The translations under genes were made by a program, and so were the position numbers. Positions 1-64,000 of a stretch of DNA of 64,000 nt are shown one piece after another; the first letter of the stretch is position 1, and each line of letters opens with the position of its first letter. The stretch lies in assembly GCF_001556865.1 (NCBI RefSeq), contig NZ_LSJY01000134.1:62001-126000 (forward strand), written 5' to 3'. Source of the DNA: Sphingobium sp. CCH11-B1. Lineage in GTDB: Bacteria; Pseudomonadota; Alphaproteobacteria; Sphingomonadales; Sphingomonadaceae. The notes beneath the pieces were generated by a model. The model had not been told where the DNA came from, ran no database searches, and saw only the letters and a program-made list of their open reading frames with translations.

Positions 1-88
1 GACCACGCAGCGCGGCCTGGAAATCATAGATTTCCGTGGCCCTCTCGATCAGCGATCCACGGCCCTTCATCGCGCTATGCTGGTTCAT
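1..88 (-). CDS. XrtA-associated tyrosine autokinase, N-terminal fragment (runs off left edge)
   Basis: Only the first 29 codons are visible; the rest lies left of the window. The start ATG at 88 follows a GGGAAG ribosome-binding site at about -9. The peptide begins MNQHSAMKGRGSLIERATEI, resembling as far as I recall the N-terminus of CpsD/CapB-type tyrosine autokinases of exosortase-A loci. It lies 22 bp behind the chain-length determinant on the same strand, which is where such a kinase normally sits. The assignment rests mainly on this context, because no Walker motif is inside the window. A kinase of this type would phosphorylate its own C-terminal tyrosines and control polysaccharide polymerisation with the chain-length protein. 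Confidence 0.6.
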   Translation of the reverse strand, partial: MNQHSAMKGRGSLIERATEIYDFQAALRG

Positions 89-110
89 ATTGTCTGCTTC
101 CCTGCCCATC

Positions 111-1628
111 TCAGGCCATGCCACGCTGGACGAATTCGACCGCGATCAGCAGCAGGCAGGCTGCGGCCAGCCCACCGCTGGCGCCTGCAAACCATTTGAG
201 CCGCTGCCGCTCCAGCGCGACCTGCGCACTGGTGAGCGTTTCGCTGATCGACCCGGCCACCGGCAGGCCCAATGTCCTTTCCAGCCGTGCGGCCGTCGGG
301 AATGTGCCCTTGAGCTGGCTCATGGCGAAGGCAACGCCAACGCCCGCCGCGATGCCCAGCACCAGCACGCCAAGCAGTAGCAGCGGCCGGTTTGGCGCGG
401 ACGGGGCGGAGGGCGTGTCGGGCGGGGTGATGACACGGAACTGGACGGCGCCGGTTTCGGTCTTTACCTCTCCACGCAGGCGCAGATCCTCGCGATCGGC
501 GGTCAGCTTGTCATATTGAGCCTTGAGCGCAGCGTAATCGCTATCGAGCTTTTCCTGTTCGGAGGCAACGCCGGGTTCGTCGGCCTGACGGCTCATCATC
601 GCGTTGAGATCGGCCTGAAGCTGCGCCTTGCGTGCGCCCAGCGCCTGCACGGTCGCGGCACGTTCGGCCTGCATCGACTTGATCGACAGATAGGCCGGAT
701 TGGGCGTGCCGCCGCCCGCGGAACCGCCCCCACCCGTGCGGCGCAGGGCATCGACCTCCCGCTGGGCGGCGACGACGTCCGGATGGTTGGCGGTCCAGCC
801 ACGCGCGCGCATTGATGCAAGGTTCGCCTGCGCCTGTGCCAGCGGCGACGCACCGCCCGACGCGGACACGCCAGGCAAGCTTTGCGGCGTCCCGGCCAGC
901 TGCCCGTTCATGGCCGACAGGGCGCTTTGCGCCTGCACGAGTTGCGAGTCGATCTGGTTGATCTCCATGCGAGCGGCATCCATCCGCTGGCTGATCGATC
1001 CTGCGCCGGGCAGAAGGCCCATATAGCGCTGCGCGAATTCGGCGCGACGCTGGTCAGCCGCCGCCAGTTGCTTGCCGCGCACGGCGATCTGCTGATCGAG
1101 GAAGGCCAGGCTCTGCTTCGTCTCCCGACGGTCGCCGGAGAGATTTTCCTCCTGGAAGATGTCGATCAGCTTTTGCACGACCTGCTGCGCGATGCGGGCG
1201 TTCGCGCCGTCCGACAGGGTTGAATCCGCCGATACGGCGCTGATGTCGATCATGCTGGGATCGGCCTGCGCCATCACCGTGATATTCTCGCGCAACTTCG
1301 TGATCTTTGCCGCGACATCGGCCGGACCGGACACGGATTGCGACAGGTCAGTCGAACGGACCACCTTTTCCAGATTGTCGGCACTCGTCAGCGTCTGGCG
1401 CAGCCGGTCGAGATCCTGCTGCGACTGGACCTGGGTAATGCCGACCTTGTCTTCCAGCAGGGACTGGGTGTTCACATAGACCCGCGCTTTGGACTGGTAG
1501 CTGTTGGGGATGAACGCGACGCCCAGCCAGCCGAGCATGCATACGCCCCAGGCCACCGCCAGCGCGATCCAGCGGCGGCTCCACAAGCCATGGAGCAGGA
1601 CGCGCAATTCGTCGTACAAACCGGCCAT
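111..1628 (-). CDS. XrtA-system polysaccharide chain length determinant (Wzz family)
   Basis: 505-residue inner-membrane protein of the polysaccharide co-polymerase family, expected to set exopolysaccharide chain length. A first transmembrane helix lies near residues 15-38, followed by the Wzz motif region (NSYQSKARVYVNTQSLL). A long periplasmic stretch is rich in coiled-coil-like Ala/Gln/Leu segments (about 180-250 and 315-390). A Pro-rich linker (PPDTPSAPSAPNRP) leads into a second helix at about 412-435, and a third hydrophobic helix sits near 478-498, which the exosortase-associated subfamily has and classical Wzz lacks. The start ATG shares one base with the stop of the export lipoprotein gene, so the two are translationally coupled. 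The tyrosine autokinase follows. Confidence 0.88.
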   Translation of the reverse strand: MAGLYDELRVLLHGLWSRRWIALAVAWGVCMLGWLGVAFIPNSYQSKARVYVNTQSLLEDKVGITQVQSQQDLDRLRQTLTSADNLEKVVRSTDLSQSVSGPADVAAKITKLRENITVMAQADPSMIDISAVSADSTLSDGANARIAQQVVQKLIDIFQEENLSGDRRETKQSLAFLDQQIAVRGKQLAAADQRRAEFAQRYMGLLPGAGSISQRMDAARMEINQIDSQLVQAQSALSAMNGQLAGTPQSLPGVSASGGASPLAQAQANLASMRARGWTANHPDVVAAQREVDALRRTGGGGSAGGGTPNPAYLSIKSMQAERAATVQALGARKAQLQADLNAMMSRQADEPGVASEQEKLDSDYAALKAQYDKLTADREDLRLRGEVKTETGAVQFRVITPPDTPSAPSAPNRPLLLLGVLVLGIAAGVGVAFAMSQLKGTFPTAARLERTLGLPVAGSISETLTSAQVALERQRLKWFAGASGGLAAACLLLIAVEFVQRGMA

Positions 1629-2272
1629 CAGAACATGCTTTCCGGGATGATGATGACGTCGCCCGGCGCGAGCATGACGTTGGCGCGCGTGTCGCCCTTC
1701 TTCAGAAGGTCGCCCAGGCGCACCTGAAATTCCTTCTGCTTCCCGCTTTCCTTGTCGAAGCGGACGAGGCGAGCCCGGTTGCCGGCCGCATATTCGGACA
1801 GGCCGCCGACCGCGATCATCGCGTCGAGCAGCGTCATGTTGGCGCGATAGGGGATGGATGCCGGCTTTTCAGTCGCGCCCACGATCCGCACCTGTTGGCT
1901 GAAGGTGCCGCTGAAATTGTTGACGATGACCGACACAAGCGGATTTTCGATATATTGCGATAGCGCAAGCTTGATGTCTTCCGCCAGCATCTTGGGCGTC
2001 TTGCCCACGGCCGGCATGTCGGTGATGAGCGGCGTGGTGATGCGGCCGTCCGGGCGCACCTGGACCTTCGCACCCAGTTCCGGATTGCGCCACACGAAGA
2101 TGGTGAGATCGTCGAGCGGGCCGATCACATATTCCTCGCCCGGTCCTTCCTGCGTAGAGACGAAGGATGCAGGCGGCAGTTGCGGTCCCGATCCGCCGGA
2201 GGCGCAGCCCGAAAGCGCGACGGCCGGCAATGACGCGCCGATCAGAAGTCGGGAAACCGTCAGGAAACGCAT
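1628..2272 (-). CDS. XrtA-system polysaccharide export lipoprotein (Wza/GumB type)
   Basis: 214-residue outer-membrane export protein. The signal peptide ends in lipobox L-S-G-C with the acylated Cys at about 23. It is followed by the polysaccharide export domain (EYVIGPLDDLTIFVWRNPEL, then VRPDGRITTPLI) and one SLBB-like repeat (VRIVGATEKPASIPYRANM through LLDAMIAVGGLSEYA). I chose ATG 2272 over the TTG two codons upstream because AAGGGG lies 7 bases before it. It would form the outer-membrane channel for the polymer and pair with the chain-length protein encoded directly downstream. The 132 bp upstream, between this gene and the decarboxylase, is A+T-richer than its surroundings and could carry a promoter, though I saw no clear consensus. 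Confidence 0.88.
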   Translation of the reverse strand: MRFLTVSRLLIGASLPAVALSGCASGGSGPQLPPASFVSTQEGPGEEYVIGPLDDLTIFVWRNPELGAKVQVRPDGRITTPLITDMPAVGKTPKMLAEDIKLALSQYIENPLVSVIVNNFSGTFSQQVRIVGATEKPASIPYRANMTLLDAMIAVGGLSEYAAGNRARLVRFDKESGKQKEFQVRLGDLLKKGDTRANVMLAPGDVIIIPESMF

Positions 2273-2404
2273 AGACAAACCCCTTCATCGGGCCGTGCGC
2301 GAACCGCCGCCGACTCCGGTTCGGCGACTTGGCGGCACATGGCTTTGGGCATCTTCTTGCCGGTAAAGGGTAAAAATAGCGTTAGGAGTTAAGTGCGCGC
2401 GAAA

Positions 2405-3637
2405 TCAGCCAAGTAAAAGTTCGCGAGGACTTGGATGACCAAGAAATGCCGCCGGGCTGGCCGACGCGCCATAGGCCCCGGCCAGGAAGATGGCGATGAA
2501 GTCCCCTTCCTGCACGGGAGGCAGGGCGACCTTGTCGCCAAGCCGGTCGAGCGGCGTGCAGAGGCAGCCGACGACCGTCACAGGATTGGCGGCAGGCGAC
2601 ATGCCAAACCGGTTGGCCACCGCGATCGGATAGTTGCGGCGTACGACGGTGCCGAAATTGCCGCTGGCGGCGAGCTGGTGATGCAGCCCGCCGTCGACCA
2701 CCACGAATGTCTCGCCCTGACTGACCTTCACATCGATGACGCGAGTCAGATAGACGCCCGATTCCCCCACGAGCCATCGGCCCAGTTCCAGCGCCATGCG
2801 GCTGTCGCCCAATATGTCCGGCAGCCTGTCCATTTCGCTGTTCAGCGCCACGCCGATGGGGCGGATATCGAGCGGCGTGTCGCCGGGGAAATAGGCAAGG
2901 CCGAACCCCCCGCCCAGATTGACGAGCGGCGGGGCAGCGCCGACCCCGTCCGAAAGGCGCGCGGCGAGCGCGATCGTCGCCGACTGTGTTTCGATGATGG
3001 CGAGGGGATCGAGGTTCTGGCTGCCAGCGAAGATATGCCAGCCGCGCCACTCCGCCCCCGCGTCGATCATCGACCGTGCCAGTTCGGCGGCGCGGTCCGC
3101 GTCCACGCCAAAGGGCTTGGCCCCGCCTCCCATCCGCATGCCGGATCCTTTGAGGTCGAAATCAGGGTTTACGCGCACTGCGAGACGCGGCGTCTTGCCC
3201 AGCCGATCGGCGACCGCCAGCGCGCGCCGCCCTTCCCCTTCGGATTCCAGGTTGATCGTGGCACCCGCGAAGATGGCGGCTTCCAGTTCGTCGTCCCGCT
3301 TGCCCGGTCCTGCAAAACTGATCCGATCAGGAGCCATGCCAGCGGCCAGCGCCATCTCGAGTTCGCCGCCCGACGCGATGTCGAAGCCATCGACCTGCCC
3401 CACCATGCGAGCGAGCAGAGGCGCAAAGGGATTGGCCTTGATCGCATAATGGAGGTGGAGTCCGTCCGGCATGGCTTGGCGAAAGCGCCGGACCTGCGCT
3501 TCCACTATGTTCATGTCATAGGCGAAGAGCGGCGTGTCGCCTGCCTCATCGACAAGCGCCGCCGCGCCGCAGCCGGCGATCAGCAGCATCCCTTCCTCCG
3601 CAGCGAACCAGGATGGGATCGGTCCAGTCGGTTTCAT
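2405..3637 (-). CDS. Pyridoxal-dependent decarboxylase, exosortase-A associated
   Basis: 410-residue fold-type III PLP enzyme of the ornithine/diaminopimelate decarboxylase family. The PLP lysine is in HYAIKANP (K67). The glycine-rich phosphate loop is LVNLGGGFG, and the C-terminal domain has GCLCTPLD and GAYGASAS, matching the active-site Cys-x-x-x-Asp and Tyr regions. Family members decarboxylate D- or L-amino acids; the substrate of the exosortase-associated subgroup is, to my knowledge, not established. The start ATG overlaps the stop of the upstream AMP-ligase gene by four bases (ATGA), indicating coupled translation. With that ligase and the divergent acyl carrier protein it looks like a small tailoring pathway, which is inference. 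Confidence 0.85.
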   Translation of the reverse strand: MKPTGPIPSWFAAEEGMLLIAGCGAAALVDEAGDTPLFAYDMNIVEAQVRRFRQAMPDGLHLHYAIKANPFAPLLARMVGQVDGFDIASGGELEMALAAGMAPDRISFAGPGKRDDELEAAIFAGATINLESEGEGRRALAVADRLGKTPRLAVRVNPDFDLKGSGMRMGGGAKPFGVDADRAAELARSMIDAGAEWRGWHIFAGSQNLDPLAIIETQSATIALAARLSDGVGAAPPLVNLGGGFGLAYFPGDTPLDIRPIGVALNSEMDRLPDILGDSRMALELGRWLVGESGVYLTRVIDVKVSQGETFVVVDGGLHHQLAASGNFGTVVRRNYPIAVANRFGMSPAANPVTVVGCLCTPLDRLGDKVALPPVQEGDFIAIFLAGAYGASASPAAFLGHPSPRELLLG

Positions 3638-5163
3638 GCGCCATAGTCCTTCGCCAACGCGACCCGGTCGATCTTGCCATTGGGATTGCGGGGAAATTCG
3701 GAAAGGAGGAGAATATCCTTGGGCTGCATGAAATTGGGCAGTTCCTGTTTGACATGCACGGCCACGGCTTCGACCGTCGCAGGATCGCTCGCCCGAAGCA
3801 GCAGGCGCACGGCCTGGCCGAGCCGGTCGTCCTTCACGCCGAGCGCGACCGCCTCTGCGACGCCGGGCACGGCAACGGCGGCTTCCTCTATCTCGGTCGG
3901 GCTGATGCGGTTGCCGGCGGACTTGATCATCGCGTCGTCCCGGCCGACGAAATAAAGCAGTCCTTCCGCATTCCGCCGCACTGTGTCGCCCGACCAGACC
4001 GCCATGCCGCCATAGCGCGATGCGGGCGGCGCGGGCCTGAATCGTTCGGCGGTGCGAGCGGGATCATGCCAATAGCCCTGAGCGACCAGCGGGCCGCAAT
4101 GAACCAGTTCGCCCGGTTCGTCATCGTCAGTGACACTGCCATCGGGGCGGACCACCAGTATCTCCGCAAAAGGGATGGCGCGGCCCATGGAATCGGGGTG
4201 GGCGTCCACCAAGGCTGGCGAAAGATAGGTGGAGCGGAAGGCTTCGGTCAGGCCATACATGGGATAAAGGTCTGCGTTCGGGAACAGCGCGCGCAACTTG
4301 GCCACGAGTGGCCGGGTCAGCGCCCCACCGCTGTTCGTCAGCCGCTGGAGCTTCGCGGCGACCTCCGCCGGCCAGTCCAGTTCGGCAAGCTGGACCCACA
4401 GCGGCGGGACGCCGGCCAGCGTCGTGATATCGCGCCGGTCCACCAGCTTCATGACGTCGCGAGGCGTCAGATAGTCGAGCGGATAGACGCAACCGCCCGC
4501 ATACCAGGTGGAAAGCAGCTGGTTCTGGCCATAGTCGAAGCTGAAAGGCAGGACGCAGGCGGTGCGATCCTCCGGCGTCAGCTTCAGATAGCCGGCGACG
4601 GCGACCGCGCCGAGCCAGAGATTGGCGTGGGTGAGGACCACGCCCTTGGGTCGTCCGGTCGATCCGCTGGTATAGAGGATGGCGGCGATGGCGTCCGGCG
4701 CGACGGAGGAAGGGCGAAGCGGATCGCCCCCACTCATCGCACAGGCTGCGTCATCCTCCCGATGAAGATGGCAATGGGCGGGCACATCCCCTTGCCCCAG
4801 CGTATCGAGCCGGGCGGCGGTGCCGATCAGCAGGCGCGCGTCGCAATCGGACAGGATGTGCGATACCTGCGCATGTTTGAGCAATGGGTTTATGGGTACA
4901 TGGACAAGTCCGGCGCGCGGCGCGGCGAGCGGCAGCAGCGCAGCCACCGGCCCCTTGGCGATCCAGCTCGCTACCCGATCGCCCGGTGCCAAGCCGAACC
5001 CGGCAAGCCAGGCGGCGAGGCGACCCAGAGCCCGCTCCAACTCCGCATAGTCATAGCTGCCCGAACGGCCGTCCAGCGCCGGACGGGCGGGTTCGCCGCG
5101 CAGCAACAGATGGTCGATCGGACGCACCTCTATCCCGTCGATTAACGGATGGGCTTCAGTCAC
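3634..5163 (-). CDS. Acyl-CoA/ACP ligase (AMP-forming), exosortase-A associated
   Basis: 509-residue member of the ANL adenylating superfamily. The phosphate-binding A3 loop is YTSGSTGRPKGVVLTH, the A5 region is YPMYGLTEAFRS, the hinge is at VGRDDAMIKSAGNRISPTEIE, and the A10 lysine is in RNPNGKIDR near the C-terminus. It would activate a carboxylic or amino acid as an adenylate and pass it to CoA or to the acyl carrier protein encoded 1.1 kb away on the other strand. Translation probably starts at GTG 5163, with GGAG ten bases upstream. It is the first gene of the minus-strand run and overlaps the decarboxylase gene. The natural substrate is unknown. Confidence 0.87.
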   Translation of the reverse strand: MTEAHPLIDGIEVRPIDHLLLRGEPARPALDGRSGSYDYAELERALGRLAAWLAGFGLAPGDRVASWIAKGPVAALLPLAAPRAGLVHVPINPLLKHAQVSHILSDCDARLLIGTAARLDTLGQGDVPAHCHLHREDDAACAMSGGDPLRPSSVAPDAIAAILYTSGSTGRPKGVVLTHANLWLGAVAVAGYLKLTPEDRTACVLPFSFDYGQNQLLSTWYAGGCVYPLDYLTPRDVMKLVDRRDITTLAGVPPLWVQLAELDWPAEVAAKLQRLTNSGGALTRPLVAKLRALFPNADLYPMYGLTEAFRSTYLSPALVDAHPDSMGRAIPFAEILVVRPDGSVTDDDEPGELVHCGPLVAQGYWHDPARTAERFRPAPPASRYGGMAVWSGDTVRRNAEGLLYFVGRDDAMIKSAGNRISPTEIEEAAVAVPGVAEAVALGVKDDRLGQAVRLLLRASDPATVEAVAVHVKQELPNFMQPKDILLLSEFPRNPNGKIDRVALAKDYGA

Positions 5164-5257
5164 GGGCGCTTAACTCCATGGCGATCTTTTGGTCCTAAAG
5201 GTGGCGCGAGCGTGCGGTGGAGATAGTCGGTTGCTGGCGTCAAGGGAATATCACAGC
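5164..5257. promoter_or_regulatory. Divergent intergenic region of the XrtA/EPS genes
   Basis: Ninety-four bases separate the AMP-ligase start (minus) from the transferase start (plus), so promoters for both units should lie here or just inside the genes. I found no convincing -24/-12 element, although the XrtA regulator PrsR is of the sigma-54 activator type. Confidence 0.35.
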
Positions 5258-6241
5258 ATGGAGGAAGTGCGGCGCATGCTTGCGCCCCGGCTGACCCATG
5301 CGCCGCCCCCTTCCCTGTTCGACCGGATCGAGTGGCATGAGGCGCTGCACCGCCACTGCCTCGCCGGAACATCGCTTCGCATCGTGCAGGCGGTGGAAGG
5401 GAGCGCGGAAGTCTGGCTGATGCTGGTGTCGCCAGAACCGCGTCAGGCGACCGCGCTGGCCAACTGGTACAGTTTCCGCTGGGCGCCGCTGTTCCTGGGC
5501 GAGCCGGATGAAGAAACACGGTTGCGGTTGCTGGAGGCGGCGATGCGGCAGATGCTGTGCAGATGCGCGCATGTGGACCTTTATCCGCTGGAAGCGACCG
5601 ACGTTCTGCTCGCCGCGCTGCGCCGCAGTGGTTGGTTCGCGGTGGCAAGGCCGATGGGCGGACGGCACCTGTTGCAGGTCAACGGACGCAGCTTTTCCGA
5701 TTACTGGACGGCAAGGCCCGGCCGATTGCGCGCGCTGGTTCGGCGCAAGGGCCGGGGAAGTCCTTTCGCGCTGTCGATCCATGACGCCCTCACCGACGCG
5801 CTGTGGGCCGATTATGTCGCGGTCCATGAGCGCAGCTGGAAGGAGGCGGAGCCGACGGGCGGGCTGGCGCTGCTGCGCGAGATCGCGGAGCGGGAGGGCG
5901 TGGCAGGACGGCTGCGGCTGGGCTTCGCGCGGCAGGACGGCCGCCCGGTAGCGGCGCAACTATGGACGGTGGAGGGTGGCGCGGCGTTGATCCACAAGCT
6001 GAACCATGATCGCGCGCTCGACGCACGTTCGCCGGGCACGCTGCTGAGCCACGCCATGTTCGCCCATGCGATCGACGTCGATCGGGTCGATACGATCGAT
6101 TACGGCACCGGCGACAATGCCTACAAGACCGACTGGATGGATGTGCGCATCCCGCTCCACCGCATCGACGCCTTCAACCCGCGCTTCGTTTCGGCCTGGC
6201 TACCGGCGGCGCGGACCGCGATTTCCGCGCTTGTCGGCTAA
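5258..6241 (+). CDS. GNAT-fold N-acyltransferase, FemAB/BioF2-like, XrtA-associated
   Basis: 327-residue protein of the CelD/FemAB-like acyltransferase group. The second GNAT half is clear: SWKEAEPTGG, GRLRLGFARQDGRPVAAQLW, a Lys-Leu-Asn-His core strand (LIHKLNHD) and YGTGDNAYKTDW, typical of BioF2-like domains. The reading frame is open from a TTG at 5189, but ATG 5258 has AAGGGA ten bases upstream, so I use it. It runs divergently from the ligase and 27 bp before the acyl carrier protein gene, and probably transfers an acyl or aminoacyl group from the carrier protein or CoA to an amine, perhaps on the polysaccharide; this is inference. Relatives annotated as PEP-CTERM FemAB proteins share the context. 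Confidence 0.78.
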   Translation: MEEVRRMLAPRLTHAPPPSLFDRIEWHEALHRHCLAGTSLRIVQAVEGSAEVWLMLVSPEPRQATALANWYSFRWAPLFLGEPDEETRLRLLEAAMRQMLCRCAHVDLYPLEATDVLLAALRRSGWFAVARPMGGRHLLQVNGRSFSDYWTARPGRLRALVRRKGRGSPFALSIHDALTDALWADYVAVHERSWKEAEPTGGLALLREIAEREGVAGRLRLGFARQDGRPVAAQLWTVEGGAALIHKLNHDRALDARSPGTLLSHAMFAHAIDVDRVDTIDYGTGDNAYKTDWMDVRIPLHRIDAFNPRFVSAWLPAARTAISALVG

Positions 6242-6268
6242 GCCGGGAGCCATTACGTAGCGCGCACC

Positions 6269-6568
6269 ATGCAAGCCCATCAATCCCAGCCGGTCGACCG
6301 GATAGCCGATGTAGAAACCCAGCTTCGCACGCTGCTGCGCGACGTGCTTGGTCTGACGCAGGAGCGCGTTGACGGCTTCGATGCCGGGACAGCCCTGTTC
6401 GGCGCGCTGCCCGAACTGGATTCCATGGCCGTCGCCGGGTTGCTGACCGAGATGGAGGACCGGTTCGGCATCCTCATCGAGGATGAGGATATTGACGGCG
6501 ACACGTTCGAGACATTCGGATCGCTGCTGGCCTTCACGACCACCAAAGTTGGCGCAAAGGCCGGCTGA
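6269..6568 (+). CDS. Acyl carrier protein, XrtA-associated
   Basis: 99-residue acyl carrier protein. The phosphopantetheine attachment motif is PELDSMAV (Ser52), set in a helix after an acidic N-terminal helix (DVETQLRTLLRDVLGL). The following segment MEDRFGILIEDEDIDGDTFE is typical carrier-protein helix III/IV. It is a little longer than housekeeping AcpP and differs from it in the DSM rather than DSL core, fitting a dedicated carrier. It lies 27 bp downstream of the GNAT transferase on the same strand. The AMP-forming ligase across the divergent promoter is the likely enzyme that loads it. Confidence 0.88.
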   Translation: MQAHQSQPVDRIADVETQLRTLLRDVLGLTQERVDGFDAGTALFGALPELDSMAVAGLLTEMEDRFGILIEDEDIDGDTFETFGSLLAFTTTKVGAKAG

Positions 6569-6591
6569 CCTTCCGCCCGCCTGGCGAAGGC

Positions 6592-7554
6592 TTACGCCTC
6601 CACCAGTTCCTCGAAATCCTGTTCCTGCAGGAAGCGTTCAACGTCGAGCGCGGCCATGCAGCCCATGCCTGCCGCCGTCACGGCCTGGCGATAGATTTTG
6701 TCGGTAACGTCGCCCGCCGCGAAGACACCGGGAATGGCGGTGTGGGTCGTGCCCTTTTCCACCACGATATAGCCTTCGTCGAGCGGCAGCTTGTCGGCGA
6801 ACAGTTCGGTCGCGGGATGATGGCCGATGGCGACGAAGCCGCCATCTGTGGGAACATGGCTCTTCTCGCCCGTCACCGTATCGACCAGGTCGACGCCGAC
6901 CAGCCCTTCCGGCGCGCCGCCGCCGACAAAGCGTTCAACCGCCTTGTTCCACAGCACCTTGATGTTCGGATGGGCATGGAGACGCTGTTGCAGGATTTTT
7001 TCCGCGCGCAGCGAATCGCGGCGGTGGATCAGCGTCACGTCATGGCTGTGGTTGGTGAGATAGAGCGCTTCCTCGACCGCGGTGTTGCCGCCGCCGATCA
7101 CCACGACCTTCTTGCCGCGATAGAAGAAGCCATCGCAGGTGGCGCAGGCGGAAACGCCCTTCCCCTGAAGATGCTCCTCGCCCTCCACGCCCAGCCATTT
7201 CGCCTGCGCGCCCGTGCAGATGACGAGCGTGTCGGCGACATAAAGCGTGCCGCTGTCGCCGCGCAGGCGGAAGGGCCGTTCGGACAGGTCCACGTCGACG
7301 ATCTGGTCGTACATCATCTGCGCGCCGACATGTTCGGCCTGTGCCTGCATCTGCTCCATGAGCCAAGGGCCCTGGATGACATCGCGGAAGCCGGGATAAT
7401 TTTCGACATCGGTGGTGATGGTGAGCTGGCCGCCCGGCTGCATCCCCTGCACCACGATCGGCGCGAGACCGGCGCGCGCGCCGTAGATGGCGGCGGACAG
7501 GCCCGCGGGACCGGAACCCAGGATCAGCATGCGGGTGGAATGGGTGGCGCTCAT
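6592..7554 (-). CDS. trxB: Thioredoxin-disulfide reductase
   Basis: 320-residue flavoprotein that reduces thioredoxin with NADPH in the cytoplasm. The FAD-binding GSGPAGLSAAIYGARAGL motif lies near residues 13-30, the redox-active CATC pair is at C137 and C140, the NADP-binding VIGGGNTAVEEA follows, and the C-terminal FAD contact is GVFAAGDVTDKIYRQAVTAAGMG. Length and motif order are standard for bacterial low-molecular-weight TrxB. It converges on the acyl carrier protein gene with 23 bp between the stops. Compare the second TrxR-like protein at 9792-11408, which lacks the cysteines. Confidence 0.97.
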   Translation of the reverse strand: MSATHSTRMLILGSGPAGLSAAIYGARAGLAPIVVQGMQPGGQLTITTDVENYPGFRDVIQGPWLMEQMQAQAEHVGAQMMYDQIVDVDLSERPFRLRGDSGTLYVADTLVICTGAQAKWLGVEGEEHLQGKGVSACATCDGFFYRGKKVVVIGGGNTAVEEALYLTNHSHDVTLIHRRDSLRAEKILQQRLHAHPNIKVLWNKAVERFVGGGAPEGLVGVDLVDTVTGEKSHVPTDGGFVAIGHHPATELFADKLPLDEGYIVVEKGTTHTAIPGVFAAGDVTDKIYRQAVTAAGMGCMAALDVERFLQEQDFEELVEA

Positions 7555-7870
7555 GTCAGGCTTTCACTTAGATAGCGATTCGATAGGGGGCAGAGATAGG
7601 CAGGAGGCCGCCCCGCGCCAAGCGAAGGATTTGCTTGGGGGCAGACAAGCGGCGCTGGGGCGGATTTTCGCCCGCACTGCGAAGTTCATACCGTCTGGCC
7701 CCGGAAATCCGCCAAAAACGGCCGCAAAGCGTCCCCGAAGCGCCGCCGACGCGTCCCCGACGCGCTTCCGACGCGCTCGCGACGCGTCTTAGGCCGGAAG
7801 GCAGACCGGCATGGCCAGAGGGTGCACGGATGGAACACCGTGCGCGCCTCCCCCCTTGCGCCGAACAGAT
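7555..7870. other. 316-bp intergenic region between trxB and the metallo-beta-lactamase
   Basis: No gene is supported here. The trxB promoter should lie within the first 100 bp. That part holds three direct GATAG copies (7571-7575, 7582-7586, 7595-7599) of unknown meaning. The right half contains the 11-bp tandem array annotated separately. Short open frames across it are not conserved-looking and lack ribosome-binding sites. Confidence 0.6.
7726..7791. repeat. Six-unit 11-bp tandem repeat (GACGCG-N5)
   Basis: Six consecutive 11-base units occur without interruption: AAAGCGTCCCC, GAAGCGCCGCC, GACGCGTCCCC, GACGCGCTTCC, GACGCGCTCGC and GACGCGTCTTA. The first six bases are nearly constant and the last five vary. 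The period is not a multiple of three, so this is not a coding repeat, and 11 bp is about one helical turn. It lies 80 bp past the stop of the lactamase gene and about 170 bp upstream of trxB. Function unknown. Confidence 0.8.
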
Positions 7871-8791
7871 TTACGGGCGCTTCCGCTCGGCAGCCAAACG
7901 GTCGTGCAGCAGACGCCGGGCCCGTTCGACATAGCGGTGGCAGGATCCCGGCGCGCTGGCATAGCGGCCGGCCCCGGCGTTGTCGGGATGCGCGGCTATC
8001 AAAATGTCGCAGCGCAGCGCCTCCATGCGCCGGTAGCTGGCCGCGAACCCCTTCCGAAGGGGCGCGCTGGACGGGTCAGTGAAGCGATATCCCGGCGCGG
8101 ACACCGGATTGAGGCTGGAAGCGAAGACGATTTGCCGGCAGCTCCGGCCCTCGCATGCGTTCCAGCTCCAACTCATGCTGCCCATCGTGTGACCGGGCGT
8201 AGCGTGCGCCGTGATCGACGTACGGCCCAGCGTCACCCGATCGCCGTCCCGGACCGTTCGCACCTGCGCCACAGCGGGCCAGGTGCCGCCATAGCCATGT
8301 TGCGGGTCATCCGCCGCATGGCGACCGCCGCGCAGCCCCTCCGCCCCCTGCACGCTCGCCACCACGACAGCGCCGGTCGCGCGCACCAGAGCGGCAATGC
8401 CCCCCGAATGGTCGTAATGCGGTTCCGTGCTCAGAATAAATTTGATGTCTTTGGGGTCGAAGCCAAGTTTGCGAACATTGGCCAGGATGGCGGGAGCCGC
8501 CTGCGGCAATGCGGCGTCGATCAGCACCAGACCAGCGCCCGTATCGATCAGCGCCACGCTCAATCCACCGAAACCCACCAGATAGGTGCGACCGAAGACC
8601 CGCTGCGGCGGCAAGGGAGCGAGCCATTCCGCCGCCCTGTCGACGGCCATCGGCCGGGTCAGCGGATCGTCGGCCGAAGCGGCGCCGTCGACGGCCGCCG
8701 AAGGAAGAGCCCCCGCTACTCCCGCCGGCATAACCGCGGCGCCAGGGTTCAACACGGCAACCGCCACTGCGAAGCGCAACAATGAAGACAT
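7871..8791 (-). CDS. Subclass B3 metallo-beta-lactamase-like hydrolase, B3-E active-site variant
   Basis: 306 residues with an N-terminal signal peptide (about 29 residues), so the enzyme is probably periplasmic. The zinc-binding region reads S-T-E-P-H-Y-D-H: the first His of the usual HxHxDH is Glu123, followed by His125, Asp127 and His128. His201 (TPGHTMGS) and His268 (LIAAHPD) complete the site. The stretch IVFASSLNPVSAPGYRF matches the B3 signature between the last two ligands, which favours a B3 lactamase over glyoxalase-type hydrolases. ATG 8791 is chosen because GGAGAAAGAA precedes it; an upstream extension lacks signal-peptide logic. An AmpR-like regulator is transcribed divergently. 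B3 enzymes with Glu here are described, from memory, in Sphingobium; beta-lactam hydrolysis is therefore likely but untested. Confidence 0.82.
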   Translation of the reverse strand: MSSLLRFAVAVAVLNPGAAVMPAGVAGALPSAAVDGAASADDPLTRPMAVDRAAEWLAPLPPQRVFGRTYLVGFGGLSVALIDTGAGLVLIDAALPQAAPAILANVRKLGFDPKDIKFILSTEPHYDHSGGIAALVRATGAVVVASVQGAEGLRGGRHAADDPQHGYGGTWPAVAQVRTVRDGDRVTLGRTSITAHATPGHTMGSMSWSWNACEGRSCRQIVFASSLNPVSAPGYRFTDPSSAPLRKGFAASYRRMEALRCDILIAAHPDNAGAGRYASAPGSCHRYVERARRLLHDRLAAERKRP

Positions 8792-8885
8792 TTCTTTCTC
8801 CCTTCGCCACGGAGATGCCGATCCCGCGAGGGCCGCACAAAGCATCATTCCTCGACAAAGCCATGAGATTATTTGATGACACATC
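8792..8885. promoter_or_regulatory. Divergent lactamase/AmpR-like control region
   Basis: Ninety-four bases separate the two start codons. LysR-type regulators of this arrangement bind between the genes and control both. The regulator-proximal part (8860-8882) is A+T-rich, but I could not pick out a definite T-N11-A operator by eye. Confidence 0.5.
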
Positions 8886-9767
8886 ATGGATCGCGCCCAA
8901 CTCCCCCTCAACGCCCTGCGCGCCTTCGAGGCGGCGGCGCGACACCTGAACTTCACGCGGGCCGCGATCGAACTGTGCGTCAGCCAGGGCGCGGTGAGCC
9001 ATCATGTGGCGCAGCTTGAACGCCGGATCGGCGCGCGCCTGTTTCATCGCCTGCCGCGCGGACTGGCGTTGACGGACGAGGGGCATGCGCTGGTCCCGGT
9101 CCTGGCCGATGCGTTCGACCGCATGGGCGCGACGCTGGACCAATATAGCGGGGGACGCTTTCGCGAAGTGGTCAAGATCGGGGTGGTCGGGACATTCGCG
9201 ACCGGCTGGCTATTGCCGCGGCTCGACGCGTTCGCGCGCGCGCATCCGACGATCGACCTGCGGATTTCCACCAACAACAACCGCGTCGACCTGGCGGGCG
9301 AAGGGCTGGATTTTGCGATCCGGTTCGGCGACGGCGCATGGCATGGCACCCATGCCGACCCGATCATGGACGCGCCGCTGACGCCGCTCTGCGCCCCGGC
9401 CGTCGCCGCCCGGCTGGTTTCGCCCGCCGATCTTGTCCAGGAGCGGCTGCTGCGGTCCTATCGTCCCGACGAGTGGGCGCTCTGGTTCAAGGCGGCGGCC
9501 GTGGCCGGCCCGCTGCAGCGCGGCCCGATGTTCGACAGTTCCGCCCTGATGATCTCCGCAGCGACAGCAGGATTTGGGGTCGCCCTCGGGCCGCCGGCGA
9601 TGTTCCTGCGGGAACTGGCGGCGGAACAATTGATCCAGCCCTTTCCCATCATGATAGACGCGGGCAGCTATTGGCTGACCCGCCTGATGTCGCGGCCGGA
9701 GAATGAGGCGATGCGGTGCTTTTGCGAGTGGATCATGCAACAGGCCGCAGGGACGAGCGTCCCGTGA
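8886..9767 (+). CDS. LysR-family regulator, AmpR/GcvA-like
   Basis: 293-residue LysR-type transcription factor. The N-terminal helix-turn-helix reads LPLNALRAFEAAARHLNFTR, then AAIELCVSQGAVSHHVAQLE and LFHRLPRGLALTDEG, very close to AmpR and GcvA. The effector domain follows (VVKIGVVGTFATGWLLPRLD, ISTNNNRVDLAGEGLDFAIRFGDGAWHG). It is transcribed away from the B3 lactamase with 94 bp between the starts, the same arrangement as ampR-ampC, so it probably senses cell-wall fragments during beta-lactam stress and induces the lactamase. That role is inferred from similarity and context; a GcvA-type role cannot be excluded. Confidence 0.85.
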   Translation: MDRAQLPLNALRAFEAAARHLNFTRAAIELCVSQGAVSHHVAQLERRIGARLFHRLPRGLALTDEGHALVPVLADAFDRMGATLDQYSGGRFREVVKIGVVGTFATGWLLPRLDAFARAHPTIDLRISTNNNRVDLAGEGLDFAIRFGDGAWHGTHADPIMDAPLTPLCAPAVAARLVSPADLVQERLLRSYRPDEWALWFKAAAVAGPLQRGPMFDSSALMISAATAGFGVALGPPAMFLRELAAEQLIQPFPIMIDAGSYWLTRLMSRPENEAMRCFCEWIMQQAAGTSVP

Positions 9768-9791
9768 ACAGGCGCGCGCCAGACATCGGCC

Positions 9792-11408
9792 CTAGCCGTT
9801 CAGATAATCCCAGACCCGGGAGATGACCACCGATCCTTCGCCCACCGAGGATGCGACGCGCTTCACCGATCCCGCGCGGACATCCCCTACCGCAAAGATG
9901 CCGGGACAGGATGTGGCGTAGGGCGATCCGCCCTCGACCGGATCGCCCGTGATCACGAATCCCTTGTCGTCCAGCGCGACCAGCCCCGTCAGCCAGTCCG
10001 TATTGGGCGCCGCGCCCACCATGACGAACATGACGCAGGTCGGCACGGTCTCTTCCTCCGCCATGCCTTCCCGCCGGATCGTCACGGCGTCCAGCGTCCC
10101 CGATCCGTGCAGCGCCACGACCTGCGCGCCATATTCGATGCTGATGGCAGGATCAGCCTCCAGCCGGCTGGAGAGATAATGGGACATGGACGTAGCGAGG
10201 GTGTGACCCCGGACCAGCAGCCGCACATGGGCGGCGGTGCGGCTGAGATACATGGCCGCCTGCCCCGCGCTATTGCCGCCGCCGATCACGATGGCCTCCG
10301 CACCCTGGCAATAGCGTGCTTCATGGTCGGTCGCGGCATAATAGATGCCCGCGCCTTCAAATTCGGCAAAGCGCGCGATGGGAAGGCGGCGATATTGCAC
10401 CCCGGTCGCGACGATGACGGCCCCTGCCCGCACCTGATGCCCATTGTCGAAAGTCGCGCAGAACTGGCCGTCGTCCAGCCGGTGGAGCTGGTCGACCCGG
10501 CGCGGCATCACGAAGCGGGTGCCGAATTTCATCGCCTGCACTTCGCCCCGCCAGACCAGGTCCGCGCCCGATATGCCGGTGGGAAAGCCCATATAATTTT
10601 CGATCCGGCTGGACGTGCCGGCCTGACCGCCGATGGCGATATCCTCCACGACCAGCGCCTTCAGTCCTTCCGCGCCGGCATAGACGCCCGCCGCCACGCC
10701 GGCGGGGCCGCCGCCGACGATGAGCACATCGAACGCCTCGCATTCGCGCACGTCGCGGTTGAGGCCCAGCAATTCCGCCACCTTGTGCGGCGTGGGATCG
10801 TCGATCACCCGGTCGCGCCCGAATATCACGGCCGGTCTGTCTGAAGGGATGGCGCAACTGGCGGCGATGCGATCCGCTTCCGCGCTGCCGATGGGGTGGG
10901 AGGCAAAGGGCAGGCGATTGCGGCTGGCGAATTCGGCGATGCAGCGGATGTCGCGGCTCTCCTCCTCCCCAATGAGGACGAGCGCGCCGTCGCGATTGTC
11001 CAGCTGCCGCCGCCGCCGGGCGGACAGGACGGTGATGATGATGTCGGACATTTCCGGCATTTCCGCCATCAGCCGCAGCATGGCGTCGCGCGGCACCTCC
11101 GTCACCTGGGTATCGCGAACGGCGCGCATGGGCATGGTCCACACGCCGCCGCTCAGGAAGGAGATTTCCGCCATGAACTGCGTGGGGCCAAGCGTCGAGG
11201 AACCGTAGCGCCCGCCGGTATAGGCATCGACCACCTCGATCTCGCCATCGTCGACATAGACGAACCGATCCACGGGGTCGCCCGGCTGGACGATCGTCCA
11301 GCCCGCCGGGTAACGGGCGGGCGCGCCCGCCGCGCGCAACGCCTGGACATGGTTGGGCGCGAGCGGCACCCGCTGCATCTCGTTAAGGTCGCGGCCGATG
11401 CTTTCCAT
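9792..11408 (-). CDS. cNMP-binding domain fused to thioredoxin-reductase-like FAD oxidoreductase
   Basis: 538 residues in two parts. Residues about 1-130 form a cyclic-nucleotide-binding/CRP-like beta-barrel (IVQPGDPVDRFVYVDDGEIE, GPTQFMAEISFLSGG). From about residue 230 a TrxB-like flavoprotein follows: DVLIVGGGPAGVAAGVYAGA, IGGQAGTSSRIENYMGFPTG, NAD(P)-binding IVIGGGNSAGQAAMYLS, and FAVGDVRAGSVKRVASSVGEG. Where TrxB has CATCD this protein has AATDH, so it cannot act as a thioredoxin reductase. The partner substrate is unknown. The frame opens at a TTG at 11435; I prefer ATG 11408, but neither has a strong ribosome-binding site. Whether the barrel binds a nucleotide is not decided by the sequence I can judge. 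Confidence 0.8.
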   Translation of the reverse strand: MESIGRDLNEMQRVPLAPNHVQALRAAGAPARYPAGWTIVQPGDPVDRFVYVDDGEIEVVDAYTGGRYGSSTLGPTQFMAEISFLSGGVWTMPMRAVRDTQVTEVPRDAMLRLMAEMPEMSDIIITVLSARRRRQLDNRDGALVLIGEEESRDIRCIAEFASRNRLPFASHPIGSAEADRIAASCAIPSDRPAVIFGRDRVIDDPTPHKVAELLGLNRDVRECEAFDVLIVGGGPAGVAAGVYAGAEGLKALVVEDIAIGGQAGTSSRIENYMGFPTGISGADLVWRGEVQAMKFGTRFVMPRRVDQLHRLDDGQFCATFDNGHQVRAGAVIVATGVQYRRLPIARFAEFEGAGIYYAATDHEARYCQGAEAIVIGGGNSAGQAAMYLSRTAAHVRLLVRGHTLATSMSHYLSSRLEADPAISIEYGAQVVALHGSGTLDAVTIRREGMAEEETVPTCVMFVMVGAAPNTDWLTGLVALDDKGFVITGDPVEGGSPYATSCPGIFAVGDVRAGSVKRVASSVGEGSVVISRVWDYLNG

Positions 11409-11542
11409 CAGGGGCGCGCCATGGGACGGAAGCAACGACGGACCGAGGGTGGGTGCGGGCTGGTCAGCTTGCGTCTCCGTGGCGGGGGTTGCTGCCCGAG
11501 ACTATCGTCCACGACGACGCTGGCCGCAACCCGTATGTGGCG

Positions 11543-12556
11543 TCAGCTGTCGACCTTCGGCGTCGGCAATGCGGGCTGTCCGCCCGCCGCGGCGGGCGGC
11601 ATCAATTCCCGGATCACGCCCCAATAGCCCTGCGAGATATGGGCGTGCGCGACAAAAGCGGGATCGGTCATCAGATGCCGGTGGAGCCGGCGCAGGTTGG
11701 TCCAGGGGACCGACGGGAACAGATGATGTTCCAGATGATAGCTGACATTGAGGGGGGCGATGAGGAAGCGGTCGAGCAGCGTCGGGATGATCGTGCGCGT
11801 GCCGTTCAATTCCCGTTCGTTGGCGACGCCATTATGCTCCGCGATCGCCCTGATCCGGTTGAAGACGTTGGCCCAGATGAATTGCGGGATCAGCAGCAGG
11901 CCCAATATCTGCCAGCGCCACGGCAGGCACAGGATCGCGCCGTAGAAGGCCACCGCCCAGACCACGTAGCGGATGCGCAGCGCCAGCGGATAGTCATAGC
12001 CGAAGCGGCCGGGATTATGGAAATTGGCGAAGGGCGCCCAAATGCGGCTGTCGCGGGCCATGCGATGGAAGTTGAGGCCGGTCACGCTGCGCACCAGCAG
12101 CCAGGCCATGGCGGCGGGGCTTTTGGGAAAATGCTGGTCCGGGTCGCGCCGCTGCACGCGATAGTCGCGGTCGCGCAGCGTGTTGGTGTAGCGGTGGTGA
12201 TAGAGATGGTTGGCGCGGTAGAGGTGGATGCTGAAGCCGAGCGGATAGGCCACGAACAGGTCGCCGACCAGATCGTTGACGCGGCGGTTGCTGAACAGCA
12301 TGCCGTGGCAGGCATCGTGCATCATCACCGCCAGCACCTGAATGCGCGAACCGATGACGAAGCCGGCCAGCAGATAGACCGGCACGCTGTCGATGGCGAT
12401 GGCGAGCGCGCAGACCGCGATCATGATGGCCCATTGGAGCACGAGCAGGATAGCGTTGCGGGAATCATCGATGACGGACAGCTGCCGGATCAGCGGCAGC
12501 GTGCCGCGCCGGGAATAGCGGTATCCCGGTGGACGCTGCTCAGCGATGTCCTCCAC
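11543..12556 (-). CDS. Membrane fatty acid desaturase
   Basis: 337-residue di-iron membrane enzyme. The three histidine boxes are present: HDACH (H80, H84), HLYHH (H117, H120, H121) and HLEHH near the C-terminus, with hydrophobic helices between (about 35-80, 95-112, 195-230). Such enzymes insert a cis double bond into an acyl lipid using oxygen and an electron donor; the position of the bond is not predictable here. I chose GTG 12556 because GGAGA lies nine bases upstream; the frame itself is open from a TTG at 12583. It follows the cNMP/FAD oxidoreductase gene on the same strand with a 134-bp gap, so co-transcription is uncertain. Confidence 0.85.
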   Translation of the reverse strand: MEDIAEQRPPGYRYSRRGTLPLIRQLSVIDDSRNAILLVLQWAIMIAVCALAIAIDSVPVYLLAGFVIGSRIQVLAVMMHDACHGMLFSNRRVNDLVGDLFVAYPLGFSIHLYRANHLYHHRYTNTLRDRDYRVQRRDPDQHFPKSPAAMAWLLVRSVTGLNFHRMARDSRIWAPFANFHNPGRFGYDYPLALRIRYVVWAVAFYGAILCLPWRWQILGLLLIPQFIWANVFNRIRAIAEHNGVANERELNGTRTIIPTLLDRFLIAPLNVSYHLEHHLFPSVPWTNLRRLHRHLMTDPAFVAHAHISQGYWGVIRELMPPAAAGGQPALPTPKVDS

Positions 12557-12836
12557 GGGCGAGTGTCTCCGATGCCGCAACAAGCCGTTCGGATTCCCTA
12601 TGGCCGGCGCCGGGCGGCGTCAAGCGCCCGGCCCCCAGTCGCGACGGCGCGGGACGGGCATGGGCAGCCCCGTCGCGCGCGATTAAAAATTGCCTCCCCT
12701 GCCCGTTTCCGGCAACCAGCAATGGGCGCAATGGTTGTCTCGCCCGAGCGGGACGACCGATGCGTCCGCCCTCGATTCAAGGATCGGTCGCGCCGCATGT
12801 CCGATGCGCCATCGATCGAGCCAGGAGACTGCCCGG
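12557..12836. other. 280-bp divergent intergenic region
   Basis: It lies between the desaturase (minus) and the molybdopterin oxidoreductase (plus). It contains a perfect 8-bp inverted repeat, GCCGGGCG at 12609-12616 and CGCCCGGC at 12625-12632, with no T-tract. A strong ribosome-binding site AGGAGA at 12823-12828 serves the plus-strand gene. Nothing else is evident. Confidence 0.5.
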
Positions 12837-15113
12837 ATGGCCAAGGCGAAGGACACGGTCCATTACAAGGGCACCGAAGGCGGATGGGGATCGCTGAGGG
12901 GCATAGCGGAAGTCGCCTGGCGCGAACGGCCCACGCCGGCCGTGCTGGACACGCTGCGCCGGCAGAACAAGGCGGGCGGCTTCATGTGCGTGTCCTGCGC
13001 ATGGGGGAAGCCCGAACATCCCCATGCCGCCGAATTCTGCGAGAATGGGGCGAAGGCGACGCTGTGGGAACTGACCAGCCGCCGCTGCACGCCCCAAGTC
13101 CTGGCCCGGCACAAGGCGAGCGAGCTGCGGACGTGGAAGGACCATGATCTCGAACAGCTTGGCCGCCTGACCCACCCGATGCGGTTCGATGCGGCGCAGG
13201 ATATTTATGTCCCCTGCTCCTGGGAAGAGGCCTTCGCGGCGATCGGCCAGGAATTGAAGGCGATCGACCCCAAATCCGCGATATTCTACGCCTCCGGCCG
13301 GGCGAGCCTGGAGACCAGCTATCTCTACGCGCTGTTCGCCCGCGCCTATGGCCACAACAACCTGCCCGACAGTTCCAACATGTGTCACGAAACGACGTCG
13401 GTGGCGCTGAAGACGGTGATCGGATCGCCGGTGGGCACATGCGTCCTGTCCGACTTCGACCATTGCGACGCCATCTTCTTCTTCGGCCAGAATACCGGCA
13501 CCAACAGCCCGCGCCTGCTGCATCCATTGCAGGAAGCGGTGAAGCGCGGCGTCAAGATCGTCACTTTCAACCCGATCGTCGAGAAGGGGCTGGAGGTATT
13601 CAAGAATCCGCAAAACCCGGTGGAGATGCTGACGCCCAAGGCGACGCGCATTTCCAGCCTCTATCTTCAGGTCAGAACGGGCGGCGACATCGCGGCGATC
13701 ACCGGCCTCATCAAATATGTACTCGCGGCCGAGGAACGGCGATGGGCACAGGAGCATGCCCATGTCCTCGACATCGACTTCATAGAGCAGCACACTGCGG
13801 GTTTCGCGGCGATGAAGGCGCATGTCGACGCGACCGGCTGGGACGAGATAGAAGAGGAAAGCGGGCTGTCCCGCGCCGATCTGGAAGCGGCGGGGCAAAT
13901 CTATGTCGAGGCGCAGCGGGCGATCTGCATGTGGGGCATGGGGCTGACCCAGCATGTCCATGGCTTCGACAATCTGACGATGCTCACCAACCTGTGGCTG
14001 CTGCGGGGCAATGTGGGCCGCGAAGGGGCCGGCATATCGCCGGTGCGCGGCCATTCCAACGTGCAGGGGCAGCGCACGGTCGGCATATCGGAGAAGCCGG
14101 AGCTCGTGCCGCTGGACCGGATCGCCGCGCAATATGGGTTCGAGCCGCCGCGCGAGGAGGGGCTGAATACGGTCGAAGGCTGCGAAAAGATCCTGTCGAG
14201 TGACGTGCGCGCCTTCATCGGGCTGGGCGGCAATTTCCTGCGCGCCATTCCCGAGAGCGAGAGGATGGAGGCGGCCTGGACCAAGCTGAACCTGACGGTG
14301 CAGATCGCGACGAAGCTCAATCGCAGCCATCTTGTCAACGGCAAGGTCGCCTACCTCCTCCCCTGCCTCGGCCGGTCGGAGCAGGACATGCAGGAGAGCG
14401 GCGCGCAGGCCGTGACGATGGAGGATTCGCTATCGTGCATCCATGGTTCGCTGGGCAAGAACAGGCCGGCGTCGGCGCAGCTGAAATCGGAAGTCGCGAT
14501 CGTTGCGGGCATGGCGAAGGCCACGCTTGCCCCCAATCCGAATCTGGACTGGGATGGCTGGACCGCCGACTATGCCCGCATCCGCAACGCGATCGAAGCC
14601 ACCTATCCCGAGCAGTTCCACGATTTCAATGCCCGGATATTCACGCCAGGCGGTTTCCATCGCGGCAATAGCGCGCGGGAGCGGATATGGAAGACGAAGA
14701 GCGGCAAGGCGCAGTTCACAGTCCCGACCAGGATGAACGCCCTGGGCTTTGCTGCAGCGGAAGGGCGTTACCGGCTGATGACCCTGCGGTCGAACGACCA
14801 GTTCAACACCACCATTTACGGCTATTCCGACCGGTTGCGCGGGATTGAGGGCACACGCGACGTGGTGCTGATGAACCCGGACGACATGGTCGCGGCGGGC
14901 CTCCAACACGGACAAATCGTCAGCCTGACGAGCGATGCGGGGGACGGCGTCCATCGGCAGGTCGACGGCCTTTCCGTCACGCCCTTCCTGCTGCCGCGCG
15001 GTTGCCTCGCGGGCTATTATCCCGAGCTCAACCCGCTGATCCCGCTATGGCTGCACGACGAACAGTCGAAGACGCCGGCGTCGAAAGGCGTGCCGGTCCG
15101 CATCCTCCGCTGA
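12837..15113 (+). CDS. FdhF/YdeP family molybdopterin oxidoreductase
   Basis: 758-residue molybdopterin oxidoreductase of the YdeP branch. The N-terminal Cys cluster (FMCVSCAWGKPEHPHAAEFC) fits a [4Fe-4S] or degenerate cluster site. The molybdopterin domains follow: FFFGQNTGTNSPRLLHPLQE, NLWLLRGNVGREGAGISPVRGHSNVQGQRTVG-type segments, and the C-terminal domain IV (YRLMTLRSNDQFNTTIYGYSDRLRG). In E. coli, YdeP is linked to acid resistance; the substrate remains unknown. No signal peptide is visible, so it is probably cytoplasmic. ATG 12837 has AGGAGA eight bases upstream; the frame is open to 12690 but the upstream part lacks family similarity. It stands alone, divergent from the desaturase. 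Confidence 0.87.
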   Translation: MAKAKDTVHYKGTEGGWGSLRGIAEVAWRERPTPAVLDTLRRQNKAGGFMCVSCAWGKPEHPHAAEFCENGAKATLWELTSRRCTPQVLARHKASELRTWKDHDLEQLGRLTHPMRFDAAQDIYVPCSWEEAFAAIGQELKAIDPKSAIFYASGRASLETSYLYALFARAYGHNNLPDSSNMCHETTSVALKTVIGSPVGTCVLSDFDHCDAIFFFGQNTGTNSPRLLHPLQEAVKRGVKIVTFNPIVEKGLEVFKNPQNPVEMLTPKATRISSLYLQVRTGGDIAAITGLIKYVLAAEERRWAQEHAHVLDIDFIEQHTAGFAAMKAHVDATGWDEIEEESGLSRADLEAAGQIYVEAQRAICMWGMGLTQHVHGFDNLTMLTNLWLLRGNVGREGAGISPVRGHSNVQGQRTVGISEKPELVPLDRIAAQYGFEPPREEGLNTVEGCEKILSSDVRAFIGLGGNFLRAIPESERMEAAWTKLNLTVQIATKLNRSHLVNGKVAYLLPCLGRSEQDMQESGAQAVTMEDSLSCIHGSLGKNRPASAQLKSEVAIVAGMAKATLAPNPNLDWDGWTADYARIRNAIEATYPEQFHDFNARIFTPGGFHRGNSARERIWKTKSGKAQFTVPTRMNALGFAAAEGRYRLMTLRSNDQFNTTIYGYSDRLRGIEGTRDVVLMNPDDMVAAGLQHGQIVSLTSDAGDGVHRQVDGLSVTPFLLPRGCLAGYYPELNPLIPLWLHDEQSKTPASKGVPVRILR

Positions 15114-15259
15114 CCGGCATGTCGCAGCATCCGGCCCCTGGGCCAAGCGCGGCCTGGAGCGGAGGGCACTGCATTCAGGCGACGCGCGCTTGCCCGAGCG
15201 CCAGCCCTGAAGCGATCCGGGCGCAGAGCAGGTCCGCGCCCGGAGCAAGCCGACGTCGA

Positions 15260-15574
15260 TCAGTCGTTCTTCATGTCTTGGCCCGCGCGTTCCAGGGCAC
15301 CGCCCACATCGCGCTTGGCCTCGCCTGCTTCCCGCTTGGCATCGGCCGCCGCATTGTCGGTGGCGGCGCCAACCCTGTCCGCGCCATTGTCGATGGCGTT
15401 GCCTGCCCGGTCGAGGCCGTTGTCGATCTTGTCGCCCGCGCTGTCGACCGCGTTGCTGACATCATTGCCGATGGCCGATCCGGCATTTTCCAGATTGTCC
15501 TGGGCCTTTTCCGAGCAGGCGGACAGGCCGGCGACGGCCAGGACGGCCAATCCGGTGATCAGGGTTTTGCGCAT
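15260..15574 (-). CDS. Small repetitive helical lipoprotein
   Basis: 104 residues. The signal peptide MRKTLITGLAVLAVAGLSAC ends in lipobox L-S-A-C with the acylated Cys at 20. The mature part is a low-complexity amphipathic helix rich in Ala, Asp, Asn and Gly with near 11-residue spacing (AGSAIGND, VSNAVDSAGDKIDNGLDRAG, NAIDNGADRVG, AATDNAAADAKREAG). This looks like the LEA-like or YtxH-like small lipoproteins common in alphaproteobacteria and often stress-induced. GAGGAGATATCA precedes the start. I see no EcfG promoter in the 74 bp upstream. Function unknown. Confidence 0.8.
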   Translation of the reverse strand: MRKTLITGLAVLAVAGLSACSEKAQDNLENAGSAIGNDVSNAVDSAGDKIDNGLDRAGNAIDNGADRVGAATDNAAADAKREAGEAKRDVGGALERAGQDMKND

Positions 15575-15648
15575 TGATATCTCCTCTTACCCCATTGATG
15601 ATGGAGCGGGTTAAGCGCCGGAAGGGGAATAAAGTTGCGTAAAGGCAA

Positions 15649-16158
15649 CTATCGCCCGCGCAGGCCGAAGACCATCGACCTATCGGCTTCGGGGATAAGT
15701 CCTTCCAAAACCCGCCAGAATCCGGTCACGGACCCCTGCCCCGCCAGCGCATAGGCGGCCGCCATCTTTTCCCGCAACGCGCGAAAAAGCTCGGCCTCCA
15801 GCGCCTGACCGGCGGGGCTGAGCCGCAGCAGCTTCTGTCGCCGGTCGATCGTACCGGCGCGCGTTTCGATATAGCCGCGCTCGACAAGGTCGCCCAGCAC
15901 CCGGCCAAGCGACTGTTTGGTGATGGCGAGCAGGCGCAGCAGATCCTTGACCGTCAGGTCCGGCTGGCGCGAAATGAAGTAGAGCGCCCGATGATGCGCG
16001 CGGCCCAGCCCCTCCGCCGCGAGTCCCTCGTCAATCGAGCGGGTGAGCGCGGAATAGCCGAAATAGAGCATCTCGATACCGCGGCGTATCTCATCTTCGC
16101 GCAGGAACAGCGGCGATGCCGGCGAAATCTGGGCCGTGGGCGGAGGCGATGCGGACAT
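15649..16158 (-). CDS. MarR-family transcriptional regulator
   Basis: 169-residue winged-helix regulator. The core reads MLYFGYSALTRSIDEGLAAE, HHRALYFISRQPDLTVKDLL, AITKQSLGRVLGDLVERGYIE and the wing TRAGTIDRRQKLLRLSPAGQ, all typical of MarR proteins. I use ATG 16158 (MSASPPPTAQ); the frame extends 12 codons further to ATG 16194 and the choice is uncertain. It stands alone, reading away from the tRNA-Gln gene and towards the small lipoprotein, with no obvious adjacent target. MarR proteins generally repress by binding a palindrome near the regulated promoter and release on ligand or oxidation. Confidence 0.88.
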   Translation of the reverse strand: MSASPPPTAQISPASPLFLREDEIRRGIEMLYFGYSALTRSIDEGLAAEGLGRAHHRALYFISRQPDLTVKDLLRLLAITKQSLGRVLGDLVERGYIETRAGTIDRRQKLLRLSPAGQALEAELFRALREKMAAAYALAGQGSVTGFWRVLEGLIPEADRSMVFGLRGR

Positions 16159-16282
16159 GACGATGGCTATCCAACGGGAAAGGGCAGCCGCCATATTGGC
16201 CGCATCAAACTATCATGACTAGGCTTTCCTTTCCCCACCGACGCGTTATATGGCGGTCCGCACCGGCTGACGCCGGTTCTGC

Positions 16283-16357
16283 TGGGGCGTAGCCAAGCGG
16301 TAAGGCAGCGGTTTTTGGTACCGCCATGCGGAGGTTCGAATCCTCCCGCCCCAGCCA
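16283..16357 (+). tRNA. tRNA-Gln (anticodon UUG)
   Basis: The 75-base cloverleaf has acceptor strands TGGGGCG (16283-16289) and CGCCCCA (16347-16353), discriminator G and an encoded CCA (16355-16357). The anticodon arm is GCGGT, loop TTTTGGT, ACCGC, giving anticodon TTG. The T-arm contains GGTTCGAATCC. It would read CAA and, with wobble, CAG codons. Confidence 0.97.
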
Positions 16358-16418
16358 GACATTGTCCGCCATCCTTGATGCCCGGCGCTCGCCTCGCGCG
16401 GCCTGGGACCGGTTTGCC

Positions 16419-17177
16419 CTAGCCCCTCCTGAATTGCGGCGGACGCTTTTCGAGGAAGGCGGCGAAGGCCTCCTGCGCTTCGGCGGAACCCAGCGCCGCG
16501 CGGAACAGGGTGGCTTCCTCCTCTATGCGCGCGGCGATCGCGCCACGGTCGCCGCGCAGCAGCCGCCGCGTATCGGCGAGGGCACGGGGCGGCTTGGCGA
16601 CCAGCGCGGCAGCCTTGGCGCGGGCGTGATCGAGCAGGTCGGGCGCGGCGACGATGGCCGTGACAAGGCCGGCGCGGTCGGCGGCGTCGGCATCCAGCGG
16701 TTCACCGAGCAGCAGCATCGCGGCCGCCTTCGCATGGCCCAACAGCGCCGGCGCGAGCAGGCTCGATCCGGCTTCCGGCACCAGCCCCAGATTGACGAAA
16801 GGCATGACGAACCGGGCGTCGGGCGCGGCATAGACAAGGTCGCAATGCAGCAGCATGGTGGTGCCCACGCCCACCGCCAGACCCTGGACCGCGGCGACGA
16901 TCGGCTTGTCGAAAGCGGCGATCGCCTGAATGAAGGCGAAGGCGGCAGCGGCACCTTCCGGTCCGGCCATGAAATCGGCGAGGTCGTTGCCGGCGCAGAA
17001 TGCGTCGCCCCGCCCGGCGATCAGCACCGCTGCCACGTCACTGCGTTTAGAGGCCTGCGCCAGCGCGGCGATCATGGCGCGGTACATCGCGGCCGTGACG
17101 GCATTCTTCTTGTCGGGGCGGTCGATGTGGATTTCGATCACGCCGTCCTGATCGACGATGACGATGGCTTCGTTCAT
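16419..17177 (-). CDS. Enoyl-CoA hydratase/isomerase family protein
   Basis: 252-residue crotonase-fold protein. The oxyanion-hole segments are VLIAGRGDAFCAGNDLADFM and AAVQGLAVGVGTTMLLHCDLVYA, followed by FVMPFVNLGLVPEAGSS. The catalytic Glu near VPEAGS is present, while the first acidic residue of hydratases (usually in GGCE or GGF-E) is replaced by VGVGT, so an isomerase-like role is as likely as hydration. It probably acts on a fatty acyl-CoA in beta-oxidation or a side pathway. AGAGGA lies six bases before the start. Its 5' end faces the SBF-like transporter gene across about 100 bp. Confidence 0.88.
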   Translation of the reverse strand: MNEAIVIVDQDGVIEIHIDRPDKKNAVTAAMYRAMIAALAQASKRSDVAAVLIAGRGDAFCAGNDLADFMAGPEGAAAAFAFIQAIAAFDKPIVAAVQGLAVGVGTTMLLHCDLVYAAPDARFVMPFVNLGLVPEAGSSLLAPALLGHAKAAAMLLLGEPLDADAADRAGLVTAIVAAPDLLDHARAKAAALVAKPPRALADTRRLLRGDRGAIAARIEEEATLFRAALGSAEAQEAFAAFLEKRPPQFRRG

Positions 17178-17278
17178 GACGCATCCTCTGCTTGTCCCGG
17201 TTCAAGGGGAATTTGTTGGCGCAGCCGGAGCGCGACGTCTATCCCCCGCCCAAGCCCCTTCCGATCAGCGATCCCGTG

Positions 17279-18268
17279 ATGAACCGCCTCCGCCAAGCAC
17301 TCGATCCCTTCCTGCTGTTGCTCGTCGCGACCGTCGCCCTAGCGTCCGTGCTGCCCGCGCAGGGCCTGGGCGCGCGCATTGCGGACGGGATGGCCGACGC
17401 CGGCATCGTGCTGCTTTTTTTCCTCCATGGCGCCAAATTGTCACGCGAGGCGATCTGGGGTGGAGCAAAGGCGTGGAAGCTGCACCTGGCGACTCTGGGG
17501 ACGACCTTTATCGCCTTTCCCATAATGGGGCTGGTCATTGGGCGAATCGGGCTGGTGCCCGCCGACATGCGAGCCGGTTTCCTGTTCCTGACGCTGCTGC
17601 CCTCGACAGTGCAGTCGTCCATCGCCTTCACCGCCATCGCGCGTGGCAATGTGGCGGCGGCGGTGGTGAGCGCGTCCTTTTCCAACCTGCTGGGCATCGT
17701 CGTGACGCCACTGCTGGTGGCATTGCTGATGCAGCGGGGCGGGACAGGCGGGCTCATATCGCTGTCCTCGGTCGAGGGCATCATATTGCAGCTCCTGCTT
17801 CCCTTCATCCTGGGGCACCTGCTGCGGCCGTGGATTGGCGGTCTGGTGGACAGGCACAAGCCGATGCTGGCCCGGGTCGATCGGGGATCGATCCTGCTGG
17901 TCGTCTATGCGGCCTTTTCGGCGGCGGTGGTGGAAGGGTTGTGGAGCAAGGTGTCGGCGGAAGAACTGGCGGCGCTGGGCGCGGTCTGCGCCACCATGCT
18001 ACTGGTGATCCTGCTGTTCACCTACGCGGTCGGGCGAATGCTGGGGCTGAGCCGCGAGGATGCGATCGTGCTGCAATTCTGCGGATCGAAGAAGAGCCTT
18101 GCGTCGGGCGTGCCGATCGCAGGCGTGCTGTTCCCCGCGAGCGTGGCGGGTCCGATCCTGCTGCCGGTCATGCTGTTCCATCAGATCCAGCTGATGGCCT
18201 GCGCCTGGCTGGCGCGGCGATATGGGGCGCGGGCGGACAGGGAAAGAGACAGCGACCTGGACAGCTGA
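17279..18268 (+). CDS. SBF-like (bile acid:sodium symporter family) transporter
   Basis: 329-residue polytopic membrane protein with about nine to ten hydrophobic helices, beginning LDPFLLLLVATVALASVLP and continuing through VLLFFLHGAKLSREAIWGG and GNVAAAVVSASFSNLLGIVV. The conserved C-terminal half has VLQFCGSKKSLASGVPIAGV, the crossover motif of the YfeH/SBF-like group. These proteins are predicted sodium-coupled organic anion transporters; the substrate is unknown. The frame is open from TTG 17192, but ATG 17279 starts where the family's typical N-terminus begins. No strong ribosome-binding site helps decide. Confidence 0.85.
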   Translation: MNRLRQALDPFLLLLVATVALASVLPAQGLGARIADGMADAGIVLLFFLHGAKLSREAIWGGAKAWKLHLATLGTTFIAFPIMGLVIGRIGLVPADMRAGFLFLTLLPSTVQSSIAFTAIARGNVAAAVVSASFSNLLGIVVTPLLVALLMQRGGTGGLISLSSVEGIILQLLLPFILGHLLRPWIGGLVDRHKPMLARVDRGSILLVVYAAFSAAVVEGLWSKVSAEELAALGAVCATMLLVILLFTYAVGRMLGLSREDAIVLQFCGSKKSLASGVPIAGVLFPASVAGPILLPVMLFHQIQLMACAWLARRYGARADRERDSDLDS

Positions 18269-18327
18269 TACGCACTATGCACCATGTCTGTTTTACATAG
18301 GTAAAATAGCGAAGCTGGAGGGCGGCA

Positions 18328-19938
18328 ATGGCGGGAACCCGGAGCGCGGTCATCATAGGCGCAGGCCATAACGGGCTGGTCTGCGCCTTCTACCTGGCGC
18401 GGGCCGGCTATCGCGTGCGCCTTGTGGAGCGGCGGGGAGTCGTCGGCGGCGCTGCAGTGACGGAGGCGTTCCATCCCGGCTTCCGCAACTCGACGGCCAG
18501 CTACACCGTCAGCCTGCTCCATCCCAAGGTCATCCGCGACATGAAGCTGGTGGCACATGGCTATCGCGTGATCGAGCGGCCGATCAGCAATTTCCTGCCC
18601 CAGCCCGATGGCGGCTATCTGAAGCTGGGCGGCGGCCTCATACGGACGCAGGCCGAATTCGCGCGGTTCAGCGCGAAGGATGCTGCGACGCTGCCCGCCT
18701 ATCTGGACGCGCTGGAGGTGGCGGCGGACCTGCTGCGCGATCTGGTGCTCACATCGCCGCCCAATGTGGGCGACGGCATGGACATGATCGTCGCCGCGCT
18801 GAAGCAGGGCCGGCGGGTCGCGCGGCTTTCGCTGGAGCAGCAGCGCGACCTGCTGGACCTGTTCACCAAGTCGGCGCGCGATGTCCTGGACCGCTGGTTC
18901 GAGAGCGAAGCGGTGAAGGCCGCGTTCGGCTTCGACGCGGTGGTCGGCAACTATGCCAGCCCCGACACGCCGGGCAGCGCCTATGTCCTGTTGCACCATG
19001 TGTTCGGCGAAGTGAACGGCAAGAAAGGCGCATGGGGCCATGTGATCGGCGGCATGGGCGCGATCACGAAGGCGATGGCGCGGGTGGTGCAAGCCATGGG
19101 GGTCGAGATCAGCCTGGAATCGCCGGTCGCCCGCGTGCTGGTGGACGGCGGCCGCGCGGTTGGCGTGGCGCTGGACAGCGGCGAGGAGATCATGGCCGAT
19201 GTGGTGGCCGCCAATGTCGGGCCGAAGCTGCTTTACCAACAGATGATGGCCGCGTCGGACCTGCCGGCCGACTTCGTGAAGCGAATCCATGGCTTCAAGA
19301 CGGGATCCGGCACGTTCCGAATGAATGTGGCGCTGTCCGCCCTGCCCGATTTCACCTGCCTGCCCGGACCGGGCGAGCATCACCGGTCGGGCATCATCAT
19401 CGCGCCGACGCTGGACTATATGGACCGGGCCTTCATGGACGCCAAACGCGATGGATGGTCGAGGCAACCGATCGTCGAGATGCTGATCCCCTCCACGGTG
19501 GACGACAGCCTGGCGCCCGAGGGCGCGCATGTCGCCAGCCTGTTCTGCCAGCAATTCGCGCCCGCTCTGCCGGATGGTCGAAGCTGGGACGATGAGCGGG
19601 AGGCAGCGGCGGACGCGATCGTCGCGACGGTCGACGCGCATGCGCCGGGTTTCGCCAGGAGCGTGATCGCGCGCCAGATCCATTCGCCGCTGGACCTGGA
19701 AAGGAAGTTCGGGCTGGTCGGCGGCGACATCATGCACGGCCACCTGTCGCTGGGCCAGATGTGGGCGGCCCGCCCGGTGCTGGGCCATGGTGCCTATCGC
19801 GGGCCGGTGAAGGGCCTCTATATGTGTGGCGCGGGCACGCATCCCGGCGGTGGCGTGACGGGCGCGCCGGGGCATAATGCGGCGCGCGCGATATTGAAGG
19901 ACGGCAGCCTGACCGGGCGGTGGAAACGGCGGGGCTAG
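18328..19938 (+). CDS. FAD-dependent oxidoreductase, phytoene-desaturase/PYROXD2-like
   Basis: 536-residue flavoprotein. The N-terminal dinucleotide-binding motif is [20 protein letters not shown], then [19 protein letters not shown]. The C-terminal FAD motif is [20 protein letters not shown], followed by [10 protein letters not shown]. This order defines the phytoene-desaturase-like group to which PYROXD2 belongs. The absence of other carotenoid genes nearby argues against a carotenoid role, and the substrate is unknown. GGAGGG lies eight bases before ATG 18328. The 59 bp upstream are A+T-richer than average and probably carry the promoter. pyrB follows after 41 bp. Confidence 0.85.
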
Positions 19939-19979
19939 CGCCTTGCCCTGCCCCGCAACCTGTCCTAAAGCACCGGCTC

Positions 19980-20975
19980 ATGCCCGACATCTTCATTCCC
20001 GACGACGCCCCCGACCTGAGCGGGCGGGCGTTGTTCCCGCACAGGCATCTGCTGTCGATCGCGGACCTCAAACCCTGGGAAATCCGGTTCCTGCTGGATG
20101 AGGCCGAGCATTGGGCGCAGGCGAACCAGGGCCGCGCGCGCAAGCATGACGACCGGCTGGCCGGGATGACCCAGATCAACGCCTTTTTCGAGAACAGCAC
20201 ACGCACGCTGCTGTCGTTCGAGATTGCGGGCAAGCGGCTGGGCGCGGACGTGGTCAACATGGCGGCGGCGACGTCCAGCGTGAAGAAGGGCGAAACGCTG
20301 ATCGACACGGCGATGACGCTCAATGCCATGGCCGCCGACGTGATCGTGATCCGACACGCCAGTTCGGGCGCGGTGGCGCTGATCGCGGACAAGGTCGATT
20401 GCCCGGTGCTGAATGCGGGCGACGGGTGGCACCAGCATCCCACCCAGGCGCTGCTCGACGCGCTGACCATCCGCCGGCGCAAGGGCGGGTTCGAGGGGCT
20501 GGTGGTCGCGATCTGCGGCGATGTGCTGCACAGCCGGGTCGCGCGGTCCAACATGCTGTGCCTTGCGGCGCTCGGCGCGCAGGTCCGCGCGGTCGCGCCG
20601 CCCACATTGCTGCCGCCCGAGGTCGAGATGCTGGGTGCGACCCCCTATACGCGCATGGACGAGGGGCTGGACGGCGCGGACGTCGTCATGATGCTGCGCC
20701 TGCAGAATGAGCGGATGGACGGCGCCTTCATACCGTCCGCGCGGGAATATCACGCGCTTTACGGCCTGACGCCGGAACGGCTGGCCATCGCCAAGCCCGA
20801 CGCGCTGGTGATGCATCCTGGCCCCATGAACCGGGGCGTGGAAATCAGCAGTTCGGTGGCGGACCATCCCGAACGGTCGGCGATCACCGAGCAGGTGGCG
20901 ATGGGCGTGGCGGTGCGCATGGCGTGCCTGGACGTGCTGACGCGCGGAGCGCGGGGCGTGGAGGGATGGTCTTGA
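19980..20975 (+). CDS. pyrB: Aspartate carbamoyltransferase catalytic subunit
   Basis: 331-residue enzyme of pyrimidine synthesis that condenses carbamoyl phosphate and aspartate. The carbamoyl-phosphate loop is [11 protein letters not shown], the region from [13 protein letters not shown] holds the HRHxxxG-like segment, [12 protein letters not shown] is the conserved HPTQ motif, and [11 protein letters not shown] is near the C-terminus. No regulatory pyrI follows; a dihydroorotase homologue lacking zinc ligands does, as in the Pseudomonas-type pyrB-pyrC' arrangement, in which the inactive partner is needed for the holoenzyme. The last codons and stop lie inside a 36-bp tandem duplication. 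The chosen ATG 19980 begins a typical N-terminus; the frame is open to 19920. Confidence 0.95.
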
Positions 20976-21032
20976 GCATCCCGACCGACAAGGAAAGAGG
21001 GATGGTCTTGAGCATCCCGACCGACAGGGAAA
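20961..21032 (+). repeat. 36-bp tandem duplication spanning the pyrB stop and pyrC' start
   Basis: Bases 20961-20996 and 20997-21032 are the same 36-base unit with one difference (position 28, A versus G). A third, diverged beginning (GAGGGATGGGCATGAGC, two mismatches to GAGGGATGGTCTTGAGC) starts at 21033. Each unit carries GAGGG plus a potential start codon: TTG 20972 overlapping the pyrB stop, TTG 21008 and ATG 21044. The unit is 12 codons, so all three are in frame with pyrC'. Confidence 0.93.
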
Positions 21033-21043
21033 GAGGGATGGGC

Positions 21044-22267
21044 ATGAGCCGGATCGCCATCGTCAACGGGCTGCTGGCCGATCCGGCGGGCGATGCCCTT
21101 TCGCCGGGCAGCGTGCTGATCGAGGGCGACCGGATCCTTTGGGCGGGAGCGACGGACGTCCCGGCCGACGCGGAGCGGATCGACGCGCAAGGGCTGGTGG
21201 TTGCGCCTGGACTTGTCGACCTTGGCGTATTCGCGACCGACAAGCCCGCCTTCCATTTCGGCGGGATCACGCGCGCGGCGCTGATGCCCGACCAGAGCGC
21301 CCCGCTGGACGATGTGGGCCTCATCCGGCAGGCGACGCGGGCGGGCAAGCCCGATTTCTGGGTGCATCCGATCGCAGCAGCCACGCGTGGGCTGGCCGGC
21401 AGGGAGATGGCCGAAATCGGCCTGATGCAGGCGGCGGGCGCGAAGGCGGTGGGCACCGGGCGGCAATGGATTGCGGATTCGGGCGTGATGCTGCGTATCC
21501 TGTCCTACGCCAGCGGCCTTGGCCTGACGGTGATCGCCCATGCCGAGGATGGCGGCCTGACGGCGAAGGCGGTGGCGACGAGCGGGGAGACGGCGACGCG
21601 CCTTGGCCTGCCCCACGCACCGGCCTGCGCCGAGGCGATGGCGATCGCGCGCGATCTGATGCTGGCGCGGCAGACCGGCGCGGCCATCCATTTCCGGCTG
21701 GTGACGACGCGGGCCGGGTTCGACCTGATCCGCGCCGCGAAGGCGGAAGGATTGCGCGTGACGTGCGGGATCAGCCCTGCCTATCTGTTCCTGAACGATC
21801 AGGCGGTGACGGATTTCCGAACCTTCACCCGCCTGTCGCCACCGCTGCGCAGCGAGGAGGACCGGCAGGCAAGCCTGGCCGCCGTGGCCGATGGAACCGT
21901 GGACGTCATCACATCCGGCCACGATCCACGCGGACCGGAGGACAAGCGCCTGCCCTTCGCGGACGCCGCGCCTGGCATGGCGGGGGCGGAGACGCTGCTG
22001 GCGCTATCGCTCAATCTGGTGCGCGACGGGCTGGTGTCGATGGGGCGGCTGATGGCGCTGCTATGTGCCAATCCGGCGCGGATATTGGGCGTGGAGGCGG
22101 GCAGCTTGACGAGTGGCGCGGCCGCCGACCTGATCTTCGTCGACGCCGACGCGCCGTGGATCGTGGATTCAGGCAGAATGGCTGCCGCGGCCGGCAACAC
22201 GCCGTTCGACCGGCTGCCGGTGCAGGGCCGGGTACGGCGGATCATGAAGGGCGGGCAGTTCCTCTGA
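21044..22267 (+). CDS. Catalytically degenerate dihydroorotase homologue (PyrC'/PyrX type)
   Basis: 407-residue amidohydrolase-fold protein related to dihydroorotase. The usual zinc motif after PGLVDL (HxH) is replaced by GVF (residues 61-63), and the late DHAPH motif reads GHDPR, so the metal site and catalytic Asp are missing. Other family landmarks remain (VIAHAEDGGLTAKA, GISPAYLFLND, FADAAPGMAGAETLLALSLN, LCANPARILGV). In Pseudomonas such a protein (PyrC') has no activity but is required structurally by aspartate transcarbamoylase, encoded directly upstream as here. A working dihydroorotase must be encoded elsewhere. ATG 21044 has GAGGG six bases upstream; in-frame alternatives within the tandem repeat would add 12 or 24 residues. 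Confidence 0.9.
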   Translation: MSRIAIVNGLLADPAGDALSPGSVLIEGDRILWAGATDVPADAERIDAQGLVVAPGLVDLGVFATDKPAFHFGGITRAALMPDQSAPLDDVGLIRQATRAGKPDFWVHPIAAATRGLAGREMAEIGLMQAAGAKAVGTGRQWIADSGVMLRILSYASGLGLTVIAHAEDGGLTAKAVATSGETATRLGLPHAPACAEAMAIARDLMLARQTGAAIHFRLVTTRAGFDLIRAAKAEGLRVTCGISPAYLFLNDQAVTDFRTFTRLSPPLRSEEDRQASLAAVADGTVDVITSGHDPRGPEDKRLPFADAAPGMAGAETLLALSLNLVRDGLVSMGRLMALLCANPARILGVEAGSLTSGAAADLIFVDADAPWIVDSGRMAAAAGNTPFDRLPVQGRVRRIMKGGQFL

Positions 22268-22313
22268 CGCGCCCTCTTCCGCGCCGGGAGAAAGCCTACC
22301 CGGACGCGCGGGG

Positions 22314-23537
22314 TCAGTTCATCGCGAGGATCATGTTGCGCACCTGCGGATAGATTTGCTTTTCCCATTTGCTGCCGGAAAAGACGCCGTAATGGCCGAC
22401 GCCCAGTTGCAGATGGTGCCGCTTGAGATGGGGGCGCAGGCCCGAGCAGAGCGCATGGGCCGCCGAGGTCTGGCCCACGGCGCAGATGTCGTCACGCTCG
22501 CCCTCCACGGTGAGCAGCGCGGTCCGGTGGATCGCACCGGGATCGACCCTGCGCCCGCGCACCATCAGTTCCCCCTTGGCCAGCAGCGTCCGCTGGAACA
22601 CCATGTCCACCGTTTCGAGGTAGAATTCCTTCGTCAGGTCGAGGACCGCGAAATATTCGCCGTAGAAATCCTTGATCTTGTCGGCCTCGGCAGTCCGGCC
22701 GTCCGCCAGCAGCTGGTAGAGTTCGCGATGCTGCGCGCTGTGCCGGTCCATGTTCATCGACATGAAGGCAGAGAGTTGCAGGAAGCCCGGATAGACTTCG
22801 CGGCCGCGCCCCGCGAAGCGGAACGGCACGACCGAAATCAGATTATCCTCGAACCACTTGATCGATTTTTCATTGGCCAGATCGTTCACGGCGGTCGGCG
22901 CCGCATTCGGATCGATCGGCCCGCCCATCAGTGTCATGGACCGCGGCGTCGCCTCATCCTTGTCTTCCGACATCAGCGCGACCGCCGCGAGCGCGGGCAC
23001 GCAGGGCTGGCATACGGAGACAAGGTGCGAGCCCGCCCCAAGTTCGCGCAGGAAGGTCATGACATAGTCGACATATTCGTCGAAGCCGAACCGTCCGGCC
23101 TCCAGCGGGACATCGCGCGCATTCTTCCAGTCCGTGATGTACACGTCATGGTCGCGCAGCAATGTTGCGACCGTGCTGCGCAGCAAGGTCGAGAAATGGC
23201 CGGACATGGGCGCGACGACCAGCACCTTGGGCTGCGCCGCCTCCACTTCGTCCTTTGCGAAATGGAGCAGGTCGCCGAAGGGCATGTCGAGCACGACCTC
23301 TTCCCGCACCGCCACATTCGCGTTGCCGCTCTGCACCTGATGGATGCCGTAGCCGGGCCGCTTGTGCGTCAGTTTCGCGCCCTGAAACACGTCCATCAGC
23401 GCGAACATGCGGCGCGGCATCGCCCAGTCGGCCATCGGACCCATGCGGTCGCGGAGGCGCAGTGCCCATTCCGCGCCCAGCCGAGCCGGGGCCAGCATGT
23501 CGTTCCAGGCCTGATAGCCGCTGTAGAGCATCCGCAT
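22314..23537 (-). CDS. phaZ: Intracellular polyhydroxyalkanoate depolymerase
   Basis: 407-residue protein with full-length similarity to intracellular PHB depolymerases. Landmarks are LYSGYQAWNDMLAPARLGAE at the N-terminus, VLVVAPMSGHFSTLLRSTVA, and the nucleophile region LVSVCQPCVPALAAVALM with Cys176 in the lipase-box-like position. TLMGGPIDP and a C-terminal HLQLGVGHYGVFSG (catalytic His) follow. It would release hydroxyacids from storage granules in the cytoplasm. The ATG at 23537 is two codons upstream of a second ATG and lacks a clear ribosome-binding site, so either may be used. It is divergent from the GST gene. Confidence 0.9.
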   Translation of the reverse strand: MRMLYSGYQAWNDMLAPARLGAEWALRLRDRMGPMADWAMPRRMFALMDVFQGAKLTHKRPGYGIHQVQSGNANVAVREEVVLDMPFGDLLHFAKDEVEAAQPKVLVVAPMSGHFSTLLRSTVATLLRDHDVYITDWKNARDVPLEAGRFGFDEYVDYVMTFLRELGAGSHLVSVCQPCVPALAAVALMSEDKDEATPRSMTLMGGPIDPNAAPTAVNDLANEKSIKWFEDNLISVVPFRFAGRGREVYPGFLQLSAFMSMNMDRHSAQHRELYQLLADGRTAEADKIKDFYGEYFAVLDLTKEFYLETVDMVFQRTLLAKGELMVRGRRVDPGAIHRTALLTVEGERDDICAVGQTSAAHALCSGLRPHLKRHHLQLGVGHYGVFSGSKWEKQIYPQVRNMILAMN

Positions 23538-23612
23538 CGTCGCAAAATTGCCTTATACTGAACCCATGAATCGAATCGGTCTTCGACCAAAACGCTATAC
23601 AGGCATTTTGTG

Positions 23613-23622
23613 TTGCACTGCA
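23613..23622. promoter_or_regulatory. Candidate TTGCACTGCA operator upstream of phaZ
   Basis: The element contains TGCA-C-TGCA, a symmetric core, 75 bp upstream of phaZ and 43 bp before the divergent GST gene. TGCA-rich symmetric sites are bound by PhaR-type granule regulators in other alphaproteobacteria. The match is suggestive only. Confidence 0.25.
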
Positions 23623-23664
23623 TCATCATAAATGTGAGTTAATCGGATCAGCGGGAGGACGGCC

Positions 23665-24321
23665 ATGGCTATCGCGGAACTCACACTGTCGAGCAAAAAT
23701 TATTCATCCTGGTCGTTGCGGGGATGGCTGCTGTGCCGGCTCGCCGGCCTCGACGTGCGCGAGAAGATGGTGGCACTCGACAATCCCGACAACAGGGCGG
23801 AATTGCTGCTGCTATCCCCTTCCGTGCTGGTGCCGCGGCTGACGCATGAGGGCGCGAGCGTGTGGGACACGCTGGCCATCGCGGAATATCTGCACGAGCT
23901 CTACCCCGACGCGGGCATGTACCCCAAAGACCGGATCGGCCGCGCCCATTGCCGGTCGGTGTCGGGCGAGATTCATTCCGGCTTCACCAACCTGCGGTCC
24001 GCCCTGCCGATGAACCTGAAGGTGCGCCATGCACGCTTTCCGATCTTTTCGGGGGCCAAGCCCGACATCGAGCGGGTCGAAACCATCTGGAAGGAATGTC
24101 TGGAAGTTTACGGCGGCCCCTGGCTGTTCGGGGACAGGCCCACCGTCGCCGACGCGATGTTCGCGCCAGTGGCGCAGCGGTTCCTGACCTATGCCGTGCC
24201 GCTGTCCCAGGAGGCGGCCCGCTATTGCCAGACGGTCAATGGCTGGCCGCTGATGCGGGAGTGGATCGAGGCCGCGCGCGCCGAGCCGGACGAACTGATC
24301 GAATTGGAGACGGAGTTCTAG
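23665..24321 (+). CDS. Glutathione S-transferase family protein
   Basis: 218 residues. The thioredoxin-fold N-domain begins LTLSSKNYSSWSLRGWLLCR, the glutathione-binding segment is LVPRLTHEGASVWDTLAIAEYL, and the all-helical C-domain contains PWLFGDRPTVADAMFAPVAQRF. The SKNYSSWSLR start is typical of a bacterial subgroup near maleylacetoacetate isomerase (zeta class), with Ser as the likely catalytic residue. No neighbouring tyrosine-catabolism genes support an isomerase role, so the substrate is left open. GGAGG lies six bases before ATG 23665. Its stop codon lies in a dispersed-type palindrome. Confidence 0.9.
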   Translation: MAIAELTLSSKNYSSWSLRGWLLCRLAGLDVREKMVALDNPDNRAELLLLSPSVLVPRLTHEGASVWDTLAIAEYLHELYPDAGMYPKDRIGRAHCRSVSGEIHSGFTNLRSALPMNLKVRHARFPIFSGAKPDIERVETIWKECLEVYGGPWLFGDRPTVADAMFAPVAQRFLTYAVPLSQEAARYCQTVNGWPLMREWIEAARAEPDELIELETEF

Positions 24322-24358
24322 AGCATGATCCGTTCATACTGAATCGCATCCTGCTCTA
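24319..24358. repeat. Palindromic element TAGAGCA-N26-TGCTCTA
   Basis: The 7-bp arms at 24319-24325 and 24352-24358 are perfect inverted repeats; the left arm includes the GST stop codon. The interior carries ATGATCCGTTCATACTGAAT. Very similar GAGCATGATCC elements recur in many alphaproteobacterial genomes as far as I recall, so it may be a dispersed palindrome doubling as a terminator. An A+T-rich tail (aattatctttta) follows. Confidence 0.6.
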
Positions 24359-24466
24359 ATTATCTTTTATTTTCCGCATTTTCCCTGGCAGCGGGCGACG
24401 CCGTCCGCTTCGAAAATGCGCCAGACGCCCCTTCCCCCCTTGGGCGGCGCGGCGTAAGGTCGGGCG

Positions 24467-26143
24467 ATGACTAAGCGCTCACCTGCCCTGGCTTCCCGCC
24501 TGATCGCCGCCCTGACCGTCACCCTGCCGCTCGCTTCGCCCGTCCATGCCCAGACGATCGAGCCACAGCGGCTTGAACAATCGGTCCGCACCCTCGCGTC
24601 CGACCTGTTCGAGGGCCGCGCGCCCGGCACGGTGGGCGAACAGAGGACGATCGGCTATCTGGTCGCGCGGTTCGAGGCGCTGGGGCTGGAACCTGGCGGA
24701 CCGGACGGGCAATGGGTGCAAACCGTGCCGTTGCTCCACACGAAGCTGGGCACCGCCCAAAAGCTGGGCGTGGCGCAAGGCGGATCGACGACGCCCTGGA
24801 CCTTTGGCAAGCAGGTCTATCTTTCGACGCTCCAGCCCAAGGACAGCGTCGCCATCGACAATGCGCCGCTGGTGTTCGTCGGGCATGGCGTGTCCGCGCC
24901 GGAACGCGGCTGGGACGATTTCAAGGGCGTGGACCTGAAAGGCAAGGTCGCCATCTTCCTGATCAACGACCCGGATTTCGAGGCCGCCAAGGGCGAGGAT
25001 GCCGCCGGCCGGTTCGGCGGGCGCACCATGACCTATTATGGACGCTGGACATACAAGTTCGAGGAAGCGGCGCGGCGCGGCGCCGTCGGCGCGCTGATCG
25101 TGCATGACACGCCCGGCGCGGGCTATGGCTGGAACGTCGTGATCAGCCCGAATGGCGAGAATTACGATCTGGTACGCCCGGCCGCCGCGATCACCAGCCT
25201 GCAGATGCAGGGATGGATCGAGGGCGCGGCCGCCGACGCGCTGTTCTCCGGCGCGGGGCTGGACCTCGCCGCGTTGCGCAAGCAGGCGCGGTCGAAGGGG
25301 TTCCGGCCCGTCGAATTGAAGGGCGCGACCTTGTCCGCCGCCTTCCCCGTGACGCAGGAAGTGGTGAAGAGCGCCAATGTCCTCGCCCGCATTCCCGGCG
25401 CCAAACGGCCGGATGAAACGGTGATGTATGGCGCGCACTGGGACGCCTATGGCAAGGGCGCGCCCGACGCCAAGGGCCGCGTCTATCGCGCGGGCGCGAA
25501 TGACGACGCCCTGGGCATCGCGTCGCTGTTCGAGATCGCCCGCGCGTTCAAGGCCGGCCCCGATCCCGACCGGTCGATCCTGTTCGCCGCCTGGACCGCG
25601 GAGGAACGCGGGCTGCTGGGGTCCGAACATTATGCGTCGAACCCCGTCTGGCCGCTGGACAAGACCGTCGCCAACCTGACGATCGACATCCTCCAGACCG
25701 CCGGCAAGGCGAAGGACGTCATCCTGGTCGGCAAAGGCCAGGACACGCTGGAGGACGATCTTGCGCGCTTTGCTGCGCAGCAGGGCCGTGTCGTGACGCA
25801 GGAAAGCCTGCCCGAACGCGGCCTCTTCTATCGCGCGGACCATTTTTCGATGGCGAAGCGCGGCGTGCCCGTGCTGTTGATGATGGGGATCGCAGGCGCG
25901 TCCGACCTGGTGGAAGGCGGCAGGACGGCCGGGCAGGCGTGGGTCGATGCCTATACCGGCCAATGCTATCATCAGGCCTGCGACGTGGTGGACGAGACGT
26001 GGAAGCTGGACGGCGCGGCGCAGGATGTCGGGCTGATGCTGGACATCGGCCGGGATCTCGCGGGATCGACGCGCTGGCCCCAGTGGAAAGCCGGATCGGA
26101 ATTCAAGGCAATCCGCGACCGGAGCGCGGCCGCGCGGCGATAA
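24467..26143 (+). CDS. Secreted M28-family metallopeptidase with PA domain
   Basis: 558 residues starting with a signal peptide (about 29 residues, ending VHAQT). A protease-associated domain occupies roughly 130-300. The M28 co-catalytic zinc site follows: YGAHWDAYG (His near 324), GANDDALGIASL (bridging Asp near 346), TAEERGLLGSEHY (catalytic and zinc Glu near 379), DIL near 405 and YHQACD (last His near 502). The group includes aminopeptidases and glutamate carboxypeptidase-like enzymes, so exported peptide hydrolysis is likely. It converges on the GH27 gene with six bases between stops. The start follows AAGGTCG. Confidence 0.9.
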   Translation: MTKRSPALASRLIAALTVTLPLASPVHAQTIEPQRLEQSVRTLASDLFEGRAPGTVGEQRTIGYLVARFEALGLEPGGPDGQWVQTVPLLHTKLGTAQKLGVAQGGSTTPWTFGKQVYLSTLQPKDSVAIDNAPLVFVGHGVSAPERGWDDFKGVDLKGKVAIFLINDPDFEAAKGEDAAGRFGGRTMTYYGRWTYKFEEAARRGAVGALIVHDTPGAGYGWNVVISPNGENYDLVRPAAAITSLQMQGWIEGAAADALFSGAGLDLAALRKQARSKGFRPVELKGATLSAAFPVTQEVVKSANVLARIPGAKRPDETVMYGAHWDAYGKGAPDAKGRVYRAGANDDALGIASLFEIARAFKAGPDPDRSILFAAWTAEERGLLGSEHYASNPVWPLDKTVANLTIDILQTAGKAKDVILVGKGQDTLEDDLARFAAQQGRVVTQESLPERGLFYRADHFSMAKRGVPVLLMMGIAGASDLVEGGRTAGQAWVDAYTGQCYHQACDVVDETWKLDGAAQDVGLMLDIGRDLAGSTRWPQWKAGSEFKAIRDRSAAARR

Positions 26144-26149
26144 CGGCGC

Positions 26150-27508
26150 TCAGCTCAGCCGGTACAGCGCGCTGCCGTGCGGCGGCAGGGTGACGGCGAC
26201 ACGTTCGGACTGCCGGCCGATCGCCTTGCCCGCCCACAGATCGCGCACGGACACGGAGCCAGCGATGCCAAGGTCGCGCAGCGGAAGGCCCACCTCGCGC
26301 GGCGTCTTGCCAGTGTTGAACAGGGCGAGATAATGATCGGCGCTGCCCTCCGCCCGCGCTGACCAGATGCGGGTGGCGTCCTCGACGAAATGGGGCCGAT
26401 TGTCGCGGCTCGCCTGATTGACGGCCAGAACCTCCCGGTTGGTGAGCAAGGCCAGCGTCGCGGCGTCCAGATGGCGCAGGTCGCCGCCCATGATGAGCGG
26501 CGAGCGCGCGATCGCCCAGAGCGTCATCAGCGTCCGTTGTTCGTCAGGGGTGAAGCGCGTGTCGCGCTCGCCCAGCGCAAGACGGCCAAGGGGCAGCATG
26601 TCGGCATCCGGCCAGCTGCCCGGGCCGCGATAGGGCGTCCAGTTTTCAAGGCGCGTGAACTGCGCCTCCAGCATCGGCCATTCGTCCCAGAAATCGTCGG
26701 AGATGCGCCACATCTGCGCGTGGCGGCGGACATGGTCGCCGCGGATGACCGGAGTCTCTCCGGGTGACAGGCTGAGGATGATCGGCCGGCCGGTCGCCTG
26801 GATCGCCTTGTGCGCGGCCTCGATCTCCGGCGCGTGGGCATCATAGGGACGGCTCATATCGTCCATCTTCACGAAATCGACGCCCCAGTCGGCATAGAGG
26901 CGGAAGATGCTGTCATAATAGGCCTGGCCGCCCGGATGACGCATGCTGACGCCGTACATGTCGGGGTTCCACGAACAGATGCTGTTCCTGTCGGCGATGT
27001 CGGCGGCGCGATAGCGGGTGCCCAGAACCGGCAGGTTGCGCTCGACGGCAGCGCGGGGGATGCCGCGCATCACATGGATGCCGAATTTGAGGCCGAGATC
27101 GTGGACCGCCTTCGCCAGCGGCGCGAACCCCTTGCCCCCTGTGCTGGAGGGGAAGCGGTTGGGCGCGGGAATCATGCGGCCATATGCGTCCATCGCCGGC
27201 TTGGGCGCGGCATTGTAGGTATAGCTGGACGCCTCCGGTTCATACCACTGGATGTCGACGGTGAAGATATCATAGCCGGCGGGCAGCAGCTTGTCTGACA
27301 TGATGGCGGCGATCTCGCGCGCCTGCGCTTCGGTGATGGTGGTGGCGAAGCTGTTCCAGCTATTCCATCCCATGGGTGGTCGCGGCGCGAGCTTATCCTG
27401 CGTCCCCGCTTCCTGCCCTTTCCCTGCGGATGCCACGGCCACCGCCGTCAGACTGGCCACGCCGCCGGCAATCAAATCCCGGCGGCTCGCTTTCACGTCT
27501 ATCTTCAT
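26150..27508 (-). CDS. Glycoside hydrolase family 27 (alpha-galactosidase-like)
   Basis: 452 residues. A Tat-like leader is present (SRRDLIAGGVASLTAVAVAS), so it is probably exported folded. The family opening PPMGWNSWNSF lies at residues 44-54; the nucleophile motif is FVKMDD (D216) and the acid/base lies in WRISDDFWD (D271/D272). The C-terminal beta-domain ends LPPHGSALYRLS. The usual DD[GC]W substrate loop reads VDIQWYEP, seen in a subgroup whose members also include beta-L-arabinopyranosidases, so the sugar specificity is open. The insert between strands (SSYTYNAAPKPAMDAYGRMI) fits this subgroup. No transport or regulator genes flank it. Confidence 0.88.
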   Translation of the reverse strand: MKIDVKASRRDLIAGGVASLTAVAVASAGKGQEAGTQDKLAPRPPMGWNSWNSFATTITEAQAREIAAIMSDKLLPAGYDIFTVDIQWYEPEASSYTYNAAPKPAMDAYGRMIPAPNRFPSSTGGKGFAPLAKAVHDLGLKFGIHVMRGIPRAAVERNLPVLGTRYRAADIADRNSICSWNPDMYGVSMRHPGGQAYYDSIFRLYADWGVDFVKMDDMSRPYDAHAPEIEAAHKAIQATGRPIILSLSPGETPVIRGDHVRRHAQMWRISDDFWDEWPMLEAQFTRLENWTPYRGPGSWPDADMLPLGRLALGERDTRFTPDEQRTLMTLWAIARSPLIMGGDLRHLDAATLALLTNREVLAVNQASRDNRPHFVEDATRIWSARAEGSADHYLALFNTGKTPREVGLPLRDLGIAGSVSVRDLWAGKAIGRQSERVAVTLPPHGSALYRLS

Positions 27509-27540
27509 TTGTCAGAGTAGATAGCAAGCGAGCGCCGAGA

Positions 27541-28248
27541 TCAAGTCTTGGTTTCGATGCCGCCCAGCCATTGCGCGATCATCGCCCTGCCCGCCGCGAC
27601 CGCAGACGGGCCGTGGCGGTCATGATCCTGCCGCAGCGCATGGATGCATTGCCGGGCGGTGTCCAAGTCCGCCCAGAAATGCGTCAGCCAATCCTCGAAG
27701 CGCGGATCCTCCCCCATTTCCGCATGGAATTGCAGCGCCAGGAGGTTGGCACCGCGCCGGAATGCCTGATGCGGATAATGCCCGGTGGACGCGAGCAGTT
27801 CGACATTGCAGGGCAAGTCGAACGTATCGCTGTGCCAATGGAGCACCGGCACCTCATCGATATGGCGCAGGGGCGAGGCGCGCCCGGCCGCATTGAGGCT
27901 GACCGGCGCGAAGCCCAGTTCCATGTGGCCGCCAGGATAGACCGGCGCGCCCAGCGCCGCGGCGATCATCTGGCTGCCAAGGCATACGCCCAGCGTCGGC
28001 CGGTCGGCGGCCAGACGCGCGGCGAGCTTTTCGATCTGGGTCGGGATCCAGGGATGGATGTCGGCTTCATAGACGCCCATCGGGCCGCCCATCATGATGA
28101 GGAGATCCGGATCGCACAGGTCCACCCCGGCGAAGTCCGGGCTGGAGACATCAATCCGATCTATCCGGTAGCCGGCCGCCTCGATCGGCTGGAGATATCC
28201 CGCAGCGCCTTCCCGGGGAACATGACGGACGATAAGAGCGGTTTTCAT
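27541..28248 (-). CDS. Class I glutamine amidotransferase domain protein
   Basis: 235 residues comprising a stand-alone class I GATase domain. The oxyanion strand is LLIMMGGPMGVYEAD, the nucleophile is Cys89 in LGVCLGSQMIAAALG, and the His/Glu part of the triad lies in LALQFHAEMGEDPRFEDWL. Such proteins resemble the GMP-synthase amidotransferase domain and are often annotated GuaA-like, but the synthetase half is absent, so the activity is probably gamma-glutamyl hydrolysis or another amide transfer. It follows the GH27 gene on the same strand, 32 bp apart in the reverse order of transcription, with no obvious functional link. Confidence 0.85.
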   Translation of the reverse strand: MKTALIVRHVPREGAAGYLQPIEAAGYRIDRIDVSSPDFAGVDLCDPDLLIMMGGPMGVYEADIHPWIPTQIEKLAARLAADRPTLGVCLGSQMIAAALGAPVYPGGHMELGFAPVSLNAAGRASPLRHIDEVPVLHWHSDTFDLPCNVELLASTGHYPHQAFRRGANLLALQFHAEMGEDPRFEDWLTHFWADLDTARQCIHALRQDHDRHGPSAVAAGRAMIAQWLGGIETKT

Positions 28249-28337
28249 TGCTGAGCAGCGGGATAGACAATTAAATGCCGCTACACCAGTCCCGCTCTTT
28301 TTGCTGGCGCTAAACCGTTGCTATCCCTATTCCTCGA

Positions 28338-29048
28338 TCAGCCTGCGGTGCCCGCACGGCGATCGTACAGGGCTTCCGCCAGCAAGCCGCGCAGGCGGGT
28401 GCGATCAATGGCGAGCCTGGCATTCTCTCCGCCTGCAAGACAGGAAGACAATGCGGGCATGACTTGCCGATAGGCGCTTTTCTCCGCGACGCTGCCCGCT
28501 TCCGCCCGCAGCACGGCGTCCGCACCAGCGGGATCCCGCGCCGCGACACAGGATGCATAGGCCAGATAGGGCGGTCTGCCGGCCGAACTATCTGCGGGCG
28601 CGTCCGGCCTTGCCGCTTCCGTCACCGCATCGGGATAGCTGCGCAGATAATATTGCTCCGCGATGGCGCCGCGCATCCAGTCGCCCTTCATCCGCAGGCT
28701 TCCGCTTTGCAGGCAGCCGTTCCGCCGCGCAGCAAAGCCGCTCAGGATGGCGCGTTCCGCCGCAGAGCCAGGCACACTGGCGAGCAGCGCCCGCGCCTTG
28801 CCACCCTGCCCTCGAACGACGCATTGCGCGAAGCTCCGCATGACCCGTTCCGCCTGCGCGCGATCCGCCGGAGGGAGAAGATCGCGGGTGCTGGATGCCG
28901 TCCCTAGCCGATCGGCGCTGCTGCGGACCTGCGAGGCCGTGACCGCGTCGAACGGATTGGCGGCAGCGGCATGAACCTCCCGCTGCGCGGACGCGGCGGA
29001 CGGAAGCGCCAGGATCGAGAGACACAAGGCTGCACGAATCACCATCAT
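28338..29048 (-). CDS. Exported hypothetical protein with paired Cys motifs
   Basis: 236 residues not assigned to a named family. A signal peptide of about 22 residues (LCLSILALPSAASA) is evident. The mature protein is helical, Ala-rich, and has a repeated plan: a long helix with Cys (SFAQCVVRGQGGKARALLAS, then GFAARRNGCLQSG) echoed later by YASCVAARDPAGADAVLRAE and ALSSCLAGGENARLAI. Four cysteines in two such pairs suggest two disulfide-stapled helical modules. GGAG precedes the tandem ATGATG start. It lies downstream of acnA on the same strand, 133 bp apart. Probably periplasmic. Confidence 0.7.
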   Translation of the reverse strand: MMVIRAALCLSILALPSAASAQREVHAAAANPFDAVTASQVRSSADRLGTASSTRDLLPPADRAQAERVMRSFAQCVVRGQGGKARALLASVPGSAAERAILSGFAARRNGCLQSGSLRMKGDWMRGAIAEQYYLRSYPDAVTEAARPDAPADSSAGRPPYLAYASCVAARDPAGADAVLRAEAGSVAEKSAYRQVMPALSSCLAGGENARLAIDRTRLRGLLAEALYDRRAGTAG

Positions 29049-29137
29049 ACGCTCTCCTGCAATCCGGGCAGAAGATGCGATGATGGCGTGCCGGGATCAA
29101 GTCGGACGCGCATCCGTTTGTCGCACGCGGATCACAA

Positions 29138-29164
29138 GGGGCTCCCCCGGTCAAGGAGGAGCCC
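29138..29164 (-). terminator. Stem-loop downstream of aconitase
   Basis: Seven-base arms GGGCTCC (29139-29145) and GGAGCCC (29158-29164) flank a 12-base loop, starting 18 bases past the aconitase stop. Read on the minus strand it is followed by CTTGTG rather than a T-run, so it is a weak or factor-assisted terminator. Confidence 0.45.
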
Positions 29165-29181
29165 GTTGTGCAGTCAGCCGA

Positions 29182-31851
<2,670 letters not shown>

Positions 31852-32120
31852 AAGATGTGCGTCTCCTCGCATGGCCCGGCCAGAGGATGACGCGATTCCA
31901 CCAGAAGCTCGCCGGTTGAGGCAAGGTGGCGGGCAAAGCGCCCCAACCACTGGTCGAAGCAGGTATGTCCCGATGCTGCGGTGCCATACAGATTGAGAGG
32001 GCCAAGTCAAATGGACAAAACGGCCTGGTTCCGCTGACCGGAGGTCATTTCCGATCGGTAGCGCTACCAAGGAGGAAACATTTTGGCCCAGGGACGTTGG
32101 GCGCAGATACGAGGGGGAAC

Positions 32121-32360
32121 ATGCCCATGACGCTGACCATATCGGCTTCTTCCGCGGAACCGTGCGTGCCGATGCGGTCGTACCGCCCCGGCCAAGCCAT
32201 TCCCTGCCCTGCCTGCGGAGAGCGGCAATGGCTGGTCGGCCGCATCATGGCGGAATGCGCCTGCTGCGAAACCGCGCTGCCCATCGACCTTGGCTATCGT
32301 GGGTGGAGCGTCATCGGCAGCCTGCCGCCAAAGCGCCGGCAATTGTTTCCGACTGCCTGA
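32121..32360 (+). CDS. Small Cys-rich (zinc-ribbon-like) protein
   Basis: 79 residues, not assigned to a named family. It contains [21 protein letters not shown], that is Cys-x2-Cys and, 14 residues later, Cys-x-Cys-Cys, which could bind one zinc. The C-terminal part ([20 protein letters not shown]) is basic and may contact nucleic acid. ATG 32121 has GAGGGGGAAC directly upstream. The larger open frame from 31926 is not supported because its first 65 codons are low-complexity. It stands between acnA (divergent) and the DUF885 gene (convergent). Function unknown. Confidence 0.65.
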
Positions 32361-32372
32361 AAGCCGGTCGCT

Positions 32373-34127
32373 TCACCGCGCCTGCTCCGCCGCGATCCAC
32401 CCGTCGATCTGGCTTTCCAGCACCGTCAGCGGAACCGCGCCCTGCGCCAGCACGGCGTCGTGGAACCGGCGCAGGTCGAACCTGGACCCAAGCGCCGCTT
32501 CCGCCTTCGCCCGCAACGCCCTGATCTTGATCTCGCCCAGCTTGTAACCAAGCGCCTGCCCCGGCCAGCTGATATAGCGGTTCACCTCCGCATCGATGTT
32601 CGCGTCCGACAGGGCGCTGTTTTCCCGCATGAAGGCAACGGCCCTCGCCTTGTCCCAGCCTTTCGCATGGATGCCGGTGTCGACCACCAGGCGGCAGGCG
32701 CGCCACATTTCGTAGGAGAGGCGACCCATCATCTTTTCGGGCGTGTCGTAGAGGCCCATCTCCTCGCCCAGAAATTCGGTGTAGAGCGCCCAGCCTTCGA
32801 CATAGGCGGTGAAGCCGGCGAGATATTTGCGGAAGGGCGGCAGGGGCAGTTCCTGCTGGAGCGCGATCTGGTTGTGGTGGCCCGGCACGGCTTCGTGCGC
32901 GGTGAGCGCCGGCAATTCCCAGAAGGGCCGCTGGTCGAGTTTGGAGGTATTGACGAAATAGGTGCCGGCGATGCCGCTTTCGGGCGCGCCGGGCATGTAA
33001 TAGGCAGTGGTCGTCCCCTCCGCCTCCGCCGCCGGAATGGCTTTCAGGCCATAAGGCAGGCGCGGGAGGGTGCCGAAATAGCGGGGCAGCAGGCCATCGA
33101 TGGCCTTGGCCTGCCGCGCCGCGACCCGCAGCAACTCCTCCGGCGTCCGGGCATAGAAGGACGGATCGGTGCGCAGATGCTGGATATAGGCGGCGCGGCT
33201 GGGATAGCCGGCCTTCGCCGCGATCTCGTCCATGCGCTTGCCGATGCGGGCGACTTCATCGAGGCCGATGCGGTGGATCTGGTCCGGGGTCAGGTCCGTC
33301 GTGGTGTGCGCCTTCACCCGCGCCGCATACCAGGCCGCGCCGCCCGGCAATGCGGAGGCGCTGTCGCTCTTGCGGCAATGGGGCAGATAGTCGGCCAGGA
33401 ACAGGTCGTGCCATTTGCGATATTCGGGCTTCAGCACGTCGCGGATCAGCGCGACGGCGCGCGCCTGCATCGCGGACCAGTCGGCTTCGCTGATGTCGCG
33501 TGGCCGGGGCCGTTTGAAGGGATCGTAGAAGCGGGTGTCTTCCGGCTTGCCATCGACGATGCCGCTGATGGTCGAGGCGTAGTTTTGCAGAACGGAACAG
33601 GGCTGGACATAGCCGCCCTTGATCGCCTGCCGCGTGATGGCGAGCGCATCCCCGTTCATCCTGGGATAAAGGGCGAGGCGCTTGAGATAGCTGTCATAAT
33701 CGGCGCGATTGTAGAAGGGCAACCCGTCCGCCATGCCGGAAAAGCCCTGATGCCAGCTATAATAGGTGGTGAAGAGCATGAGCCGTTCGGCCTGGTGCCG
33801 GTTGCCCTCGATATCCTCCCGCAGCATCCAGAGCAGCACGTCGCGGTTGACGCGGTCGGCGGGCGTCAGGCCATCGGCCGGGACAGCGTCCAGCCGGGCG
33901 GCGAAACTCCGCTCCTTGTCGATCTGCGCATCGCGGGCGGCAAGGGACATGTCGGCGATGCGGTCGTCGTAGGTGCGCACGCCCCTGGCCGTGGCTTCGA
34001 CAGGACAGGTCGAGAGATACCAGGCCCAATGATCGTCGATAATTTTGGAGAGTTGTTCCGGGGGGCCTTGGACCTGCGCCATTGCGGGCGTGGCGACAGC
34101 GATGAGGAGAGACAAAATCTTGCGCAT
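32373..34127 (-). CDS. DUF885 family exported peptidase-like protein
   Basis: 584 residues with an N-terminal signal peptide (MRKILSLLIAVATPAMAQVQ). The core zinc motif HEAVPGHH lies in ALTAHEAVPGHHNQIALQQE, with a second Glu in YVEGWALYTEFLGEEMG, the arrangement of gluzincin-like carboxypeptidases to which DUF885 is related. A conserved DRVNRDVLLWMLREDIEGN segment is near residue 100. It is probably a periplasmic zinc peptidase; substrate unknown. ATG 34127 is preferred because it gives a clean signal peptide; the frame opens ten codons earlier at 34157. It converges on the Cys-rich small protein gene. Confidence 0.85.
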   Translation of the reverse strand: MRKILSLLIAVATPAMAQVQGPPEQLSKIIDDHWAWYLSTCPVEATARGVRTYDDRIADMSLAARDAQIDKERSFAARLDAVPADGLTPADRVNRDVLLWMLREDIEGNRHQAERLMLFTTYYSWHQGFSGMADGLPFYNRADYDSYLKRLALYPRMNGDALAITRQAIKGGYVQPCSVLQNYASTISGIVDGKPEDTRFYDPFKRPRPRDISEADWSAMQARAVALIRDVLKPEYRKWHDLFLADYLPHCRKSDSASALPGGAAWYAARVKAHTTTDLTPDQIHRIGLDEVARIGKRMDEIAAKAGYPSRAAYIQHLRTDPSFYARTPEELLRVAARQAKAIDGLLPRYFGTLPRLPYGLKAIPAAEAEGTTTAYYMPGAPESGIAGTYFVNTSKLDQRPFWELPALTAHEAVPGHHNQIALQQELPLPPFRKYLAGFTAYVEGWALYTEFLGEEMGLYDTPEKMMGRLSYEMWRACRLVVDTGIHAKGWDKARAVAFMRENSALSDANIDAEVNRYISWPGQALGYKLGEIKIRALRAKAEAALGSRFDLRRFHDAVLAQGAVPLTVLESQIDGWIAAEQAR

Positions 34128-34169
34128 GGGCGCAATGGTTCGCGCGTCCCGTCTCATTTGGCAAGAGGA

Positions 34170-34370
34170 TCAGGCGGGCGCCACGCCGTCCGCCTCGACA
34201 ATGCCATCGCCGGCGTAAAAGCCGCGTACCCGCACCCGCTTTTCGACATGGTCCACAGGGACACGCAGCAGCACCAGCCGGTAGCTGCCGCCGAGATCGC
34301 GCTGGAGCAGGAAGCCGGCCTCGTCGCGCAGCAGCCTGCCGGTCTCGTCCACTCCAGCGCCGATCTCCAT
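34170..34370 (-). CDS. Small conserved-type beta protein (DUF5818-like)
   Basis: 66 residues. It reads METG-type start MEIGAGVDETGRLLRDEAGF, then LLQRDLGGSYRLVLLRVPVD and HVEKRVRVRGFYAGDGIVEA, a compact beta-rich pattern like an OB-fold fragment. I recall similar short proteins in other sphingomonads under a DUF5818 heading; this is a weak recollection. The start codon is four bases beyond the stop of the DUF1328 gene, so the two are probably co-transcribed from the EcfG-type promoter at 34595-34619. It may therefore be a stress-response protein. Confidence 0.65.
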   Translation of the reverse strand: MEIGAGVDETGRLLRDEAGFLLQRDLGGSYRLVLLRVPVDHVEKRVRVRGFYAGDGIVEADGVAPA

Positions 34371-34374
34371 GGCG

Positions 34375-34560
34375 TCAGTCGATCGCGTCCTTGACGCCCT
34401 TACCCGCCAGGAGGCCGAGCACGAGGAACAGGACGAAGACGGCGAGCGCGATGAAGAAGAGGATCTTGGCGATGCCGACGAAGGTGCCGGCGGCGCCGCC
34501 GAAGCCGAGCAATGCCAGCACGGCCGCGATGACGAGCGAGATGATCGCAAGCTTGATCAT
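34375..34560 (-). CDS. DUF1328 small membrane protein
   Basis: 61 residues with two hydrophobic helices (IKLAIISLVIAAVLALLGF and GIAKILFFIALAVFVLFLVL) and the conserved GGAAGTFVGIAKILFF junction that defines DUF1328/UPF0391. The protein sits in the inner membrane; no biochemical role is known. AAGGA lies eight bases before ATG 34560. A perfect EcfG-type promoter (GGAAC-N16-CGTT) lies 35 bp upstream of the start, so induction in the general stress response is expected, as seen for this family in related bacteria to my recollection. Confidence 0.9.
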   Translation of the reverse strand: MIKLAIISLVIAAVLALLGFGGAAGTFVGIAKILFFIALAVFVLFLVLGLLAGKGVKDAID

Positions 34561-34594
34561 GAAGAAATCCTTCCGATGAAACAGATATGTTTCC

Positions 34595-34619
34595 AACGGA
34601 CGGGCCGGAGCGTTGTTCC
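34595..34619 (-). promoter_or_regulatory. EcfG-type promoter of the DUF1328 operon
   Basis: On the minus strand the sequence is GGAAC, 16 bases, CGTT, an exact fit to the alphaproteobacterial general-stress sigma consensus. The CGTT lies 35 bp from the DUF1328 start codon. The sigma factor is encoded at 49288-49989. Confidence 0.8.
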
Positions 34620-34634
34620 AGCCGCGCAACGGGA

Positions 34635-35633
34635 TCAGACCCAGCCTTCCAGCACCTGATTGGGGGGGCGGTGGCCGTCGACCCAGGTACGGATATTGGC
34701 GATGACCCGCGCCCCGGTGGCATCCCGCCCCTCGAACGTCGCGGAGCCCATATGGGGCAGCAGCACGACGTTGGGCAGCGCCAGCAGGCGCGGATCGACC
34801 GCCGGTTCGTGGGTGTAAACGTCCAGCCCCGCGCCGGCGAGCCGCCCTTCCTCCAGCGCGGCGGCGAGGGCGCGTTCGTCCGTGATCTCCGCGCGGGACG
34901 TGTTGATGAGATAGGCGTCCGGCCGCATCAGCCCGATCCGCCGTTCGTCGATCAGGGCGCGGCTGTCGGCGTTGAGCGGGCAATGAATGGACAGGATGTC
35001 GCTTTCGCCCAGCAGGGCGTCGACATCGCCATGCCATTGGGCTTCCAGTTCCTGCTCGACTTCGAACGGCAGCCGGTTGCGGTTGTGATAGGCGATCGAC
35101 ACGCCGAAGGCCCGGGCACGGCGGGCGACCGCGCGACCGATGCGGCCCATGCCGATGATCCCCAGCCGCTTGCCGCCGATGCGATGGCCAAGCATGCCCG
35201 ACGGGCTCCAGCCGCGCCATTCACCGGCGCGCACCAGCTTCTCCCCCTCCGCCAGGCGGCGCGGCACCGACAGGATCAGCGCCATCGTCATGTCGGCGGT
35301 ATCCTCCGTCAGGACGCCGGGCGTGTTGGTGACGATGATCCCCTTTCGCCGGGCGGCGGCAAGGTCGATATGGTCGACGCCGCTGCCGAAGCTGGCGATG
35401 AGTTGCAGCCGGTCGGATGCGCCCTCCATCAGCGCGGCGTCGATCTGGTCCGTGATGGTGGGCACCAGCACATCGCACCGGCTCATCGCCCGTGCCAGTT
35501 CCGCCCGGCTCATCGGCGCATCGCCCACGTTGAAGCTGGCGTCGAACAGTTGCGCCATCCGCGCTTCCACATTGGGAGGCAGGCGGCGCGTCACGATGAC
35601 GCGCGGCTTGGCGGGGCGCGGTTGAGGAGCCAT
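34635..35633 (-). CDS. D-isomer 2-hydroxyacid dehydrogenase
   Basis: 332-residue NAD(P)-dependent dehydrogenase of the glyoxylate/hydroxypyruvate reductase type. The Rossmann motif is GKRLGIIGMGRIGRAVARRA, catalytic Arg is in LINTSRAEITDE, Glu in GLDVYTHEPAVD and His in LLPHMGSAT. The substrate-binding loop ASFGSGVDHID is present. It reduces a 2-keto acid such as glyoxylate to the D-hydroxy acid; exact preference is unknown. ATG 35633 begins MAPQPRPAKPRVIVTRRLP and fits the family N-terminus; the frame remains open 71 codons further upstream. Divergent from the SH3 protein gene. The DUF1328 stress promoter lies in the short gap downstream. Confidence 0.9.
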   Translation of the reverse strand: MAPQPRPAKPRVIVTRRLPPNVEARMAQLFDASFNVGDAPMSRAELARAMSRCDVLVPTITDQIDAALMEGASDRLQLIASFGSGVDHIDLAAARRKGIIVTNTPGVLTEDTADMTMALILSVPRRLAEGEKLVRAGEWRGWSPSGMLGHRIGGKRLGIIGMGRIGRAVARRARAFGVSIAYHNRNRLPFEVEQELEAQWHGDVDALLGESDILSIHCPLNADSRALIDERRIGLMRPDAYLINTSRAEITDERALAAALEEGRLAGAGLDVYTHEPAVDPRLLALPNVVLLPHMGSATFEGRDATGARVIANIRTWVDGHRPPNQVLEGWV

Positions 35634-35724
35634 GCCCACGCCGCTATTCCCCGGCGTCGCACGGGTCAAGCGGATATGGCGCCGCGGCGCATGGAAAGAC
35701 TGTCGCCGCCCGGCGCGAGGCGCT

Positions 35725-36234
35725 ATGGACGGCGATATGAAGGACAGCGGCGACAAGATGCGCATGAAGCGGATATGGGCAGGCGTGGCCGCATTGGGAC
35801 TGACGGCGGCGGCCAGCGCGGCCGTGGCGGCTCCGGCAAGGCCCACGCCCTATTGGGCGTCGATATCGCAGGATGAGGCGCGGATGCGCGTGGGGCCGAG
35901 CCTGGATTACCCGTCCAACTGGGTCTATCGCCGCCGCGACCTGCCGGTGAAGGTGGTGCAGGTTCTGGGCCAGTGGCGCAAGGTCGAAGATCCCGACGGG
36001 GTGCAGGGATGGATGCACGTCCGCCTGCTGAGCGACACGGCGACCGCGATCGTCCGGGCGGGCGAAGCGCCGATGCGGGAATCCGCCAGCGACGGCGCGC
36101 GCACACTGTTCCGGGCGGAGCGCGGCGTGGTGGGCCGGCTGTCCGATTGCGGCGGCGGATGGTGCGCGATCGACGTGCATGGACAGCGGGGATATGTGAA
36201 GGCCAGCGACCTGTGGGGCGCGACCGACAAATAG
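35725..36234 (+). CDS. Exported SH3-like domain protein
   Basis: 169 residues. After a signal peptide (KRIWAGVAALGLTAAASAAVAA) come two bacterial SH3-type repeats: DEARMRVGPSLDYPSNWVYR through QGWMHVRLLSD, and PMRESASDGARTLFRAERGV through VKASDLWGA. The second repeat carries a Cys pair (DCGGGWC). Similar proteins bind peptidoglycan or act as periplasmic scaffolds. The start is uncertain: GAGG lies five bases before ATG 35725, but ATG 35758 or 35764 would give a tighter signal peptide. The family is frequent in sphingomonads with no assigned function. Confidence 0.82.
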   Translation: MDGDMKDSGDKMRMKRIWAGVAALGLTAAASAAVAAPARPTPYWASISQDEARMRVGPSLDYPSNWVYRRRDLPVKVVQVLGQWRKVEDPDGVQGWMHVRLLSDTATAIVRAGEAPMRESASDGARTLFRAERGVVGRLSDCGGGWCAIDVHGQRGYVKASDLWGATDK

Positions 36235-36281
36235 GATTTCCGGCGCTTAACTTCGCATATGTCCCGCAGAACACGACATTG

Positions 36282-36301
36282 AATGTCCTATGTTGGACAT
36301 T
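36282..36301. promoter_or_regulatory. Perfect palindrome AATGTCC-N6-GGACATT
   Basis: Seven-base arms with a six-base spacer lie 48 bp past the SH3 gene stop and 156 bp past the end of the convergent amidohydrolase. A related half-site ATGTCCC occurs at 36259-36265 and GAATGTCG at 36307-36314. It is not followed by a T-run, so it looks like an operator for a dimeric repressor rather than a terminator, yet neither adjacent gene starts here. Confidence 0.5.
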
Positions 36302-36457
36302 TTCGGAATGTCGCCCTGACCCTGACCCTATCTCGGCCATAGCGCCGAGAGGCCGGATAGGACAGGCACCGGCAGGATCAGCGGCGGCGGACGACCGAGA
36401 CCGGGAATTTGGGCGTCAGCGCGCAATCGCATTGACGCCCCCTTCCCCCCTTTTTCG

Positions 36458-37825
36458 TCACCATTCATAAGCCTTGGGCAGCGCACCTTCGGCCGGGTTG
36501 GCGTAACGGTCGCGCAGGCGGGTCTGGCGGTTGTCGAGCGATTGTTCCACCCCGTCGATCCATACACCGATCGGGGCCGAGGTCATTTCCAGCGGATCGC
36601 CGTCCCAGATCACCACGTCCCCCGCACGGCCCGGCTGGAGCGAGCCGATCCGGTCGCCAAGGCCCATCGCTTCGGCGGGGGCGGAGGTGATGGTGCGCAG
36701 CGCCTGCCCCCAGCTCAGCCCGGTCGCGCCCGGCACCTTCGTCAGCGCGACCATATTGCCCGCCTGTTGCGTCGCCACGCGCAGTTGCAGCGCGTCGTCG
36801 CCGGTCAGCATCCCCATGGAAACGCCGACGCCCGCCTTCACCATGCGGCCCACATTGCTCTGGGTCGCGGCGAGCTTTTCGAAGCTGGAGGGCAAATCCT
36901 CAAGCCCCGCGGTGATGACCGGGACTTTCGCGGCGGCGATCTGGCTTGCCACCATCCAGCCTTCGGTCGCGCCGGCAAGGATGAGTTTCAGCGCCGGAAA
37001 CTCCTGCCGCAGGGCGAGCGCGGCGAGGATGTCGCGCGCACTTTCGGCATGGATCATCAGCGGGATCGCGCCGGTGACGACCGGGACCAGCGCTTCGGCG
37101 TCGACACGATTGAGCAGCGCGTCCCGGCTGTTGCCGTCATAGGCGGCCGGGGCCTTCGCATAGTCCTGCGCCTGTTTCAGCATCATGCGGAAGGTCAGGA
37201 TCATCGCGGCACGGCTGCCGCCCGCCTCGGCCGATCCTTCCTCCCCCATTTCCACATATTGGAAGGCGCGCGCCCTGGTGATCGGGTTCATGTCCGCACC
37301 CAGGTCTATCACCGCCCCCTGCCCCGCGAAGATCGAGGTGCCGGCGGCCGGCGCGACGACGGCACGGGTGATGCCGGCGGTGCGGCTGATCGCGATGGGA
37401 TTGGCGAGCGGGTTGATCGCGGGCGCGACGTCGATCGCGGCGGAGAAGGGCGAGCGGGCCGCGCGGGTATCGTTCGTTTCCCGCACGGCAGGCACTTCGG
37501 CAAGGCCAACGCGCGAGAAGCCGGAGACGAGGCCGGGCGTCACCCATTTTCCGGCGGCGTCGACGGTCTTCGCGCCGGCGGGAACGGCGACGCCAGCGCC
37601 CGCCGCCACGACCTTTCCGGCGGAAATGACGACTGTCCCGCCCCTGATCGGTTCCGACCCGTCGCCGATGGCGAGGGTGGCGTTGGTGATGGCGATGGAC
37701 TGGGCAAGCGCGGGGGTGGAGAGCGCGAGGGCGAGAAGGGCAAGGCCCGCTCGCTTCGATCGCCGCAGGGAAGCGGTTCCCGACATGCCCGAACCGAACG
37801 CAAATTTGGGAGCTATCTTCTTCAT
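36458..37825 (-). CDS. Exported amidohydrolase-like protein lacking the HxH metal motif
   Basis: 455 residues with a long basic leader and signal peptide (about 41 residues, ending TPALAQ). The fold is that of amidohydrolases: VTPGLVSGFSRVGLAEV near residue 100 aligns with the PGIIDIHSHLG of its neighbour, but the two His become Phe103 and Arg105. Later parts of the fold are intact (LMIHAESARDILAALALRQE, GDRIGSLQPGRAGDVVIWDG). It is therefore probably inactive on its own or binds metal differently. Its start overlaps the stop of the intact amidohydrolase by four bases, so a heteromeric partner role is plausible (inference). Confidence 0.82.
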   Translation of the reverse strand: MKKIAPKFAFGSGMSGTASLRRSKRAGLALLALALSTPALAQSIAITNATLAIGDGSEPIRGGTVVISAGKVVAAGAGVAVPAGAKTVDAAGKWVTPGLVSGFSRVGLAEVPAVRETNDTRAARSPFSAAIDVAPAINPLANPIAISRTAGITRAVVAPAAGTSIFAGQGAVIDLGADMNPITRARAFQYVEMGEEGSAEAGGSRAAMILTFRMMLKQAQDYAKAPAAYDGNSRDALLNRVDAEALVPVVTGAIPLMIHAESARDILAALALRQEFPALKLILAGATEGWMVASQIAAAKVPVITAGLEDLPSSFEKLAATQSNVGRMVKAGVGVSMGMLTGDDALQLRVATQQAGNMVALTKVPGATGLSWGQALRTITSAPAEAMGLGDRIGSLQPGRAGDVVIWDGDPLEMTSAPIGVWIDGVEQSLDNRQTRLRDRYANPAEGALPKAYEW

Positions 37826-39222
37826 TTCACGTCTCCCGATCCGATCTGGCCCAGTTCGAAATCGACCACCGGCCGCATCTTGGGATTGGCGCTGTCATAC
37901 ATCAGCGCGCCGTCGATCCAGACCTTTTCGGGCCGCGTGTAGGTGCTGAAGGGGTTGCCGTTCCACAGCACGACATCGGCCATCTTGCCGACCTTCAGAC
38001 TGCCCGTGCGGTCCGCGATGCCCATCGCCTTTGCCGGATTGATGGCGAGCCAGGTCCACGCCGTTTCGTCCGATATGTCGATGCCCATGCGACGACCCGC
38101 GCCCAGCGCCTTGGCCGCTTCCTGGTTCAGCCGCTGGATGCCGTCCTGATCGTCGCTGTGGACGATGGCGCAGGCGCCCGCGCGGTGGACCAGCGGAATA
38201 TTTTCCTTGATGCCGTCATAGGCTTCCATCTTGAAGCCATACCAGTCGCCCCACATGGCCGAGCAGATGCCATTTTCCCGCAGGAGGTCCGCGATCTTGT
38301 AGCTTTCGACCGCATGGTGGAAGGCGGCGACCTTGTAGCCGAACTCCTTGCTCATATCGATGACGTTGGCCATCTCGTCGGCGCGGTAGCAGTGGTTGTG
38401 GACCAGGATCTTGCCCTCCAGCGCGTCCGCCAGCGTTTCCATGGCGAGATCGCGGGTCTGTTCCTTCCCGGCGGCGCGTTTCTTCTGATATTCGCGCGCC
38501 TTGATCCAGGTCTGGCGGTTGACCGCCATATTGCCCATGCGGGTGGAAGGCTCGCGCCCCTTCGCGCCATAGACGCGCTTGGGATTTTCACCGCACGCCA
38601 TCTTGAGACCCTGCGGCGCGCCGGGGAACTTCATGCCCTGCATGGTGCGGGCGGGAACGTTCTTGAGCGTCACGCTGCGGCCGCCGAAGAGGTTGGCGGA
38701 GCCGGGCAGGATCTGAAGCGTGGTGACGCCGCCATTGGCGAGCGCGCGGGTGAAACCGGCATCCTGCGGCCAGATGCTATGTTCCGCCCAGACATGCGGC
38801 GTGACGGGCGAGGTCGCTTCGTTGCCGTCGGACAGCGCCTCGACGCCGGGCGAGGGATAGTCGCCCAGATGGCTGTGGATGTCGATAATACCAGGGGTAA
38901 GATATTTGCCCTGCGCGTCGATCACCAGCACATCGGCGGGGATCGGCGTGTCAGGGCCGCCGATCGCCGTCACCTTGCCGTCGGAGAAGAAGACAATGCC
39001 ATTGTCGATGCGCGTGCCTTCGCCATCGAATATGGTCGCGCCGCGCAGCACGGTGGGACGGCCCGGATAGGGCTTGTAAGTGGAGGGATAAGGATTTTCC
39101 GGCTCGGCGGACGATCCTTGCGACGGCGAAGCCTCCTTTTCCTTCTTCGCCGCCAGCGGAGTCGCGATGCCCGCCAGCAATGCCGCCATCAGCAGCCACT
39201 TACCCCTGTTGCCCCCGGTCAT
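37822..39222 (-). CDS. Exported amidohydrolase (metal-dependent, imidazolonepropionase-like)
   Basis: 466 residues with a signal peptide (LLMAALLAGIATPLAAK) and a charged linker. The metal motif is intact: LTPGIIDIHSHLG with His116 and His118, then NHCYRADEM and VAAFHHAVESYKIADLL for the remaining ligands, and a C-terminal GSLKVGKMADVVLWNGNPFS. Related enzymes cleave Xaa-Pro or other dipeptide amides, and co-location with a peptide transporter supports that reading. The stop overlaps the downstream metal-less paralogue by four bases, and the start overlaps the transporter stop by four, so the three form a coupled operon. Confidence 0.87.
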   Translation of the reverse strand: MTGGNRGKWLLMAALLAGIATPLAAKKEKEASPSQGSSAEPENPYPSTYKPYPGRPTVLRGATIFDGEGTRIDNGIVFFSDGKVTAIGGPDTPIPADVLVIDAQGKYLTPGIIDIHSHLGDYPSPGVEALSDGNEATSPVTPHVWAEHSIWPQDAGFTRALANGGVTTLQILPGSANLFGGRSVTLKNVPARTMQGMKFPGAPQGLKMACGENPKRVYGAKGREPSTRMGNMAVNRQTWIKAREYQKKRAAGKEQTRDLAMETLADALEGKILVHNHCYRADEMANVIDMSKEFGYKVAAFHHAVESYKIADLLRENGICSAMWGDWYGFKMEAYDGIKENIPLVHRAGACAIVHSDDQDGIQRLNQEAAKALGAGRRMGIDISDETAWTWLAINPAKAMGIADRTGSLKVGKMADVVLWNGNPFSTYTRPEKVWIDGALMYDSANPKMRPVVDFELGQIGSGDVK

Positions 39223-40742
39223 GCCTGTTCCTCCGATCCGATGCTGTCCAGATGCATCATGCGCGTGACGATGGGCGACAGAAGCAGCACCACGCCCCCC
39301 ACGATGACCGAGAACCAGCCTATTTGCGTATAGACGTCAAGAACTTGACTAATATCTCCCGCCTCGCCGCTGCCGGTGGCGCGGGCGATCAGGCCGGCGA
39401 TGAAATTACCGGCCGCCATGGCGAGGAACCATGTGCCCATGACGAGGCCGACCATCGACGACACCGACAGGCGCGTCATGGCGGACAGGCCGACGGGCGA
39501 AAAGCACAGTTCCGCCATGGTGTGGAACAGATAGATGAGGAACACGAAGATGACGGGAGTGAGGCTTTGCCCCGCCATGGCCGCGCCCGCGACCAGGATC
39601 AGGAAACCCGCGCCGCACAGGACGAGGCCGATGCCGAACTTGGCCGGCGAGGACGGTTCGAGTCGCCGCCGGTCGAGGATCGTCCACAGCAGCGCGAACA
39701 GCGGCGCGAGCAGGATGATGAAGATGGAATTGACCGACTGGAACAGCGAGGCCGGAACCTCCCAGCCCAGGATCGACCGGTCGACATTGCGGTCGGTGAA
39801 GATGTTGAGCGACGAGCCCGTCTGTTCGAACAGCCCCCAGAAGAGCGGGTTGAGCGCGATCAGGAAGAGCGCGGCGAACATCCGGTCGCGATCCACGCGG
39901 GGCAGCGTCATCACGCTGCGCCAGACGATGTAGAGGATCGTCAGCGCCGAGAAGATGAGCAGCGCATAGCCCAGCAGCTCGGCATAGCGGATGACGCCCC
40001 AGATGGCGACGACGCCGAGCGCCGCACCGATATAGATGGTCCATTCGCGGTTGAGGCCGGCGGCGGTGCGCTGGCGCAACCGTTGCGGCTCTGGCGGCTC
40101 GCCCTTGCCCAGCAGCCAGGGCTTGAGCCACACGAAGCCGGCCAGGCCGAGCAGCATGCCCACGCCCGCCGCGCCGAAGCCCCAGCTCCAGCCCCACAGT
40201 TCGCCCAGCAGGCCGCAGACGACCGGGCCGAGCATGCCGCCCATGTTGATGCCCATGTAGAAGACCGAATAGGCGGGATCGCGGCGATGATCGTCGCGGG
40301 CATAGAGTTCGCCCACCAGCACGGAGACATTGGCCTTGAGGAAGCCGGTGCCCACGATGATGCTGGCGAGCGCAAGGTAGAAGCCGTTCAGGAAGAGGGG
40401 CTGCTGGCCCCCCGGTCCTTCTGTGATGGCGATCAGGAAATGGCCGATGGCGATGAACACGCCGCCCGCCGTCACCGCCTTGCGCGGGCCGAGGAAGCGA
40501 TCCGCCAGATAGCCGCCGATGACGGGCGTGATATAGACCAGCGAGGTATAGGCCCCGTAGAGAAGATAAGCCTTGTCCTCGCCGAACAGGAAATGCTTGG
40601 TCAGGTAGAAGATCAGGATGGCGCGCATCCCGTAATAGGAGAAACGCTCCCACATTTCCGCGAAGAAGAGCAGATATAGTCCGCGCGGGTGGCCGAGCCA
40701 GGTCTTGCCCTGCCCGGCCGCCATCATGTCCGAAGATGCCAT
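39219..40742 (-). CDS. POT/PTR-family proton-dependent oligopeptide transporter
   Basis: 507-residue major-facilitator protein with about 14 helices. The family signature is FFAEMWERFSYYGMRAILIFYL in helix 1 (the ExxERFxYYG motif), then DRFLGPRKAVTAGG and the helix-5 region with the POT pattern around FLKANVSVLVGELY. It would import di- and tripeptides with protons across the inner membrane. AAAGGG lies six bases before ATG 40742. It is first in a three-gene operon with two periplasmic amidohydrolases, suggesting a joint peptide-use unit. Confidence 0.92.
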   Translation of the reverse strand: MASSDMMAAGQGKTWLGHPRGLYLLFFAEMWERFSYYGMRAILIFYLTKHFLFGEDKAYLLYGAYTSLVYITPVIGGYLADRFLGPRKAVTAGGVFIAIGHFLIAITEGPGGQQPLFLNGFYLALASIIVGTGFLKANVSVLVGELYARDDHRRDPAYSVFYMGINMGGMLGPVVCGLLGELWGWSWGFGAAGVGMLLGLAGFVWLKPWLLGKGEPPEPQRLRQRTAAGLNREWTIYIGAALGVVAIWGVIRYAELLGYALLIFSALTILYIVWRSVMTLPRVDRDRMFAALFLIALNPLFWGLFEQTGSSLNIFTDRNVDRSILGWEVPASLFQSVNSIFIILLAPLFALLWTILDRRRLEPSSPAKFGIGLVLCGAGFLILVAGAAMAGQSLTPVIFVFLIYLFHTMAELCFSPVGLSAMTRLSVSSMVGLVMGTWFLAMAAGNFIAGLIARATGSGEAGDISQVLDVYTQIGWFSVIVGGVVLLLSPIVTRMMHLDSIGSEEQA

Positions 40743-40885
40743 TGGGCGCCCTTTATCCCATTATGTCCGGCCTGCCATGTCGGGCGGCCGCGTGATGGGG
40801 CGCAGCCTAGAGCCTATGGGTTCATCCTGTCAAAAGGGCAGCCCGCCCTTGCGCCGGTGCGCGCATGTCGCCATGTGTCGAGGCG

Positions 40886-41464
40886 ATGTTCAACGACCGC
40901 ACCAGCCCCCTCTCGCTCCTCCAGACGCGCCGGTCCGGCAAGCCCCGCGACCTGATCGCCCCCGGCCCCGACGACGGTCAGTTGCGGCAGATATTGGAAG
41001 TGGCGCTGCGCACGCCCGATCATGGCAAGCTGGCTCCGTGGCGCTTCGTGATCGTGCCGCAGGAAAAGCGGGCCGCGCTCGGCGAGCTGCTCGCAGCGGC
41101 CTATCGCCGGGAAAAGCCCGACGCCGGGCGGCTGGAGATCGAGACGATGCATCAGTTCGCGCATCAGGCGCCGACGCTGGTCGTGGCGCTCTCCGCTCCG
41201 GTCTCGGGCAGCAAGATTCCGCTGTGGGAGCAGCAATTGTCTGTCGGCGCGGCGATCATGAACCTGCTGCACGCGACCCACGCGCTGGGTTTTGCGGGCG
41301 GTTGGCTGACCGGCTGGCCAAGCTATAATGAGGATGTGCGCGTCGCGTTCGCAAAGGATGGCGAAACCATTGCCGGATTTGTGTTCATCGGTACGCCTGG
41401 CAGACCGCAGGAAGAGCGGCCAAGGCCAGATTATGACGCAATAGTATCGACTTGGGACAGATAA
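40886..41464 (+). CDS. Nitroreductase family protein
   Basis: 192-residue flavoprotein (FMN). Landmarks are LLQTRRSGKPRDLIAPGPDD at the N-terminus, LRTPDHGKLAPWRFVIV for FMN binding, the helix LWEQQLSVGAAIMNLLHATH, and GFVFIGTP. This is the short YdjA-like type, which works as a homodimer with two FMN. The natural substrate is not known; nitro-compounds and quinones are reduced in vitro by relatives. ATG 40886 is preferred over ATG 40865 seven codons upstream; neither has a good ribosome-binding site. Divergent from the peptide transporter. Confidence 0.87.
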   Translation: MFNDRTSPLSLLQTRRSGKPRDLIAPGPDDGQLRQILEVALRTPDHGKLAPWRFVIVPQEKRAALGELLAAAYRREKPDAGRLEIETMHQFAHQAPTLVVALSAPVSGSKIPLWEQQLSVGAAIMNLLHATHALGFAGGWLTGWPSYNEDVRVAFAKDGETIAGFVFIGTPGRPQEERPRPDYDAIVSTWDR

Positions 41465-41535
41465 TTACTCTGACAAAATTCAGTGCGTAATTTTGCGTCT
41501 TGACCTGGCTGGCTGTGTTATGGCACTGATGCACT

Positions 41536-41880
41536 ATGGCCGAAGACTCCAAACCTGTCTATCTCCGTCTGCGGGAGATCATTGCCGCATCCATCCTTGA
41601 CGGAGAATTTGCCGATGGCGAGTTGCTGCCTTCGGTGCGGGCATTCGCCGCGGCGCAGGGCGCAAATCCGCTGACCGTCGCCAAAGCCTATCAGAGCTTT
41701 CAGGATGACGGGCTGGTCGTGGTGAAGCGCGGCGTCGGCATGTTCGTGGCCGAAGGCGCGACCCGGCGACTGCGCGAAGCGGAAAGGGAGCGGTTTCTGG
41801 AAACGGTGTGGCCCACCGTCGCGGCGCAGATGCGCCGGCTGGGCCTGCGAATCGCCGATCTCGACATGGCCAAGGCCTGA
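41536..41880 (+). CDS. GntR-family regulator, YtrA subfamily
   Basis: 114 residues. The winged helix-turn-helix matches the GntR pattern: PVYLRLREIIAASILDGEFA, DGELLPSVRAFAAAQGANPL and TVAKAYQSFQDDGLVVVKRG. A short C-terminal helix (REAERERFLETVWPTVAAQM) follows rather than a full effector domain, which is the YtrA type. Members usually repress an adjacent ABC transporter operon, but none is seen here; its target is unknown. The gene converges on the TPR protein of the XrtA block. Confidence 0.88.
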   Translation: MAEDSKPVYLRLREIIAASILDGEFADGELLPSVRAFAAAQGANPLTVAKAYQSFQDDGLVVVKRGVGMFVAEGATRRLREAERERFLETVWPTVAAQMRRLGLRIADLDMAKA

Positions 41881-41887
41881 TTTCATT

Positions 41888-43924
41888 TCAGAGGCGGGCG
41901 AGCGTGTCTCGCGCCTCCTGCTCGCCTGCAAAGCCCGGAGCCGCCAAGGCGCGGCCGAGCGCGACCCGTGCCTGCGCCTTGTTGCCCGCCGCGGCATAGG
42001 CCTGCCCCAGATGCAGCTGGAAGGCGGGGGCTTGCGGCGCAAGCGCCACCGCCTTTTCGAGCAGGTCGATCATCGCGGCCCCCTTTTCCTCTCGCCGCAG
42101 CATCACCCATCCCAGCATATCCGCAGTCACCGGATTGCCGGGCATCAGGCGATAGGCATGGGCGGCATAGGCGCGCGCTGCGGCGCCGTCGCCGCTTTCC
42201 ATCGCCGCCCGCGCAAGATGGATCATCAGCAGCGCGTCATTGTCGCCGATGCGGGCGCGCGCCGCCAGAAGCAGGCGCAGGGCAGAACGCCAGTCGCCAC
42301 GCGCCGCCGCCTGGGATGCGGACAGGCGCAACGCGTCGGGATCGCCGGGATTCTGGTCGAGATAAAGCCGCGCGACCTGCGCCGTCCGGGCGGCATCGCC
42401 CGCGCTGCTCCATGCAGCGGCAAGCCGGAGGGCGGCGGCGCGGTCGAAGCGGAGATTGGCGGCGGCCTCATAAGCGCGCGCTGCCTCGCCCGGTCGGCCG
42501 GCTGTATCGAGCGCGTCGCCCAGAACCAGCCAGGCATCGGGCGCGCCCGGATTGGCCTGTTGCAGCAGCCGCGCCCGGCCGAGCGCTTCGCCAAGGCGGC
42601 CGGTGGCAAGCAGCGCGCGGATATAGGGGATATTGTCGCTGGCGGTCGCCGCATCAGGTGGCGGGGCGTCGACCAGTTCGGCGTCCCTGGGACTGGCGAT
42701 TGCATCGCTGGCGGCGCGGAGCGGAAAGCTGGCGCGGGCGAGCATGTCGGCGGCCATGAGCGGATCGCCCAGCGCCTCCTGCGCACGGGCGGCAAGCGTG
42801 AGCACATAAGGATCGGCGTCCCTCTGCGCGACCAGCGGCGCAAGGGTCGTTGCGGCATTGCCCGCATCGCCGGTCAGGAAATAGGCGCGGCCCAGCAGGG
42901 TGCGGGCCCGGCGATTGTCGGGTTGGGCATCGACCAGCGGCACCAAGGCTTCAACCGCGAGCAGTGGGTTGCCGCCCTCCATCTGGAGGATGCCGCGCAA
43001 CAGCCGCGTGGCCGGCTCGCCGTCAAGCCGTCCCCCGGTGCGATCGAGCAGGCGGCGGGCAAGATCGTCATTCCCGGCCCGCGCGGCGATGACCGCCTGT
43101 ATCATCCAGGCGCGCGGATTGGCTGGATCGAGCGCGAAGATGCGACGGCTGAGGGCCAGCGCCCGGCTGGCCTGTCCGGCATCGGCGAGCGTGGCGGCAT
43201 AATGTTCGAGCGTCGCGACCGAATCCGGGTCGGCCGCCAGCGCCCGGTCGAACCATGGCAGCGCGGCGGTCAGGCCATATTGGGCCCGCGTCAATTCGGC
43301 GCGGAGCGACAGCGATTTGGCATCTTGGGGTGCGAGCGCGACGGCGCGATCCGCCGCCTGGATGGCGCCGGCCTGATCCCCCGCCGCCATATGCAGACGG
43401 CCAAGGTCCACCCAGTTTTCCGCATCGCGGGGCGCGGCCGTCAGGGCCTGCCGCAGCAGCGCCTGCGCGCCGTCGATGTCCCCCAACGCCAGCGAAGCGC
43501 GGGCCGCCACGCGATCGGCCGCGACCATAGAGGCAGGTGCGACATCGTCAGCGCGGGCTTCGTTCAGCGCACCCTGCGGATCGCCCTGAAGCAGGAGCGC
43601 CTGCGCCATGACGGCGCGGGTCAAGGCGGCGGGCTGGCCGAGAGCGCGGGCGCGCTCCACTTCGGCCTGCGCGCCGGGACCGTCGCCCAGTTCGGCAAGG
43701 GCACGCGCCTGGGCAGCGCGCGCTTCCATATTGCGGGGCGCGCCCTTGATGGCGTTCATCAATTCCACGCGGGCGGTGCGGGCGTCGCCCGCGTCCAGCG
43801 CGGCAAGACCGCGCGCGAGGGCGGCGCTGCCGTCGCGTTCGTGCGCGCGCCATTGCCATAGACCCGCGAGCGCGAGCAGCAATGCCGCAAGGCCGGCGAT
43901 CAGCAACAGGCGGGACCGGCGCAT
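41888..43924 (-). CDS. XrtA/PEP-CTERM-associated TPR-repeat protein
   Basis: 678 residues. An N-terminal membrane anchor (LLLIAGLAALLLALAGLWQW) is followed by TPR-like helical pairs over the whole length, for example AALDAGDARTARVELMNAIK, ADPDSVATLEHYAATLADAG and APAFQLHLGQAYAAAGNKAQ. It is shorter than the typical PEP-CTERM TPR lipoprotein (PrsT, about 900 residues) and lacks a lipobox, so it is a variant. It begins three bases after the prsR stop, with AGGG inside prsR serving as its ribosome-binding site. A scaffold role in exopolysaccharide assembly or export is likely from context only. Confidence 0.82.
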   Translation of the reverse strand: MRRSRLLLIAGLAALLLALAGLWQWRAHERDGSAALARGLAALDAGDARTARVELMNAIKGAPRNMEARAAQARALAELGDGPGAQAEVERARALGQPAALTRAVMAQALLLQGDPQGALNEARADDVAPASMVAADRVAARASLALGDIDGAQALLRQALTAAPRDAENWVDLGRLHMAAGDQAGAIQAADRAVALAPQDAKSLSLRAELTRAQYGLTAALPWFDRALAADPDSVATLEHYAATLADAGQASRALALSRRIFALDPANPRAWMIQAVIAARAGNDDLARRLLDRTGGRLDGEPATRLLRGILQMEGGNPLLAVEALVPLVDAQPDNRRARTLLGRAYFLTGDAGNAATTLAPLVAQRDADPYVLTLAARAQEALGDPLMAADMLARASFPLRAASDAIASPRDAELVDAPPPDAATASDNIPYIRALLATGRLGEALGRARLLQQANPGAPDAWLVLGDALDTAGRPGEAARAYEAAANLRFDRAAALRLAAAWSSAGDAARTAQVARLYLDQNPGDPDALRLSASQAAARGDWRSALRLLLAARARIGDNDALLMIHLARAAMESGDGAAARAYAAHAYRLMPGNPVTADMLGWVMLRREEKGAAMIDLLEKAVALAPQAPAFQLHLGQAYAAAGNKAQARVALGRALAAPGFAGEQEARDTLARL

Positions 43925-43927
43925 GAA

Positions 43928-45292
43928 TCAGCCCTGCATCTGATATTGTTTTAGCAGGTCGTAGAGCGTCGGCCGGCTGATCCCCAGCATCCTCGCCGCG
44001 CCCGAGATATTGCCGTCGGTCCGGGCGATGGCGCGGCGAATGGCCCGGCGGTCGGCCAGTTCACGCGCGGCCTTGAGGTTCACCGCCTCCCCGCCGTCGA
44101 TCCGGTTCTCGTCCAGATCGAGGTCGGCGGCCGTGACCAGCTTGCCATCCGCCATGATGACGGCGCGCTTCATGCGGTTTTCCAGCTCGCGCACATTGCC
44201 GGGCCAGGACCAGGCGTCCAACGCGGCGAGCGCGTCGGGCGCAAGGCCCTTCACCTGCGGGTTCATGTCGCGCGCGTAGCGGGTCAGGAAATGACGGGCG
44301 AGCAGCGCCGGGTCGCCCGGCCGGTCCTTGAGCGCGGGAATGCGCACGACGATTTCGGCGAGACGGTAATAAAGGTCTTCCCGAAAGCTGCCCGCCGCGA
44401 TCATCGCGTCGAGATCCTGATGGGTGGCGCAGACGATGCGCGTGTCCACCGCGATGGGCTGGCGTCCGCCGACGCGCTCGATCACCCTGTCCTGCAGGAA
44501 GCGCAGCAGCTTTACCTGAAGCGCGAGCGGGATGTCGCCCACTTCGTCCAGAAAGAGCGTGCCCCCCTGCGCCTGTTCGATCTTGCCGGGCATCGTCCTG
44601 ACCGCGCCGGTGAAGGCCCCCTTTTCATGCCCGAACAGTTCGGTTTCGAGCAGCGTTTCGGGGATGGCGGCACAGTTGATCGCGACGAAGGCCCCGCTGC
44701 GGCGCGGGCTGGCGTCGTGAAGGCCCTGCGCCAGCAATTCCTTGCCAGTGCCGCTCCCGCCCAGCAGCAGGACGGACACGTCGGCGCTCGCGACCCGCTC
44801 GATGGTGCGGGCGACCTTCATCATCTCGGGCGCGCCCGTGATGAGCCGGCCGAGCACGCGGCCGTCCTCCGGCGCGGTGTCGGCGAGGCGGGCATTTTCC
44901 TGCTCCAGCGCATGAACGTGAAAGGCGCGGCGGACGATGAGGCCGAGTTCATCGATGTCGACGGGCTTCTGGTAGAAATCGTAGGCGCCGCCCGCAATCG
45001 CGTCGAGCGCGCTTTCCCGCGCGCCATGGCCCGATGCGACGATTACCTTCGTGTCGGGCTTGATCCGCAATATCTCCGCCAGCGTGGCGAAGCCTTCGCT
45101 CGTGCCGTCGCGATCGGGCGGCAGGCCAAGGTCCAGGGTAACGACATCGGGCGCCTCCGCGTGGAGCAGTTCGATCGCTTCCTCGCGATCGCCGGCGATG
45201 AAGAGCCGATAATCCTCATAGGCCCAGCGCAACTGGCGCTGCAGCCCCGGATCATCCTCAACGATCAGCAATTTGGGTCGGATGTCGCTCAT
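43928..45292 (-). CDS. prsR: PrsR, sigma-54-dependent response regulator of the XrtA system
   Basis: 454-residue NtrC-type activator. Receiver domain residues 1-120 have Asp54 as phosphoacceptor (VVTLDLGLPP). The AAA+ domain contains GGSGTGKELLAQGLHDASPR (Walker A), the sigma-54 contact GAFTGA in ELFGHEKGAFTGAVRT, and GGTLFLDEVGDIPLALQ (Walker B). A Fis-type helix-turn-helix ends the protein (NISGAARMLGISRPTLYDLL). It overlaps prsK by one base (TGATG). The PrsK-PrsR pair is predicted in exosortase-A genomes to activate PEP-CTERM/EPS genes. AAGG precedes the start by seven bases. Confidence 0.92.
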   Translation of the reverse strand: MSDIRPKLLIVEDDPGLQRQLRWAYEDYRLFIAGDREEAIELLHAEAPDVVTLDLGLPPDRDGTSEGFATLAEILRIKPDTKVIVASGHGARESALDAIAGGAYDFYQKPVDIDELGLIVRRAFHVHALEQENARLADTAPEDGRVLGRLITGAPEMMKVARTIERVASADVSVLLLGGSGTGKELLAQGLHDASPRRSGAFVAINCAAIPETLLETELFGHEKGAFTGAVRTMPGKIEQAQGGTLFLDEVGDIPLALQVKLLRFLQDRVIERVGGRQPIAVDTRIVCATHQDLDAMIAAGSFREDLYYRLAEIVVRIPALKDRPGDPALLARHFLTRYARDMNPQVKGLAPDALAALDAWSWPGNVRELENRMKRAVIMADGKLVTAADLDLDENRIDGGEAVNLKAARELADRRAIRRAIARTDGNISGAARMLGISRPTLYDLLKQYQMQG

Positions 45293-47364
45293 CAGGCGGC
45301 CTTTTCCTGTCGGTTCTGCCGGAGCGCGAGCGGCAAGCGCAGGGTGAAACGGCTGCCCAGGCCCGGCTGGCTTTCCACCGTCAGGCTTCCGCCCATGGCT
45401 TCGGCAAGGCTGCGCGCCTCGAACGCGCCGAGGCCGAACCCCCCGGCCTTGCTGGAGGAGAAGGGCTTGAACAGATCGCGGCGGACATATTCGGCGCTCA
45501 TGCCGCAGCCCTGATCGACGATGTCGAGCAGGACATGGGTCGCATCGGTCGACAGGCGCAGTTCGACCATGCTGTCGGCTGTGCTGGCTTCGATGGCGTT
45601 CTGGAGCAGGTGCGTCACGATCTGTTCGACACGCACGGGGTCGGCCAGCGCGGGCGGCGCGTCGCCGGACACGCGCAGCGGATGCTGGCGGGCGCGGATA
45701 TGGACAAGCTGGTCGAGCAGCGGGCGCAGGCCGACCGCGCGCGGTTCTTCCGGCCGCGCCTTGTTATGATGAGACAGGCGGGCGAGCATGTCGTTCATCC
45801 TGCCCACCGACTCCCGCAGCGTCAGCACCATGTCGGCGCGGAAATCGGGATTGTCGGCATGCCGCTCGGCATTGCGGGACAGGAGGGAAAGCTGGCTCAC
45901 CAGATTCTTGATGTCATGGGCGATGAAGGCAAAGCGACGGTTGAATTCGTCGAAGCGCTGCGCGTCGCTGAGCGCCTGCTGGCCGAGCGATTCGCTGATA
46001 TAGGTCGCGGCCTGCCGCCCGGCGGCGCGCAGCATGTCGAAATCCTCCCAGTCCAGCCGGCGATCCACTGGCGGAGTGGCGAGCAGCACAGCGCCGATCA
46101 GCCGGCCATAATGGATGAGCGGCACCAGCGCCCATGCGCGCGGGTCCGTCACCATCCATTGCGGCAGGTTGCGCGCATCCGCCCCCTCTCGCGGGAGCGC
46201 GAAGTCGATGGTCCGGGCGTGGCGTTCGATCTGCCCGGCAGCGTCGGCGGAGACGGGCTCGACCCCCGGCGATACGTCCCGCCAGTTCCATTGCGTTTCA
46301 AGCGCCAGCGCCCCCCTGTCGTCGCGCAGCAGCAGCAAGGCGGCGGGGCTGTCGGTGATGTCGGCCACCGCCTTCGCCACCCGCTCGCCAAGCGGAGCGG
46401 CGTCCTGATCCGACCGGCCGATCGTATCGACGAAGCGCATCCATTCGGTCCGGTAGTCGTAGCGATGCTGGAAGAAATGTTTGGCGACCTGCACCTTCCA
46501 GAATGCGCGCAGGGCAGGCGTCGGCAGCAGCACCAAAGCGGTAACGGCCGTGAAGAAGACAGCGCCGATCTCGATCGCCCGGGCATAGGGCCCGGCGACC
46601 AGTTCGATGAGGACCGCAAGCGCCAGCAGCACCAGCACATAGAGGCCAGCGGCGGCGGCGGACAGCGACTGGAAGGCGATGGAGCGCGATAGCTGCAACC
46701 GGGCGCTCACGCCCCGCCGCAAGCCGATGGCGATGACCGGAACCAGCAGGGCCGCCATCAGGCCGCGCAGGGCATAAAGCGCGCTCACATTGTCGGGGGC
46801 CAGATACAGGAAGGCGTAAAGGATGAGATCGTAGGTCCACATGGCGGCCAGCGCGCCAAGCAGCAGCGATACGCCGCCCCGCTCGCGCGAGGGCCAGGCG
46901 GTGTAGAGATGATGGACCAGAAGGAGACCGCCGATCGCGCTCATCGTGTGCAGGATCACCGAACAGGTGACGAGCGCGACGTGCAGGTCGGAATGGGGAG
47001 GCAGCTGACGCCAGATGAGATCGACGAAGGTCTGCAGCAGCAATAGTCCGGCAACCGCCGCATAGACGGCCGCGACGGCGCCTATCGCCCCTGACCGCCC
47101 TGCCGGTCCACGCCGCAGCATGACGAACAGCGCAAGCAGCCAGGCTGCGTTGCGCACATTTTCCATGATGCCCGACAGCGACTTCGAAACGCCGCCGAAA
47201 GAGATGTACAGCGCCCAGCAGGAGGTCATCAACAGCGCGGCGGCGATAAGGCGCGGTTCAGGCGTTTCGTCCCTTCGCCGCAGCAGGAAAATGCCGAGCG
47301 CGGCGAAGAGGACCGCCGCCAGCGCGTGGCCCCAGTCGCCGACAAATTGGAGAAGCGCGCCCAT
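45292..47364 (-). CDS. prsK: PrsK, membrane histidine kinase of the XrtA/PEP-CTERM system
   Basis: 690-residue sensor kinase. The first 285 residues hold about eight to ten membrane helices. A GAF-like domain occupies about 310-450. The H-box is FAFIAHDIKNLVSQLSLLSR with His483, then the ATPase N-box (LLQNAIEAS), DQGCGMS and GGFGLGAFEARS. All catalytic motifs are intact. The PEP-CTERM kinase family has this topology. It begins 15 bp after the stop of the sugar transferase gene and overlaps prsR by one base, so the four genes from 48774 down to 41888 form one operon. The signal sensed is unknown. Confidence 0.92.
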   Translation of the reverse strand: MGALLQFVGDWGHALAAVLFAALGIFLLRRRDETPEPRLIAAALLMTSCWALYISFGGVSKSLSGIMENVRNAAWLLALFVMLRRGPAGRSGAIGAVAAVYAAVAGLLLLQTFVDLIWRQLPPHSDLHVALVTCSVILHTMSAIGGLLLVHHLYTAWPSRERGGVSLLLGALAAMWTYDLILYAFLYLAPDNVSALYALRGLMAALLVPVIAIGLRRGVSARLQLSRSIAFQSLSAAAAGLYVLVLLALAVLIELVAGPYARAIEIGAVFFTAVTALVLLPTPALRAFWKVQVAKHFFQHRYDYRTEWMRFVDTIGRSDQDAAPLGERVAKAVADITDSPAALLLLRDDRGALALETQWNWRDVSPGVEPVSADAAGQIERHARTIDFALPREGADARNLPQWMVTDPRAWALVPLIHYGRLIGAVLLATPPVDRRLDWEDFDMLRAAGRQAATYISESLGQQALSDAQRFDEFNRRFAFIAHDIKNLVSQLSLLSRNAERHADNPDFRADMVLTLRESVGRMNDMLARLSHHNKARPEEPRAVGLRPLLDQLVHIRARQHPLRVSGDAPPALADPVRVEQIVTHLLQNAIEASTADSMVELRLSTDATHVLLDIVDQGCGMSAEYVRRDLFKPFSSSKAGGFGLGAFEARSLAEAMGGSLTVESQPGLGSRFTLRLPLALRQNRQEKAA

Positions 47365-47379
47365 CGGCCGATCGCCCCC

Positions 47380-48774
47380 TTACCGTGCGCCGTCGGACCA
47401 GAGGATAACCCGCAACGTCTGGATCAGGATCAGCAGGTCGAGGAAGGGGGTATAATTCTTGGCATAATAGAGGTCATATTCCAGCTTGTGCCGGGCATCC
47501 TCGATCGACGCGCCATAGGGATAGTTGATCTGCGCCCAGCCGGTGATGCCGGGCTTCACCATGTGCCGTTCGGCATAATAGCGCAGATGCTGTTCCAGAT
47601 CCTCGACGAACTGGCGCCGTTCGGGGCGTGGCCCCACGAAGCTCATCTCGCCCTTGAGCACGGTCCATGTCTGCGGCAGTTCGTCGATGCGCAGCTTGCG
47701 CAGCCAATAGCCAAGGCGCGTGATGCGCGGATCGTCCTTTTCAGCCCAGACCGCCTGGCCGGACACTTCCGCGTCCTGCCGCATGGTGCGCAGCTTCACG
47801 ATCCAGAATTCCTGGCCGTAAAGGCCGACGCGCTGCTGGCGGTAGAAAGCCGGCCCCTTGCTGTCGAGCTTCACCAGGATCGCCGCGATCAGGATGATCG
47901 GCCCGGTCAGCAGCAGCAGGATGGAGCTGGCGACGATGTCGAACAGGCGCTTTGCCATGCTGGACAGGCGGCGACCAGCCGAGAAGCCATCCGAGAAGAT
48001 CAGCCAGCTGGGATTGACGCTGGCGAGATCGACGCGGCCCGTTTCGCGCTCAAGGAAGGTCGAAAGGTCGTTCACATGGACGCCGGTGGTCTTGATGCGC
48101 AGCAGGTCGGCCATGGGGATCGCATTGCGCCGTTCCTCCAGCGCCAGCACGACTTCGCTGGCGTTGAGGCGAACCACGAAATCGGAAAGATTGAAGATGG
48201 CATTGCGGTTGATCGCTTCCGGGATCACCTGCGCGCCGTCATTCATGGCTATGAAGCCGACGATGAGGAAGCCGGCGCCGCGTTTCTGTTCCAGTTCCTT
48301 GATCCGGTTGGCGCGATTGCCCGCGCCCAGGACGACCAGACGCCGCTTGAACGCCTCCCCGCCCAGCATGGAGCCAAGCAGCAGGCGGATCGCGACCAGC
48401 AGCACCAGCGACAGGCCCATGGCGTAGAGCGAATTGGAGCGCCACAGCGTCATGCCGGGGAGCAGGAAATAGAGCACGGAAAGGAAGATGACGCCGAGCG
48501 ACACCGCCACCAGCAATCGCGCGACGGCGAAGCGGATCGACTGGAGCGACTGGGGGCTATAGACGCCCACGGCGATCATCGCGGTCTGCACCGCGGCGGC
48601 GAAGCTGAACAGAGGGCCGAGCCTAGTCACGATATGATCGACGTCCATGCCGATCTGGTGCGCGCGCAGCAGCCAGCCCCCCTCCGCAGCGCCCAGCAGG
48701 ATCACGAGATCGAGCAGCCCCAGCAGCAGCACCGCGTGCGGCACATAATGTTTGAACAACCTGATCATCGTCAC
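47380..48774 (-). CDS. XrtA-associated sugar transferase (EpsB/WcaJ type)
   Basis: 464-residue polyprenyl-phosphate sugar-1-phosphate transferase. It has four to five N-terminal helices (from about residue 12 to 115), a CoA-binding-like central region (KRRLVVLGAGNRANRIKELE) and the C-terminal bacterial sugar transferase domain: KRLFDIVASSILLLLTGPII, YRQQRVGLYGQEFWIVKLRT and VGPRPERRQFVEDLEQHL. It would start repeat-unit synthesis on undecaprenyl phosphate. The TIGR03013-type family is specific to exosortase-A loci. AAGG lies nine bases before the start. The 186-bp region upstream carries the operon promoter; I could not identify it. Confidence 0.9.
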   Translation of the reverse strand: MTMIRLFKHYVPHAVLLLGLLDLVILLGAAEGGWLLRAHQIGMDVDHIVTRLGPLFSFAAAVQTAMIAVGVYSPQSLQSIRFAVARLLVAVSLGVIFLSVLYFLLPGMTLWRSNSLYAMGLSLVLLVAIRLLLGSMLGGEAFKRRLVVLGAGNRANRIKELEQKRGAGFLIVGFIAMNDGAQVIPEAINRNAIFNLSDFVVRLNASEVVLALEERRNAIPMADLLRIKTTGVHVNDLSTFLERETGRVDLASVNPSWLIFSDGFSAGRRLSSMAKRLFDIVASSILLLLTGPIILIAAILVKLDSKGPAFYRQQRVGLYGQEFWIVKLRTMRQDAEVSGQAVWAEKDDPRITRLGYWLRKLRIDELPQTWTVLKGEMSFVGPRPERRQFVEDLEQHLRYYAERHMVKPGITGWAQINYPYGASIEDARHKLEYDLYYAKNYTPFLDLLILIQTLRVILWSDGAR

Positions 48775-48960
48775 GCACCTTGCCGGCAGCCGGAACGGCG
48801 CCCTTCATTGATGCCGGATGCGCCTTACAACGGGTGTAAGATAATCCGACACAGGATGCACCGTGCCGGAAAATAACGAAGAAATGTTAAATGCCCTGTC
48901 AGAATTGGCGGGAAATGCCGGCGATTTAAAGCCGTCTCGGCCGCGGCGTTCGGCGCCGTT

Positions 48961-49236
48961 TCAGTCGGCGCGGCGCAAATCTTTCGCTGCGTTTCCCGCA
49001 GCGTCGCCCATGGCGCTTGCGGCGCGGTCCACCGACGCGGCCGCATGGGTCACCGCGTCCGCGCCGCGATCGCGCCGATCCCGGCCGGTCAGGTAAAAGA
49101 AAGCGATCGCGATCAGGAGCGCCACGGCGACCAACGCGAACACCACGCCATGTCTGGCCGGCTGGTCCTGGAGTCGGCCGCGCCGGTCGTCCTGGTCCGC
49201 AGCCTGCCGGACCTGTCTGTCGGCATCATGCCGCAT
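48961..49236 (-). CDS. Small single-span membrane protein under EcfG control
   Basis: 91 residues, not assigned to a family. A polar N-terminus (RHDADRQVRQAADQDDRRGR) precedes one helix (VVFALVAVALLIAIAFFYLTG) and an Ala/Asp-rich C-terminal helix (VTHAAASVDRAASAMGDAAG). This looks like small stress or envelope proteins of the YtxH/CsbD-like kind. ATG 49236 has GGGAG seven bases upstream and is preferred to the GTG one codon earlier. A perfect EcfG-type promoter lies 24 bp upstream of the start. It is immediately downstream of ecfG, so it may also be read from that operon. Confidence 0.75.
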   Translation of the reverse strand: MRHDADRQVRQAADQDDRRGRLQDQPARHGVVFALVAVALLIAIAFFYLTGRDRRDRGADAVTHAAASVDRAASAMGDAAGNAAKDLRRAD

Positions 49237-49259
49237 CACCTGTCTCCCTACCCTTTAAC

Positions 49260-49285
49260 AACGGGTGGGAGGCCCGGATCGTTCC
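49260..49285 (-). promoter_or_regulatory. EcfG-type promoter of the 91-residue membrane protein
   Basis: On the minus strand: GGAAC, 17 bases, CGTT. The spacing is within the 16-17 range of the consensus and it lies between the ecfG stop and the start of the small membrane protein gene. Confidence 0.8.
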
Positions 49286-49287
49286 GG

Positions 49288-49989
49288 TCAGTCGTCGGCG
49301 GAAAGGCTGCGGCCCCGGCTCAACCGGTCGACATCGTCCATGATCTCGTCCAGCACCGCTGTCTCGGTGGTTTCCTGACTGCGGCGGCTGGGCAGGTCGC
49401 CATTTTCGAGTATCTGTTCCAGCGCCGAGCGGCCGCGGGCGACGCGGCTCTTGATCGTGCCCACCGCGACGCCGCAGATCTCAGCCGCCTCTTCATAGGC
49501 GAAACCGCCCGCGCCGACGAGGATCAGCGCTTCCCGCTGTCGCTGCGGCAGTTGCAGCAGCGCGCGCTGCATGTCCGACAGTTCGACATGCTTGTCCTGG
49601 CCCGCGGGCGCAGCGAGGATACGATCCGCCGTCAGATCGTCCCAATCGCCACGGAAGCGCGACCGACGCATTTGCGAGAGATAATGGTTGCGCAGAATGA
49701 TGAAGGTCCAGGCGCGCATGTTGGTGCCTGCCTGGAAGCGGCTGCGCGCCGCCCACGCTTTCAGAAGCGTTTCCTGAACCAGATCGTCGGCGAGGTCGCG
49801 ATTGCCCGAAAGGGACCGGCCGAACGCACGAAGATGCGGGATGACCGCCGCAAGCTCCCGCTTGAAATCGGCGTCGGACAGCTGGGCCCGTTCCTCGATG
49901 ACTTCGGGGCCGCCCATATCTTCATCCATCGCAACGTCCCCCGTGCCGGCAACCGTTCTCACCGCATGAACCGACATCGTCAAAGCCAT
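49288..49989 (-). CDS. ecfG: General stress response sigma factor EcfG
   Basis: 233-residue ECF sigma factor of the EcfG group. Region 2 reads AFGRSLSGNRDLADDLVQET and AWTFIILRNHYLSQMRRSRF; region 4 is LPQRQREALILVGAGGFAYE and GVAVGTIKSRVARGRSALEQ. The N-terminus carries an extension of about 35 residues. It directs RNA polymerase to GGAAC-N16/17-CGTT promoters once NepR is titrated by phosphorylated PhyR. GGGGA lies seven bases before ATG 49989. It follows the 43-residue membrane peptide gene (57 bp apart) and is probably autoregulated through the promoter at 50208-50232. Confidence 0.95.
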   Translation of the reverse strand: MALTMSVHAVRTVAGTGDVAMDEDMGGPEVIEERAQLSDADFKRELAAVIPHLRAFGRSLSGNRDLADDLVQETLLKAWAARSRFQAGTNMRAWTFIILRNHYLSQMRRSRFRGDWDDLTADRILAAPAGQDKHVELSDMQRALLQLPQRQREALILVGAGGFAYEEAAEICGVAVGTIKSRVARGRSALEQILENGDLPSRRSQETTETAVLDEIMDDVDRLSRGRSLSADD

Positions 49990-50046
49990 CTGCGCGTCCG
50001 TCCCCTAAACCCATCATCAATGTCGATATCGAACCCGCGACCCGGC

Positions 50047-50178
50047 CTATCGCCAGATCACCAGCAGCATCGCGATGACGGCGAGCGCCAGCGAGATGCC
50101 GAGGACATAGCGGACGACATGCGGCGTCGAGCCGGCCCTCGCCTGGTCGGTGGCGATATGCTGTTCCTGATCCGCCAT
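50047..50178 (-). CDS. 43-residue single-span membrane peptide in the general stress locus
   Basis: Open frame of 44 codons from ATG 50178 to TAG, beginning MADQEQHIATDQARAGSTPH, then a single helix VRYVLGISLALAVIAMLLVI ending in Trp-Arg. GGGAG lies seven bases before the start and a perfect EcfG-type promoter is 29 bp upstream. It sits between phyR and ecfG. Such tiny membrane peptides are easily missed by automatic gene finding. No family is recognised; it may be a stress-induced membrane peptide or a modulator of the cascade, which is inference. Confidence 0.75.
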   Translation of the reverse strand: MADQEQHIATDQARAGSTPHVVRYVLGISLALAVIAMLLVIWR

Positions 50179-50207
50179 GGCGCATCTCCCGATCGTTACG
50201 CATCATT

Positions 50208-50232
50208 AACGCGGCGCACGAAGGGCGGTTCC
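50208..50232 (-). promoter_or_regulatory. EcfG-type promoter of the membrane peptide-ecfG unit
   Basis: On the minus strand: GGAAC, 16 bases, CGTT, an exact consensus match. It lies in the 93-bp gap between phyR and the 43-residue peptide gene and would create positive feedback on ecfG. Confidence 0.85.
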
Positions 50233-50271
50233 CGATAAACTCGCGCCTGCCCGATCTCGGCCGGTTCGATC

Positions 50272-51063
50272 TCAGGCCGGCGCGGTCGCCTCGTCAAAGA
50301 AGAGCGCCTGCGAAATGGCGGCCTTGACCGTCGAACGCTGGAACGGCTTGGTGATGAGGAAGGTGGGTTCGGGACGCTCGCCCGTCAGCAGCCTTTCCGG
50401 GAAGGCCGTGATGAAGATGACCGGCACCGAAAATTCGGACAGGATGTCCTTTACCGCGTCGATCCCGCTGCTGTCGTCCGCCAGCTGGATGTCGGCAAGC
50501 ACCAGGCCCGGCCGGTCCGCCATGGCTTCGCGCACGGCGTCTTCACGTGTCACGGCGATGGCAGTAACGTCATGGCCAAGGTCGCGCACGATGGTTTCGA
50601 TATCCATCGCGATGATCGGTTCGTCCTCGATGATGAGAACCTTGGCCCGGGTCTGCGCCTCGATCTCGCCCAGAGCCTCCTCGACCAGCGCCTCGACCTC
50701 GGCCGTTTCCATGTCGATCAGGTAGGACACGTCGTCCACGGTGAAGCCTTCAAGCGCGGTGAGCAGCAGCGCCTGGCGCGGCAGCGGCGTCAGGCGGGCA
50801 AGGCGCGCCTGCGCGATCGCTTCGTGGCTGCCGCCGGGCGACACCGGCACATCCTCCAGATGCGACGAGGACCAGATGGCATGAAAGGTCTTGTAGAGGC
50901 CGAGCCGCGGATCGACATCGGCCGGAAATTCCTCCGGGGCCGCCACAATGGCTTCCAGAGCCGCGCGGACATAGGCGTCGCCATGCGCCTGGCTTCCTGT
51001 CAGGGCGCGAGCGTAGCGGCGCAGGAACGGAAGATGGGGGTGCAGTTGCTGTCCAAGCGACAT
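50272..51063 (-). CDS. phyR: PhyR, anti-anti-sigma response regulator
   Basis: 263 residues with the diagnostic order: an N-terminal sigma-like domain (LGQQLHPHLPFLRRYARALT, ALEGFTVDDVSYLIDMETAE) followed by a C-terminal receiver (KVLIIEDEPIIAMDIETIVR, phosphoacceptor Asp191 in LVLADIQLADD). When phosphorylated, the sigma-like domain binds NepR and frees EcfG. I use ATG 51063, which gives the usual MSLGQQL N-terminus; a TTG two codons upstream is possible. GGGAG lies about ten bases before the ATG. It is transcribed away from nepR. I found no EcfG promoter for phyR itself on the minus strand. Confidence 0.96.
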   Translation of the reverse strand: MSLGQQLHPHLPFLRRYARALTGSQAHGDAYVRAALEAIVAAPEEFPADVDPRLGLYKTFHAIWSSSHLEDVPVSPGGSHEAIAQARLARLTPLPRQALLLTALEGFTVDDVSYLIDMETAEVEALVEEALGEIEAQTRAKVLIIEDEPIIAMDIETIVRDLGHDVTAIAVTREDAVREAMADRPGLVLADIQLADDSSGIDAVKDILSEFSVPVIFITAFPERLLTGERPEPTFLITKPFQRSTVKAAISQALFFDEATAPA

Positions 51064-51397
51064 CGTCAAATCGTCTCCCTGCCCAGTGTCGGGCGTTCAC
51101 ATCCCGAAGCATCGGCGTGAGCAGGAAGGATGGAATGTCCATGCCGCATTGGCAAGCCCCCGTCCCCCCTTTCGCCGGCCCCCGCGCAGGACGGGGATCG
51201 GGCAGCGTAAAAAATGCTTCGATGGCCGGAACCAACAAAGTGCGGATTTGTTTCGCTCCCACATGGTTTTTTTGCCGAGACGGCGACTTTGCGGGCCATG
51301 GATCCGCAGATATCGCCTGCTCCAGAATTGACGTCATGACAGAAAGCCGCAAATACTGCGCTTGCTGGCATGACACAGGCTTGCAGAGGGGCTGATT
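51064..51397. other. 334-bp divergent phyR/nepR intergenic region
   Basis: No gene is supported. It holds the phyR promoter (no match to the EcfG consensus seen on that strand) and the EcfG-type promoter for nepR at 51228-51252, followed by an untranslated leader of roughly 140 bases before the nepR start. The leader has no strong hairpin that I can see. Confidence 0.6.
51228..51252 (+). promoter_or_regulatory. EcfG-type promoter of nepR
   Basis: GGAAC, 16 bases, TGTT on the plus strand. The -10 element differs from CGTT by one base, and the distance to the nepR start (about 145 bp) is longer than for the other three sites. Autoregulation of nepR by EcfG is typical of the system. Confidence 0.7.
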
Positions 51398-51631
51398 TTG
51401 GTTTCTTCAATGACGGAGCGGGGCACGTCTGATGGTGGCGAGGATGGCGTGTCGACGCCTTCCGAAACCTTGACGAAGACGCGCGCCAAGACCGCTTCCG
51501 CCTCGACCAAACGCCGCGATCGGGGCAAGGAGGAAGGCCATGTATCGGAGGCCCTGCGCACCGTCTATCAGCGCGCCATTGACGAGGATATCCCGTCTGA
51601 AATGCTGGACCTGCTGAAGAAGCTGGACTGA
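51398..51631 (+). CDS. nepR: NepR anti-sigma factor
   Basis: 77 residues. After a flexible N-terminus, the conserved NepR helices are HVSEALRTVYQRAIDEDIPS and EMLDLLKKLD, the segments that clamp either EcfG or the PhyR sigma-like domain. The start is probably TTG 51398, because GAGGGG lies six bases upstream of it; the ATG four codons later at 51410 has no properly spaced ribosome-binding site. A rare start codon could keep NepR levels low. The sensor gene follows after seven bases, so both form an operon. Confidence 0.93.
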   Translation: MVSSMTERGTSDGGEDGVSTPSETLTKTRAKTASASTKRRDRGKEEGHVSEALRTVYQRAIDEDIPSEMLDLLKKLD

Positions 51632-51638
51632 GACGTCC

Positions 51639-53225
51639 ATGAGTGGAGGCAGTTCACCTCCCGCGTCGGGCGCCGTCCGGCGCCTCCCCGACCTTTCCCG
51701 CTCGACCGGCGTCAAGATGTTCCTCATCCTGACCCTGGCCCTCCTGCCGCTGGGCCTGATCGCTCTGATCGCATCGCTTCAGGCAATCCGCAGCGCCGAC
51801 CTTGAGAAGGAAGCGCTGCTGCGCGTCGCCGTGACCCAGAGCGCGCGCAAGCTGACCGCTGATCTGCAGTCCGACAGGACCGCCCTGCAACTGACCGTCA
51901 ACGCCTTCGCGCACAATGAGGTCGATTCGGGCATGTGCCGGCGGCTGGGATTTTTCCTGACCGCGAACGAAGACAGCGATGGGCGATTCTACATCTATGA
52001 CCGCAATGGCCGCAGGCTTTGCGGTTCTGCACAGCCGGAACCCGCCGGGCTGGCCCCGGACCAGCGGTTCGGCAGGGAGCCGGTGTTGCTGCTGCCGCAA
52101 TCGCGGCAACTGCTCAGCCGCGTCCGCAGCGATGATGGACGCATGGTGGCGCTCAGCTATTATTCGCGCGCGCATCTGGAAAGCGTCGCCGATCCGGCGA
52201 CGGCGATACAGAACAGGCAACTGGTGCTGCATCAGGGGACGAGGCAACTGGTCGTCAGCCGCCCCGGCGCCTTGCTTCCCGGCCGCAGCAGCAGCCTGTC
52301 GGCGCGGCTGGACCCGGCCGACATCATCCTGACCATGACCGTGCGGGAGCCGCCCGCAACAGTGGCCCGGCTGCTGTCCCTCTTCCTGCCGCTGGTCATG
52401 TGGTTCGCCGCCGCCGCCATCGGCTGGTTCGTGGTCAACCGGCTGTTGATCCGCCCGCTCGTCATCCTGCGGCGCGTGGTCGCTGCCTATCAGCCAGGCG
52501 AAGTGCTGGAGCCGATGCAGCGGGTCCGCACGCCTGCGCAGGAGATCATCGCGCTGGGCGACACGTTCCGCGAGATCAGCGAGGACGTCGCCACCCATGA
52601 GGCGGAGATGGCCGAGGGACTGGAGACGCAGCGCAAATTGACGCGCGAGGTGCATCACCGGGTCAAGAACAACCTCCAGATCATCTCCAGCCTCATCAGC
52701 CTGCATGCCCGGTCGGCGCACGAGCCCGAAGCGGTGGAGGCCTATTCATCGATCCAGCGCCGGGTCGACGCGCTGTCCGTGGTTCACCGCAATCATTTCG
52801 CCGAGCTGGAGGAAAATCGCGGCGTCGGAGTACGGTCGCTGATCAGCGAATTGTCCGCCAGCCTGCGCGGCACCGCGCCGGCCGCGGCGCGACGCTTCGC
52901 CATCCAGATCGAAAGCGACAATCTGAACATCAGCCAGGATGTCGCCGTGCCGATCGCCTTCCTCATCACCGAACTGGTCGAACTGGCGATGATGCTGGCA
53001 CCGCAGGGATCGATGCACATCGCCGTGCAGGAAGATGCGGAGGGGACCAATCGCGCGCAACTGATCATGCGATCGCGCGGACTGGTCGAATCGGAGGCGA
53101 TGAGCGCATATCTGAACGATCGATATGGCCGGGTGCTGACGGGCTTGTCCCGGCAACTGCGCGCACCGCTCGTTCATGACGGCGAGGCTGGCAGCTACGC
53201 GATCGCCATCACCGTCCTGCCCTGA
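51639..53225 (+). CDS. PhyP/PhyK-like HisKA_2 sensor protein with degenerate ATPase domain
   Basis: 528 residues: membrane helices at about 27-49 and 244-268 bracket a periplasmic sensor domain of about 195 residues, then a HAMP-like segment and a HisKA_2 box, REVHHRVKNNLQIISSLISL (His339/340). The following ATPase domain is degenerate: the N-box reads ITELVELAMM (443-452) without its Asn residues, and no DxGxG or GxGL loop follows. The protein may therefore not phosphorylate itself. In Sphingomonas Fr1 the equivalent gene next to nepR, phyP, encodes a negative regulator acting as a PhyR phosphatase; I assign this role by context and the missing ATP site. It is co-transcribed with nepR. Confidence 0.82.
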   Translation: MSGGSSPPASGAVRRLPDLSRSTGVKMFLILTLALLPLGLIALIASLQAIRSADLEKEALLRVAVTQSARKLTADLQSDRTALQLTVNAFAHNEVDSGMCRRLGFFLTANEDSDGRFYIYDRNGRRLCGSAQPEPAGLAPDQRFGREPVLLLPQSRQLLSRVRSDDGRMVALSYYSRAHLESVADPATAIQNRQLVLHQGTRQLVVSRPGALLPGRSSSLSARLDPADIILTMTVREPPATVARLLSLFLPLVMWFAAAAIGWFVVNRLLIRPLVILRRVVAAYQPGEVLEPMQRVRTPAQEIIALGDTFREISEDVATHEAEMAEGLETQRKLTREVHHRVKNNLQIISSLISLHARSAHEPEAVEAYSSIQRRVDALSVVHRNHFAELEENRGVGVRSLISELSASLRGTAPAAARRFAIQIESDNLNISQDVAVPIAFLITELVELAMMLAPQGSMHIAVQEDAEGTNRAQLIMRSRGLVESEAMSAYLNDRYGRVLTGLSRQLRAPLVHDGEAGSYAIAITVLP

Positions 53226-53229
53226 GCCG

Positions 53230-54369
<1,140 letters not shown>

Positions 54370-54409
54370 CTAGGGGCGAAGCGACCGGGACACAAGGATT
54401 GACGGGCTG

Positions 54410-54589
54410 TCAGCCCGCCCGCTTCACGCCGTCGAACAGGGCAAGCGCGTCGATATTGAAGCCTTCCACCCGGCGATAAGGACCGACAAAACGCAGGCAA
54501 TCGGCAGACAGGCGCAGCGGCCATGGCGCGCCAGCGGCATCATGCAGGGCGAGTGTGACGGACGGCGAGGAGGAACGGATGTGGCGCAT
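54410..54589 (-). CDS. Small hypothetical protein upstream of tgt
   Basis: 59 residues reading MRHIRSSSPSVTLALHDAAG, then APWPLRLSADCLRFVGPYRR and a C-terminal NIDALALFDG. Beta-rich and basic; no family recognised. AAGG lies five bases before ATG 54589. It is on the same strand as tgt, 49 bp before its start, so it may be the first gene of that unit. The coding assignment is tentative because the frame is short and no homologue comes to mind. Confidence 0.45.
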   Translation of the reverse strand: MRHIRSSSPSVTLALHDAAGAPWPLRLSADCLRFVGPYRRVEGFNIDALALFDGVKRAG

Positions 54590-54715
54590 GACCCCTTTGT
54601 AAATGGCGAAGGTTAACAAAGGGCTAGACGCCGGCACAGGAAAGCCGGCCCCAAAACTATTTGTGGCTTTGAGGTGACATGGGGGTCGATTTCCGGCGGT
54701 CAGGACGAGTCTTAT

Positions 54716-54730
54716 TTGCAACAGTTGCAA
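54716..54730. promoter_or_regulatory. Perfect palindrome TTGCAACAGTTGCAA upstream of the DSF synthase
   Basis: Seven-base arms around one central base, about 98 bp before the rpfF-like start and 127 bp before the small minus-strand gene. A compact symmetric site in an otherwise gene-free 238-bp stretch suggests an operator for a dimeric regulator. A hairpin GCCGGC-N8-GCCGGC also lies at 54630-54649. Confidence 0.5.
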
Positions 54731-54827
54731 TGAAAAATGGTTAATGCTCTGTCAATATCCGGCCGGTTGATTGCATCATGCCTGCAAGCCTGTTCACTTC
54801 ATTTCCAATAGAAAAACGGGGACGCAG

Positions 54828-55784
54828 ATGATTGATTCAGGCCGGTTCAGCCCGACCAGACACGATGCGGAGGACGCGTCGGAGGAACATTTTGCCGCGG
54901 CGGACGACCTGCCGCCGCTCGCGCGGGGCAAGCCAGCGGGCGGGGAAGAAACAGGCCGGTCGGCCTTGTTCGACCTGGGCCAGATCGATGTCCGGTGGGA
55001 CGCCGACGCTGCGACATTATGGGCCTATATGGCCCCCACGCATCGTCCCAATTTCAGCATGACGATGCTGCGCGATGTCCAATATTGGTATGCGGAATCG
55101 AAGCGGCTGTTCGACGCCGGTGTGCTGCCGATCAAATATATGGTCGCTGCATCCCATTTCCCCGGCGTGTTCAACCTTGGCGGCGACCTGGAACTGTTCG
55201 CCGGCTGCATCGAGCGCGGCGACCTGCCGGGACTGGTGCAATATGGCCATGCCTGCATCGACGTGGTGCATCGCACATGGCGCAACGCCGACATGCCCGT
55301 GATATCGGTCGCCCTGGCGCAGGGCGACGCGCTGGGTGGCGGTTTCGAGGCGCTGCTCTGCTTCGACGTGGTGATCGCCGAACGCAGCGCGCGGTTCGGC
55401 CTGCCCGAAATGCTGTTCGGCCTGTTCCCCGGAATGGGTGCCTATTCCATCCTGAGCCGGAAGCTTGGCCGCCTGGCCGCCGAGCGCATGATCCTGTCGG
55501 GCAAGGTCTACAGCGCCGAGGAAATGTACGACATGGGCATCGTTCACCGGCTGGTGGACGATGGCGAAGGCGAACAGGCCGTGCGGGACTATGTGACGGA
55601 GAACCGTCCGCATCATGCCGGGCATGTCGGCGTGTTCGAGGCGGGACGACGGGTCGATCCGCTCCACTATGACGAATTGAAGGACATTGTGGAGAATTGG
55701 GCCGCGTCCGCGCTGAAGACGGACCTGCGCGATATCCGCATGATGCGGCGGCTGGCATCGGCCCAGACCAGGCTGGGCCGGTAA
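54828..55784 (+). CDS. rpfF: RpfF-type DSF synthase (crotonase family)
   Basis: 318 residues. After a disordered acidic extension of about 47 residues the crotonase domain follows RpfF of Xanthomonas closely: GVFNLGGDLELF, SVALAQGDALGGGFEALLCF, GLPEMLFGLFPGMGAYSILS and YSAEEMYDMGIVHRLV. The two catalytic glutamates of RpfF (141 and 161 in Xanthomonas) correspond to Glu174 and Glu194, with the same 20-residue spacing. RpfF has acyl-ACP thioesterase and dehydratase activity and makes cis-2-unsaturated fatty acid signals. GGGGA lies before ATG 54828. It converges on a GGDEF-EAL gene with nine bases between stops; no rpfC or rpfG is visible nearby. Confidence 0.86.
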   Translation: MIDSGRFSPTRHDAEDASEEHFAAADDLPPLARGKPAGGEETGRSALFDLGQIDVRWDADAATLWAYMAPTHRPNFSMTMLRDVQYWYAESKRLFDAGVLPIKYMVAASHFPGVFNLGGDLELFAGCIERGDLPGLVQYGHACIDVVHRTWRNADMPVISVALAQGDALGGGFEALLCFDVVIAERSARFGLPEMLFGLFPGMGAYSILSRKLGRLAAERMILSGKVYSAEEMYDMGIVHRLVDDGEGEQAVRDYVTENRPHHAGHVGVFEAGRRVDPLHYDELKDIVENWAASALKTDLRDIRMMRRLASAQTRLGR

Positions 55785-55793
55785 ACGGGAGGC

Positions 55794-57833
55794 TCAGGCG
55801 ACGCGGCGTGCCTGGATCAGGGTCGCCGCCGCGGCTGGCACGGTCTGCCGATCCCCCATCAGCGCGAGCAGCCGGTCCTGCGGGATCGGGCGGCTGAGGA
55901 TGAAGCCCTGCAAATTGGTGAAGCCGGCATCCTGCGCATAGCGCAGCTGTTCCTCCGTTTCGATGCCTTCGGCCACGGTTTCGACATAGAGGGCGCGGGC
56001 GAGTTGGGCGACGGATTGCGCGATCACCCGGTTGCGCGGATTGTCCGCGACATCGCGCATGAAGCTCTGGTCAACCTTGATCGTGTCGAATTCGTGCGTC
56101 CGCAGCGATCCCAGCGACGAATAGCCGGTGCCGAAATCGTCAAGGGCGAGGCGCAGGCCGATGCGGCGCAGTTCGTTGAGAATGAGGTGAGTGCGGCGAT
56201 CATCGTCCAGGAAGATCGATTCGGTGACTTCCAGTTCAAGACGCCGCGCCGCAAGGCCCGAGGCCAGCAACGCGGAAATGACCGAGCGGGGTAAACCGTC
56301 GGCCTTGAGCAACGCAGGCGAGATGTTGACGGCGAGCCGCACGTCGTCGGGCCATTCCATCGCGTCGTGGCAAGCCTTTCGCACCGCCCAGTGGGTGATC
56401 GGCTCGATCAGCGCGGTGCTTTCCGCGATCGGGATGAATTCGCCCGGCGAAATGGGGCCGTGCACCGGGTGGTTCCAGCGCATCAATGCTTCGCACATGG
56501 CGATGCGCCCCGTCGCGCTGTCGAAGATCGGCTGATAGTGCAGATGCAACTCGTCGTTCGCAAGAGCGGCGCGCAGACCGGTTTCCAGTTCGTAGGTGCG
56601 GTCCTGCTCCGCCCGCATGCTCCAGTCGAAGGTGGTGAAGCGATTGCGGCCGGCATGTTTGGACCGGTACAGTGCCAGGTCGGCATGCTGGAGCAGTTCG
56701 TCGCCGCCCTGCCCGTCCTCCGGCGCGACCGCGATCCCCATGGAGGCAGTGACGGTCAACTGGTGGCTGCCGATTTCCATCGCGCCTTCGACGGCGCGCA
56801 TGATGTCGGACGCGATCAGGCGCGCATCGTCGCGATCCGCGTTCGGACAGATGAGGACGAATTCGTCGCCGCCGAAGCGGGCGACATGACCACGCGACCC
56901 GACCACGATTTTCAGCCGCTCCGCCACCGCGCAGAGCAGTTGATCGCCGACGATGTGCCCCAGCGTGTCGTTGATTTCCTTGAAACGGTCGAGGTCCATC
57001 CACAACACGGCCATGGGCGCATCATCGACGGCCCGGCTGTCGAACAGGTCGCGCAGCCGCCGCTGCATCGCCATGCGGTTTTCGACGCCGGTCAGGCTGT
57101 CATAATGGGCGAGCCGCTCGAACTTGAGGGCGAGCTGCGACTTTTCATATTTGCCCTGATGCGCGTCGAGCACGATGCGGTGCGTGGACCGCGTGATTTC
57201 CGCCATGGCAAAGATCATGAGGAAGCAGAGGATGCTCAGGATCACATAACCAAGCCCGCCCGCCAGAATCAGGCCAAGGGCTGTCGGCAGAAGGGAAAAG
57301 CAGGTCTGCCCCACGGCAACCGGCACGCGACCGGCATTGCGGCCCGATATGCCGCCCGCATAGGAAGCGACCATGCCGACGGCCAGGACATGCAGCTTCG
57401 CGTCGTGCGTGAGGACGAGGGTCGCAAGCGATTGCAGTCCAAGGAGAGCGGCGTAGAACCACGCACCCAGCTCGTAGGCCAGGCCCCAGATGGGGCGGGC
57501 GGGCTTGTCCCGATGCGCGAGCGCGCGCTGGAAATAATAGGACGACACCGACCGGCTGAAACCGATCATCACCACCAGGCAGGCGATGATGGTCATGGGA
57601 AGCGTCGCCGCCTGCCATGCGAGCACCGCGCTCAACGACCCGCCCGAAATCGCGCCGGCCAGCAGCGAGGCAGGCGAGGCGTAGAGCGCCTTCAAAAGAC
57701 CGTCGCGCACCTCCTCGCCGTGCTCGGAGAGTGGCGCAGCGCGCCGGCGCAGAAATCCCGCGCCCCGGAGGCGGAATGGTAATGACACGTCGACAGCATA
57801 ATGCCGCCACAGCCTTTCCATTTGGTAAACCAT
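55794..57833 (-). CDS. Membrane GGDEF-EAL protein (c-di-GMP turnover)
   Basis: 679 residues. About five to six N-terminal helices (roughly 55-225) form a membrane sensor. The GGDEF domain has LDRFKEINDTLGH and an intact RFGGDEFVLICPN, but no RxxD inhibitory site just before it (SRGHVARF). The EAL domain is intact: CEALMRWNHP, LALDDFGTGYSSLGSL, DTIKVDQSFM and ETVAEGIETEEQL. Both cyclase and phosphodiesterase are thus possible, with the latter usually dominant in such hybrids. It faces the DSF synthase and precedes a PilZ gene on the same strand in the reverse order of transcription. No PAS or DSF-binding domain is recognised. Confidence 0.92.
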   Translation of the reverse strand: MVYQMERLWRHYAVDVSLPFRLRGAGFLRRRAAPLSEHGEEVRDGLLKALYASPASLLAGAISGGSLSAVLAWQAATLPMTIIACLVVMIGFSRSVSSYYFQRALAHRDKPARPIWGLAYELGAWFYAALLGLQSLATLVLTHDAKLHVLAVGMVASYAGGISGRNAGRVPVAVGQTCFSLLPTALGLILAGGLGYVILSILCFLMIFAMAEITRSTHRIVLDAHQGKYEKSQLALKFERLAHYDSLTGVENRMAMQRRLRDLFDSRAVDDAPMAVLWMDLDRFKEINDTLGHIVGDQLLCAVAERLKIVVGSRGHVARFGGDEFVLICPNADRDDARLIASDIMRAVEGAMEIGSHQLTVTASMGIAVAPEDGQGGDELLQHADLALYRSKHAGRNRFTTFDWSMRAEQDRTYELETGLRAALANDELHLHYQPIFDSATGRIAMCEALMRWNHPVHGPISPGEFIPIAESTALIEPITHWAVRKACHDAMEWPDDVRLAVNISPALLKADGLPRSVISALLASGLAARRLELEVTESIFLDDDRRTHLILNELRRIGLRLALDDFGTGYSSLGSLRTHEFDTIKVDQSFMRDVADNPRNRVIAQSVAQLARALYVETVAEGIETEEQLRYAQDAGFTNLQGFILSRPIPQDRLLALMGDRQTVPAAAATLIQARRVA

Positions 57834-57900
57834 TCCGGGCGACCCGCCACGCGCCGGAAAAACCCGCCGCCCGTGCCGCCGGGCGGGATGGAAAAACCGT

Positions 57901-58278
57901 TCAGCCCGGCTTCTTGTCCGGTACGGTGGCCGCGTCGACGCGGCCGATATTCTTCATGCGCGACCAGAGATCGTCCGGCACGGGGACGTTGTTGGCAATG
58001 ACTTCGGCAGGATCCACCGCTTCGGGAAAGCGGATGCCGCACACGCCGTCCAACAGCCACATGATGCGCGCCTCCGCCTCGAACCGGCGGGCCTTGAGCA
58101 TTATCCAGTCGCCGACCGCAAGACCGCGATTGTCATTGAGCATCGCGCCCCCGGCTGAAATGTCACCGACGACGATGGGCCAGCTTTGTTGGCCCCGGAT
58201 CAGTTCGGCCGAAAATTCGGTGGTGAACCGGGGATGACGACGCCGTTCGGGAAGGCCGGAACGATCTTGGGACGTCAT
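57901..58278 (-). CDS. PilZ-domain protein (c-di-GMP receptor)
   Basis: 125 residues. The c-di-GMP-binding motifs are present: the Arg-rich RRRHPR near residue 12-17 and DISAGGAMLND ([DN]-x-S-x-x-G). The rest is the PilZ barrel (GDWIMLKARRFEAEARIMWL, GVCGIRFPE). A small C-terminal extension follows. Its start overlaps the DoxX gene stop by four bases, so the two are co-transcribed. It lies 67 bp upstream of the GGDEF-EAL gene, and the three probably act together, the PilZ protein reading the c-di-GMP level. Confidence 0.9.
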   Translation of the reverse strand: MTSQDRSGLPERRRHPRFTTEFSAELIRGQQSWPIVVGDISAGGAMLNDNRGLAVGDWIMLKARRFEAEARIMWLLDGVCGIRFPEAVDPAEVIANNVPVPDDLWSRMKNIGRVDAATVPDKKPG

Positions 58279-58724
58279 CTGCGCACACTCCTCGATGCTT
58301 TCTGTCCACTCCTGCGCACCGGCCCAGTGCCGATGTCGCGGAGCCGCACGCCACCGGCAACCAGCGCCCACCAGCAGATCAGCGGCTGGGCGAACAGGCG
58401 GGGAAAATGATAGAACCAGCCAAGACCCGTCCCCGTCGACAAATCCCGGACCGCATGATTGATGTTCACAGGATAGACGCAAACGGCGTATATAGCTAGC
58501 ATTACCCCGGCAAGCGCCCGCACGCGCGGGACGAAAAGGCCGAGCGCTCCGGCCACTTCCGCCATCCCGGTCAAGGCTATCACCAGGAAGGGCATAGGCA
58601 CGTCGCGCGGCATCAGCGGCGCGAAGATGTCCGGCCGCCAAAGGTGGAAGCCGCCCGCGACCAGGAAAACAGGCGCTATCGTGATGCGGGCGATGTCCCC
58701 GCGATGAAGCCGCTGCACAAGCAT
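58275..58724 (-). CDS. DoxX-family membrane protein
   Basis: 149 residues with four hydrophobic helices: ITIAPVFLVAGGFHLW, FLVIALTGMAEVAGALGLFV, VRALAGVMLAIYAVCVYPVN and FAQPLICWWALVAGGVRL. The conserved GxxE (GMAEVAGA) and the Asn/His pair NINHA fit the DoxX/DoxD-like family, whose roles include oxidoreductase accessory functions. Start uncertain: AAGGAG lies only two bases before ATG 58724 but eight before an in-frame GTG at 58718. Four-base overlap with the PilZ gene. Confidence 0.8.
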   Translation of the reverse strand: MLVQRLHRGDIARITIAPVFLVAGGFHLWRPDIFAPLMPRDVPMPFLVIALTGMAEVAGALGLFVPRVRALAGVMLAIYAVCVYPVNINHAVRDLSTGTGLGWFYHFPRLFAQPLICWWALVAGGVRLRDIGTGPVRRSGQKASRSVRR

Positions 58725-58767
58725 CGCTCCTTATCCCCCCACCCCGGTTCTTAGGCAAGCAGGCGCG

Positions 58768-58797
58768 AAAAGGGCCGACGCATCGCTGCGCCGGCCC
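58768..58797 (-). terminator. Rho-independent terminator of groESL
   Basis: Read on the minus strand: GGGCCGGCGCA, loop GCGA, TGCGTCGGCCC, then TTTT (58771-58768). One mismatch in an 11-bp stem. It lies about 125 bp past the groEL stop and before the DoxX gene. Confidence 0.8.
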
Positions 58798-58830
58798 CTT
58801 TCATTCCGTGCAGGCTCTCGCCTGCCGGGT

Positions 58831-58855
58831 GAGATCCCGGCCTGCGCCGGGATGA
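58831..58855. repeat. REP-type palindrome downstream of groEL
   Basis: Arms ATCCCGG (58834-58840) and CCGGGAT (58847-58853) around CCTGCG, within GAGATCCCGG and GGGATGAC. This form is commonly dispersed in alphaproteobacterial genomes as far as I recall. A GCAGGC/GCCTGC hairpin lies just before it (58810-58825). Confidence 0.55.
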
Positions 58856-58922
58856 CACCGGGTCCACGTCTTCCATCGCGATCGAACCACGGGCCGGGCA
58901 AAGCCGGCCCGCTACGATCGCT

Positions 58923-60569
<1,647 letters not shown>

Positions 60570-60610
60570 CTAATTCCTCTACTTATGTTTCGAGTTGAGT
60601 TTCCAGAACT

Positions 60611-60704
60611 CCGTCCGGGCTGAGCTTGTCGAAGCCTGCCGCCGAGCGGAGCGAAGTGCCTCGCTTCGTTCGGCCGAGCCTTTCGACAGGCTCAGGGCGA
60701 ACGG
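60611..60704. repeat. Large REP-like inverted repeat between groES and groEL
   Basis: The outer arms CTGAGCTTGTCGAAGC (60620-60635) and GCCTTTCGACAGGCTCAG (60677-60694) are complementary with a G-T pair. An inner hairpin AGCGAAG-N5-CGCTTCG lies at about 60650-60668. The same motif family occurs dispersed in many sphingomonad and other genomes, from memory. Its location inside an operon could let it attenuate or stabilise the groEL transcript. Confidence 0.7.
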
Positions 60705-60721
60705 GGAGAGGCAGGATCAAT

Positions 60722-61009
60722 TCAGGCGACGATGCCCAGAATGTCCGATTCCTTCATGATGAGCAGGTCTTCGCCATCGACCTTGACCTCTGTGCCCGAC
60801 CATTTGCCGAACAGGATGCGGTCGCCGGCCTTGACGTCGAGCGGGGTCACCTTGCCATCTTCGGCCTTGCTGCCGGTCCCGACGGCGACGATTTCGCCTT
60901 CCTGCGGCTTTTCCTTGGCGGTGTCGGGGATGATGATGCCGCCAGCGGTCTTCTCTTCCGCTTCCACGCGGCGGACGAGAACACGGTCGTGCAACGGACG
61001 AAATGCCAT
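60722..61009 (-). CDS. groS: Co-chaperonin GroES (10 kDa)
   Basis: 95-residue lid subunit for GroEL. Canonical segments: [20 protein letters not shown], the mobile loop [20 protein letters not shown], and the C-terminal DILGIVA. AAGG lies nine bases before ATG 61009. It is first in the groESL operon and has a CIRCE operator about 90 bp upstream of its start. The hairpin-rich intercistronic region could give unequal groES and groEL levels. Confidence 0.98.
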
Positions 61010-61099
61010 GTTGAGTGCCTTTCCCTAGCTGTTTCGAGAGTGAATGAACGGCCGGTCAAGCCCGCACCGCCTGTCCTGCTCCCGATGAACTTTCCCTTG

Positions 61100-61126
61100 T
61101 TAGCACTCATTGAAGGAGAGTGCTAG
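61100..61126 (-). promoter_or_regulatory. CIRCE element (HrcA operator) of groESL
   Basis: TTAGCACTC and GAGTGCTAG arms separated by nine bases, one base short of the perfect consensus (final A replaced by G). It lies 91 bp upstream of groES. HrcA would repress the operon here until heat shock. Confidence 0.95.
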
Positions 61127-61308
61127 CGCCGCGAATATGGCTGCGCAGGCGTGAGCGTCAAGATGGGTGCGGCACTTTTTTATGCCGCGCGCGCGATCCG
61201 CGCGACCATGGTGCGACGAAGCGGGCGAACAGCCGGTCGCAAGCCTTGTGCCGCCCTATCCCGCTTCCTACGTGCGCGCCATCGTTTCCGTGTTGAAAGG
61301 ATCGTGCG

Positions 61309-62184
61309 TTGAGCGACACTCCCTATATTCCCCCTGAAGTCTGGACCTGGGACAAGGGAAGCGGCGGCGCGTTCGCCAATATCAACCGCCCCGTCGCCGG
61401 GCCGACGCACGACAAGGCGCTGCCGGTCGGCAAGCATCCGCTCCAGCTCTATTCGCTCGCGACGCCCAACGGGCAGAAGGTCGGCATCCTGCTCGAGGAA
61501 TTGCTGGCGGCAGGTGTGGCCCAAGCGGAATATGACGCCTGGCTGGTCCGCATCGGCGATGGCGAGCAGTTTTCGAGCGGCTTCGTCGAGATCAACCCCA
61601 ACAGCAAGATCCCGGCGCTGGTCGACCACAGCGTGTCGCCGCCGCGCCGCCTGTTCGAGTCGGGTTCGATCCTGCTCTATCTGGCCGAGAAGTTCAGCAA
61701 GTTCCTGCCCAAGGACGGTCCGGGCCGGACCGAGACGCTGAACTGGCTGTTCTGGCAGATGGGCGCCGCGCCGATCCTGGGCGGCGGCTTCGGCCATTTC
61801 TTCGCCTATGCGCCGGAGAAATACGAATATCCCATCAACCGCTACGCGATGGAGGCAAAGCGGCAGCTGGACGTGCTGGACCGGCATCTGGCTGCCCATG
61901 AATATATGGCGGGCGACGAATATACGATCGCGGACATCGCGATATGGCCCTGGTATGGCGGAGTGGTGCTGGGGCGCAGTTATCCGGGCGCCGACGTGTT
62001 TCTCGATGGGCCGAGCTACAAGAACCTGATGCGCTGGGCGCAGCAGATCGACGCCCGGCCGGCGGTGAGGCGCGGGCGGATCGTCAACAAGGCGAACGGG
62101 CCGCTGGAGGAGCAGCTGCACGAGCGGCATGACGCCAGCGATTTCGACACGAAGACGCAGGACAAGCTGCAGGGCGTGGCATAG
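61309..62184 (+). CDS. yghU: YghU-type glutathione-disulfide-bond oxidoreductase (GST family)
   Basis: 291 residues close to E. coli YghU. Typical parts: YIPPEVWTWDKGSGGAFANI, RPVAGPTHDKALPVGKHPLQ, LYSLATPNGQKVGILLEELL, INPNSKIPALVDHS and the C-domain ADIAIWPWYGGVV. YghU has a disulfide-bond reductase activity with two bound glutathiones and little classic transferase activity. The start is TTG 61309, with AAAGGA eight bases upstream and no better ATG nearby. It is divergent from groES and convergent with ligA. Confidence 0.92.
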   Translation: MSDTPYIPPEVWTWDKGSGGAFANINRPVAGPTHDKALPVGKHPLQLYSLATPNGQKVGILLEELLAAGVAQAEYDAWLVRIGDGEQFSSGFVEINPNSKIPALVDHSVSPPRRLFESGSILLYLAEKFSKFLPKDGPGRTETLNWLFWQMGAAPILGGGFGHFFAYAPEKYEYPINRYAMEAKRQLDVLDRHLAAHEYMAGDEYTIADIAIWPWYGGVVLGRSYPGADVFLDGPSYKNLMRWAQQIDARPAVRRGRIVNKANGPLEEQLHERHDASDFDTKTQDKLQGVA

Positions 62185-62248
62185 GCCATTTCGAGGCAGA
62201 GGCCGTTCCCCGGCGACGGCCGGGAAACAAGGACGGCGGGTGCGAAAG

Positions 62249-64000
<1,752 letters not shown>

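Follow-up and report, generated by a model that had tools for sequence, protein, structure and literature searches.

The closest described enzyme is SIE-1 of Sphingobium indicum (7LUU), which a 2023 review (PMC10318434), in its accessible text, gives as the sole characterized B3-E metallo-beta-lactamase; it holds two zinc ions and acts on all major classes of beta-lactams, cephalosporins best, and it bears out the statement, in an earlier note on this DNA, that Glu variants of B3 enzymes had been described from Sphingobium. Pairs of a LysR-type regulator and a metallo-beta-lactamase are, as such, already published. In Vibrio, VarR represses varG and beta-lactams relieve this repression indirectly, according to the accessible part of PMC5595328; in Phytobacter, CARR represses blaCAR-2, and the accessible part of PMC12434095 reports no relief by piperacillin or ampicillin. 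In the literature readable without subscription, we found no description of an AmpR-type partner for a B3-E enzyme.

The window, a stretch of 64,000 nucleotides from Sphingobium sp. CCH11-B1, carries a B3-E enzyme gene with a divergent AmpR-like regulator gene (Table 1). The ATG start of the enzyme is preceded by GAAGGGAGAAAGAA, and its N-terminus is hydrophobic, with an export signal read by eye; an alternative longer frame, with a GTG start and extending to 8956, is the less likely start and overlaps the LysR gene. In the alignment, Glu123 lies within STEPHYDHSGG, His125, Asp127 and His128 correspond to B3 positions 118, 120 and 121, and His201, Ser226 and His268 correspond to positions 196, 221 and 263, the serine at 221 being the B3 state. 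The six ligand positions have Glu at 116 and canonical residues at the other five, the replacement of the first zinc His in an otherwise intact B3 signature having been read correctly in the earlier note. This is the pattern expected of B3-E when the subclass B3 zinc ligands are taken as H/Q/E116, H118, H196, D120, H121 and H263 (PMC10740994, accessible part).

The NCBIfam model for subclass B3 (NF033105) gave the enzyme 258.8 bits, above its curated cut-off of 240, and the best match among solved structures was 7luu, at 469 bits, followed by Rm3 at 205.6 bits. Glyoxalase II or another non-lactamase hydrolase of the same fold, which the earlier note had named as the competing identity, was rejected at 22.1 bits versus 469 for 7luu. 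A Sphingomonas sp. BHC-A protein (P0006), which contains both of the two 7luu stretches that were tested, is 71.3% identical to the window enzyme over 303 aligned residues. None of the six ligands, Glu123 included, varies among the 121 aligned proteins (120 matches listed of 1,003, plus the window enzyme), and STEPHxDH occurs in every one of the 33 genome loci (L001 to L033) kept from a search of genome contigs, a 34th locus (L034; 33% identical and not B3-E) having been left out. These comparisons support the assignment to B3-E; the enzyme probably hydrolyzes penicillin-type antibiotics, and carbapenem-type activity would be expected by analogy with the breadth of SIE-1. Since the nearest solved structure is that of SIE-1, itself a B3-E enzyme, the Glu variant was already known; the metal site that had been called unusual is so in having Glu at 116 but is not new, as this variant has been described and a structure with two zinc ions solved for it.

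Table 1. Features of the enzyme-regulator pair in the window and replicons filed as plasmids that carry the pair
Feature	Position	Strand	Basis or remarks
Subclass B3 metallo-beta-lactamase, assigned as B3-E variant, 306 aa	7871..8791	-	NF033105, 7luu, ligands, tree
Predicted Zn1/Zn2 motif Glu-Pro-His-Tyr-Asp-His	8408..8425	-	Codons 123-128; Glu at B3 position 116
His201 codon (B3 position 196)	8189..8191	-	
His268 codon (B3 position 263)	7988..7990	-	
Divergent intergenic gap, 94 bp	8792..8885	.	
Operator-like site ACAAAGCATCATTCCTCGACAAAGCCATGA	8837..8866	+	1 mismatch to consensus ACAAAGCATSATTTCTCGACARAGCCATGA
T-N11-A core TCATTCCTCGACA	8845..8857	+	Within operator-like site
AmpR-like LysR-type regulator, 293 aa	8886..9767	+	Thr103, Asp135, Ser219, Tyr262; domains, structures, alignment
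Plasmid-filed replicon, Sphingobium sp. RAC03			893 kb
Plasmid-filed replicon, pTomMM15b	L236 = AP027316.1 217461-226198		290 kb; typed conjugative
Plasmid-filed replicon, Sphingomonas parapaucimobilis			880 kb

The regulator combines a LysR helix-turn-helix domain (PF00126) with a substrate-binding domain (PF03466), and its closest solved relatives are the AmpR effector domains 5mmh (262.5 bits) and 3kos, in keeping with the AmpR-like character that had been attributed to a LysR protein divergent from the enzyme across 94 bp. GcvA (8y6u) matched at 169.6 bits, with both domains covered. Two NCBIfam models were not reached, GcvA at 264.6 bits (below 288) and PenR (NF041130) at 393.4 bits; as the curated cut-off of the latter is 625, the regulator was not filed as PenR. 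In the aligned stretch, Val, Ala and Phe of 3kot replace Thr, Ser and Tyr of 3kos, presumably at the AmpR pocket positions T103, S221 and Y264. Thr103, Ser219 and Tyr262 of the window regulator match the three pocket residues altered in this mutant, and all are intact; across 47 regulator rows linked to Glu-type enzymes, Thr103 and Tyr262 are each kept in 47 and Ser219 in 44 (Ala in 3). Gly102 and Asp135, structurally important in Pseudomonas aeruginosa AmpR according to the accessible text of PMC8401664, are conserved in all 47. The AmpG family (TIGR00901) scored above its cut-off in all eight relatives tested. The label AmpR-like is supported by these matches, and the regulator probably switches the enzyme gene on.

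The distribution of the pair was examined in 298 genomes of a single family, the one to which G001 (S. fuliginis; locus L015) belongs. B3 genes were found, at E <= 1e-40, at 150 places in 147 of these genomes, and residue 116 was His in 127, Glu in 19 and Gln in 4. A quick tree built from 156 rows, with SH-aLRT support only and one long branch (L099), placed the 25 Glu rows in a single clade (support, 99) that includes SIE-1, in line with the B3-E identity proposed from the letters, and the 4 Gln rows formed another (100). The Glu clade is attached through a branch with support of 96 to 99 His rows with the motif S/T-H-E/D-H, from which it differs as a block, chiefly by Thr122 for Ser, Glu123 for His, Pro124 for Glu and Phe223 for Tyr; by alignment, His-Glu has turned into Glu-Pro in the Glu clade.

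Of the 33 B3-E loci, 31 have a divergent regulator (L021 reaches a contig end, and L004 is without one). In the family sample, with an AmpR-like open reading frame of >200 bits within a 1.5- to 2-kb flank as the criterion and a few flanks cut short by contig ends, such a neighbor adjoins 15 of the 19 Glu genes, always divergently, all 4 Gln genes (L046, L048, L052 and L107; same strand in 3 and divergent in 1) and 1 of the 127 His genes (L108, divergent). Glu and Gln each form one clade, so only two independent contrasts exist; the tree gave only two independent pairs for non-His residue 116 versus regulator (median p, 0.5), with which the association cannot reach significance. The genomes of the four Glu genes without a flanking regulator contain none elsewhere either at E <= 1e-80, and the enzyme can thus do without it.

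The gap is poorly conserved in sequence but for a block whose end lies about 20 bp ahead of the regulator, where the operator-like site of the window stands 19 bp before the LysR start and 45 bp before the enzyme start. All 47 regulator-bearing Glu rows (43 distinct loci including the window, four genomes being counted twice) contain the consensus at 0 to 5 mismatches, at a distance of 19 to 22 bp from the regulator start in 39 rows and of 57 to 159 bp in 8. The site is lacking from the His loci without the regulator, taken as a control (best match, 10 to 14 mismatches in 126 of 126), and from the Gln-linked loci (11 to 14 mismatches). At <=3 mismatches, the 298 genomes yielded 17 sites in 17 genomes, versus 0 for a reversed-pattern control: 15 at Glu-regulator pairs, one at a regulator-hydrolase pair (L218, in G053) and one at a class A pair (G263). 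The same search in the 33 genomes of the B3-E loci found 34 sites: every genome had one ahead of the enzyme, and G006 had an additional one. Because the site is almost unique per genome in these scans, the regulator looks nearly dedicated. Locus L004 holds a perfect site (4836-4865) and no regulator in its 10.8 kb, perhaps through natural loss of the AmpR-like gene. The T-N11-A feature has been reported for VarR too (PMC5595328, accessible part), and a scan of the 94-bp gap for sigma-70-like promoters returned none.

At E <= 1e-80, the regulator was present in 31 of the 298 genomes, next to 15 Glu, 4 Gln and 1 His enzyme, 9 class A beta-lactamases (7 called by NCBIfam and 2 by Pfam) and 1 hydrolase (L218) among the 30 whose neighbor was scanned; the remaining regulator is that of G018 (L239). 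In a midpoint-rooted regulator tree with several long rows, the 47 Glu-linked rows grouped with L218 (support, 96), with class A-linked rows on both sides, and the four Gln-linked rows stood apart (93). Since related regulators adjoin class A beta-lactamases, partners seem to have been exchanged between class A and B3 enzymes, which we read as regulator-enzyme partner exchange across the serine and zinc beta-lactamases.

The regulator may have a second target, an exported alpha/beta hydrolase, which is offered as a lead. In G006, the additional site (3 mismatches) is located between trxB and a plus-strand gene whose 336-aa product has a hydrophobic stretch near its N-terminus, matches alpha/beta hydrolase families and shares 50% identity over 292 residues with the hydrolase of L218; in the latter locus, a site with 4 mismatches (1451-1480) accompanies the hydrolase gene (439-1413), which diverges from an AmpR gene that belongs with the B3-E-linked ones. 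The left half of the site, CAAAGSATSATTTCTCGR, at <=1 mismatch, occurred 35 times in the 33 genomes (reversed control, 0), 28 times at the enzyme and 7 times ahead of hydrolase orthologues. These seven loci (L260 to L266) are 98.8 to 99.3% identical over 3.8 kb and therefore count as one lineage; the stretch probably represents a mobile or shared element of recent origin, and the frame of the hydrolase in L260 seems split. Two observations weaken the idea that the hydrolase is a general second target: L258, an orthologue at 84%, has no good site, and 20 of the 33 genomes with the B3-E enzyme are without such a hydrolase at E <= 1e-40; L259 likewise has no good site (best match in the two loci, 12 mismatches). 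The 3.8-kb stretch is found in Sphingopyxis-type genomes (six of the seven are so named, one of them a Sphingomonadales bin). Locus L238 contains an operator-like site (3134-3163) ahead of an exported alpha/beta hydrolase (3215-4225).

The pair is also found on three replicons filed as plasmids; the enzyme reads STEPHFDH there, the site shows 0, 0 and 3 mismatches, and on pTomMM15b an annotated relaxase gene, trwC, lies two genes from the pair. In a near search with positions 1-25000 of the window, none of the plasmid records reached a coverage of 80%. Around the pair, the window contains genes associated with XrtA exosortase polysaccharide systems (111-5163; TIGR03007, TIGR03099 and TIGR03098) and the thioredoxin reductase gene trxB (6592-7554). 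The product of the gene at 9792-11435 is 547 aa long; its C-terminal half resembles thioredoxin reductase (TIGR01292, below cut-off), and about 230 residues at the N-terminus are additional to this. For the open reading frame at 11543-12583 a guanitoxin hydroxylase identity was rejected (NCBIfam, 104.6 bits; cut-off, 380). Gene order is kept in L001, as trxB (99%), an acetyltransferase-like gene (5189-6241; 87%) and the thioredoxin-reductase-like gene (95%) are common to it and the window.

We consider it quite likely that the pair is a beta-lactam-responsive resistance module. The regulator would sit on the 30-bp site between both genes; beta-lactams would disturb the cell wall and give rise to muropeptides imported by AmpG, and these would bind the effector pocket of the regulator, so that the enzyme gene is turned on. 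The exported enzyme would hold two zinc ions, with Glu/His/His and Asp/His/His as ligands, and would hydrolyze beta-lactams as SIE-1 does. Inducibility is suggested by orthology, the intact pocket residues, the conserved operator-like site and the presence of AmpG in relatives; binding of zinc, DNA and ligand, hydrolysis and the direction of regulation are likewise predictions. Counted against the module are the failure of the regulator to reach the PenR and GcvA models, the 4 of 19 Glu genes without a regulator, the solitary site of L004, the promoter scan of the gap and the behavior of CARR, a divergent LysR protein of another B3 enzyme that only represses and does not respond to beta-lactams (PMC12434095, accessible part).

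CARR is also the precedent for reading the regulator as a plain repressor, or one answering a signal other than beta-lactam damage, so that the pair would be regulated without being beta-lactam inducible, and the repression of varG by VarR, with its indirect relief, points the same way. We think this unlikely, because CARR is described in the accessible part of PMC12434095 as poorly conserved with AmpR, whereas the best solved relatives of the window regulator are AmpR proteins, its own relatives adjoin class A beta-lactamases and it keeps the AmpR pocket positions. The 30-bp block might instead be a promoter or an untranslated leader, since it overlaps a region that must hold both promoters and persists in L004 without the regulator; that it is not a binding site for the regulator nevertheless seems very unlikely, for it contains the T-N11-A core, all four Glu loci of the sample without a regulator are also without the block (13 to 14 mismatches), and weaker forms of it lie next to class A-linked regulator starts (6 mismatches in L221, 8 in L223, L224 and L226 and 9 in L225). 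As a matter of general chemistry, Glu as a zinc ligand could weaken metal binding, and the enzyme might then be a poor beta-lactamase with some other main substrate; this is highly improbable given SIE-1, in which the same ligands hold two zinc ions and all major classes are attacked (PMC10318434, accessible part), and given that the type of regulator is common to the module and class A beta-lactamases.

Beyond the module itself, a wider scenario may be drawn, although we regard it as rather doubtful: in Sphingomonadaceae-type bacteria, an AmpR-like regulator would have passed from class A to B3 enzymes at least twice, each time into a lineage in which the first zinc His had been replaced (Glu once and Gln once), while 126 of 127 His genes in the sample are without such a neighbor; the inducible module and its dedicated 30-bp site would move together, on a conjugative plasmid too, and the regulon would include the exported hydrolase, maybe acting on cephalosporin side chains or peptidoglycan esters. 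If true, altered zinc sites would be tied to expression on demand.

The kind of resistance module is largely known, and what is added here is the census, the operator-like site and the partner exchange. The Glu lineage is one clade, usually accompanied by an AmpR-like regulator of its own and an operator-like site that is nearly unique, so that harmless environmental strains offer a direct way to test induction; partners appear to be exchanged between serine and zinc beta-lactamases, and the pair can adjoin a conjugative relaxase gene. With SIE-1, the window enzyme has the EHH/DHH ligands and the clade in common, at 71% identity (via P0006), and 29% of residues are unlike; the accessible text of PMC10318434 mentions no regulator for SIE-1. 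VarR-VarG and CARR-CAR-2 resemble the window pair in that a LysR gene and a metallo-beta-lactamase gene are divergently arranged, about 111 bp apart (PMC5595328 and PMC12434095, accessible parts), but the VarR operon includes an efflux pump (PMC5595328), and CARR is reported as unlike AmpR and CAR-2 is a His-type enzyme (PMC12434095). The class A-linked AmpR/PenR loci of the same family (L221 to L227, L231 and L234) have related regulators, 57 to 66% identical, and in L221 and L223 to L226 a site resembling the B3-E site adjoins the regulator start, whereas their enzymes are serine beta-lactamases, of another class than the window enzyme. AmpR/ampC (AmpR structures, 5mmh and 3kos) shares with the window pair a LysR fold by sequence, a divergent beta-lactamase gene and the effector-pocket positions; the partner of AmpR is a class C enzyme (PMC5595328, accessible part), and that of the window regulator is a zinc enzyme.
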